Assembly: GCF_010672455.1 (NCBI RefSeq)
Contig: NZ_JAAHGO010000074.1
Span: 1 to 43,179 of the forward strand
Length of the DNA: 43,179 nt
From: Okeania sp. SIO2C9
GTDB lineage: Bacteria > Cyanobacteriota > Cyanobacteriia > Cyanobacteriales > Microcoleaceae
Reading direction: 5' to 3'
Shown: one piece after another, positions 1 through 43,179 of the stretch
Layout: each line of letters starts with the position of its first letter
Numbering within the stretch: position 1 is the first letter of the stretch
Program-made: the position numbers and the translations under genes
Notes under the pieces: model-generated
Database searches by the model: none
What the model saw: only the letters and a program-made list of their open reading frames with translations
Told to the model about the DNA's origin: nothing

Positions 1-130
1 AGTTATTTTATAGATGTGAAATAAGCGCTAAGATGGCAAGATAAATTTGTTTATATAGATACTATTTTTCTGCTAGTTATTAATAGTAAGTATCTCAAAC
101 ACCTATTCTGGTGTACAAAGTAACTACCTT

Positions 131-189
131 TGCGATTTTGCGATAACCTCCGGTTAAGCGTACGCTATCGCGATTCTAAAGGTAGTGAT
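131..189. repeat. Palindromic intergenic repeat
   Basis: An imperfect inverted repeat: the arm beginning CTACCTTTGCGAT pairs with the arm ending ATTCTAAAGGTAG, with a GATAACC/GGTTA inner stem. It lies just beyond the truncated 3' end of the GTP cyclohydrolase-like pseudogene and may be linked to the loss of that gene's C-terminal half. Confidence 0.5.
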
Positions 190-202
190 AGTAGGACTTT
201 GG

Positions 203-890
203 TTATTTTCGGAGATGTCTAATGATATATACAGTAGTACCACCAATAGGAGGCAAAAACAAATGTAAATCTGGGCGCGTTACCAACTCCGGAAACATTC
301 CACCCATTTGTTGAAACAACACCCGACGCAAGTCACTTTCTTCCACATTTAGTCGTTTTGCTACCCCAGGCAAATACCAAACCGGGTCGATCGCTGCTTT
401 TGTTACCAATAAATTACCATTATCTTTAACAATATTGCCATCAACTTTCAATACACCCCTAGCAACAGCATCCTGTAATTCTGGCATATTAATATTTGCC
501 TTCGTCACTGCAATAGTAGGTCGGATATCATATCCTTGTTCATAGTTAAGATGCAAATACTTCTTCCACCACTGCCCCCAAAGGATCGAGACAGACAATT
601 TTATCGGGGTCATGCCAACTCGGATGAGGTCCAATGCGTTCTGCTGGAGCAGTATTTGTTAAATCAGCACGGTGACTTGATTGTAGTTTACCAGAAGCGA
701 TCGCCAAAGCACGATAAACACCATAGGAACCAGAGTGAGTACCAATCACATTACGATGGTTAGGATTACTCAAAGACCCTATTACAGGTCCTCGCTCTAT
801 GGGGTCTTGAGCGCCCCACTGCACGGAAATTGGTTTTTTGTCGGCAGGACCGGGATGAGATGTTAATACAATATGTTTATGCTTTGCCAT
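203..890 (-). pseudogene. GTP cyclohydrolase II-like protein, frameshifted and C-terminally truncated
   Basis: Two overlapping minus-strand frames are halves of one gene. The first (890 to 546) starts MAKHKHIVLTSHPGPADKK and ends ...AVVEEVFAS, then hits TAA. The second carries on with YEQGYDIRPTIAVTKA to GGTTVYII. These match the N-terminal domain of the long cyanobacterial GTP cyclohydrolase II family (riboflavin branch, GTP ring opening). Removing one A from TCTTAACTATGAA (about 546-560) gives FASYYEQGYDIRP and joins the halves. The second frame then stops at about residue 229, just where the family normally continues into the zinc-binding catalytic RibA domain (two Cys motifs), which is absent. 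The gene therefore has a frameshift and also lacks its catalytic half. The frameshift alone could be a base error; the truncation is harder to explain that way. The family assignment is from recognition of conserved blocks. Confidence 0.75.
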
Positions 891-1180
891 TTTTTCTTAA
901 CTTTAAGATAATAATTATATTATTTGTTTTGATGAAAATCAGCATAGCATAATTCAACAAAAAACAACTTCAAGCAGATTTAGCATTGCGAAAATAATGT
1001 GAAATTATATTACATAAGTATCGCCTATAATGTATAATATCCTATAACTCAAATGAACATTTATATAGTCATATAATGTGACTTCTTAGATTAGTATTTA
1101 AATAAATATTAGTCGTAAGTATTCAGCCGTCAGCTATCAGCTACTGAAAACTGATAACTTTTAACTGTTAACTGAAAAAA

Positions 1181-2218
1181 ATGAATTATATTAATCGTCG
1201 TCAATTTATTCAGTATAGTAGCCTCGCTATTAGTACCAGCATATTAACAAGTTGTGCTACTCCTAATAACTCCAACTCTACTGCTAAAAATAATAAAAAT
1301 CTTGACACAGTAACCTATGGAACTAATTGGTATGCTCAAGCAGAACATGGAGGTTTTTATCAAGCAATTGCTACAGGAATTTATGAAGATTATGGTTTAG
1401 AAGTTACTATTAGAATGGGAAATGCTCAAGTAAATGGAACTCAGCTATTAGTAGGGGGAGGAATTGACTTTTTTATGGGGTCTAGTCTAGAAGCAATTCG
1501 CTCTGTAGAAGCTGGAATTCCTACCATTACAGTTGCAGCTATTTTCCAAAAAGACCCTCAAGTATTAATTGCTCATCCAGGAGTAGGAAATGACTCTTTA
1601 GAACAACTAAAAAACAAGCCAATTTTAGTATCATCTTTAGCTGAAAAAGGCTATTGGCAATTTCTCAAAACTAAGTTTGGTTATCAAGATGACCAGAGAC
1701 GTCCTTATAATTCTAGTGTAGTTCCGTTTTTAGTAGATAAAAATGTAATTCAGCAAGGTTATCTGACATCTGAACCTTTCACAATCCAGCAAAAAGGAGG
1801 CTTTGAACCAGTAGTTATGTTATTAGCAGATGCTGGCTATAAACCTTATGCGACTACTATAGAAACAACAAAAGAAATGTTAGAAAAAAATCCCGATTTA
1901 GTCGAGAGATTTGTCCATGCTTCTATCAAAGGTTGGTATAGTTATTTAGAAAATCCTGAACCGGCAAATCAATTAATTAAAAAAGATAACCCAGAAATGA
2001 AAGATGATTTATTAGCTTATAGTTTAGAAAAAATGAAAAAATATGGTATTATTATTTCTGGAGATGCTTCCACAAAAGGTATCGGTGCTATGACAGACGA
2101 ACGCTGGAAATTGTTCTTTGATAGTGTAGTAGAAGCAGAAATAATTAAGCCAGATACTAATTATCAAGAAGCTTTTACTTTACAATTTGTTAATCAGGGA
2201 GTAGAAGCATATAAGTAA
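1181..2218 (+). CDS. NMT1/SsuA-type ABC substrate-binding lipoprotein
   Basis: 345 residues. The N-terminus has a twin-arginine-like RRQF followed by a hydrophobic stretch and a lipobox-like LTSC (Cys about 25), so export and lipid anchoring are likely. The mature part begins DTVTYGTNWYAQAEHGGFYQAIATG, typical of the NMT1/THI5-like family that binds pyrimidine precursors, sulfonates, nitrate or similar ligands for an ABC importer. It continues with the family pattern of a 'gIDFFMGSS' block and a long helical C-terminus. No permease or ATPase gene is next to it, so the ligand and partners cannot be read from context. The start at 1181 fits the signal sequence; no clear Shine-Dalgarno is visible, because a repetitive tract runs up to the ATG. 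The stop codon is directly followed by a family B element. Confidence 0.85.
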   Translation: MNYINRRQFIQYSSLAISTSILTSCATPNNSNSTAKNNKNLDTVTYGTNWYAQAEHGGFYQAIATGIYEDYGLEVTIRMGNAQVNGTQLLVGGGIDFFMGSSLEAIRSVEAGIPTITVAAIFQKDPQVLIAHPGVGNDSLEQLKNKPILVSSLAEKGYWQFLKTKFGYQDDQRRPYNSSVVPFLVDKNVIQQGYLTSEPFTIQQKGGFEPVVMLLADAGYKPYATTIETTKEMLEKNPDLVERFVHASIKGWYSYLENPEPANQLIKKDNPEMKDDLLAYSLEKMKKYGIIISGDASTKGIGAMTDERWKLFFDSVVEAEIIKPDTNYQEAFTLQFVNQGVEAYK

Positions 2219-2475
2219 TTCAACAATTAATCATTAATCATTAGACATCTCCTGATACATCTCCTAAAAATTATAGCGATCGCCATGACTTTATTTGGCA
2301 TATCAACAGCTTAAAACTTAGAAAACGCCAGATTTTTCCTTTTTTATTCTTCCTTATGTTGTAGATAACTAAACGCCCTCTTCCTTCTGTATTCTGCTAT
2401 ATTAGGATTGGCGAACAGAGTTTTTTGTTGATTTATTTCTGCTTTAAAACAGAGGCTTTAAACCTTAATTATCCG
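2219..2475. mobile_element. Family B element (IS200/IS605-like MITE), copy B1
   Basis: Starts TTCAACAATTAAT right after the upstream stop codon and ends with a hairpin (TCTGCTTTAAAACAGA), GGCTTTAAACCTTAATTATCCG and then GTAA. The same two ends recur in the other family B copies. It has no coding capacity. Nothing else is recognised between 2219 and 2632. Confidence 0.55.
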
Positions 2476-2632
2476 GTAAAAAATACTGGAAAATTAATAT
2501 TATATCAACAAATGAATATCGCCAAACCCAAAATAGTTAAAGACTCAGTTGATCACCTAATATACTAATTTTTATCAATAGTATTTACTGTATAATATAA
2601 ATGAGCAAACAAAATTACGCAAGAGGTAAATT

Positions 2633-3205
2633 ATGTCTATTAATCTCAGCAAAGGTGAAAGAGTAAATCTTTCCAAAGAATCTCCCAATTTGAAGCAAGC
2701 AGGTATTGGCTTGGGATGGGATGTAAATACTACAGACACAGGGTCAGCATTTGACTTAGATGCTTCTGTATTTATGTTAGGAGCTAATGGAAAAATTCCT
2801 GAAGAAAAATACTTTGTTTTCTACAATAATCTCATCTCACCAGATAGTTCAGTTAAACATTCAGGAGATAGTAGAACAGGAGAAGGTTCTGGAGATGATG
2901 AACTAATAGAAATTGATTTAACAAAAGTAAATCCAGCCATTCAAGAAATAATTTTTGTAGTGACTATCCATGAAGCAGATGCCAGGAGACAAAACTTTGG
3001 ACAAGTTAGAAATTCTTTTATTAGAATCTACGATATTACCACCGAAGAAGAAGTAGCTAAATATGAATTAGAAGAAGATTTTTCACGAGAAACAGCTCTA
3101 GAATTTGGCAGACTTTATCGCAAAGATAATGATTGGAGATTCCAAGCTGTCGGACAAGGTTATAACTCTGGTTTACAAGGATTTGTCGATAAATATGCTT
3201 CTTAG
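2633..3205 (+). CDS. TerD-family calcium-binding stress protein
   Basis: 190 residues. It shows the whole TerD pattern: MSINLSKGERVNLSK at the start, LGWDVN, FDLDASVFML, FVFYNNL, HSGDSRTGEGSGDDE (the acidic calcium site) and IHEAD...FGQVRNSFIRI. TerD proteins bind calcium and take part in tellurite resistance and broader membrane-linked stress responses; their biochemical role is not settled. Start chosen because AAGAGG lies at proper spacing before ATG. It stands alone, without other ter genes nearby, as is common in cyanobacteria. Confidence 0.92.
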   Translation: MSINLSKGERVNLSKESPNLKQAGIGLGWDVNTTDTGSAFDLDASVFMLGANGKIPEEKYFVFYNNLISPDSSVKHSGDSRTGEGSGDDELIEIDLTKVNPAIQEIIFVVTIHEADARRQNFGQVRNSFIRIYDITTEEEVAKYELEEDFSRETALEFGRLYRKDNDWRFQAVGQGYNSGLQGFVDKYAS

Positions 3206-3437
3206 CTTAAATTGTAGATAAAATTAGGTAATAGTAGCCCATAAGTTTTTTTAAGTCTTGACTAGATAGTTTTAGTTAGTGTAACTCTAGGAAACTAATA
3301 TAGGCAACTCTAACCCTAAATTGAATTGCAAAGACTTTGAGTGTTTAATCATCGGCCCGCAAGTTTTGTCCCACCAGCAGGAATGTATCTTTATACAAAT
3401 TTTTCTCACTTAAAGGGCAGAATTACTTTTAGAAGAA

Positions 3438-3560
3438 ATGAAAAAATGTTCTCCTAATCCTCAGCAAATATCCCTGGATAGAAATAGTTTCTTTCCAGAC
3501 AAAGGAGTTGTTAGTAAACTTCTCCAAGAAGGGATTCGTGGTAATAAGTTAAAACGGTAA
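3438..3560 (+). other. Short open frame, possible gene relic
   Basis: A 40-residue frame (MKKCSPNPQQISLDRNSF...) between terD and the methyltransferase; the frame is open further upstream to 3414. I recognise no family. It lacks a ribosome binding site and sits in a 443-bp stretch that otherwise holds only a short AATTCTA-type repeat before the next gene, so it is more likely a relic than a gene. Confidence 0.2.
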
Positions 3561-3648
3561 CAAAGTATAATTCAGAATGAAGAATTCAGAATGAAGAATT
3601 GGTAAATTTACCTTTTTTAATTCTAAATTCTAAATTCTCAATAAACTA

Positions 3649-4483
3649 ATGTCAAATTTTTCAGTAATTGATAGCTTTAATCAAGGTTACTTTAATAGCA
3701 AAGATATAGATTTGTTTTACCAAAGAGTATCAGGAAAACATACTCATTGTGGCATATTTGAACATCCTGATGAAGATTTGCATATAGCTAAGAAGCGAAC
3801 TACAGAATACATGGCATCTCTATTAAAAATAGACAGTAATAGTCACTTGCTTGATTTAGGTTCTGGGTATGGTGGATCAGCAAGATACTTAGCTGAAAAG
3901 TATGGTTGTCAAGTATCTTGTTTGAATCTCAGCGAAGAGCAAAATGCGATTAATATTGAACGTAATCAAGAACAAAAATTTAGCAATCTAATTAATGTAT
4001 ACCAAGGTAGTTTTGAAAATTTACCCTTTCCTGACTCTACATTTAATGCAGCTTGGGCACAAGATTCTTTTTTCTACAGTGATACTCAATTACAAGCTTT
4101 TAGGGAAGCACATCGAGTTTTAGTCAAAGGCGGTGAATTTTTGGCTTGTACCTATTTCTTCAGTGGCGATCGCCCTTCAGACACAGACGTGAATCAGGTT
4201 AATGAACTGGTATACAGGAGGAATTCACAAAGTATATTTCTTGCATATAGACGAGTATAGAAAAGTTGCCAAGGAAATTGGAATGTATGAAGTTCAAGTT
4301 ATTGAATTAACAGAAAATATTTCCCTAAACTATTTACAACTATTGCAAAAAAATCAAGCTGAAGAACAGCTATGGAGTCAAGAATTTTTTAATAAAAAAA
4401 AGCAACGGTTATTAGATTGTTGTGAAATGGGTAAAAGTGGCTTAATTCAATGGGGAATATTGCATTATCGGAAAGAAAGTTAG
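3649..4483 (+). pseudogene. Sarcosine/dimethylglycine N-methyltransferase-like, frameshifted
   Basis: Frame 1 (3649-4260) has the SAM-binding motif LDLGSGYGGSARYL, then SCLNLSEEQN, GSFENLPF and AWAQDSFFYS, all typical of the dimethylglycine methyltransferase (DMT) that makes glycine betaine from sarcosine or dimethylglycine. Frame 2 (from about 4215) continues with IH...DEYRKVAKEIG and the family's ending MGKSGLIQWGILHYRK. Removing one A from AGGAGGAATTCAC near 4217-4222 gives VYRRIH and a full-length protein of about 277 residues. Every key motif survives, so this is either a very recent inactivation or a base error. The partner glycine/sarcosine methyltransferase is not in the window. If intact, it would supply the compatible solute glycine betaine. 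Confidence 0.8.
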
Positions 4484-4520
4484 AACAATAATTACCTCAA
4501 AATTTTAGATTCAATTAAAT

Positions 4521-5681
4521 ATGTTAACCAACGCATCTTTAATCAAAACCGGTTCTGGTTGGGAATTTGTCAGTGAAGAAATTTTAGAGGATTTTCTTTA
4601 TGAAAATTTGGAAAAATTACTCGGTTTAAATGTCTTAGACAGACAATATATTGTTAATAATCAAAGATGCGATATTTTGGCAGTCGATAGTCATAAAAAT
4701 TTAGTAATTTTAGAATTAAAAAATGTTGAGGATAAGGGAATAGTTCAACAGTTGACTCGTTATTATGATGCTTTATTAGGCGAGCAACCTTTTAGTGAGA
4801 AAGTAGATTATCAGCAACCTGTAAGATTAATAGCAATTACTCCTAATTTTCATCGAGATAATTTTACAGATAGAAAATATCATACTCTTGATTTTCAGTT
4901 TCTAGAGTTTTCTGTGATTGAAAATGAGGATAAGTTTTATCTCAGTTTGAAAGATGTCGATAATGGGAAGATTTCAAAGACAATTATTCCATATCAAGAA
5001 TTAGAAAATGATTTAGATTTACCTACTCCACCTACAGCACTTTTGAAACTTGTAAATAATTGTGATTCTCCACAGCAAGAAAAGATTTTTAGGATTCGAC
5101 AGAAAATTTTGAGGTTTAATCCTAAAATTCAGGAATTTGCTTCTGCTGGCAGTATTAAATACGGAAGTGGTAGTGGCAAAAGTAGTAAATTTTGTGCTGA
5201 ATTTTGTTCTTATAAAGATGAAATAATATTGTTTCTTTGGCTGCCATATAAAGGTGGTGAAAGTTCAAGAATTGGTAGAGCAAGAATTTGGACAGATTGG
5301 CAAGATAAAGCTTTGATTGAAGGTTATGTTTCAAGTGGAATAGGAACAGAAATTAATCGACATAAAAGGAGCATTCAAAAATTAATAGAAGCAATTGAAA
5401 GAGGAGGAGATTTTTATCAATTTATACTTGGTAAATATATCTGCAGTTTACCAATAAAAAAAAGTACAACCAATCAATATATTAAGGAGGTTAATAAAAT
5501 TCTTAGATATATTAAACACTCAAAATCTCTCACCTGCGAAGATATTATACTATTTAATTATCATAAAAAACTGTGGGAAGCCAGAATAGGAACAGAATTC
5601 AAACCTAACGTTTTAGATTATTACAAATCTCTAGACTCATTAATTGACTTAGTATTAGAAAAATGGTTAGCAAGACTTTGA
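4521..5681 (+). CDS. NucS/DUF91-like PD-(D/E)XK nuclease-domain protein
   Basis: 386 residues. The N-terminal 90 residues form a restriction-like nuclease core: helix LEDFLYENLEKLLG, the catalytic Asp in RCDILAVD (D51), the ELK strand (E65, K67), and IVQQLTRYYDALL, matching the C-terminal domain of archaeal/bacterial NucS (DUF91), a DNA mismatch or branched-DNA nuclease. Here the nuclease core is at the N-terminus and is followed by about 290 residues, including a Lys/Arg-rich C-terminal helical part that I do not recognise. It follows the broken methyltransferase by 37 bp on the same strand, but no functional link is evident. A defence or repair role is possible and not shown. Confidence 0.75.
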   Translation: MLTNASLIKTGSGWEFVSEEILEDFLYENLEKLLGLNVLDRQYIVNNQRCDILAVDSHKNLVILELKNVEDKGIVQQLTRYYDALLGEQPFSEKVDYQQPVRLIAITPNFHRDNFTDRKYHTLDFQFLEFSVIENEDKFYLSLKDVDNGKISKTIIPYQELENDLDLPTPPTALLKLVNNCDSPQQEKIFRIRQKILRFNPKIQEFASAGSIKYGSGSGKSSKFCAEFCSYKDEIILFLWLPYKGGESSRIGRARIWTDWQDKALIEGYVSSGIGTEINRHKRSIQKLIEAIERGGDFYQFILGKYICSLPIKKSTTNQYIKEVNKILRYIKHSKSLTCEDIILFNYHKKLWEARIGTEFKPNVLDYYKSLDSLIDLVLEKWLARL

Positions 5682-5771
5682 ATATAACTACAATTAAATC
5701 TGATAAAAAAATATTTAACTTGAAGAAAAACATCCAGTAGATACAAATCTAGATACCTAAAGTAATCATTA

Positions 5772-6101
5772 TTAATTAATAGCAAATTCGGTTAAACTAC
5801 GTTTATATGGAGCATGAAATCCTAAGAAAATATCTTTTTGAGGAACTCCAGCAGTTATTAATTGATTAGCAATTCCGATTTCTGTTCCATCTCTTTGAAT
5901 CCATATTTTATTATCTCTTAAGTCAACATGAATAATCACACCATAGATTCTTTTTTGTTCTTTCCAGCCTATATTTAAGACTTGGTAATGATGGCGTTTT
6001 GTGTCAAAGAGAAGTTGAATTTCTGTGCTATTTTTTCCATGATTGACTGAATGTTGGGTGAGAATATCTTGGATAAGTTAAGAATAATTTATTCTTTCCA
6101 T
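5772..6101 (-). pseudogene. xisI: XisI-like protein with a premature stop
   Basis: Not a complete open frame, but one frame of exactly 110 codons runs from ATG (6101) to TAA (5772). It reads MERINYS-stop-LIQDILTQH and then ...HYQVLNIGWKEQKRIYGV, IHVDLRDNKIWIQRDGTE, IANQLI, GVPQKDIFLGFHAPYKR, which is the XisI family (fdxN element excision controlling factor). The TAA at codon 8 (6078-6080) is the only defect. XisI normally follows xisH; no xisH is visible upstream (6102-6394 holds a tandem array). XisH/XisI pairs are abundant in filamentous cyanobacteria, mostly outside true excision elements. No start codon directly after the stop would rescue the protein. Confidence 0.8.
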
Positions 6102-6158
6102 AATACGACGCTTAGGGGTGGGATGAATATAAGTAGGGTAGTCAGGATGCCTACCTGA

Positions 6159-6294
6159 AAATATTAGGAACGGCAAAATATTAGGAACGGCAAAATATTA
6201 GGAACGGCAAAATATTAGGAACGGCAAAATATTAGGAACGGCAAAATATTAGGAACGGCAAAATATTAGGAACGGCAAAATATTAGGAACGGGC
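6159..6294. repeat. 17-bp tandem repeat, about 8 copies
   Basis: Eight near-perfect copies of ATATTAGGAACGGCAAA. The array ends in GGGCAAGATGCCC, the core of a dispersed palindrome seen also near 24396, 24479, 25578 and 31656, so the tandem may have grown from that repeat's flank. Confidence 0.95.
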
Positions 6295-6394
6295 AAGATG
6301 CCCATTCCACAAAACACAAAACTATTAAAATCATCCCGTATTTATGTAATGCTTCAATTTCAGCTTCCTCCTACAAATATCTTCTAATCGCCAA

Positions 6395-7033
6395 TTAATA
6401 CATAATTCCCTTACCTTTTTCATTAAACTCTTTAAAAGTTTGCTCTGATAATTCCTGGGTCGTCATTGCTTGCAAAACTGGAAATGGTAATGTCAGATGA
6501 TTAGCACCTGCTAATAAAGTGGCCACAGCTTCATCAGGAGATTTTACACTTGCTGCTAAAATTTCTGTACCGCTACCCTGCACTACCTCCGCCATTTCTC
6601 GTACCAACTTTAAACCATCTCCCAATAGTCTTGTTGCCCGATTAACATAAGCGATCGCATATTTAGCACCCCCTTCTACAGCTACTACTGCTTGAGAGGG
6701 ATGATATATTCCAGTTACAGAACAGCTAATTTCTCGAGACAAATGAGATAGCACTTGAAAACCAGTCGCAGTTGCCGGAATTTTCAGAACTATTTTATGA
6801 CCAATTAATTTCGATGCAGCTTTCGCTTCTGCCATCATGTCATCAAAATGAGTAGCAGTAAGTTGGTAATATAATTCTCCAGAAACAATTTCTGAAAGTT
6901 CCTTTAATGTAGCTTCTGGAGACAGATCGCTTTTTACTAACAAAGTAGGGTTAGTTGTCACACCAGATATCCAACCAAATTTACTGGCAACTCTAGCTTC
7001 TGTTACTATTGCTGAATCAAGATAAAGAACCAT
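6395..7033 (-). CDS. fsa: Small transaldolase / fructose-6-phosphate aldolase family
   Basis: 212 residues, the length of the short TalC/Fsa subfamily of class I aldolases. Visible features are YLDSA with the conserved Asp at position 6, SGVTTNPTLL, and the Schiff-base lysine in VLKIPAT (K84). The reaction is either transfer of a dihydroxyacetone unit (pentose phosphate pathway) or reversible cleavage of fructose 6-phosphate; sequence alone does not separate the two. A GGAG sequence precedes the ATG. The C-terminus (EFNEKGKGIMY) fits the family. Cytoplasmic; no operon partner is apparent. Confidence 0.9.
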   Translation of the reverse strand: MVLYLDSAIVTEARVASKFGWISGVTTNPTLLVKSDLSPEATLKELSEIVSGELYYQLTATHFDDMMAEAKAASKLIGHKIVLKIPATATGFQVLSHLSREISCSVTGIYHPSQAVVAVEGGAKYAIAYVNRATRLLGDGLKLVREMAEVVQGSGTEILAASVKSPDEAVATLLAGANHLTLPFPVLQAMTTQELSEQTFKEFNEKGKGIMY

Positions 7034-7135
7034 TTTTTTCTCCTATTAAAATTAATCTGGAAAGTCTGAAGCTAATGGCTAATAGCTGACGACTGTTTGC
7101 GCAGCATTCCGGAGGAAGTGCTTACTTCTAAATGC

Positions 7136-7177
7136 CTAATTCCCAATTCTAAATTCTAAATTCTAAATTCTAAATTC
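7136..7177. repeat. Heptanucleotide array (AATTCTA)n flush with a stop codon
   Basis: Five or so copies of the 7-mer end exactly at the stop codon of the SanA/YdcF-like gene on the minus strand. Similar arrays follow hisB and fabI. Confidence 0.9.
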
Positions 7178-7837
7178 TTAACTAATTCCCTCAAAAGGTC
7201 CTAAAAAAGTAGGGCGAGGGCGAGTAATATGAACTTCTAACAATGCTTTTAAGACTGCCAAAAGTTCGCGGAGAGAATAACGTCTCATAGAATCATTTCT
7301 AAACTTTCCCCAATCTGGTGTACCTAAACCTGTAGCATCTACTCCCAGTTGACGACAGGTATAAACCGCACGAGGTAAATGATAACGTTGAGTTACTAAA
7401 ACTGCTTGGGTAATGCCAAATATTTCTTTAGCACGATAACAACTTTCATAAGTACTGAAACCAGCATAATCTAAAGTAATATCATCAACAAATACACCAC
7501 GGGAAATTGCATATTCTTGCATTGCTTTCACTTCATTATAATCAGGAGTACCATTGTCACCAGTCATCAAAATTTTTTTAACACTACCAGTTTTGTACAA
7601 GTTAACAGCTCCTTGTACTCGGTCAGCTAACATTGGTGTGGGAGTACCATCTTCCCATACTCCTGCCCCAAAAACTATAGCAATAGGTTGCTCTGGCACA
7701 TCTTCCGGGTTTTTGTATCGATATTTGCTTGTCGCTATTCTGACATAAACGTTTAAAGCTAGAGGAATTAGTAGCATTGTTAATATTAAGACTAGAAAAA
7801 TTAAGCGTTGATTGAGTAAAAATAATTTAGGTAACAT
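7178..7837 (-). CDS. SanA/YdcF-family (DUF218) membrane protein
   Basis: 219 residues. One N-terminal membrane helix (about residues 12-32) is followed by the DUF218 fold: IAIVFGAGVWEDGTPTPML, DRVQGAVNLYKTG, ILMTGDNG, NEVKAMQEYAISRGV, DYAGFSTYESC and VLVTQRYHLPRA. SanA-type proteins influence the envelope barrier (vancomycin exclusion in E. coli); YdcF binds SAM. The exact chemistry is unknown. The domain most likely faces the periplasm. It starts 144 bp upstream of the aldolase gene on the same strand, separated by repeats, so co-transcription is uncertain. Confidence 0.85.
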   Translation of the reverse strand: MLPKLFLLNQRLIFLVLILTMLLIPLALNVYVRIATSKYRYKNPEDVPEQPIAIVFGAGVWEDGTPTPMLADRVQGAVNLYKTGSVKKILMTGDNGTPDYNEVKAMQEYAISRGVFVDDITLDYAGFSTYESCYRAKEIFGITQAVLVTQRYHLPRAVYTCRQLGVDATGLGTPDWGKFRNDSMRRYSLRELLAVLKALLEVHITRPRPTFLGPFEGIS

Positions 7838-7910
7838 AATTAAGAATTAGGTTTTAGGTTTTAGGTTTTAGGTGGTAGGTTTTATATCAAATTCTGAGAA
7901 TTTAAGTAAG

Positions 7911-8215
7911 GTTTGCCGATCAAATATTAAAGCACTGACCGATAAAGGTTTTATATCATGTTCGGTTGAATACTTATAAATAACTGTTGTGAGGAGTCAG
8001 GAGTCAGGAGGGAAGAAAGCAGGAGGGAAGAAAGCAGGAGGGAAGAAAGGAGGAATACATAGAAAATATTGGAGAAAAGCATTGATAATTTCAGTATTTC
8101 TTTGGTACTGTCGGTACCCGGAGTCCTTAAATTTTATTATAACTTACCCGTCCGAACATGATATTAGCCTTTTTTGAGCAAAAAAAAAGTGCAAAATTTT
8201 CAGCTGGAGTGACCA
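7911..8215. mobile_element. Decayed family A element carrying a nested family C element
   Basis: 7911-7952 resembles the left part of family A (GTTTGCCGAT...GATAAAGG) and the match resumes at about 8165 (AGCCTTTTTTGAGC). Between lies a family C copy, 7953-8165, with ends ATATCATGTTCGG and CCGAACATGATAT. The interior holds GGAGTCAGGAGTCAGGAGGG repeats. No gene is seen in 7838-8279. Confidence 0.55.
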
Positions 8216-8279
8216 AAAAGTTAGGATAAAAAGGCATACAAGCATAGCAAGCATAGATAGAAAGATACAAGCACAATTA

Positions 8280-8573
8280 TTCCTCCCACACTCCCCACCC
8301 TCCCCACACTACCCACACTTCCCACACTCCCCACCCTCCCCACACTTCCCACACTCCCCACCCTCCCCACACTCCCCACCCTCCCCACACTCCCCACACT
8401 TCCCACACTCCCCACACTTCCCACACTCCCCACCCTCCCCACACTCCCCACACCCCCCACACTCCCCACACTTCCCACACTTCCCACCCTCCCCACACTT
8501 CCCACACTCCCCACCCTCCCCACCCTCCCCACACTCCCCACACCCCCCACACTCCCCACACCCCCCACACTCC
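8280..8573. repeat. Degenerate 9-bp G-rich minisatellite at the 3' end of pyrD
   Basis: About 30 copies of a 9-mer, read on the minus strand as GGGGAGTGT with A/G and T/G variants. It starts immediately after the pyrD stop codon, so the pyrD transcript would carry dozens of G runs with 1-5 nt loops. The frames that remain open across it (GVGSVG, WGVWGV, CGECGG) reflect the 3-fold period and are not treated as genes. Confidence 0.95.
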
Positions 8574-9764
8574 CTAATCCCTATTCCCTTTGTGTGCCAA
8601 ACCAATTGCTTCAGAAATAGAATTTAATCCTCTTTCATCTAACTTTTGCAGTAATCCTTGGAGAATTTGTTTGACCATTCCTGGTCCTTGATATACCCAT
8701 CCTGTGTAAACTTGAATTAGACTTGCCCCCGCAGTAATTTTATCCCAAGCATCTTCTACAGTAAATATACCCCCTACACCAATAATTGGTAATTTTCCTT
8801 GAGTTTCTTGCCAGATAAATTTTATTATTTCCGTCGATCTTTGAGTTAATGGTGCGCCACTAATTCCACCTGCTTCTTCACTGACAAGTTTACCAGTTTT
8901 GGCAATAATTTTAGTTTTTAATTCATCACGGGAAATAGTTGTATTAGTGGCAATAATTCCAGAGATTTGATATTGTTTAATTAGGTCTAGTATTGAAGCG
9001 ATCGCTTCTTTTTCTAAATCTGGTGCAATCTTAACTAAAATTGGCTTAATACCTTGATTTTCTGCTTGTAAATCCGCTAAAATGTTACTTAAATTTTCAG
9101 CATTTTGCAAGGAACGTAGCCCTGGAGTATTAGGAGAAGAAACATTGACTACAAAATAATCACCCCAATCTTTTAACAACTTAAAACTACCTAAATAATC
9201 TGTTGCTGCTGCCTCTAAAGAGGTTATCTTGGATTTACCAATATTTATACCATAAGGAAAAAAATTCGGATAAAAAGAATAATTATTCTCCTGTAATCTG
9301 AGAGCCTCTGGAATATTTTTTCCTTGAGATTGTAATCTCATAGCTAAAGCAGCAGCACCTTGATTATTAAATCCCATTCTATTCAAAACAGCTCGATCCA
9401 TTGGCAAACGAAATAATCTTGGTTGAGGATTTCCCTGTTGTTCATGAAGAGTAACTGTACCAAGTTCAGCAAACCCAAAACCTAATTGAGGCCAGCCATT
9501 AATGGCCACACCATCTTTATCAAATCCTGCGGCTAAACCCACGGGATTTTTAAAGTTTAATCCCCATAAAGTTTGTTCTAGGCGAATATCCTCAAAACAT
9601 AAAGATTTTTGCATTATTGCCTGCAACCCACTAGTTAGTTTACTGGAGGAGTTAGTATCCATAAAACTGAGAATATTTAGGACTTGATGATGTACCCATT
9701 CTGGATCAGCTTTTAATCCAGAAAATAGAGTCGGAAGTATGACAGAGCGATAAATATTTAACAC
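8574..9764 (-). CDS. pyrD: Dihydroorotate dehydrogenase (quinone), class 2
   Basis: 396 residues. Oxidises dihydroorotate to orotate in pyrimidine synthesis, passing electrons to membrane quinone. Class 2 features: the amphipathic N-terminal extension (RSVILPTLFSGL), NPVGLAAGFDKDG, GFGFAELGTVT, NRMGFNNQG, the FMN/substrate block YFVVNVSSPNTPGLR (catalytic Ser region), PILVKIAPDL, ATNTTISR, GGISGAPLT and PIIGVGGI...AGASLIQVYTG. The chosen start is GTG at 9764; upstream is non-coding. It is not linked to other pyr genes here. The C-terminus ends GNRD right at the G-rich array. Confidence 0.96.
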   Translation of the reverse strand: MLNIYRSVILPTLFSGLKADPEWVHHQVLNILSFMDTNSSSKLTSGLQAIMQKSLCFEDIRLEQTLWGLNFKNPVGLAAGFDKDGVAINGWPQLGFGFAELGTVTLHEQQGNPQPRLFRLPMDRAVLNRMGFNNQGAAALAMRLQSQGKNIPEALRLQENNYSFYPNFFPYGINIGKSKITSLEAAATDYLGSFKLLKDWGDYFVVNVSSPNTPGLRSLQNAENLSNILADLQAENQGIKPILVKIAPDLEKEAIASILDLIKQYQISGIIATNTTISRDELKTKIIAKTGKLVSEEAGGISGAPLTQRSTEIIKFIWQETQGKLPIIGVGGIFTVEDAWDKITAGASLIQVYTGWVYQGPGMVKQILQGLLQKLDERGLNSISEAIGLAHKGNRD

Positions 9765-10315
9765 TTGATTCTAAATAGTAGTTGACAATTAAAAACTAAA
9801 AATGAAAACTCAAATTTTTATAAGGTATAAGGTATAATCTTGGAATGACAAGACTCTTTTTAATCAAAGCACACTAATTAATTCTCGATCATCAATATAT
9901 CATTTAGATCGAGTTAGCTGGAATACTACTGATAAATAAAGGAAACAGCAGTAAGAGTAGAGATATGCAAGGTCTCAACAGGAGAATTTCATACAATCTC
10001 TCTTTCTCATCAGCAAAAACAAAATATTTTATTGATAACGGCTTATCTAAAATTGATATTAAATCGTATTTACAGATTTAGCGAACAAAAAATTAATACT
10101 TATTAGTCAAAAATATTGAGAATATGATGTCCAGTTGAATGCTGATAAATAAACAGTAATAGGAGGTGCCGAATATGGGTTATGAGGGCAGAAATAAAGT
10201 AAGAGACCATAGGAATAGAAAGTTTTTGACCACTAGCTAACTAATTAAGCTGACATACTATAATTTATTTCTTTTCTTCTCAAAATAACTATTAAATAAT
10301 CAGGATTATCCATCG
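9765..10315. other. Intergenic region, AT-rich; one micro-frame with strong Shine-Dalgarno
   Basis: Between divergent pyrD and the GAF gene. It contains a degraded family C-like end near 10119-10150 and, at 10175-10240, a 21-codon frame (MGYEGRNKVRDHRNRKFLTTS) preceded by AGGAGGTG at ideal spacing. The frame has no recognised relatives, and its location at a repeat end makes a real peptide doubtful. Nothing else is seen. Confidence 0.3.
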
Positions 10316-13300
10316 ATGTTCAAAAAAAATGAAGCCGAAAAAAATCATAATAATCTGATTGCTTTAGAAAGTATAATTAGAGCAATTAGAGAAGAAGAAG
10401 ATTTAGATTTCCTCATGAAAAAAGTTATAAATTATCTTCAGTCAGAATTTGATTGTTGTTTGATTTGGGTATGTTTGTACGACAGATTAGCAAATAAAAT
10501 AGTAGGCAAAGGTGGAATTACTCCCAATGGTGAAATTTCTGCTCTAAAACAAAAATTCACCATAAGTCATGGAGATATATTAGAACAAGTATTCATGGAA
10601 AGAAAAGCAATTAAAGTTTCTGACTTAAGGGCAGAAAAGCAAGTTGGAGAATGGGTAAAAATAGCACAAACATATCATATTAAAGGTACAATTTTCTTTC
10701 CCATACATTACAAAGAAAAATGTTTTGGTATTGCGTTAATGGGTTCACAAGAGTGGGGAAGCTCTTTAGAATCAGAAGAAAAAGCACTACTATCTTTAAT
10801 CTGGGGTGAACTAGGGCAAACATTACAAAAAATAGAAAAAGAATGGCAACATCAACAAGCAAAACGATCTGATGAACCAATACTCTCATTACTATCTCAA
10901 CTAGGAAAATTAACGACTTTAGATCAACGCCTCGAAACAGTTGCAGAAATAACTCATCAATTTTTACAGCCATCCCGCACAAATATTTACTGGTATTATC
11001 CTAATGGACGCTATTTTTGGCGTCGTGCGAGTAATCATCAAGTAATAGTAGAATGGAGCGACTTTAAACGTCCTGCTTCTGGTATTACATTGCAAGATTT
11101 AGGTAAATTCTATCATGTACTATTAGCAGGACAAATTGTTTGCATTGGAGAATATTACACTTCTGTAGACAGCGATATTACTCGCAGATTAATCCGACAA
11201 ATTAGAGCTGCTTCTGTATTAGCAGCACCAATTATCTTAGAAGACGAACTATTAGGATTTATTGCTGTAGAAGAACAACACAACCGTCCATGGCAAGATG
11301 ATGAAAAAAACTATTTGCAAGGGGTAGGTCAACTGCTAGCTTTAACTTCTCCCCTCTCAGAAATGCAGGACAAAATTCGTCAAGCTAAACTAGACCAGAC
11401 TTTAACTGCAGGTATCACTCGCGCTATTTACGGTGATGATGATTGGCACAAAACCCTAAAAACAACGGCAGAAAAAATATCTCAGCGCTTAGGTGCTAAA
11501 TATTTTATGTTAGCAATCCGCAACAGAGGGCAGTTTGAAGTTGTTTATCAAAATCATTCTACTCAAAGTCGAACAGTCAAAACTTCTCTACCCCCCCTCA
11601 GTAAGGAAGATATGACCTTGCTAGGACAAAACACTGAAGTAGTAGGAATTGAAAATTGGTCAGAAAGTCATATATTAAATGCTTGGCAGGAAGATTTTGA
11701 GAAACTTGGAGTACGTTCTCTTCTGTTGTGCAGCACAATAGGAGCTGGGAAAAAGGAACAAGAAGAATCTATTACAAAGAATCAAGGCGATCGATATAAC
11801 CAACCCGAAGGACTCGTAATTATTGGTTATGAAACCCCTCGCACCTGGAATCGCAATGAACGAGAATTAGTGCAAATTGCCAGTCAACAGTTAGGTTTTC
11901 TCCTGCATCAAAGACATATTAATCAGCTCATAAACAAGCAGCAGCAATATACGCAATATCTTCAGTCTGGTTTAACTACTTTACAACCAACCACAATACT
12001 TGCAAATTCAACAAAAGTATTGATTAACTCTTCCAACTCCTTATTATTGCAAGAAGTGAAAAATTTGGAACCAGTTGGAGAACTGAGTGTATTAGGAAAT
12101 TTATCCCTAGACCGTCTAGAAGGAAAGTTTCTCGAATTTATTGCTCAAGCAATTGTGGCAATAGCAGAGATTAACCCGCAAACTATTCCCCTAGTTGCTT
12201 TAATTACCTGGTATCCATTATCACAAGCAGGTAGAGTTATGAGCTATAGTTATCCTGAGTGTCATATTACTAGCACTGACAAAATTTCGATTCCAGTTCG
12301 TACTGATTCTTGGATTCAACAAATAATTTCTACAAATGGTTGGTTGCATCTGAGTGTGAGTGATGTACCAGCAAAAACTTTACGGTGGCTCAATATTCTT
12401 GATAGCGGTCAGGTCGTAGCAACTGCTTTGCGTACTGCTATTGAACATCAACCGACTGGTATATTGTTAATTGCAGACCCTCACAAAATTTTATGGCAAA
12501 AAACAGAACTGCCACAACCACATTCTCCTACTGAAACTCTGAAAAATTTATTGACTCATTTGGTTAATCAGTTTGCATGGTCGCGTCGCTATTTAATAGT
12601 AAAGACTACTTTGGAATCTCAGCGAGAGGAACTAGAGTGGTTGAATTGGTATAAACAAAGGCGTTTAGAAGAACTTTACCGTACTGTGGGTTCTGGTTTT
12701 AAACAGTTAAGTGAATTGCATTATACTCCATCAGAAAATCCGGTCCAACAAAAAAATGTATTGACAAATCTACGTTATCAGCAATTACTAAGGCAAATTG
12801 GGAATGTGTTATCGTCTACTACTTCATTATTGAAACAAGAAAAATGGCGTTTACAAGCAAATTTTGATGTTGTCTCTGTAGCTAATTTGTTAAGGCGATC
12901 GCTCATTCGCATTGATTCCCAAGTAAAAAAAAGACAACTGCAATTAGAAGTCCATCGGGAAGGAAATTTGAATATTTATGGAGATATTATTAAATTAGAA
13001 TTAGTTGTTTACGAGCTTTTGATTAGTGCCTGTAGTCGTTCTCAAACAGGAGGAAAAATCGATATTAAATGCCAAACTTTAGATGAAGAATGGCTAGAAA
13101 TTTCTATTCTTGATGCAGGTAAGATTAGCTCAAAATTAATTACAGAATTTAACTCCGCTTCTATCCCAGATGTATTAGAACCTTCTCCCTTGGTTTCACC
13201 TCCAGGCAAGCATTTAATTATCTGTCGGCGAGTAATTCAACAAATGGGAGGAGAGCTGGAGTTAAATTTACAAGAAAGTGGTTTAGTAGAAAGTAAGTTA

Positions 13301-13324
13301 CTTTTACCCTTAGCTCACCTTTGA
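10316..13324 (+). CDS. Multi-GAF sensory protein with a degenerate histidine-kinase-like C-terminus
   Basis: 1002 residues, no membrane segments. Three GAF-like modules are visible at about 20-175, 200-350 and 365-535 (for example IWVCLYDRL, AIKVSDLRAEKQ, RQIRAASVLAAPI), followed by a further region ending at about 760. The last 220 residues resemble a DHp/HATPase pair (YGDIIKLELVVYELL, ILDAGKISSK, GKHLIICRRVIQQMGGEL), but the phospho-acceptor H-box is not present, the N-box Asn is missing from ELLISACSRS, DxGxG has become DAGKI, and the G2 box is GKHL. ATP-dependent phosphorylation is therefore doubtful, and it may act as a signalling scaffold or allosteric partner. No GAF module shows an obvious bilin-binding Cys context. 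No response regulator is adjacent. Confidence 0.75.
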   Translation: MFKKNEAEKNHNNLIALESIIRAIREEEDLDFLMKKVINYLQSEFDCCLIWVCLYDRLANKIVGKGGITPNGEISALKQKFTISHGDILEQVFMERKAIKVSDLRAEKQVGEWVKIAQTYHIKGTIFFPIHYKEKCFGIALMGSQEWGSSLESEEKALLSLIWGELGQTLQKIEKEWQHQQAKRSDEPILSLLSQLGKLTTLDQRLETVAEITHQFLQPSRTNIYWYYPNGRYFWRRASNHQVIVEWSDFKRPASGITLQDLGKFYHVLLAGQIVCIGEYYTSVDSDITRRLIRQIRAASVLAAPIILEDELLGFIAVEEQHNRPWQDDEKNYLQGVGQLLALTSPLSEMQDKIRQAKLDQTLTAGITRAIYGDDDWHKTLKTTAEKISQRLGAKYFMLAIRNRGQFEVVYQNHSTQSRTVKTSLPPLSKEDMTLLGQNTEVVGIENWSESHILNAWQEDFEKLGVRSLLLCSTIGAGKKEQEESITKNQGDRYNQPEGLVIIGYETPRTWNRNERELVQIASQQLGFLLHQRHINQLINKQQQYTQYLQSGLTTLQPTTILANSTKVLINSSNSLLLQEVKNLEPVGELSVLGNLSLDRLEGKFLEFIAQAIVAIAEINPQTIPLVALITWYPLSQAGRVMSYSYPECHITSTDKISIPVRTDSWIQQIISTNGWLHLSVSDVPAKTLRWLNILDSGQVVATALRTAIEHQPTGILLIADPHKILWQKTELPQPHSPTETLKNLLTHLVNQFAWSRRYLIVKTTLESQREELEWLNWYKQRRLEELYRTVGSGFKQLSELHYTPSENPVQQKNVLTNLRYQQLLRQIGNVLSSTTSLLKQEKWRLQANFDVVSVANLLRRSLIRIDSQVKKRQLQLEVHREGNLNIYGDIIKLELVVYELLISACSRSQTGGKIDIKCQTLDEEWLEISILDAGKISSKLITEFNSASIPDVLEPSPLVSPPGKHLIICRRVIQQMGGELELNLQESGLVESKLLLPLAHL

Positions 13325-13367
13325 TTTCTACAAACTTTTCCTCCCTCCTCTACAAAATTTGATATTT

Positions 13368-13484
13368 ATATCATGTCCGTTTAATAGGGTGATAAAAAAC
13401 TTCCTTCTTCTTCCCTCCTGAGGACTGACTCCTGAGGACTGACTCCTTCATCATTATTTATAAGTATTCAACCGGACATGATAT
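13368..13484. mobile_element. Family C element (MITE), copy C2
   Basis: 117 bp with inverted ends ATATCATGTCCG and CGGACATGATAT, and an inner TTATAAGTATTCAACC. The interior contains CTGAGGACTGACTC twice. It lies between the GAF gene and the STAND gene. Confidence 0.75.
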
Positions 13485-13597
13485 TACTTATAATCCTGAC
13501 AAGTGTTAGAATGAATTAAAATTAAAACTAATTCCCATAATTGAAAAAGATCAATTCAGACTCTTTGGCCTATTAGTAAAAATTAAAAATCTTAGCT

Positions 13598-15775
13598 ATG
13601 ACTGACAAATACCAAGCAAAAAATGTAGCTCAACTTATTTATACTACAGCTATTAGTGTAATTGAAGACTGTACCAGTAAAATTTTTTCTAATCTTTTAG
13701 ATTCTCATATTATTCAATTTAAAAGCCATTCAAATATTCTGAATACCACAGAGAGTAAACAACTAAAAGCAGCAATTAAACAGTTATATAGTAATTATAA
13801 AAAACAGCAAATATTACCATTACACATTGCCAACATAGATTTTATTATTGCTAGAGAAGAGTATGCTAATCATCAAATAGAGCAAGCATTAAATAAATTT
13901 AAAAATAGCCTATTAATCTGGGGAAAAAGTACAAAAGTTTTACCAGGAGAAGCAGTCACTCAACAAATCAATGAAAGATTAGAAAAAATAGGAATTGTCC
14001 TCTTTTATATCGGATTATGTTACGATCATCAAGGCAATTTAAACATTCCAGTAGAACAAAAAAAGAATTATTGGCAACAAGCACAAAATAATTTTCAGCA
14101 AAGCTTAGATTTATTTGCTCAAATAGACCGACAAGAATTAGTAGCTAAATTTATCATTCAGCAAGGTGAAGTTCTAAAAAAATTAGAAGCATGGAGCGAT
14201 TTATACAAGCTTGCTCAACGCGCTTTAGAACTACATTTAACTTACGGTACAGAAGAGGAAATTGCTCAAGATTACGGATTTTTGGCTGAGGCAGCAATGC
14301 ACGAGTCAAAATGGGACCATGCTAGTCAATTAGCAGAATTAGCAGTTGCCATTCAAAATCAATCTATGGCAAATCCTCTAGAAATTGCACAATATCAGAA
14401 TTCTTATTTCTCAATTTTAAATGAATCTCAAAATAATTTAGAAGAGTGGCAAGCTACTGTTAATCAACTAGAAAAAGCGCGACGACAAACAAGCCCCCAT
14501 CATGATTTACACTCTTATATTTCCATACTAAAAGCATTAAAAAAGCTTTATTTTGACCAAGACCAATATGGAAAATCTGCCAGAATCAAAGAAGAACAAT
14601 TACGAGTTGAGCATCAATATGGATTAAAGGCTTTTATGGGAATAAATCCATTACAACCACAACAAAACTCTGATAATAGTCCGATAATTCCTAGAGAAAT
14701 TAAAGTTTCCGGTCGTCTAGAAGACGTGAATAATTTAGTGGCAAGAATCAAAAGCCAGAACCATAAACTAATAGTTATACATGGTGTCTCTGGTGTGGGT
14801 AAAAGTTCTTTAATTAATTCTGGGTTAATACCTACTCTACTCGCAGAAAATTCAGAAGATAATCAAGCAATTTCACCCATACTACTACGAGTTTATACAG
14901 ATTGGATGAGAAATTCTGACTCTGCAACTTGGAATCTAGAATATGTACTAGAAACATTGCGTAAAAAACATCAAAAAAATAATTTAAAAGTATTAATTTT
15001 AGACCAGTTTGAAGAGTTATTTACTGTCTGTCCCAAACCAGCTCAAAGACTACCACTTTATCAATTTTTATATGAATGTTTAAGCTTGAATTTTGTCAAA
15101 GTAGTTTTATCTATCCAAACAGATTACTTACATTACTTATTAGAATGCGATCGCCTGACAAACTTAGAAGCAGTAATTAACTATCAAATTTTATCTAAGG
15201 AAATTCTTTACTACATAAGTAATTTTGATCCAAATCATAGTCAAGAAATTATCAAAAACTTAATTGAACCTGCTCAATTAAATTGGGAGCCAGATTTAAT
15301 TTCTCAAGTAGTAAAAGATTTAAGTTCAGCAGATAATACAGTAAGTCCGATGGAATTGCAAGTAGTAGGCACTGGACTTCAAGAAGAAGCAATTACAACT
15401 ATTGAAGCATATCATAAATTAGGAAATAATCCCATCCAAAAACTTACAATGAACTTTATAGATGGAGTAATAAAAGATTGTGGTTTTCTGAACGGACGAA
15501 CAGCAATATCTGTCTTATACTTATTAACAAATGAACATGGTACTCGCCCGCTAAAAACTCGTGCTGAATTAGCATCAGAATTATTAATGGAAGCCAATAA
15601 ACTAGATTTAGTTTTAGATGTATTAGTTGCTCGAGGATTAGTTTTATTGCTGCCAGATTTACCAGAAGATAGCTATCAATTAGCTCATAATTATTTAATT
15701 CCTTTAGTTCGAGAACAGAAACAGGAAGGAGAAAAACCAATGTCTGAATTTGAATTTGAAAGGGATATGATGTAA
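13598..15775 (+). CDS. TPR plus STAND (nSTAND1-like) P-loop ATPase
   Basis: 725 residues. Residues 1-340 are helical with TPR-like units (YIGLCYDHQGN...YWQQAQNNFQQSLDLF; EVLKKLEAWSDLYKLAQRALELH). A STAND ATPase follows: SGRLEDVNNL, Walker A GVSGVGKSS (396-404), Walker B LKVLILDQFEEL (463-474), and the winged-helix-like end YQLAHNYLIPLV. Related STAND proteins use the ATPase as a switch between an effector and a repeat sensor; many cyanobacterial ones continue into WD40 or membrane segments, but this one stops about 20 residues after the ATPase (FERDMM), with a family C-like sequence (ATATCAAGTCCG) starting at the stop. The sensor could be the N-terminal TPR region, or the C-terminus could have been lost. 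Signalling or defence is inference. Confidence 0.8.
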   Translation: MTDKYQAKNVAQLIYTTAISVIEDCTSKIFSNLLDSHIIQFKSHSNILNTTESKQLKAAIKQLYSNYKKQQILPLHIANIDFIIAREEYANHQIEQALNKFKNSLLIWGKSTKVLPGEAVTQQINERLEKIGIVLFYIGLCYDHQGNLNIPVEQKKNYWQQAQNNFQQSLDLFAQIDRQELVAKFIIQQGEVLKKLEAWSDLYKLAQRALELHLTYGTEEEIAQDYGFLAEAAMHESKWDHASQLAELAVAIQNQSMANPLEIAQYQNSYFSILNESQNNLEEWQATVNQLEKARRQTSPHHDLHSYISILKALKKLYFDQDQYGKSARIKEEQLRVEHQYGLKAFMGINPLQPQQNSDNSPIIPREIKVSGRLEDVNNLVARIKSQNHKLIVIHGVSGVGKSSLINSGLIPTLLAENSEDNQAISPILLRVYTDWMRNSDSATWNLEYVLETLRKKHQKNNLKVLILDQFEELFTVCPKPAQRLPLYQFLYECLSLNFVKVVLSIQTDYLHYLLECDRLTNLEAVINYQILSKEILYYISNFDPNHSQEIIKNLIEPAQLNWEPDLISQVVKDLSSADNTVSPMELQVVGTGLQEEAITTIEAYHKLGNNPIQKLTMNFIDGVIKDCGFLNGRTAISVLYLLTNEHGTRPLKTRAELASELLMEANKLDLVLDVLVARGLVLLLPDLPEDSYQLAHNYLIPLVREQKQEGEKPMSEFEFERDMM

Positions 15776-15787
15776 TATCAAGTCCGT

Positions 15788-15996
15788 TCATTAATTGATA
15801 ATTGATAATGGATAATTGATAATTACCTCTGGTTAAAACCGCTACGGAATTGAATATAAGGAAATATTATTTCTTCTCTTGGTCGATTGGATATGGTTAG
15901 GAAACCCATCCATCCCTCGACCGCTTTTTTCCCCTTAAAAGGGGAGGCTTTAAACCAGAATTATTTAATTACTAATTATTAATTATTAATAATTCG
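15788..15996. mobile_element. Family B element, copy B2
   Basis: Begins TTCATTAATTGATAATTG and ends with hairpin CCCCTTAAAAGGGG, GGCTTTAAACC, then TTCG followed by GTAA. It carries a decayed version of the inner palindrome (GGTCGATTGGATATGG...CCCTCGACC) seen in copies B6 and B7, and an AT-rich insertion next to its right end. Confidence 0.7.
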
Positions 15997-16351
15997 GTAA
16001 TATCGGTATAAATATTTTTAAGGTAGGAGTCAGGAGTCAGGTAGGGGAGCCGTCGGATTGGCGACGTACAGGAGTCAGGAGGGAAGAAAGAGGAAGAGAA
16101 GAAGAAAGTTTTCTATCACTAATTATCTGGAAATAATCTCAGGATAGAAAACAGTTATAAAGATTAGGTAATGGTGAAGAAGGAGAATGTTTTTATAGCT
16201 AATTAAATGGATTTGATATTATTTGACAAAAGACAAAAATAACAAATCCATTTTTAGATCGATCTATTACTTTTATATCTAGATAGATGCGAGTTGATTA
16301 GATAAACGACTTTCAAAAAGTGTAATACCAATTGGAAAAAAATAAGATTAC

Positions 16352-16464
16352 CTAGTAATTAAGGTTTAAAGCCTCTTCTTTGAAGAAGAAATAAAGATAA
16401 AAAATACTTTTCACCAATCCTATCCATTTTCAGAAGAAGTAATTGTCAATTATTAATTGTTGAA
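16352..16464. mobile_element. Family B element, copy B3 (reverse)
   Basis: Preceded by TTAC (16348-16351). The left-end block reads TAATTAAGGTTTAAAGCC and then hairpin TCTTCTTTGAAGAAGA; the other end is AATTATTAATTGTTGAA. The remaining DNA between 15997 and 16740 is AT-rich, with GGAGTCAGGAGTCAGG repeats near 16025-16085, and shows no gene. Confidence 0.6.
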
Positions 16465-16740
16465 CATTTATTTATAAGTATTCAAATTGACATAATCTAA
16501 TTATTTATCTTAACTTCATTTTTAACTCAGTTTAATTTAAGGTATATACACCATTCTTAAAATTGAAAATATTGTAATTTGACAAAATAAAGTAAGGTAA
16601 AAAATCCTGATAATTCTCAAGAAAATATTTAAACTCCAATATCAATAAACGAAACTGTTAAAAAGATTATAGCAGTCGTTATTACTGTATTTGACATATA
16701 AAAAGCTTAAAACTCAGACAATGCAAAATTTTTCCTTCTT

Positions 16741-16845
16741 ATATCATATCCGGTAGCATCGTTTGTGTATAGAATAAAGTCACAATTGGAAAAAATCTCT
16801 CTGCCTTCCTTCCACCAAAATATAAGTATTCAAGCGGACGATATT
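16741..16845. mobile_element. Family C element (MITE), copy C3
   Basis: Ends ATATCATATCCGG and (TATAAGTATTCAAG)CGGACGATAT. It abuts the heptanucleotide array that precedes the DUF3179 gene. Confidence 0.65.
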
Positions 16846-16846
16846 A

Positions 16847-16930
16847 CTTCTTCCTTCTTCCTTCTTCCTTCTTCCTTCTTCCTTCTTCCTTCTTCCTTCT
16901 TCCTTCTTACTTCTTCCTTCTTCCTTCCTT
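16847..16930. repeat. TTCTTCC heptanucleotide array before the DUF3179 start codon
   Basis: About 11-12 copies of CTTCTTC/TTCTTCC, one with a TTCTTAC variant, ending only 8 bp before ATG 16939. It occupies the place of the ribosome binding site. A purine-rich counterpart (GGAAGAA) occurs at about 28861-28897. Confidence 0.95.
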
Positions 16931-16938
16931 ATTGAATT

Positions 16939-17961
16939 ATGAAAAAACTAGCTAAAATCATCCTCAATACTGCTTTATTTGCTAGCTTGGGATTGACTTC
17001 TATAGTCATACAAGCAGGTAGCTGGGATAACTTTAAACTACGCTATTTTTATCTCACACAATATCTAAATAATCAAGATATAGAACTCCAAGATATTCAA
17101 GCACAAAATCTCGATCCTCAGAAATATAGTCGAATTAATTTAGCTGAACTTTTGAATGGCGGACCGCCACAAGATGGTATTCCTTCTATTGATAATCCGA
17201 AATTTGATACAGCCACAACAACACCTTTTTCCAGTAATGAAACAGTAATTGGTATAGAAATAAACGGTGAAGCAGTTGCTTATCCTTTTGGCATTATGAA
17301 TTGGCATGAAATTGTTAATGATACAGTAGGAGCAATGAACATTACTGTTTCTTATTGCCCTCTTTGTGACACGATAATCGCATTTGAACGTGGCAATACA
17401 ACTTATGGAGTTTCTGGCAAACTTTATCAAAGTTGTTTAGTTATGTACGACCGCTCTAATGATACTCTTTATTCTCAACCTTGGGCTATTGGTGTTCTTG
17501 GTCGGAATGTTAACAGTAATTTGAATAGAATTTCTGCCATTAAAACTACTTTAAAAAATTGGTTAGCAGCACATCCTAATAGTAAAATTTTATCTACAAA
17601 AACAGGTTATAAACGTGACTATTTTAACTATCCCTACGGCAGTTACTATACTGATACAATGTTGATTTTTCCAGTCAGAAATCAAGACAAAATCAACCAA
17701 CATCCCAAAGCTATTATTAGCTATGTTTGGGAAGCAGACCGAGAAACACCTCAAAATTATTTTTCAGGTAGTAGTGTTCAGTTTTTACACTCAGAAATTA
17801 AGCAACTAAAAGAAAAAACTGTAGAATTTAATGGGCGAAAAATTCGTGCTAAATGGGATAGTCAAATGCAAACAGTTATTGTTGAAGAATTCGATGGTAC
17901 AACTATTCCTAGTTCCACCGCTTTCGCCTTTGTTTATCCAGCATTTTTTACACAGGAATAG
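16939..17961 (+). CDS. DUF3179 domain protein, secreted
   Basis: 340 residues. An N-terminal hydrophobic signal (about 5-26, ending IQAGS) suggests export. The DUF3179 domain is clear: IGIEINGEAVAYPFGIMNWHE, VSYCPLCDTIIAFER with a CxxC motif, YGVSGKLYQSCLVMYDR, and YSQPWAIGVLG. The family is widespread and uncharacterised; the CxxC with a nearby conserved His suggests metal or redox chemistry, which is inference. It has no Shine-Dalgarno: the upstream sequence is the TTCTTCC array, so translation starts in an unusual leader. It stands alone and is followed by a palindromic repeat. Confidence 0.88.
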   Translation: MKKLAKIILNTALFASLGLTSIVIQAGSWDNFKLRYFYLTQYLNNQDIELQDIQAQNLDPQKYSRINLAELLNGGPPQDGIPSIDNPKFDTATTTPFSSNETVIGIEINGEAVAYPFGIMNWHEIVNDTVGAMNITVSYCPLCDTIIAFERGNTTYGVSGKLYQSCLVMYDRSNDTLYSQPWAIGVLGRNVNSNLNRISAIKTTLKNWLAAHPNSKILSTKTGYKRDYFNYPYGSYYTDTMLIFPVRNQDKINQHPKAIISYVWEADRETPQNYFSGSSVQFLHSEIKQLKEKTVEFNGRKIRAKWDSQMQTVIVEEFDGTTIPSSTAFAFVYPAFFTQE

Positions 17962-17968
17962 CCATGTA

Positions 17969-17989
17969 GGGGCGAATGGCATTCGCCCT
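17969..17989. repeat. GGGCGAATGGCATTCGCCC palindrome
   Basis: A perfect dispersed palindrome 8 bp after the DUF3179 stop. The same sequence occurs inside the NACHT-like gene at about 18723-18743. 17990-18148 holds no gene. Confidence 0.85.
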
Positions 17990-18148
17990 CAAATGTGGGA
18001 TGATTTTAATAGTTTTGTGTTTTATGGAATGAGCATCTTGCCCGTTCCCGTTCCTGATATTTGCCCATTCTTGAGTCAATAGTCCAGACCCTATATATAG
18101 TGCCTTTGCGTAAGTCCTAAAGATGAAAAAGATGGCATACTCCTCAAG

Positions 18149-18262
18149 AGTCATCTTAAGATGACTTAAACTATTAGCCAAGGATTTAAATCCTTGGTGA
18201 GCTATGTCATCCGCCAAGAAATAAATTTCTTGGATCAAAGCAGAAGTCATCTAAAGATGACT
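18149..18262. repeat. Four-hairpin repeat cluster
   Basis: Four palindromes in a symmetric order: AGTCATCTTAAGATGACT, CCAAGGATTTAAATCCTTGG, CCAAGAAATAAATTTCTTGG and AGTCATCTAAAGATGACT. A decayed relative lies near 24170-24240. A family C right end (GGACATGATATT) is at about 18400-18412. Confidence 0.85.
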
Positions 18263-18422
18263 AGAGATAGCTAATTTATTATGGCTAATTAATGAGACTT
18301 GATGAGTAAGGAAGGCAGAAGAAAGAAGGGAAAAAAGATTTGAAGGGAGAAGTTTTTTCGGTCGCGTAAGCGGAACGGAGTTCTATCGCTAATTATCAGG
18401 ACATGATATTCATTAGAGAATG

Positions 18423-19607
18423 CTAAATCCTAAGCCGCAAAAAGTCACAGAAACTCCAATGATACAGACCATAACAGATTTCTCCCCCAATTTCTTGCTG
18501 ATGTAAAAATTCTACCCAACTTTCCAGCACTTCCTCCACATCATATTCATCAACATCTATAAATTGAGCGATCGCCTCCACAGAAACTGCTTCTTCTTCC
18601 TCAACCAACACTTTCAACACTCCTAACTCAATTTCTGACAAACCCTCACCCCCCATTTTTTCCCACAAACCCTGATAATATTCCTCTAAATCTGCCGTAA
18701 GGACGTTCCATGGAACCTTCCAAGGGCGAATGCCATTCGCCCCTACAGTCGTCTCCCTCCCTTCCAAAAAGAGGTTAGAATTCCGGTCCCCCTCTTCCCA
18801 AGGGGGGTTAGGGGGGATCTCACCCAAAAACCAACTCAAATACATAAAATTATTCCCACTCTCAACCACCAACTCTCGACAAAACTCTGCCTCACTCAAA
18901 TAATTTTCAGCAACCCAAGATTTAATATTTGCTCCCACTCCCGGAATTGCCAAATAATGCTCAATATATGCTCGTGCATCTTCCCGGTTTTGTTCTGGAT
19001 ATTCTTCTAAATTCAGTGTTTCGGCAGGAGTTTCAATTAATAAACCAGACTTTGCTCTCAAAAATGGTCTGCGAGCGAGGAGGAAATAGACTTGTTTCGG
19101 CAAATATCTGGGCAAGTAGAATATATTGGAGTCTCGTGGTTGACTTTGGGGGTCGAGGTAGTCGCATCCATCCACAACTACGATTAATTTTTCCTCTGCT
19201 GTCAGGTTGTCGCTAATTTTCTGGAGTAATAGGGATAGATACCAACTGCCTTCCGTAACATTGTCGGGAAGGGAGGGGTTTTGGTTGTCTATTTTTTGGA
19301 TGAGTTGGGTGCATAAGGTTATGAGAAATTCGTCAGCGCGGTTTTTGCCCTCAACTTCCGCAGTGTAATAAACTGTTTGGGGGTTTTGGATGGTGTAGTT
19401 GGCAAGGATGGCACTTTTACCGCTACCGGGGGAACCGATGAGAGTGAAGTAACCGTGGTTGTGGTTTTGGAGGAAGTTGTTGATGGTGGTGGAGATGAGG
19501 GAGCGATCGACATAATTTTCGGTTTTTTGTCGAATGTATTGTTGAAATATTGTTGGGTAGGGGGTGCTTTGAGTTAGAAGTTGAGGTTGGTTGTTTATAA
19601 TAGTCAT
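18423..19607 (-). CDS. NACHT-like P-loop ATPase, short form (second of the locus)
   Basis: 394 residues from the chosen ATG at 19607 (MTIINNQPQLL). Walker A GSPGSGKS (58-65), Walker B LIVVVDGCDYLD (141-152), sensor-like LLARRPF (176-182), GNNFMYLSWFL, LEEYYQGLWEKMG, and the family's terminal helix YGLYHWSFCDFLR. It is clearly homologous to the ATPase at 22545-24143 but lacks that protein's N-terminal 150 residues. The frame stays open to 19685, but those 26 codons lie in a dispersed repeat and overlap the WD40 gene, so the later ATG is preferred. Residues about 264-302 (PPNPPWEEGD...VGANGIRPWKVPW) have no counterpart in the paralogue and are encoded by repeat DNA. It is the last gene of a three-gene series; a STAND-type signalling role is inferred. 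Confidence 0.75.
   Translation of the reverse strand: MTIINNQPQLLTQSTPYPTIFQQYIRQKTENYVDRSLISTTINNFLQNHNHGYFTLIGSPGSGKSAILANYTIQNPQTVYYTAEVEGKNRADEFLITLCTQLIQKIDNQNPSLPDNVTEGSWYLSLLLQKISDNLTAEEKLIVVVDGCDYLDPQSQPRDSNIFYLPRYLPKQVYFLLARRPFLRAKSGLLIETPAETLNLEEYPEQNREDARAYIEHYLAIPGVGANIKSWVAENYLSEAEFCRELVVESGNNFMYLSWFLGEIPPNPPWEEGDRNSNLFLEGRETTVGANGIRPWKVPWNVLTADLEEYYQGLWEKMGGEGLSEIELGVLKVLVEEEEAVSVEAIAQFIDVDEYDVEEVLESWVEFLHQQEIGGEICYGLYHWSFCDFLRLRI
18696..18822. repeat. Composite repeat inserted in frame within the NACHT-like gene
   Basis: Contains GTTCCATGGAAC, GGGCGAATGCCATTCGCCC and AAGGGGGGTTAGGGGGGAT, each a common cyanobacterial dispersed repeat. The GGGCGAATG palindrome is also at 17969-17989. 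The frame stays open through all of it. Confidence 0.75.
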
Positions 19608-19660
19608 TGCGAGCGGAACGGAGTGTAGAGAAGCAATCTCAGGAGTTTGGGATGACCTAC
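19605..19660. repeat. Half-palindromic repeat between the WD40 and NACHT genes
   Basis: Reads CATTGCGAGCGGAACGGAG...GAAGCAATCTC, sharing both motifs with the longer palindrome at 22440-22514. The ATG of the downstream gene is the CAT at its edge. Confidence 0.8.
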
Positions 19661-19665
19661 TTAAG

Positions 19666-22437
19666 TTATGCCTCCATTCCTTCAAGGCGGAGAAAATGTA
19701 TATTTCCTGCTTCTTCCCCTGCCACGATTGTCACATCATCCGGTGCAACTGCACAGCAATTTATTTCACTTTCTCCAGTAAATTTAGCAATTACTGTTCC
19801 AGTTTTAAATTCCCAAACCTGGATAGTTTTATCTGAGGATGCAGAAATAACAAGCTTACCGTCGGATGTAACTTTTACTGAATTTATTGAGTCAGTGTGA
19901 CCTGTAAATGTAAAAATTTCTTTTCTGTTTTCAAGGTTCCAAATTTTGATAGTTTTATCGCGGGAGCCAGAAATTAAGTGTTTTCCATCTGGTGTTACTG
20001 ATATAGTATTTATAGAATCTCCATGACCTTTGAGAGTGAAAAGTTCCTTTCTAGTTTCTAGATTCCAGATTTTAATAGTTTTACCTTTGGAGCCAGAAAT
20101 TAAGTATTTACCGTCTGGAGTGATAGCTAGAGCAGTTACTTGTTGCCAATGACCTTTGAAAACAAAAAGTAACTTTTTATTTTGCAAATTCCAAATGTTA
20201 ATAGTACCTTTAGTTGAACCAGAAATTAAATATTTTTTATTTGGAGTGATTAATATTGTTGTTATAGATTCATAAAAAAATAGAACAATTAGAAGTAGTA
20301 TTATGTACATGGAACATATCCCAAATAAAGAAATCTTTTGAGACACAAATAAAAATGACACACTAACAATAAATATTAAAATACATAAAACGTATAAAAC
20401 AACATGAATAAATTGTAGAGGAGTTCGTAAATCAGAAATACGGTTTTTCTCTTTTAAACTCCATACTGTAAGAAAATAAGGACTCCACATCATATTTATA
20501 TTACTTATAAAAATTAACTCGTGATTATCTGTTGTAGCAGCTAGACCAATAATTTGCTTTTCACCTAATTCGCTTAAGCCTAGTAGTAAATATGAATATG
20601 TATCTGAATATTTAGTAGATTTGGCGATATTTTTAGATTTAATTTTGGTATTACCTCCTTCTAAAAAAAGTTTTTGAAAGATAAATACACAGGGACTTAC
20701 CATAAAAAGAGCAAAAAGTCTTGGAACACTCAAACCAAAAAAATCTGCAACTAATACAATCAATTCTGGAAGTAATTTAAATAATAAAATAAATGATGCA
20801 AAAAATAATAAAATTCCCAGAATAAAAAACAATAAAATAAAAATTACCCATGCCCAAAAAAGCTCTATTGTAGATATAAATTTGTGTATCATATGCCTAT
20901 TTTTATCAATATTAAATTTATTAATCTGCTCAATGGATGCTAAATTATAAGCCATAATAATATTATTTTTTAAACCAAACAATACTTGTTTTCCATCAGG
21001 GGTGATAGTTACATCATTGACAGATATATTATTAGTAGCATGAATATTCTTTTCTACTGAGTCTAAATTCCAGACTTTAAGTGTTTTGTCTTTTGAAGCA
21101 GAAATTAATTTTTTAGAATCCGGGGTCGTTATCACCGCATATATTGAGTCATTATGACCAGTGAAAGTTAAAATTTCCTTGCTAGATTTTGTTTCCCACA
21201 CTTTAAGAGTTTTGTCCCATGAAGCGGAAATAAATCTTGTTCCATCAGGTGTCAAAGCAAGATCGACTATTGAATTAGTATAATTGTTAGGCTCATAGAA
21301 CGATTCTTTTGTATAGATATGCTGATTTGTTTTTGCATTCCAAAGAATCAAGTTGTTATGAGTGTCAACAGCAATCCCTAGACTACCATCAAAAGTAGCT
21401 GCTATCTTACATACATCTGGTTTAGGATGCTTTGAATAACGGATAGAGTTATAGCAATCAAGTTGCGAAAGGAACTTACCATTTTTTAAACTCCAAAACT
21501 TGATAATTCCACTATCCCCTCCAGAAATTACCTCATATCTGGTGATAGCAATAGTTCTTACTAAGTTTTTATGACCTTTTAAAGTTAACTCTTCTTTCCC
21601 AGTTTCCAAATCCCAGACCTTGATGGAATTAATATTAGCAACTGATGCTGAAACTACTTTCTTACCATCTACAGTAATCGCTACAGCAACTATGGGTAAA
21701 CTATGACCATTAAATGTCAATATTTCTGTACCTGTTTCTAAATTCCAGACTCTAATAGTATTATCATAAGCACCAGAAACTACTTTTTTACCATCTGGAG
21801 TAACAGCTACTGCATTTACCGGAGCAGTATGACCTGTAAATGTCTTAACTTCTGTCGCTGTATTCAAATCCCATTTTTTAACGGTATGATCCGATGAACC
21901 GGAAACTACAAATTTTCCGTCTGGTGTGACAGCAACTGCATTTACCGAGTCAAGATGACCACTGAGGGTAGATATTAAGTTTCCATCAGGAGGATTTAAA
22001 CTAGGAGTCAAACTCAGCAAACGAGTATCTTTAGCTTCTGAAATTTGCTGCAACAAATTTTTAATTTCTGGCGCATCAAAATATAGTAAGCGTGCTAATA
22101 GTTGTCCAGCTAATTCATTTGCATCTTTCACCAAAATATGCGCTGACAGTCGCAACGCTCCTTGAATTAATTTCAAAGTTTTAACTTTCTCGTTGTCACC
22201 CTCAATCAGATCGTAATCTTCAATTAACGCCTGCACACCAAAGTTAGGATGCTTAGTTTTTTCTAATAGAAAGTCAAAATTACTCATGTATTTGTAATAC
22301 TTTTCTAAGTCTGACTCTATTAGACTCTGTATATTACCCAGATAAAAAACTTGATCCTCGGGAGTTTGTAATTTAAAAAATTCAGAAAATTTGCCCACGA
22401 TGCTACCTAAAGCCTTATATAGAATCCTTTTGAACAA
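19666..22437 (-). CDS. WD40 beta-propeller protein with membrane helices inside the repeat array
   Basis: 923 residues. Residues 25-150 are a helical region (YLGNIQSLIESDLEKYY, IQGALRLSAHIL, LAGQLLARLL) of the kind that links NACHT ATPases to WD40 repeats in other cyanobacteria. WD40 repeats run from about 155 to 500 (SGHLDSVNAVAVTPDGK, VSGSSDHTVKKWD). A hydrophobic cluster at about 521-592, a stretch with one WD-like motif at about 612-662 (FLTVWSLKE), and a second hydrophobic cluster at about 673-728 follow, then clean WD40 repeats from 727 to 917. The in-frame start is TTG at 22437; the ATG in the adjoining repeat is in another frame, so the exact start is unsure. It lies between two NACHT-like genes on the same strand. 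It is probably the sensor and membrane part of a split STAND system. Confidence 0.8.
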   Translation of the reverse strand: MFKRILYKALGSIVGKFSEFFKLQTPEDQVFYLGNIQSLIESDLEKYYKYMSNFDFLLEKTKHPNFGVQALIEDYDLIEGDNEKVKTLKLIQGALRLSAHILVKDANELAGQLLARLLYFDAPEIKNLLQQISEAKDTRLLSLTPSLNPPDGNLISTLSGHLDSVNAVAVTPDGKFVVSGSSDHTVKKWDLNTATEVKTFTGHTAPVNAVAVTPDGKKVVSGAYDNTIRVWNLETGTEILTFNGHSLPIVAVAITVDGKKVVSASVANINSIKVWDLETGKEELTLKGHKNLVRTIAITRYEVISGGDSGIIKFWSLKNGKFLSQLDCYNSIRYSKHPKPDVCKIAATFDGSLGIAVDTHNNLILWNAKTNQHIYTKESFYEPNNYTNSIVDLALTPDGTRFISASWDKTLKVWETKSSKEILTFTGHNDSIYAVITTPDSKKLISASKDKTLKVWNLDSVEKNIHATNNISVNDVTITPDGKQVLFGLKNNIIMAYNLASIEQINKFNIDKNRHMIHKFISTIELFWAWVIFILLFFILGILLFFASFILLFKLLPELIVLVADFFGLSVPRLFALFMVSPCVFIFQKLFLEGGNTKIKSKNIAKSTKYSDTYSYLLLGLSELGEKQIIGLAATTDNHELIFISNINMMWSPYFLTVWSLKEKNRISDLRTPLQFIHVVLYVLCILIFIVSVSFLFVSQKISLFGICSMYIILLLIVLFFYESITTILITPNKKYLISGSTKGTINIWNLQNKKLLFVFKGHWQQVTALAITPDGKYLISGSKGKTIKIWNLETRKELFTLKGHGDSINTISVTPDGKHLISGSRDKTIKIWNLENRKEIFTFTGHTDSINSVKVTSDGKLVISASSDKTIQVWEFKTGTVIAKFTGESEINCCAVAPDDVTIVAGEEAGNIHFLRLEGMEA

Positions 22438-22439
22438 TT

Positions 22440-22514
22440 GTCATTGCGACGATAGGAAGCAATCTCAAGGGTGTCGCGAGATTGCTTCCTTCCACTCCGT
22501 TCCAGTCGCAATGA
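22440..22514. repeat. Long palindromic repeat between the NACHT and WD40 genes
   Basis: Outer arms GTCATTGCGAC / GTCGCAATGAC and inner arms AGGAAGCAATCTC / GAGATTGCTTCCT: about 75 bp able to form a long hairpin. It lies directly before the WD40 start codon and 30 bp after the NACHT stop. Confidence 0.95.
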
Positions 22515-22544
22515 CTTGGGTATAGTAATTATCCGGATTTGATA

Positions 22545-24143
22545 TTAAATATCTGGATATGAACTAGCTATCCGTGCATTCACTTCCTCAAACAACTTGC
22601 GAGTTCCTTTCAATTCTCTTTTACTTTTCAGAAAATCAAGAAAACTAGCATGATAGATGCTGTAGCAGGTGTTTCCATTACTTTCCTGCTTACTCAAAAA
22701 TTCAACCCATTCTTTGAGAAAAGTTTCCACATCATATTCATCCTGTTCAGCAATATTGGCGATCCTCTCCAGAGAAACAACAGTGCGACTTTCCACCAAA
22801 ATAAACAAAACAATAACCTTATTTTCCAGAGGTTTATCCTCCATTCCCATCCGCACCCAATGTTGTTGATAATAATCTTGCAAACCATCAGGCAACTCCC
22901 TCAAACTCAAATCTGAATAAAAACCCTTAGCAATATCCGGTAACACATAACGCAGATACATGAAATTATTTTCACTCTTGTCTGCAACCTGCTCAATAAA
23001 ATCTTCCTTTTTAATATCCCGCTCTTGCACCCAATTTTGCAACTTAACCCCATAGTCTGGGTCTTCATTCAACATAAAACCGATATATTCTTTCACATCA
23101 TCCCGACTCAAACCCTGATATTCACTCGCCCTCAAATCTAATTCTGTCATTCCCACCCCAGGAGAAACACTCAAACGTTTGTTCTCACGTTCATAAGGTC
23201 GCCTAGTCAAGAAAAAATAAACCCCATCCGGGAGCGTCGTGGGAAAATTGAGAATATTACCGCCTCCAGTTTGCTCCACCTCATCCAAAGCATCAACAAC
23301 AATCACCAACTTTTCCCCCCCAAGATTTTCACTAACCTTTTGCAGCAAAGCAGACAAACCATCGCGATCGCCATTTTGCAACTCGTAGCGTTTCCTCAAT
23401 TGTTTGCGGATACTCTTGAGAAAAAAGTCTGGTTTATTACGACCATCAGCACGAACATTAAAATGACAAGGAAGCTTATGGTCATAAACATATTTAGCAG
23501 CAATAGCAGTTTTCCCCATCCCCGCATCCCCAACCACAGTAAAATAGCCATTAGAATTTTGATTGATAAAATTCCCAAATTCCTCAAACACAAATTCCCG
23601 ACCACAAAAAGCCTTAATTTTTTCCATAATTAAAGACTTAAACTCTGCCGGATATTCATCAAAATTCCAATCTGGATATTCGTCTAAATTCAATTCTGGA
23701 TAAAGCTTAAATTTTGAAGATTTAGTCCGCTTCGCCACACGAATAAAAGCTTGACCAAACTCTTCTAATTCCGACCGAATATCAATCCTTGATTCTTTTA
23801 TTTCATTCCCCAAAGTATTCCAGTCCTTAAGTTCCCAGTTCAGAAATTTATCAACTTCATTCAAGAAACTAATAGGAGAATTAGCAGAATAGGCACTCCA
23901 AAAAGCATTTTTTATTTCCTTTTCCCGCAAAAGTTTAAGAATTGGCTCATCCTTACCCACGCCATATTCTATCAAAGCATAAACATAAACCCCATCAACA
24001 TTATCGGGAGGTTGTGTAGGGTCAAGTTTTAAATCCTTGAAAATTTTGACAACAATTTCTTGTCGTAGAGCTAAATTTACTGCTTGAGGAACAGCAGATT
24101 TACTAACATTAATAATCGTTTTAAAAACATTATTATCTAACAT
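22545..24143 (-). CDS. NACHT-like STAND P-loop ATPase, full form (first of the locus)
   Basis: 532 residues. An N-terminal domain (about 25-100) carries LKLDPTQPPDNVDGVYVYAL and EYGVGKDEPILKLLRE, a block common at the head of cyanobacterial NACHT proteins and probably an effector or adaptor module. After a linker come Walker A GDAGMGKT (205-212), Walker B LVIVVDALDEVE (279-290), FFLTRRPYE, ENNFMYLRYVLPDI, LQDYYQQHWVRMG and the end YSIYHASFLDFLKSKREL. GAGG precedes the ATG. It is the first gene of the trio; the WD40 protein follows after 107 bp containing a palindrome. NACHT proteins oligomerise on ligand sensing; here the sensor repeats are on a separate polypeptide. Confidence 0.82.
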   Translation of the reverse strand: MLDNNVFKTIINVSKSAVPQAVNLALRQEIVVKIFKDLKLDPTQPPDNVDGVYVYALIEYGVGKDEPILKLLREKEIKNAFWSAYSANSPISFLNEVDKFLNWELKDWNTLGNEIKESRIDIRSELEEFGQAFIRVAKRTKSSKFKLYPELNLDEYPDWNFDEYPAEFKSLIMEKIKAFCGREFVFEEFGNFINQNSNGYFTVVGDAGMGKTAIAAKYVYDHKLPCHFNVRADGRNKPDFFLKSIRKQLRKRYELQNGDRDGLSALLQKVSENLGGEKLVIVVDALDEVEQTGGGNILNFPTTLPDGVYFFLTRRPYERENKRLSVSPGVGMTELDLRASEYQGLSRDDVKEYIGFMLNEDPDYGVKLQNWVQERDIKKEDFIEQVADKSENNFMYLRYVLPDIAKGFYSDLSLRELPDGLQDYYQQHWVRMGMEDKPLENKVIVLFILVESRTVVSLERIANIAEQDEYDVETFLKEWVEFLSKQESNGNTCYSIYHASFLDFLKSKRELKGTRKLFEEVNARIASSYPDI

Positions 24144-24547
<404 letters not shown>

Positions 24548-24709
24548 CATTCTGCTCAATTCTAAATTCTAAATTCTAAATTCTAAATTCTAAATTCTTA
24601 TTTGATCATTCTGCTCAATTCTAAATTCTAAATTCTAAATTCTAAATTCTAAATTCTTATTTGATCATTCTGCTCAATTCTAAATTCTAAATTCTAAATT
24701 CTAAATTAT
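24548..24709. repeat. Higher-order tandem array: heptamers within a 59-bp period
   Basis: CTAAATT heptamers are grouped into three units of 59 bp, each beginning TCTGCTCAATTC (24551, 24610, 24669). The array ends at the hisB stop codon. Confidence 0.95.
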
Positions 24710-24712
24710 TAA

Positions 24713-25357
24713 CTACAAAACCCCCTTAGAACTAGGAATTTCCCCAACTCGCCTGGGGTCAATTTCCGTTGCCATCCGTAGAGAACGAGCAAAAGCTTTA
24801 AACCCTGCCTCAATAATATGATGAGAATTAATTCCCGCCAACTGGCGAATATGCAAAGTCATCAAACTATTATTAGCCACAGCCACAAAAAATTCCCGCA
24901 CCAACTGAGTATCATAAGTACCAACCCGTTGAGTAGGCATTTCCAAACCATAACTCAAATGTGGACGACCAGAAAAATCCAAGGCCACCTGAACCAATGC
25001 CTCATCCAAAGGAGCCAGAAAATGACCAAAACGGACAATACCCTTGCGATCGCCTAAAGCCTGTTTTAAAGCCTGGCCCAAAGTAATCCCCACATCCTCA
25101 TTAGTATGATGGTCATCAATTTCAATATCCCCCACCGCATGGACATCCAAATCAATCAATCCATGAGAAGAAATTTGATGCAACATATGGTCCAAAAAAG
25201 GAATCCCAGTATTAGCCTTACAATTGCCCACACCATCAAGATTAAGACTAACAGTCACATCAGTTTCTCCAGTAGTCCGTTTTACCGAAGCCACTCTAGC
25301 AGGTAAATCGAGTTTTTCTGTAATAGTAGATTGAGAAGAGCGATCGCTTATCTGCAT
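24713..25357 (-). CDS. hisB: Imidazoleglycerol-phosphate dehydratase
   Basis: 214 residues, monofunctional type. Catalyses the dehydration of imidazole glycerol phosphate in histidine synthesis, using two manganese ions. Seen: [39 protein letters not shown] (metal-binding His/Asp), [20 protein letters not shown] and the second metal cluster [17 protein letters not shown], ending EIPSSKGVL. It stands apart from other his genes, as is usual in cyanobacteria. About 366 bp of repeats separate it from fabI on the same strand. Confidence 0.97.
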
Positions 25358-25722
25358 AATAAAAATATAAATATAAATTTTGAATTTTAATTTTTTACAG
25401 GTTTAGGTTGAGAATGATGAAAAATATCGGTGATGGTACATTGTAATGGTCATGCATTGTCATTATTTTTGTCACGAGAACAGTGGGAGCATCTTGCTCC
25501 CGTGCCAGATATTCCTTTTTCCTAACCATTACACAAACTTACAGCCAATTACATCAGGCGTGATGTGCGTCCATAGCGGGCAAGATGCCCGCACTACAAA
25601 CATTCCCTCGTTAATATCTGTACTTCATATACTTCCAATCTCCTGTAAGTCATTTCTAAATTCTGAATTCTGAATTCTAAATTCTAAATTCTAAATTCTA
25701 AATTCTAAATTCTAAATTCTGA
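25358..25722. repeat. Intergenic repeats between fabI and hisB
   Basis: Holds a GGGAGCATCTTGCTCCC palindrome at about 25486-25502, GCGGGCAAGATGCCCGC at about 25578, and at 25651-25722 about nine (AATTCTA/AATTCTG) heptamers ending at the fabI stop. No gene is seen. Confidence 0.85.
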
Positions 25723-26499
25723 TTACATTCCCATAATTGCATAACCAGCATCCACATAGATAACCTGACCAGTAATGCCACTCGCCAGATCGCTACACAG
25801 AAAAGCAGCAGTATTACCAACTTCAATTTGAGTCACAGTCCGATGCAATGGAGCTATTTGTTCCACATGATGAATCATATCCTTAATACCACCCACTGCC
25901 GAAGAAGCCAAGGTTTTAATTGGACCAGCAGAGATAGCATTTACCCGAATATTTTTCTGGCCAAGTTCCGCAGCCAAATAACGAACATTCATCTCCAAAG
26001 CAGACTTAGCAATGCCCATCACGTTATAATTAGGAACTACCCGCACACCCCCTAAATAAGTCAGAGTGACAATACTTCCTCCCTCGGTCATCAGTTCCTT
26101 CGCCTGAGAACTCAAATCAATCAGAGAATAAGAACTAATTTCCAAAGCACGAGTAAAACCTTCACGAGTAGTATTACTAAAATCCCCAGACAATTCATCC
26201 TTACCAGCAAAGGCCAAACAATGAATCAAAATATCCAACTTACCCCACTTTTCCCCTGCTTGGGCAAAAGTAGCCTTCACCTGTTCGTCGTCCTGAACAT
26301 TACAAGGTAAATATAAAGAAGGACTCAAAGGTTCTACCAATTCCCAAACCTTCTTTTCAAATCTACCCTTATCGTCCGGTAAAAAAGTGACACCCAAATT
26401 TGCCCCAGCTTTGTGGAGTTGTTGAGCAATTCCCCACGCAATAGAACGATTATTCGCAATACCTGTTACCAGAGCATTTTTTCCTGTTAAATCTAACAT
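25723..26499 (-). CDS. fabI: Enoyl-[acyl-carrier-protein] reductase [NADH]
   Basis: 258 residues. Final reduction of the fatty acid elongation cycle. Seen: NAD-binding GKNALVTGIANNRSIAWGIA, the LPCNVQDD turn, ILIHCLAFA, and the FabI catalytic pattern of Tyr in SYSLIDLSSQ / LTYLGGVRVVPNYNVMGIAKSAL (Y-x6-K spacing), then RVNAISAGPIKTLA and TGQVIYVDAGYAIMGM. Cytoplasmic tetramer in this family. It is transcribed divergently from ntcA. Confidence 0.97.
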   Translation of the reverse strand: MLDLTGKNALVTGIANNRSIAWGIAQQLHKAGANLGVTFLPDDKGRFEKKVWELVEPLSPSLYLPCNVQDDEQVKATFAQAGEKWGKLDILIHCLAFAGKDELSGDFSNTTREGFTRALEISSYSLIDLSSQAKELMTEGGSIVTLTYLGGVRVVPNYNVMGIAKSALEMNVRYLAAELGQKNIRVNAISAGPIKTLASSAVGGIKDMIHHVEQIAPLHRTVTQIEVGNTAAFLCSDLASGITGQVIYVDAGYAIMGM

Positions 26500-26808
26500 A
26501 ATACCTTGATTTATTGAGAAACTATAGTAAAATTTTCAATCAAATAAAAAGTCTAAAATTTAATTTCATACTTAGACGCTATAATACATAGCATCTTTGA
26601 CATCAGGCAAATTTATAGATAATATTAGCACCTATGGCCATAATGAGAAATTGAATTTCTCGGTTTCACTGCCCTAATATATATGAATATAAAAGTCAAG
26701 TAAGTATTAAATATATATATAGCAATATGTTGAAAATTAATAGTATATTTCAGGAACTGAGCTATTAAGGTTAAGAGACGTTTAGTTAGTTATTAGAGAG
26801 TAAGGAAA
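26500..26808. promoter_or_regulatory. Divergent fabI-ntcA intergenic region
   Basis: 309 bp, very AT-rich, and the only place from which both genes can be driven. It has a GAGAAATTGAATTTCTC hairpin at about 26644-26660. I found no GTA-N8-TAC NtcA site by eye. The ntcA leader contains TAAGGA just before the start. Confidence 0.4.
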
Positions 26809-27480
26809 TTGGTCGTGACGCATGATAGACCGCTAGCAGCAGTGTTCCGTAATATATCTGGTGGGTCATATCCGCCAGTTGTAGAAACTTTTGAACGGGG
26901 CAAGACAATATTTTTTCCAGGAGACCCTGCAGAGCGCGTCTACGTTCTCATTAAAGGCGCAGTGAAGCTATCGAGGGTGTATGAAGCAGGAGATGAAATT
27001 ACAGTGGCCTTACTCAGGGAAAATAGTGTATTTGGAGTATTGTCTCTAATTACAGGCCATAAGTCTGACCGTTTCTACCATGCAGTGGCTTTTACCCCTG
27101 TAGAATTAATATCTGTGCCAATTGACCAGGTGGAGAAAGCTCTCAGAGAAGATCCAGATTTGTCAGTTGTTTTATTACGTGGACTTTCATCTCGAATCTT
27201 ACAGACAGAGATGATGATTGAAACTTTGGCACACCGGGATATGGGGTCTAGACTGGTTAGCTTTTTGTTAATCCTTTGTCGAGATTTTGGAGTTCCTAGC
27301 AAAGATGGGATTACTATAGACCTTAAATTGTCTCACCAAGCAATTGCAGAAGCAATTGGGTCAACAAGGGTGACAGTTACTCGTCTGCTTGGAGACCTTC
27401 GGCAAGATGGAATGATATCTATTCACAAAAAGAAAATTACAGTACATAACCCAGTGGCTTTAAGTCAACAATTTACCTGA
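26809..27480 (+). CDS. ntcA: Global nitrogen regulator NtcA (CRP/FNR family)
   Basis: 223 residues from TTG at 26809, the usual NtcA length. The start aligns with the family's M-x-VT-x-D N-terminus, and AAGGA precedes it; GTG at 26815 would be the alternative. Effector domain: [46 protein letters not shown]. Dimer helix: [31 protein letters not shown]-binding helix-turn-helix: [25 protein letters not shown]. NtcA senses 2-oxoglutarate and activates nitrogen assimilation genes at GTA-N8-TAC sites. Highly conserved here, with no sign of decay. A TnpB-type element begins 20 bp after the stop. Confidence 0.98.
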
Positions 27481-27499
27481 TTTACAGACACAAATATCT

Positions 27500-27959
27500 T
27501 TGACTTCTCACCCGACTGAAGTACGGGTGATTCCAAGGAGTTGTTCAAAATCGTTTTAAAAACACGATTCGTCACACCTACTAGCTGTCACTGGACTTAA
27601 TCTTCCCAGTGGTAGCAGTCAAAAACCACCTACAGACTCAGATATGCTGACAAAAATGCCACACACATTGCCTTTACTTTTTTAGTTTGATTTTCAGAGT
27701 GGTTTTACTCAAGTCAGAGCCATAAATCCCTATCTCTGCTGCCTACTTGCCTGTGCCAAGCGTCTTGATAGAACAGTGCTACTAGTTTCTTACTGGCGGG
27801 AGTTTCACCCCGACAAGCATTGAGTCTATGGGACAAACCTTGTTCCTACTCGTATTCATTAGTATTATTCCACATTTTGGGATACTTGGGAAATAATACC
27901 CAAAACTTGTTTTCATCCAAGGGCTAAAGCCACTTGGCTTTCAACTGCACGTTTTTTTT
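27500..27959 (-). mobile_element. Deleted IS605/TnpB-type element keeping both ends
   Basis: The right end (minus orientation) begins TTGACTTCTCACCCGACTGAAGTACGGGTG, a hairpin next to a TTGAC terminus as in the two other TnpB-type ends of this window. The left end has hairpin CCAAGGGCTAAAGCCACTTGG and GGCTTTCAAC and is followed by GTAA (27960-27963), that is TTAC on the transposon strand. A minus-strand stretch reading NACRGETPASKKLVALF...GSRDRDLWL may be a worn TnpB C-terminus. No intact tnpB exists. The right-end segment is where omega (re) RNAs are encoded in such elements. The rest of 27960-28210 shows nothing else. Confidence 0.6.
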
Positions 27960-28210
27960 GTAAAAATCAAGATGAAATAATTGCTAAGGGTACACTCAAA
28001 AAATTTTATAATGGCAATCTGAGGATAAAATAATATTATCTCTGAAAATATTAATTAAGTAAAGAGATTGCCTTATAGAAACCAGAGAATTTTATATTTA
28101 ATAGCTAGTCAAATAAATAATTACTGTCTATAATTTTTAATATTAGGCATATAGTCTGAGACAATAAACTGAAGGCAACCTCAAAATTAAATTACTACCA
28201 GCAGCCATTA

Positions 28211-28843
28211 ATGACCGCCGGTGTTATCCTAGTATTAGTAATTCTGGTGTTAGGCGGTGTAATCGCTACTATTAGCGATCGCCTGGGTACAAAGGTAGGT
28301 AAAGCAAGACTACGACTTTTTAATCTTAGGCCGCGGGATACTGCCGCATTGGTTACTATGGTCACTGGCAGTATTCTTTCAGCTTTAACTTTAGCTATCC
28401 TATTTGCAACTAGCAAACCATTAAGAAAGGGTGTTTTCAGAATAGATGAAATCCAAACCAAACTTAATGAAACTCGCAAGGAAGTGACAAAAGCGGAACT
28501 TGAAACCACCCGAATCAAAAATGAATTACAAAAAGTAAGAACTGATTTAGAATTAGCTCTAACTAAGTTGAATCAAGTTAATCAGTCTTTGGATAAAGCT
28601 TTAGTCCAAAAAGCAGAAACAGAATTCCAACTACAAATAACCAAAGAGCAATTAAATCAAGTTCAAGTAGTAAAAACCCGTACTCAAGAAGAACTAAAGC
28701 AAGTTCAAAAAGCAAAAGCTAGAACTGAAGCTGAACTTAATTTAACTCAAAACCAATTGAATAGTATATTACAACAAAAAGAAACCCTGAGACAAGAAAT
28801 TGAACAATTACAAATAGAGCGTCAAAAAATATTAAAAGATTAA
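28211..28843 (+). CDS. DUF3084 membrane/coiled-coil protein, short form
   Basis: 210 residues. Two N-terminal membrane helices (about 3-21 and 47-66) surround the conserved DRLGTKVGKARLRLFNLRPRDTAALVTM of cyanobacterial DUF3084, followed by an uninterrupted coiled coil (about 75-205; KAETEFQLQITKEQLNQ). Relatives known to me are considerably longer, with a folded region after the coiled coil; here the frame ends at ERQKILKD and runs into GGAAGAA repeats, suggesting loss of the C-terminal part. In cyanobacteria this gene usually precedes the RuvC-like gene, which is indeed next, but 818 bp of repeats intervene. Function unknown. Confidence 0.75.
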   Translation: MTAGVILVLVILVLGGVIATISDRLGTKVGKARLRLFNLRPRDTAALVTMVTGSILSALTLAILFATSKPLRKGVFRIDEIQTKLNETRKEVTKAELETTRIKNELQKVRTDLELALTKLNQVNQSLDKALVQKAETEFQLQITKEQLNQVQVVKTRTQEELKQVQKAKARTEAELNLTQNQLNSILQQKETLRQEIEQLQIERQKILKD

Positions 28844-29008
28844 TAATATCATTTTATAGCAGAAGGAAGAAGAAAGAAGGAAGAAGGAAGAAGGAAAAGT
28901 ATTACTTTGTCTGAGTTTTAAATTTTTGAACTGTCCTTACCTTTCCTTCGACTGCTATACCTTACCTTTTATCTACTGCCTAAAATTACATTTTTTTTAC
29001 CGAATTAA

Positions 29009-29241
29009 TTAGGGCTTGCTGATTAATACTAAAAGCATTGACAGATAAAGGCTTTAGCCTTTTTAGGACCTTGAAAAAGTGCCTGGTTTTCAGCTCTTCA
29101 TGCTCCTTTTTGAGCGTATTTTAGGTGCATAGTTGGGCAGAAAAATCAAGGGGCAATTCTTACTCCTACCTACTCGCTCATTCCCATTTCTCCTGTCTCC
29201 TGTCTCCTACCCCTACTAAAGACTTTTTCAGCAACCCCTAA
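29009..29241. mobile_element. Family A element (MITE), copy A1, uninterrupted
   Basis: Inverted ends TTAGGGCTTGCTGA and TCAGCAACCCCTAA. Non-coding interior with AAAGGCTTTAGCCTTTTTAGG, CAATTCTTACTCCTACC and CTCCTGTCTCCTGTCTCC. It serves as the empty-site reference for the B7 insertion in copy A3. Confidence 0.85.
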
Positions 29242-29374
29242 TTAATAATTAAGGTTTAAAGCATTTTTTTTATAGAATAAATAATATTAAATCCGGTTAC
29301 CATAACACCCTTATTTTAGTAGACAAAATTTTTTATATAATATGGAATTGGGTTAACTACGATAAAGGGGTTGT

Positions 29375-29489
29375 TTTCAATAATGGATAATTGATAATTA
29401 CCTCTCCCTAAAAGGAAGAGGATTGAATAAAAGGAAAATTAATTCATTGTTTCTCCTTTAAAAGAGAGGATTTTTACCTTAATTATTCG
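29375..29489. mobile_element. Family B element, copy B4
   Basis: Both family B ends: ...TTCAATAATGGATAATTGATAATTACC at the left and hairpin TCTCCTTTAAAAGAGAGG, then CCTTAATTATTCG and GTAA at the right. It lacks the inner palindrome. 29242-29374 includes a worn piece of the same left-end block. Confidence 0.7.
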
Positions 29490-29661
29490 GTAATCAGATT
29501 TAGTATAAAAAAACTGTTAGCCAATCCGATAATTTTCAGTATAAGTAATTATTAACTGTTAATTATTAACTGCTTAATTTATGCAACTGAGAAAAGTTAC
29601 AACAAAAAGTAAAATCTCAATAAAAAAGATTAATCTAGTCAGCAAATAAAGATATCCAAAC

Positions 29662-30072
29662 ATGATTTTAGGATTTGACCCAGGTAGCCAAAAGTGTGGT
29701 ATTGCACTTATGGATAGAAAAAAACAACTACACTACCACCAAGTTATAGAATCTCTAGAAGTTGTCACAACAATCAAAAACTTAAATCAAAAATTTGACA
29801 TTGATTTAATTGTGATTGGCGACCAAACCCACTCAAAAACTTGGAAACAAACCCTCACAAAAATCATTTCAAAAACAGTACCAATCATCAAAATAGATGA
29901 ACGTTATTCTAGCTTAGAAGCTCGCGATCGCTATTGGCAAATGTATCCTCCTCAAGGTATTTTTCGTCTAATTCCTCTAGGAATGAGAATTCCACCTAAA
30001 CCAGTAGATGATATTGTCGCGATAATTTTGATAGAAAGATACTTAAAAAATGACTCACTGTATAATTTATAG
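29662..30072 (+). CDS. RuvC/YqgF-like RNase H-fold nuclease
   Basis: 136 residues. Begins ILGFDPGSQKCGIAL, with the first catalytic Asp of the RuvC/YqgF fold, then LIVIGDQTHSK, the glutamate region IIKIDERYSSLEARDRYW and the final acidic PVDDIVAIILIERYL. The set D...E...DD matches Holliday-junction-resolvase-like or pre-16S rRNA-processing folds. This variant is a conserved cyanobacterial neighbour of DUF3084, distinct from canonical RuvC. The true substrate is unknown. No Shine-Dalgarno stands out before the ATG. Confidence 0.8.
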   Translation: MILGFDPGSQKCGIALMDRKKQLHYHQVIESLEVVTTIKNLNQKFDIDLIVIGDQTHSKTWKQTLTKIISKTVPIIKIDERYSSLEARDRYWQMYPPQGIFRLIPLGMRIPPKPVDDIVAIILIERYLKNDSLYNL

Positions 30073-30183
30073 TGAATTTTATCCTATTCATACAATTAAC
30101 CTATTTCTTAAATTAAGAAAGCTATAATAAAATATTAAGTAAATATTTAATAACTTACATTAAAGGTCAGAAAATATAGAGCC

Positions 30184-31044
30184 ATGAAAGAACAAGAACT
30201 GATCCAGCGATATGAACAAGGAGAAAGAAACTTTAGTGGCCTGAATTTAGCTGGAGCTGACTTAAGAGGAGCAATTCTAATAGGCGTTAATCTCTCCAAA
30301 GCTAATTTAACAGGAGCAAATCTAAGTAGAGCATTCCTCACGAAAACTCAACTCAATCAGGCATTATTACATAGAGCTAACCTGAGCTTTGCCAAAATGG
30401 CTGAAACTAAAATGGCCGATGCTAACCTGATCAAAGCTAATCTCAGTGGAGCTTTTTTAATAAAATCAAAACTTCCTAGAGCTAATCTGACAGGAGCTAA
30501 TTTAACAGGAGCTAATCTGACAGGAGCTAATTTATGGAGTGCCAACCTATGTAGTGCTACTTTAGAATCCACTAATCTACGAGAATCTAATCTCACGGGT
30601 GTTAACCTTAATTGGGCTAATTTGTACGACGCAAAATTAATGGCCGCTAAACTATTTGCAGCTCAACTGACAGGAGTTAATTTTAGAAAAGCTTACCTGA
30701 ATGGAATAGATTTGAGTGGAGCAGACTTGAATGGAGTTAACTTTAGTGAAGCTAAGTTAAATGGGGCAAACTTAGAAGGAGCAAATTTAATAACAGCTAA
30801 CTTCAGCAATGCTCTAATGCGTAGTATTAAATTAAATAGTGCAGATTTAACAAAAGCAAATTTAACACAAGCTTATTTAGTCAGAGCAAATTTGAATTGG
30901 AGTAAACTTTATGACGCTAATTTCAGTGAAGCTAATTTGGATGAAGCAACATTTATCGGAGCAAATCTAGAAAAAGTAAAGTTTGTAAATACAACATTAC
31001 CAGAATCAACAAGGTTATATTTTAGTTTTGCCACTGCCAGATAA
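30184..31044 (+). CDS. Pentapeptide repeat protein
   Basis: 286 residues, almost wholly made of A(D/N)LXX pentapeptides from about residue 20 to 270 (NLAGADLRGA, NLTGANLTGANLTGANL), preceded by a short helical cap MKEQELIQRYEQGERNF. Such proteins fold as a right-handed quadrilateral beta-helix of about 12 coils at this length. Roles vary and most cyanobacterial members are uncharacterised. No signal peptide or membrane helix, so probably cytoplasmic. The internal DNA has tandem ACAGGAGCTAAT units (about 30491-30530), so copy number could change by recombination. Confidence 0.9.
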   Translation: MKEQELIQRYEQGERNFSGLNLAGADLRGAILIGVNLSKANLTGANLSRAFLTKTQLNQALLHRANLSFAKMAETKMADANLIKANLSGAFLIKSKLPRANLTGANLTGANLTGANLWSANLCSATLESTNLRESNLTGVNLNWANLYDAKLMAAKLFAAQLTGVNFRKAYLNGIDLSGADLNGVNFSEAKLNGANLEGANLITANFSNALMRSIKLNSADLTKANLTQAYLVRANLNWSKLYDANFSEANLDEATFIGANLEKVKFVNTTLPESTRLYFSFATAR

Positions 31045-31131
31045 TTCAGTTTTTTATTAATCTCAATTTTTCTTGATTTGAAAGATTAACTGACAAGATA
31101 GATATACAGGTTAATATAGTTAAAGATATAG

Positions 31132-31386
<255 letters not shown>

Positions 31387-31486
31387 TTATAACTACAAGC
31401 AATTACGGCGTTGTTTTAGTAAATTTATTTATCTAGATAAAGCTAAGTAAATTGCCAAATCTTTAATAGAGGTAAAAGTGCCTTGC

Positions 31487-31614
31487 TTCAACAATTAATA
31501 ATTAATAATTAATAATTAACAATTACCTATCCTTGAAAAGAAGAGGATTTACTAATAATGAAAATTTTTTTTTGTTTCTCCTTTAAAGGAGAGGCTTTAA
31601 ACCTTAATTATTTG
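31487..31614. mobile_element. Family B element, copy B5 (no inner palindrome)
   Basis: Begins TTCAACAATTAATAATTAAT, has CCTTGAAAAGAAGAGG, and ends with hairpin CTCCTTTAAAGGAG, GGCTTTAAACCTTAATTATTTG, then GTAA. Nearly identical to B6 except for about 52 bp missing at the T-run (31567-31574). Confidence 0.8.
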
Positions 31615-31763
31615 GTAAATATACAGCGTATTTCATATTAGTAAGGTACACCAGTCGCGGGCAAGATGCCCGCACTACAAACATTTTACCTGTAATCTGC
31701 TGTATTTCCAGTTCGTTCAATTTCTAATTTAAAATGAGAGGTATATTCAGAAAGATTTCTATA

Positions 31764-31943
31764 ATATCATCTCCGGATAATTAGTTATAAAAAAACTTTC
31801 TCCTTCAACTCCAGTTCTTCCTCTTCCTTCTTTTTTCTTCCCTCCTGACTCGGTCGTTCCCCTCCACCGGAGGGGTTAGGGGTGGGTTGACTCCTGAGGA
31901 CTCCGTAGTTATTTATTTATAACTATTCAACCGGAAATAATAT
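31764..31943. mobile_element. Family C element, copy C4
   Basis: Ends ATATCATCTCCGG and CAACCGGAAATAATAT. The interior has CTTCCTCTTCC and an inserted CCCCTCCACCGGAGGGGTTAGGGGTGGG tract. GCGGGCAAGATGCCCGC lies nearby at about 31658. No convincing gene between 31045 and 32079. Confidence 0.6.
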
Positions 31944-32079
31944 AACTTATTGATTAAGGCAGATTTAGAGAAGTTTGAAATTCTAGAGTCAAAATTGAAA
32001 GAATTACATTTTGATGAAATAGTTCATAAAAATATAGTCAAATATGACATATACTTATTTTGCAGGTGTTATTCTGACG

Positions 32080-32300
32080 CTAGTGAACTACAAAACCCTC
32101 TATCCCATAGTCAAATGCATTTGGGACTGCTTTTTTCATAATATTTAGAGAACCGTTCACGTAACTCATTAATTAATCCAATGCTTGCGGTACAATTGCA
32201 TTCCTCTTTTGATTCTTTTTCCAGAGAAAGTGACTTGATTATTCTGACCTTTCTTGTAAAGATGATTATTTAGTCTGGAACTAAGCGTGCCAATTTCATT
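32080..32300 (-). pseudogene. TnpB transposon protein, C-terminal relic
   Basis: Minus-strand fragments in two frames read YKKGQNNQVTFSGKRIKRGM and, after a shift, VNGSLNIMKKAVPNAFDYG-IEGFVVH then a stop at 32080. These are the end of the RuvC-like nuclease domain of IS605/IS1341-type TnpB (the 'inaDvNGs-NI-rKa-PNAF' block). The N-terminal part and any element end are not recognised. An older relic than the elements at 27.5 and 41.5 kb. Confidence 0.75.
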
Positions 32301-32914
32301 ATACTATTAAACAGATGGCCTTTGAGTTATTAAATTTTGTCAAATATTTAGTAGTTCTTTTGCACAAATCAACGAAGATATTTGACATGATTTGACTATA
32401 TATGACTATATTTACGTATAACTTTTATTATACCAGAAATAATTGCTTTACCAATCGGATCTGGTTATGGTCTTTACCGAAAAATCGAGGTGCTGATAAC
32501 TGATAACTGATAACTGAAATGACATACAGCTGATGACTCAAAAGATGAACAGATAAACAGTTGATTTGAGTTAATTGAACAATATTCCTACTTATTTTCC
32601 CAGACTTGATATTACGATCAGAACAATTATCCTCTCATAATTATTCAAACAAATATAATATTTATATATTTTTGATTTTTAATTTTAAAAAAAATCGACA
32701 AAAATCGTAATCCGCTGAAAAATCAGAAAATAATGATATAGTTATTCTATAAGGGTAACTACGCCTATACACTTGACTTTTTATTCAATATTGATACACC
32801 CACTAGGTCAACCCAAACCAAAAGTTTTAAGCATGACAATAGATTCTACGGATTTTAGAGTCACTTAACTGTACTACCTAAGTATTAGTAGGTAGACAAA
32901 AAGTATATATAAAG
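32301..32914. other. Intergenic leader of the CHAT gene
   Basis: AT-rich, with TGATAACTGATAACTGATAACTG at about 32496-32516 and a TATGACTATATATGACTA tract. No gene or clear promoter can be named. Confidence 0.5.
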
Positions 32915-35900
32915 ATGAATCAAAACCGCATCCAAGCCTATATAAATCTAATTCAACAACTGTTAAATAGCCCCACAGAAAGAAAGGATAAAATCCTAGC
33001 AACTAACCAAAAATTACTAGATAAAGGATTACTGCAAACAATAATAATGATGGCACAGACATCAGCAGAAAAAGGGAACCAGGAAACTCAAGAACTATTA
33101 CTCACCTTTGCAGTAGAACTCTCAGAAAAATTAGACATTTCAATTACAGAAAACACCTCAGCAACAGCAACCCCTTTAGAATATTTAGAATTCTTAACCC
33201 AGGTATTACAAGCAACCCACGAAAGCAAAAACAATCCTCAAATTATTCACCCTATTTTGCAAGAAAACCTCAACAAACTAGACCAAGGTTTAGTAGAAAC
33301 CTTACAAACTTGGGCAACCTCAACCTTAGTAGAAACTAAACCAGAAGAAGCTCATAGTATTGCTGCAGATATAGTTAACTTCAGTAACCAGATACAAGAA
33401 TTTACTCTTGGGGATAAAGCAAATAATTTAGAAATAGCAATTACGGGATATAAAACAGCATTAACCGTATACAATAATGCTTCTAAAACTCATAACTGGG
33501 TAAGCATTATCAACAATCTTGGCACTGCTTATCTCAACAGAATTTATGGAGATAAATCTGTAAATATTGAGCAAGCAATAGAAATTTATCAACCAGCATT
33601 AAAAGTAATAGATAGAAAAGATAGTCCCCAAGATTGGGCAATAATTCAAAGTAACTTAGGCAATGCTTATAGTCATAGAATTGAAGGAGATAAAGCCAGA
33701 AATATTGAACAATCAATAATCGCTTATCAAAAAGCATTGGAAATTATTACCAAAGAAAATTCTCCCCAACAATGGGCAACTATTCAAAATAATTTAGCTA
33801 ATACCTACTTAACAAGAATTACTGGAAAAATCGGCGAGAATATTGAATTAGCAATAGATGCTTACCAAAAAGCATTACAAATTATCGATCGGGAAGAAAA
33901 TTCTCTAGACTGGGCAGTAACTCAAAGCAATCTTGGTAATGCTTATCTAAATAGAATGACAGACAATGTAGAGGAAAATATTGAGCAAGCAATTGCAACT
34001 TATCAGCAAGCATTAAAAATTATTAATAGGGAAAATCAACCTTACCAGTGGGCAAATATTCAAAAAAATCTGGGCATTGCTTACTTAAATAGATTCACAG
34101 GAAAAAAAAGCAAAAATATTGAATTAGCTATTACCGCTTATCAACAAGCATTAACAGAAATTACTCCCATCGATCATCTATTAGATTGGGTAATAATTTC
34201 CATAAATCTTGGCACTGCTTACCTCCACCGAGACACCGCAGAAATAGTCGAAAATATTGAATTATCAATTGCAGTTTATCAACAAGTGTTGCAAGTTATT
34301 AATCCAGAAAAATTTGCTTTATGGTGGGGAATTATTCAAAAAAATCTTGGCGATGCTTATAGTTATAAAGTCAGAGAAAATATAGAAGATATAGAAAATA
34401 TTACTGATTTTTATCAAAATATTGAATTAGCTATTACAGCTTATCAACAAGCATTAAATATTTTTACTGTAGAAAGTTTTCCACTTGAATGTCTAGAAAT
34501 TTATCGTAGATTAGGCGATTTAGGATTTCAAAAGGAAAATTGGCAACTTGCTATTGAAAGTTATCAAGTAGCAATTAAGTTGCTAGAAATAACTCAAAGT
34601 TTGGCAAATACCGAAATATCTTATAAAGAGATGTTAGCCGAATCCATTTATATGTATGGCAACATAGTAGAATGTTATGTCAAAATTGAGGAATATGAAC
34701 AAGCATTAGAATATGTAGAAGCTTCTCGTTCTCGTCGTTTAGTAGAGTTAATGATGATAAACGATATTTATAAAAATGAGGAAAAACCAGCAGAAGTAGA
34801 AGAATATTATGATCTACAACAACAAATTAATCATCTCAATTTTGATACTACTAGAATTAATAAACCAATTACAGTGGGAAGTAACTTTAGCATCAAAGAA
34901 ATTAAAGCAGAGAATCAAGAAAAGATTTCTTTTTTGAAAGAGAAACAGCAAAGAATTTGGCAAAAAATTTGGAATAACGATCGCGTACTAGCGGAACAGT
35001 TACAAGTTACATATCTGAGTTTTTCAGATATTCAGCAGTTAGTAAAGGATGGAAAAACTGCCATTATAGATTTTTATTCAACTAGAAATAATACCTATAT
35101 ATTCCTTCTGACTCAGCAGCAACTTACTGTTCATATTTGTCAAGGAGAGGGAATTGATAAATTACAAACTTGGATACATGATAATTGGTTGAAATTCCAT
35201 GCAGAAAATAGTAGTGAATGGCAGAATCAAATGGAGGCTTTTCTTTCAGAATTATCAGAAAAATTAGAATTAAATCAACCGATAGAACAACTGAATGAGA
35301 TAAAAGAATTAATTATTATTCCCCATTTATATCTACATCAAATACCTTACGCTGCTTTACCAGTTACTAGAGAAAAAGAAACAAAGTATTTGTGTGATTA
35401 TTTCCGTTTAATAATTTTACCTAGTTGTCAAATTCTTAATTATTGCTCAGAGCGAACTCTAATTAATAATCCCCGCAAAATAGGAATTGTGGAAACTCCT
35501 ATAACAAATAAGTTTTATACAAGATATGAATGTGAAACTCTAGCAAATATGTACTTAATTTCTCCCCAAAAACGTCTGCAATATAGTCAGGCAAAAATTA
35601 ATAATTACCACAATTTTATTCAACAAGTACAAGTGCTGCATTCCAGTCACATTTCTCAACTAAATATTGTCAATCCCTTAGCATCAAAACTAAAATTATT
35701 TGATGGAGATATAGTTCTTAGCAAAGTTTTTACCTGGCGTTTACCAGAATTATTTGATGTATTTCTTTCCAGTTGCGAAATTAATCTCAATCAAACTAAA
35801 ATTTCTGACGATATTCTCACATTTGCTAGTGCTTTTATTAGTGCAGGTGCCCGTCATGTAATTAGTTCATTATGGTTAGTAGAAGATTTAGCTACAGCAT

Positions 35901-36181
35901 TATTTTGCATTTTCTACTATCAACATCGCCAAAAATATAGCTGTTCGGAAGCATTGAAAAAAGCACAAAATCAACTTCGTTATTTAACAGGAACTCAGCT
36001 TAGTAGTTATAAAAAGCAGCTAGAAAGATATCTAGAACAATACATGAAACACGAAAATTCAGAAAAAATACAACAAAAGAAAGAACTCTTATCATGGTTT
36101 TGTCAACAGAGTCTTCCATTTACTCATCCTTACTACTGGGCAGGTTTTATTTCTCAAGGTATTTCAACAATTAATAATTAA
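32915..36181 (+). CDS. TPR-CHAT caspase-like protein
   Basis: 1088 residues. After a helical head (1-160), about eight TPR units of roughly 50 residues follow (NIEQAIATYQQALKIIN...WANIQKNLGIAYLNR) to about residue 600, then a coiled region, then a C-terminal CHAT domain (about 700-1088). CHAT motifs: FYSTRNNTYIFLLTQ, IPHLYLHQIPYAAL, the His strand VLHSSHISQLN (H912 candidate, H909 nearby), and the Cys strand VFLSSCEINLN (C954), then FISAGARHVISSLW and the closing HPYYWAGFISQG. Both dyad residues are present, but the Gly usually after the His is Ile. TPR-CHAT proteins are presumed proteases switched by the TPR region; the target is unknown. The last codons and stop (STINN) are contributed by a family B element. 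Confidence 0.88.
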   Translation: MNQNRIQAYINLIQQLLNSPTERKDKILATNQKLLDKGLLQTIIMMAQTSAEKGNQETQELLLTFAVELSEKLDISITENTSATATPLEYLEFLTQVLQATHESKNNPQIIHPILQENLNKLDQGLVETLQTWATSTLVETKPEEAHSIAADIVNFSNQIQEFTLGDKANNLEIAITGYKTALTVYNNASKTHNWVSIINNLGTAYLNRIYGDKSVNIEQAIEIYQPALKVIDRKDSPQDWAIIQSNLGNAYSHRIEGDKARNIEQSIIAYQKALEIITKENSPQQWATIQNNLANTYLTRITGKIGENIELAIDAYQKALQIIDREENSLDWAVTQSNLGNAYLNRMTDNVEENIEQAIATYQQALKIINRENQPYQWANIQKNLGIAYLNRFTGKKSKNIELAITAYQQALTEITPIDHLLDWVIISINLGTAYLHRDTAEIVENIELSIAVYQQVLQVINPEKFALWWGIIQKNLGDAYSYKVRENIEDIENITDFYQNIELAITAYQQALNIFTVESFPLECLEIYRRLGDLGFQKENWQLAIESYQVAIKLLEITQSLANTEISYKEMLAESIYMYGNIVECYVKIEEYEQALEYVEASRSRRLVELMMINDIYKNEEKPAEVEEYYDLQQQINHLNFDTTRINKPITVGSNFSIKEIKAENQEKISFLKEKQQRIWQKIWNNDRVLAEQLQVTYLSFSDIQQLVKDGKTAIIDFYSTRNNTYIFLLTQQQLTVHICQGEGIDKLQTWIHDNWLKFHAENSSEWQNQMEAFLSELSEKLELNQPIEQLNEIKELIIIPHLYLHQIPYAALPVTREKETKYLCDYFRLIILPSCQILNYCSERTLINNPRKIGIVETPITNKFYTRYECETLANMYLISPQKRLQYSQAKINNYHNFIQQVQVLHSSHISQLNIVNPLASKLKLFDGDIVLSKVFTWRLPELFDVFLSSCEINLNQTKISDDILTFASAFISAGARHVISSLWLVEDLATALFCIFYYQHRQKYSCSEALKKAQNQLRYLTGTQLSSYKKQLERYLEQYMKHENSEKIQQKKELLSWFCQQSLPFTHPYYWAGFISQGISTINN

Positions 36182-36354
36182 TAATTAATAATTAATAATT
36201 AATAATTAATAATTACCCATCCTTGAAAAGAAGAGGATTGACTAATCATGAAAATTTTTTCTCTCTTGGTCGATTGAATATGGCGAGGAGACCTCGCCAT
36301 CCCTCGACCGCTTGTTTCTCCTTTAAAGGAGAGGCTTTAAACCTTAATTATTCG
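36163..36354. mobile_element. Family B element, copy B6, with inner palindrome, overlapping the CHAT stop
   Basis: Starts TTCAACAATTAATAATTAAT inside the last codons of the CHAT gene and ends TTAATTATTCG followed by GTAA. Contains a palindrome of about 52 bp (36261-36312: GGTCGA...ATGGCGAGG-AGA-CCTCGCCAT...TCGACC) that copy B5 lacks. Confidence 0.85.
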
Positions 36355-36611
36355 GTAAAAATATCTCTACTTATATCATTATCAGCAGTTGTCAATTTAT
36401 CTTTTCTGTAGCGGGTTTAATACCCCATCTTACCTGATACTAATGTGAAAAAAGAATGCTATGCTTAAGTGATACTTCAACTATTAAGTAATTAACCCAG
36501 GCTGAATAACTTTACTTTTTTGATAATTAGCACGCCAGTTATTGTTAATTATTCTTATTTTTACTACTTCCCTACTCCCCCTCTCCCCCACTCCCCTGCT
36601 CAAGAAAATAA

Positions 36612-37034
<423 letters not shown>

Positions 37035-37035
37035 A

Positions 37036-37647
37036 TTAGGTTGTTATCCGCTGATAAAGAATAGCCTTACCTTGTCTTTTTCCAGAATCTTTCCATCCTC
37101 TTTGTTCCAGATCGCCTAATCTATTAAGAGTAGTTATATACGCAGGAGAACAACCTAAAACTTTCCCTAATTCCCGCGCAGTTTTTAATTCTTCAACATC
37201 ATCATTCAACAAGCTTTTTGTCATTTCTTTTTGTTCGATAACTGTTGTCATTGATGATTGTTTATATTCATATTTATCCCTGAATACAAGGTTTTCTTTT
37301 TCTATACTGTGTAATTCCTTTTTTTTCTTAGGAGTTACTAAATATTCAGCATCATCTATTTCTTTAACTTCTTGAATCAATTTTTTTTCTATATATTTGT
37401 CTATGTAACTATCCAATTTATTTCCAATATACTTTCCTATTGCCACATTAATTTTAGTTTCCAAACTAAGCGACAAAATACCTCGTTCGCCATCTATTTC
37501 TTCTCCTAAATAAAGATTAATAAACAAATTTAAAACTTCAAAAGCTGTAGAATCATTCTCCTTACATTTTACTTGGAAGCGTTGCCATTTATCGCGAGCT
37601 AATTTAAAATCGATCCGAACTTTATCTTCTCTATCATTGCTATACAT
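37036..37647 (-). CDS. Putative DNA-binding protein (ribbon-helix-helix-like head, helix-turn-helix tail)
   Basis: 203 residues, family not recognised. Residues 9-48 (KVRIDFKLARDKWQRFQVK, STAFEVLNLFINLYLG) have the strand-helix-helix pattern of ribbon-helix-helix repressors. A long charged middle (about 60-155) is rich in Lys and Glu. The tail (TARELGKVLGCSPAYITTLNRLG) looks like a helix-turn-helix. A perfect 20-bp palindrome about 95 bp upstream is a candidate operator. The stop codon is next to the end of family A copy A3, so the C-terminus could have been shortened. A plasmid- or phage-type regulator is plausible and unproven. Confidence 0.55.
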   Translation of the reverse strand: MYSNDREDKVRIDFKLARDKWQRFQVKCKENDSTAFEVLNLFINLYLGEEIDGERGILSLSLETKINVAIGKYIGNKLDSYIDKYIEKKLIQEVKEIDDAEYLVTPKKKKELHSIEKENLVFRDKYEYKQSSMTTVIEQKEMTKSLLNDDVEELKTARELGKVLGCSPAYITTLNRLGDLEQRGWKDSGKRQGKAILYQRITT

Positions 37648-37732
37648 ATTAACTAAATACCTAGATAAGGGACGAAATTCAAGCAGACATCGCGCTTGAA
37701 AGCCTAAAGCCGTTTATCTACCACTTATGGTA

Positions 37733-37752
37733 TTGTCTATAATTATAGACAA
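37733..37752. promoter_or_regulatory. Perfect 20-bp palindrome, candidate operator
   Basis: TTGTCTATAATTATAGACAA, a perfect inverted repeat in the leader of the putative DNA-binding protein gene, about 86-105 bp before its ATG. The remaining leader is AT-rich. Confidence 0.45.
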
Positions 37753-37997
37753 AAAGTCAAATATTTTTGGCAATTCTATTAATTGATAAAAATTTAATTT
37801 ATCTAGGTCAAATAATTGATAATTATCATCAATAATTTACTTAATCTGGAAGTTTCAGATTATAAATATGAATACAAGAGACTAATCAATATCTAGTAAT
37901 TTTCTGTTTATTTTTTATAACAAATCATTGAGGATTTTTATCATTAAACTTATTCAAGAAACAAAATAATTGAAAAAAGTCAAAATTTAAACCTTAT

Positions 37998-38666
37998 CTA
38001 ATTTAAAAAGACACTTCCAGTTTCTTCAATTAACAAACTAGATTTATCCAAATTAAAATTATTAGTCTCAGTCATAGTTAACTTTAAAAGACCATTTTCA
38101 ACAATAAACTGGGGTTGTATCAATAAAAAACCTCCCTTATCCCGATAAAAAGTAATATTGATAGGAACTTTTAATTTCCTTAAAATCACTTCAGACTTTC
38201 CTGACAACTGGCGTTGTGTAGTATCTCCAATTATCTCATAGGAAATTGTAGCAGCAGTATTATTTGCAAGTTTGATATTGACCAAACCATTTACAGGTTT
38301 AATAATTCCAATAGGCAATTGTCTTGCTCCAGGTAAAGGAGCTGTAGAGTCATGAATAATTAATTGTTTTGAGGGTTGACTCGGCTGATTTTGAACAGTA
38401 TTTGATGGTGATACAGTCGAAGACGGTTTTTCTGGTGAAGGTTGTTTTGAGGGTTGACCAGGCTGAGTTTGAACAGTATTTGATGGTGATACAGTCGAAG
38501 ACGGTTTTTCTGGTGAAGGTTGTTTTAAAGGTTGAGAATCAAAACGAGGCAATTGTGCTAGGCTAAGACTAGGTAAAGTTATACTTGATAGGAATATAAT
38601 TATCAACCCATAAATTGGCTTTTTTAGTCTAGTATTTATGCTGAATAACTGATTCAAAAACTGCAT
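37998..38666 (-). CDS. Secreted or membrane-anchored protein with duplicated Pro/Ser-rich repeat
   Basis: 222 residues, family not recognised. Residues about 15-37 are hydrophobic (LIIIFLSSITLPSLSLA), a signal peptide with AQL-type end. Residues about 48-99 contain two copies of a 26-residue unit (QPSPEKPSSTVSPSNTVQ...), a flexible linker. The C-terminal 110 residues (LVNIKLANNTAATISYEIIGDT, VILRKLKVPINITFYR) are beta-rich and might form a small envelope domain. It is divergent from the FAD oxidoreductase gene. Confidence 0.65.
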   Translation of the reverse strand: MQFLNQLFSINTRLKKPIYGLIIIFLSSITLPSLSLAQLPRFDSQPLKQPSPEKPSSTVSPSNTVQTQPGQPSKQPSPEKPSSTVSPSNTVQNQPSQPSKQLIIHDSTAPLPGARQLPIGIIKPVNGLVNIKLANNTAATISYEIIGDTTQRQLSGKSEVILRKLKVPINITFYRDKGGFLLIQPQFIVENGLLKLTMTETNNFNLDKSSLLIEETGSVFLN

Positions 38667-38750
38667 AATTATTTGCCTAAATAATCTAAATATTTTGTTA
38701 TTAGTTAAATACCTATTATTATATCAGGAAAATGTTAGAGTAAATCGTTT

Positions 38751-39947
38751 ATGAAAAGTTACGATTGGATTGTAGTTGGTGGCGGAATAACAGGAGCAGC
38801 TCTCAGTTATGAATTGGCAAAAAAAGGTTTGACCGTACTCCTGTTGGAAAAATACCCTACTTTAAAAGGTGCAACTCGTTATAGTTATGCTATTTTACCC
38901 TACTGGTCTGGTACTACAGATTTGACCAATCAACTTTTTCAGGAAGCAAAAGAACATCATCATTATTTATCTGAAGAGTTGGAAGCAGATACCCAATTTC
39001 GAGAGTTAGATTTATTGCTAACCATCGCCACCGAATATGACCCAGAAAAAATAGCTACTAATTTCTCCCAGTGTAATATTGTACCTCGTCTAATGAGTGT
39101 CGAAGAAGCCTGTGAAATGGAACCCTTACTCAATAAAGAGGCGATCGCAGGAGCTTTAACTGTTCGTAACGGTCATGTTTCTCCAGAAGCTATAACTTTA
39201 GGATACTCTCAAGCATTTACCAGGTTAGGAGGTCAAATTGAAATTGCAGAGGTAACTGGGTTAGTCAAAACTGGCGATAATGCGACCCATCCGTACCACG
39301 AACGCATAACCGGAGTGTACACCAAAGGTCAAACTTATCACGCTGCTAATGTTGTTATTTGTGCAGGTGGAATTTCTCGTTACTTCCTAAAATCAGCAGG
39401 CATCCCCACCCGTGTTTACTTCACCCATGCCGAGATGTTAGAAATTCCTCCTGTGGAATTGCAACTAAATACTACCGTTTTAACAGCAGTACAAAAACGT
39501 TTAAATTGTGAAGCTGCTACAAGTACAGTTGAGTTTGAGCAAATGTGGGATGAACCTGGTCACGAGTTTGTGCCATTCAGCTTGGATGCTGGCGCAGTTC
39601 AATTTAACAACGGTAGCATCAGAATAGGTCAAATTTCCCGCGTACTCACTGACCCCCACGCTAAAGTCGATCCTGCTCAAAGTGAAGTTGCTATGCGAGC
39701 AGAGATCGGAAAAGTTTTACCTGCATTAGAAAATTTACCTGCAACCTGGTATCACTGCTTAGTAGCATACAGTGCTGACGACTTACCCCTCATCGGAGCT
39801 ATTCCTAATCTAGAAGGGATACATATTTTTTCTGGGTTCAGTAGTCCGTTTGCATTTGTACCTCCCCTAGCTAAAAGATTCGCTAATTATATAGTCGGAG
39901 AAAATGATGAAATCATCAAGCAGTTATCTCCTCATCGCTTTATCTAA
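38751..39947 (+). CDS. FAD-dependent oxidoreductase, DAO/glycine oxidase family
   Basis: 398 residues. N-terminal FAD-binding motif WIVVGGGITGAALSYELAKKG with the ribose-binding Glu in LLLEK, then ATRYSYAILPYWSGT; second FAD region NVVICAGGISRYFL; C-terminal ADDLPLIGAIPNLEGIHIFSGFSSPF, the closing FAD loop of DadA/ThiO/glycine oxidase-type enzymes. These flavoenzymes oxidise amino acids or other amines to imines. The substrate cannot be told from sequence; a role in thiamine synthesis is not supported by neighbours. Cytoplasmic. Confidence 0.85.
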   Translation: MKSYDWIVVGGGITGAALSYELAKKGLTVLLLEKYPTLKGATRYSYAILPYWSGTTDLTNQLFQEAKEHHHYLSEELEADTQFRELDLLLTIATEYDPEKIATNFSQCNIVPRLMSVEEACEMEPLLNKEAIAGALTVRNGHVSPEAITLGYSQAFTRLGGQIEIAEVTGLVKTGDNATHPYHERITGVYTKGQTYHAANVVICAGGISRYFLKSAGIPTRVYFTHAEMLEIPPVELQLNTTVLTAVQKRLNCEAATSTVEFEQMWDEPGHEFVPFSLDAGAVQFNNGSIRIGQISRVLTDPHAKVDPAQSEVAMRAEIGKVLPALENLPATWYHCLVAYSADDLPLIGAIPNLEGIHIFSGFSSPFAFVPPLAKRFANYIVGENDEIIKQLSPHRFI

Positions 39948-39951
39948 CTAA

Positions 39952-40280
39952 TTAGCGTTTGCGCTTCACTAGTCTTTTAGCAGGGGGAGGAGTCAGAAGT
40001 CAGGAGTCAGGATAAATGGGAATTTATACCAAATCTCAAAAGTCTTGCTACATCTCCTTGAGAGTAGGGAGTAGGGTGAAAAGAAATGAGATATCTTGGT
40101 TTAATGCCGATAATCCTTACAAACATGATTCAACCATTATTATTACTTAATAACTGAAGTACCATGGGAAGTATAGCATTATTTTTGGGAATTGGCATTA
40201 GAAGAGGTAGGAGTAACAATTGTAAGAATGATTTTTCTGCCATAGTCAGCTCAAAATACTAGCTTTTTGAGCGTTTTCAA
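39952..40280. mobile_element. Broken family A copy (A5)
   Basis: Starts TTAGCGTTTGCGCTTCACTAGTC, has GGAGTCAGAAGTCAGG, and later GATTTTTCTGCCATAGTCAGCTC...GCTTTTTGAGCG, pieces in the order found in A2/A4 but with unrelated DNA between. No gene is seen. Confidence 0.45.
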
Positions 40281-40294
40281 TTATTAATTATTAA

Positions 40295-40537
40295 TTAGGG
40301 TTTGCGCTCAAAAGTCTTTTAGTACGGGTAGGAGAAAACCCACCCCTACTCCCAGGATGGGAAGGACTGAGATAGGAGGTAGGAGTAACAATTGTAAAAA
40401 AGATTTTTCTGCCCAACTATGCGCCCAAAATCCTAACTTTTTGGTAGCTCAAGCTGAAAAAGTTGCACTTTTTTTCAGTATAAAAAAGCTGAAGCTTTTA
40501 TCTGTAAATGCTTTGAGAATTAATCAGCAAGCCCTAA
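40295..40537. mobile_element. Family A element, copy A4 (reverse)
   Basis: Ends TTAGGGTTTGCGCTCAAAAG and AATCAGCAAGCCCTAA. An adjoining AATTATTAATTATTAATTGTTGAA (about 40535-40560) matches the right end of family B, so a partial B copy follows it. No gene between 40538 and 40636. Confidence 0.8.
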
Positions 40538-40636
40538 TTATTAATTATTAATTGTTGAACTACATTCCGTAATCCTTTTATAATACATTGTATTATGTAG
40601 TATATATAGACAAGCAATAGTAACTTAAAATCAAAT

Positions 40637-42203
40637 ATGCCATACGAAAAACTAAAACTTTCAACCCCAAAACCTGTATTATCTTGGGCAAATCATCCCC
40701 TAGAAAATCAAGAACATCAAATGGCCAAAAATGTAGCATCCCTGCCATTTGTTTTCAAGCACGTTGCCCTAATGCCAGACGTGCATTTAGGCAAAGGTGC
40801 ATTAGTAGGTTCTGTAATTGCCACAAAAGAAGCAATTATTCCTGCTGCTGTGGGTGTAGATATTGGTTGCGGAATGTGCGCAATAAAAATGCCTTTTGTT
40901 GCCGACCAACTAGAAGGCAAACTCAAAAAAATCCGACAAGATATTGAAGCAGCTATTCCTGTAGGATTTTCTGACAACAAAGAAATCGAAAAATCTCTCA
41001 CCAACTGGCAGCGCTGGAAAAACTTCAAAGAGTTACATCCAGGAGTCAAAAATCTAGAAAGTAAAGCTCTCAAACAAATGGGAACTCTTGGTGGAGGCAA
41101 CCACTTCATTGAACTTTGTCTGGATACAGAAAACAATGTTTGGTGAATGCTACACTCAGGTTCTCGTCACATTGGAAATAAACTAGCTCAATGTCATATT
41201 AACACTGCCAAGGAATTAGCAAAACTGGCAGATACAAAATTACCAGATTTAGATTTAGCCTATTTTGTCACTGGAACACCAGAATTTGCAGCTTACTGGC
41301 GCGATCTACAATGGGCACAAAATTATGCTCGGTTTAATCAAGATGTAATGATGGCTCGTTTTAAGCGAATTGTTGAAAAGCATTTAGCAGGTGGTAAACC
41401 AACAAAACCACTATTAAATGTGAACTGTCATCACAATTATGCAGAAAAAGAAGTACATTTTGGCGAGGAAGTTTATTTGACATACTCCCCGGCGTAAACG
41501 CACGGGGATTCTCCTGAAACCAGGATTCTTGGTTCAATGAGTCCACTTAAACTAAACACCTTACGGCATCTAGTCCAGAGATGGTTCTCTCCCCAAGCGT
41601 TCGCTCTATTTCAAGAGCCTGTTCCCGTATGCCCTACGGTACAGTTTAAACCTTAAAAAAACTCTGGTTCTCTGATACTTGTTGCTTAGAGCTTTTCCAT
41701 GCACAAGCATTCCTGTGCAAAACCTCCTAACTCTAGTTTTCAAGGTGCTAGTTTGCTACGATTAGTAGCTAGGTTTTTAGAGCGGTTGAATACCTTTGCC
41801 GCTTTTATAAGTATAACATAAAGTTGCCCTAAAAGGGCAAGGCTTTAAACCCAATTTTTCGGTAACTCGTAAAGGTGCTGTGCGAGCACAAGAAGAAGAT
41901 TATGGAATTATACCTGGTTCAATGGGAGCAAAATCTTTCATTGTCAAAGGCAAAGGAAACCATGAAAGTTATTGTAGCTGTAGTCATGGCGCAGGCAGAT
42001 TAATGTCTCGAACTAAAGCTAAAAAGAGTTTTTCTTTAGATGATTTAGTTAAGCAAACTGAAGGAGTAGAATGTCGGAAAGATGGTGGTGTGATTGATGA
42101 AATTCCTGGTGCTTATAAGTCTATTGAAGAAGTAATGAAGCAGCAAATTGACTTAGTAGAAGTTGTGGCAACTCTTAAACAAGTTGTTTGTGTAAAAGGG
42201 TGA
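40637..42203 (+). pseudogene. rtcB: RNA-splicing ligase RtcB, broken by a stop and a 385-bp insertion
   Basis: Three frames together form RtcB, the GTP/Mn-dependent ligase that joins 2',3'-cyclic phosphate and 5'-OH RNA ends. Exon-like parts: 40637-41143 (VGVDIGCGMCAIK with the metal-binding Cys; LGGGNHFIELC), 41147-41476 (MLHSGSRHIGN; NCHHNYAEKEVHFGEEVY) and 41862-42203 (VTRKGAVRAQEEDYGIIPGSMGAKSFIV; CSHGAGRLMSRTKAKK with the guanylylated His). A TGA stands between W and M at 41144-41146, where the family has a Val. Removing the element 41477-41861 restores VYVTRKGAV exactly. All catalytic motifs persist, so inactivation looks recent. No RNA repair partner genes are nearby. Confidence 0.92.
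41477..41861 (-). mobile_element. 385-bp TnpB-less IS605-type element inside rtcB
   Basis: On the minus strand it lies just 3' of TTAC (GTAA at 41862-41865), begins CGAAAAATTGGGTTTAAAGCC with hairpin TTGCCCTTTTAGGGCAA (shared with family B), and ends with hairpin CCCCGTGCGTTTACGCCGGGG and ...GTATGTCAA. TTAC and TCAA are the left and right cleavage signals of IS608. No tnpA or tnpB frame is present; the right part resembles the omega RNA region of TnpB elements. Confidence 0.8.
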
Positions 42204-42246
42204 TTTTTCTATATTTGTTTGCTAATCTACTTTTTTGCTAATTTGG

Positions 42247-42291
42247 AAAAAACCAAAAAAGCCTGTTTCCGAAATATGAGAAACAGGCTTT
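42247..42291 (-). terminator. Rho-independent terminator
   Basis: Stem AAGCCTGTTTC / GAAACAGGCTT with an 8-9 nt loop, followed on the minus strand by TTTTTTGGTTTTTT. It serves the S74-domain gene; on the plus strand the T-run is missing, though it faces the rtcB end. Confidence 0.88.
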
Positions 42292-42377
42292 AATCAAACA
42301 TAATCTTGGCATCAAGCTATCTTCAAATGGGAAAACCCCCAAAGTATATTTAGTTTATTTGTACTGGAGTGTTGTTG

Positions 42378-42962
42378 TTATTTTGTTTGTTTGAGCAATT
42401 GAATTTCTTCTTGCAAGGTTTTGAGTTCTTCTTGCTGCTGTTTAACAACCTTAGTTAAAACTGCAATAACATCCATAGTGTTCGTCAGCGCTGATTAAAT
42501 CTGGAACCTCTTCAGCAATAAAACCAGCATTCAGAGTTTTACTACCATCAGCAATGTAATTGTATTTGACTGGGTTAAGGTCTGCTAAAATATCAATTGC
42601 CTCTTGACTAGATAGATTGGCAACATTTTCTTTTAATTCTTTGGATGAACCTTGAGAAAGACTACCTTTTAGTATCAGGTTTCCGTTTGCCCGAAAAGAA
42701 GCTCCTAGATTTGTAAATTGATAACCTCCATTTACTTTAGGAACAATCCATAGCGAAGCATCTTTCCCCCATGATCGCCTGGAGCATTAATTACCCATTC
42801 ATTCCTCCCGGAACCCTGATTGAAGTACATCGCTGTCCCTTTTATTCCCATTGCAGGTGAAGCAAGAAATGACAAGCCAGCAATTAGCAAAATCATCAAG
42901 GTGCTTACTAAAGCAAAAATCCTAGTCTTCTTCCTAACTAACATAGCAACAAAGTTACTCAT
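42378..42962 (-). pseudogene. Secreted S74 (endosialidase-chaperone) domain protein with two frameshifts
   Basis: Start ATG 42962 with a perfect AGGAGG upstream. Residues 1-39 form a signal/anchor (RIFALVSTLMILLIAGLSFL). After INAPGDHG the frame must shift at a run of five G (plus-strand C run 42766-42770; six would restore it) to reach KDASLWIVPK. The second frame has the S74 intramolecular chaperone pattern: SSKELKENVANLSSQEAIDIL, LNPVKYNYIADG, AGFIAEEVPDLISADEH. A second shift at about 42475-42483 leads to MDVIAVLTKVVKQQQEELK, the usual coiled-coil end, stopping at 42378. S74 domains trim and trimerise phage tail fibres and some bacterial surface proteins. A strong terminator follows. Homopolymer context makes base error possible. 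Confidence 0.75.
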
Positions 42963-43052
42963 TACTATCCTCCTCAAAAAAATTGGATTGATTAGCAAAA
43001 AGATATCAATAAATTCTGTAATCTCTAATAGCAACAGAAAAGGAATAAAGAT

Positions 43053-43091
43053 TTGACACTCCTCCGGCTGAAGCGCGGAGGATTCTTCGTT
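43053..43091 (-). ncRNA. TnpB-type right end / 3' part of putative omega RNA
   Basis: TTGACACTCCTCCGGCTGAAGCGCGGAGGATTC: a TTGAC terminus and hairpin CCTCCG...CGGAGG. Same layout as the right ends at 27500 and 41477 with a different stem sequence. It lies directly after the putative tnpB stop. Confidence 0.5.
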
Positions 43092-43179
43092 CTACGACCC
43101 TGGTTGCTGAGACAGGATTTCTCCAACCTCAGTAGTGCCAGAATTTCCCGAAGCGTTAGGATCATCGATCCAAGTTCCG
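43092..43179 (-). CDS. TnpB-family protein, C-terminal end only (cut by window edge)
   Basis: Minus-strand frame GTWIDDPNASGNSGTTEVGE-ILSQQPGS then TAG at 43092-43094, open to the window edge. The stop sits next to an IS605-type right end, the position where tnpB genes end in these elements, and the low-complexity polar tail fits a TnpB C-terminus. The catalytic domain lies outside, so this rests mainly on position. Confidence 0.5.
   Translation of the reverse strand, partial: GTWIDDPNASGNSGTTEVGEILSQQPGS

Follow-up and report, generated by a model that had tools for sequence, protein, structure and literature searches.

An APAF-1-like switch in three pieces? A separately encoded WD40 sensor between two unequal NACHT ATPases in Okeania

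Proteins of the apoptosome and inflammasome kind usually come as one chain, which makes it difficult to study sensing, arm and ATPase separately. What then is to be made of a cyanobacterial locus where a STAND-type ATPase and its apparent sensor are separate proteins, with a second ATPase alongside? The locus is in Okeania sp. SIO2C9 (contig NZ_JAAHGO010000074.1), and ‘the window’ below means the whole stretch of 43,179 nucleotides that was analysed. A preliminary description had proposed three neighbouring genes there, for a NACHT-like ATPase with an extra N-terminal domain, a WD40 protein beginning with a helical linker, and a shorter NACHT-like ATPase. An open reading frame (ORF) search of the window bears this out, with three consecutive minus-strand ORFs at 18423-24143 in the order NACHT1-sensor-NACHT2. 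The features needed are:

22545..24143, minus strand: NACHT1, STAND ATPase, 532 aa, Walker A and B intact, N-terminal helical domain
23718..24131, minus strand: NNH5 (PF22736), predicted output or adaptor domain of NACHT1 (Pfam, 159.4 bits)
23280..23294, minus strand: Walker B of NACHT1, DALDE, glutamate present
22435..22540, minus strand: dispersed palindromic repeat, MITE-like, about 100 bp, filling the NACHT1-sensor spacer
19666..22437, minus strand: sensor, APAF-1-arm-like linker and two WD40 propellers, 923-aa ORF from TTG
21988..22437, minus strand: helical linker of the sensor, by profile comparison a homologue of the APAF-1 helical domain (HD2/arm)
21058..21987, minus strand: first WD40 propeller, seven-bladed
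20707..20838, minus strand: predicted transmembrane hairpin 1, between blades of the second propeller (hydropathy; model helices 515-567 and 571-579)
20278..20403, minus strand: predicted transmembrane hairpin 2, one blade beyond hairpin 1 (hydropathy; model helices 673-698 and 704-720)
18423..19685, minus strand: NACHT2, short STAND ATPase, no N-terminal domain, 420-aa ORF from TTG
19158..19172, minus strand: Walker B of NACHT2, DGCDY, tyrosine at the glutamate position

Comparison with relatives makes it likely that the native start of the sensor is a GTG at about 22398, and that of NACHT2 the ATG at 19607. The extra domain of NACHT1 is NNH5 (residues 5-142, E 4.9e-46), the sole match to that Pfam family in the genome at E <= 0.001. 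Its predicted structure is fairly confident and all helical (pLDDT 83.7), a fold search gave no clear match for it, and it occupies the place of a CARD, for which NACHT1 has no Pfam match at E <= 1. Following NNH5 is a divergent NACHT/STAND ATPase in which AAA_22 and NPHP3_N exceed their Pfam cut-off; the Pfam NACHT model scores 21.9 bits in the window’s NACHT1 and 17.7 in its NACHT2 against a cut-off of 26.7, and 26.2 and 33.0 bits in two relatives of NACHT1 (L048 and L054). Among the matches listed, eight more are 77-88% identical to it. As judged from motifs and domain matches, NACHT1 has complete ATPase motifs and bears a variable N-terminal domain, NNH5 here and helix-turn-helix in some relatives. 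NACHT1 and NACHT2 are 36% identical over NACHT1 residues 163-404 and 48% over 418-507, and Pfam finds no N-terminal domain in NACHT2; alignment and domain search thus agree with the earlier proposal of paralogues only one of which has that domain. That they are old paralogues is supported by a tree in which NACHT2 forms one side of a branch for 31/31 sampled rows (SH-aLRT 100, by a quick method without bootstrap).

Is the separation of ATPase and sensor a peculiarity of this strain? A NACHT2 profile was used to scan bacterial and archaeal genomes and the best 80 of 181 relatives were kept. Among the 59 of these loci with at least 6 kb upstream of NACHT2, NACHT1 and a linker-bearing sensor lie upstream, in that order and on the same strand, in 56, and neither was found upstream in the other three (L194, L224 and L227). 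The co-occurrence and order of the three families, which were to be looked for in other genomes, do recur, and the separation of ATPase and sensor is a conserved arrangement rather than local decay. Of the 80 loci, 56 have a single linker-bearing frame before NACHT2, 7 have two, 1 has three and 16 have none; these counts are blurred where contigs end, where sensors are broken or where they are fused to NACHT2. At both junctions neighbouring genes commonly overlap slightly or lie only a few bases apart, and gaps of hundreds of bases or more also occur, as measured to the first possible start codon. In a phylum-wide sample of 386 genomes, 38 are matched by a NACHT2 profile (E <= 1e-60, a threshold that also catches NACHT1) and 38 by a linker profile (E <= 1e-6), and every genome matched belongs to the window’s own order. 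A genus label is available for 72 of the 80 loci, and the 24 genera concerned are all, we presume, filamentous. In seven loci with NACHT1 and sensor (L009, L063, L065, L068, L072, L075 and L078) NACHT2 was not detected, and so it is not indispensable to every relative.

Could the sensor be the stray half of a fused gene? This was considered and rejected, as among the 150 matches listed from 148 related genomes the frames of NACHT1 relatives are at most 782 aa, and the 150 linker frames listed reach at most 1100 aa. Sensor parts do share one open frame with NACHT2 in L222 and L182, and in L195 and L220, both at contig ends.

The two ATPases are unequal. The counts that follow are for the 80-locus set and the window, with rows of 250 aa or fewer left out, and patterns without Walker B were used to scan for NACHT2 relatives. 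The Walker A lysine (GxxGxGK[ST]) is present in NACHT1 in 59/59 and in NACHT2 in 79/79, one NACHT2 having GKN. The extended Walker B motif hhhhD[tiny]hDE is found in NACHT1 as DALDE, glutamate included, in all 59, whereas NACHT2 has its first aspartate in 79/79, the second in 55/79 and the glutamate in 0/79, its place being taken by R (24), A (21), C (13), F (8), N (5), S (3), Y (2), T (2) or W (1). In a further group of loci, L129-L144, which may overlap the 80, the glutamate is in 15/15 NACHT1 versus 0/16 NACHT2, and in a first locus set, which does overlap them, in 37/37 NACHT1 and 1/25 NACHT2, the one NACHT2 carrying it being that of L073, where NACHT1 is reduced to two fragments. Since NACHT2 forms a single clade, the glutamate was probably lost in one old event, and the variety of the replacements suggests that its absence, and not any particular residue, is tolerated or kept. 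The YH of YHxSF, which we take to be the winged-helix histidine motif of STAND/NACHT ATPases, is present in 58/59 NACHT1 (one gap) and 78/79 NACHT2. Between the window and four relatives dN/dS is 0.42-0.71 for NACHT1 and 0.19-0.33 for NACHT2. These alignments show NACHT2 as a conserved paralogue in which the residues for nucleotide binding are retained and the Walker B glutamate and any N-terminal domain are missing.

What might such a loss mean? For NOD2 a role of the winged-helix histidine is described (PMC4158908, in part), and the same source, in part, gives changes at the extended Walker B glutamate with opposite outcomes: NOD2 E383K/G is autoactive and NOD1 E288K inactive. Judging from the shared motif, the NOD1/NOD2 glutamate would correspond to the NACHT2 position. 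Blau-syndrome E383K/G (PMC4158908, in part) is like NACHT2 in the residue changed, and differs in being a disease mutation in a fused receptor whereas the loss in NACHT2 is a fixed natural state. As the equivalent NOD1 change inactivates (PMC4158908, in part), the loss need not mean a primed state.

The sensor begins, as the preliminary description had it, with a helical linker ahead of the WD40 part, about 150 N-terminal residues being helical in the model, and the blades are recognised by Pfam. The window’s own linker has no Pfam match, but APAF1_C (PF17908) matches 19 of 28 linkers at E <= 1 (best 4.9e-10), and a linker profile, A2, aligns with the APAF1_C arm of fused NB-ARC-WD40 proteins (hhalign 99.9%); the linker sequence profile does not reach Apaf-1 in the PDB. 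On profile evidence the linker is the APAF-1 helical arm, which in fused proteins joins ATPase to WD40, and by this match the sensor is the separately made C-terminal half of an APAF-1-like protein. Alignment of its model to Apaf-1 takes in the end of the arm and the two propellers; the match begins only at model residue 112, is owed mostly to the propellers, and has unrelated double-propeller proteins close behind in the structure search (rank 5, E 2.1e-37). With a pTM of 0.48 the relative placement of the two propellers is unsure.

Anchoring to a membrane had also been suggested, and in the window’s sensor four membrane helices are predicted, from hydrophobic segments (residues 534-552, 559-577, 679-697 and 702-720 on the Kyte-Doolittle scale) that are helices in the model also. 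For the relatives at large anchoring is not supported: in the 80-locus set 64 loci have linker-bearing sensor frames, and not one of these frames passes a stricter hydropathy cut-off. Segments related to the window’s occur in L043, L068 and L075, and hydrophobic helices also in L065 and L063; at L209, which is the L043 locus again, three segments lie in a frame apart from the linker. Only some of the sensors, then, have the membrane segment.

Are sensors then exchanged? In another Okeania, L149, the genes on both sides of the trio are common with the window (proteins 88-100% identical), and L151 and L153 share the flank on the side of gene 24713-25357 (92-100%), so that these three are the same locus as the window; for L152 and L154 the flanks gave no match. 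Between the window and these five the ATPases are close (NACHT1 76-88%, NACHT2 86-94% identical), the linkers are at 53-60% and the propellers at 43-50%; among the five themselves linkers are at 75-89% and propellers at 66-75%. By propeller the window’s sensor is closest to the membrane-type sensors of L068 (71% for the first propeller, 77% for the last blades) and L043 (71% and 81%), versus 45-49% and 50-55% with the five. Its linker is only 49% identical to that of L068, below the 53-61% which this second comparison gives for the five; the most similar linker among the matches listed, by another measure, is that of L043 (68%). The NACHT1 beside the L068 sensor shares no more than 50% identity with the window’s. 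Together these identities show a different, membrane-type, perhaps mosaic sensor at a locus that is orthologous in other respects. Over 55 loci, uncorrected for species relatedness, linker distances track those of NACHT1 (r 0.70) and NACHT2 (r 0.67); for the last 75 sensor residues the values, uncorrected likewise, are -0.05 and 0.10. At the level of gene order and identity, then, NACHT1-sensor-NACHT2 is conserved and different sensors occur at the same locus.

The reading we favour, with a probability of about 0.5, is that the trio would be a STAND switch of three subunits, amounting to an APAF-1-like apoptosome severed where the winged helix meets the arm. The sensor arm would dock on the winged helix of NACHT1, NACHT2 or both and hold the assembly closed; when the propellers bind a trigger, at the membrane in the window’s locus, NACHT1 would swap ADP for ATP and co-assemble with ATP-loaded NACHT2. 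If NACHT2 binds ATP but hardly hydrolyses it, it could serve as a stable ATP-loaded scaffold or seed, with hydrolysis by NACHT1 setting the rate of reset. Clustering of the NACHT1 N-terminal domains would give the output, possibly on DNA for the helix-turn-helix versions. What the switch is for, defence included, we infer; a putative part in immunity or cell death of the filaments is plausible. A bolder version, possible and put forward tentatively, is a hetero-apoptosome: a permanently ATP-loaded, hydrolysis-dead NACHT seed, silenced in trans by an APAF-1-type sensor, would be switched on and reset by a hydrolysing partner with the output domain, the sensors being exchangeable cassettes that retarget the same two-ATPase engine. 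NACHT2 would then be fixed in the state that NOD2 reaches by autoactive mutation.

Might NACHT2 instead be an inhibitor or decoy, ATP-binding and signalling-dead, whose capping of NACHT1 assemblies holds the switch in its off state? Its lack of an N-terminal domain, the glutamate missing in 79/79, the loci with NACHT1 and sensor and no detected NACHT2, and the inactivity of NOD1 E288K (PMC4158908, in part) all fit, but the shared sensor-NACHT2 frames and the linker-NACHT2 distance correlation suggest, without being decisive, that NACHT2 shares the sensor and does not only oppose NACHT1, and we consider an inhibitor on the unlikely side. A transcription regulator resembling MalT, with NACHT1 binding DNA by its N-terminal domain and the sensor a signal-dependent anti-activator, is less probable. 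In its favour, among 51 NACHT1 N-terminal regions scanned (the window’s and 50 of 57 collected) HTH_26 (Cro/C1) is matched in 6, HTH_3 in 5, HTH_31 in 4 and HTH_19 in 1, perhaps in the same members; however, 37 of the 51, the window’s included, have NNH5 instead, for which no link to DNA binding was seen, and the window’s sensor is predicted to be seated in a membrane. That the WD40 gene is a general scaffold which travels with the ATPases by chance is very doubtful. Some sensor genes may stand alone, as 42 of the 150 linker matches listed from the 148 genomes have no listed NACHT match on either side within 6 kb on the same strand, but 105 have one upstream (24 have one downstream, 21 on both sides), fused STAND proteins have the homologue of the linker as an arm within the chain, and linker and ATPase distances correlate.

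How does the proposed three-subunit switch compare with what is known? The parts are of known kinds. As in APAF-1, an arm (helical domain 2) precedes two WD40 propellers: an APAF1_C helical domain stands ahead of the WD40 part, and the two propellers are indicated by the model and its Apaf-1 alignment (pTM 0.48). Unlike in APAF-1, the ATPase is not in the same chain but NACHT-like and encoded by a separate gene, and NB-ARC scores 16.6 bits against a cut-off of 23.5; no CARD was detected, there is a second ATPase without the Walker B glutamate, and at the window’s locus predicted transmembrane hairpins lie within the second propeller. Fused NB-ARC-APAF1_C-WD40 proteins, an architecture reported in cyanobacteria (PMC8891106, in part) and found in the window’s own order in L145-L148, have a homologous linker ahead of WD40 repeats, but in L145-L148 it is in a single chain with an NB-ARC ATPase and no NACHT2 was detected alongside. 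A protein of Ulva is like the sensor in having APAF1_C-WD40 and no ATPase of its own; the possibility of an NB-ARC partner encoded apart was raised for it, but none turned up (PMC8891106, in part), whereas here ATPase genes adjoin the sensor. With bNACHT and other bacterial NLR-related antiphage proteins (PMC12169576, in part) the trio shares a bacterial NACHT ATPase, and differs in having the sensor as its own gene and a second ATPase. The iSTAND ternary systems are likewise multi-gene with an inactive STAND ATPase and enriched in multicellular bacteria, but their partners are MoxR and vWA, not an intact NACHT paralogue and an APAF-1-type sensor (PMC7159879, in part). Avs (AVAST) was tried and rejected, the score for curated Avs1b being 32.2 bits versus 1500, and PADLOC’s Avs1b giving a partial match only (E 1.9e-13). 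No title or abstract opening in the literature searched describes a three-gene split with a glutamate-less partner. In the trio the chain is naturally divided where winged helix meets arm, a conserved division, and an intact ATPase stands together with a glutamate-less one, which makes testable the role of ATP hydrolysis in a STAND switch, the transmission of the signal by the arm and the swapping of sensors on one engine, and it adds a route by which APAF-1-type parts can recombine in multicellular bacteria.

The least tenable reading, that a repeat insertion broke a fused NACHT-linker-WD40 gene beside an unrelated second NACHT copy, could appeal to the dispersed repeat in the NACHT1-sensor spacer and the repeat-derived stretch within NACHT2, but is highly improbable as relatives that lack the repeat likewise keep the genes separate, with a stop in each and a start close by, the trio occurs in many genera, and dN/dS is below 1 for both ATPases. 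NACHT1 and sensor adjoin directly in L153 and L154, without the repeat, which was therefore probably a late insertion; in L149, L151 and L152 the junction holds other, repeat-like sequence. Probably the repeat changed the region upstream of the sensor gene, but the split was not its doing. At the sensor-NACHT2 junction there is an inverted relative of it (I1), and the genome has at least 55 matches to the spacer repeat, itself included, with 40 of 124 candidates scored.

Where NACHT1 and NACHT2, the two ATPases, are separated not by one sensor gene but by two or three in tandem, each bearing the helical linker (loci L131, L137 and L171), the arrangement suggests a small sensor array serving one ATPase pair, some of the tandem genes being incomplete. 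The linker-WD40 genes of three other loci (L094, L096 and L103), of about 755 codons and antisense to a small ORF that resembles a protein of the phycobiliprotein-lyase type, have no NACHT gene nearby among the matches listed and are possibly free-standing sensors. The window's own genome carries a second NACHT and linker-WD40 pair (locus L009, contig C285, 543-6630), with 2.1 kb between its genes and no ORF of at least 90 aa there among those listed; pairs spaced in this way are also present in the same-genus genomes G003 and G004.

The sole NACHT2 found with a Walker-B glutamate, that of locus L073, adjoins a NACHT1 reduced to fragments. At L152, a close relative of the window's trio, 44-bp pieces of the NACHT2 start and the NACHT1 end lie directly upstream of the sensor (2179-2264), and are likely a recombination scar.

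Repeats within and around the window's trio are as follows.

22435-22540, dispersed palindromic repeat of about 100 bp, at one gene junction
19602-19640, copy of the same repeat, at the other junction
18723-18747, arm of a dispersed repeat inside NACHT2, inverted counterpart at 17965-17989
24556-24718, short unit of the TTCTAAA type repeated in tandem, on the upstream side of NACHT1

Each junction has one copy, the two in opposite orientation, of a repeat with at least 55 matches among those listed in this genome. The arm inside NACHT2 belongs to an in-frame stretch (about 18694-18793), and close relatives have similar inserts at the same NACHT2 position.
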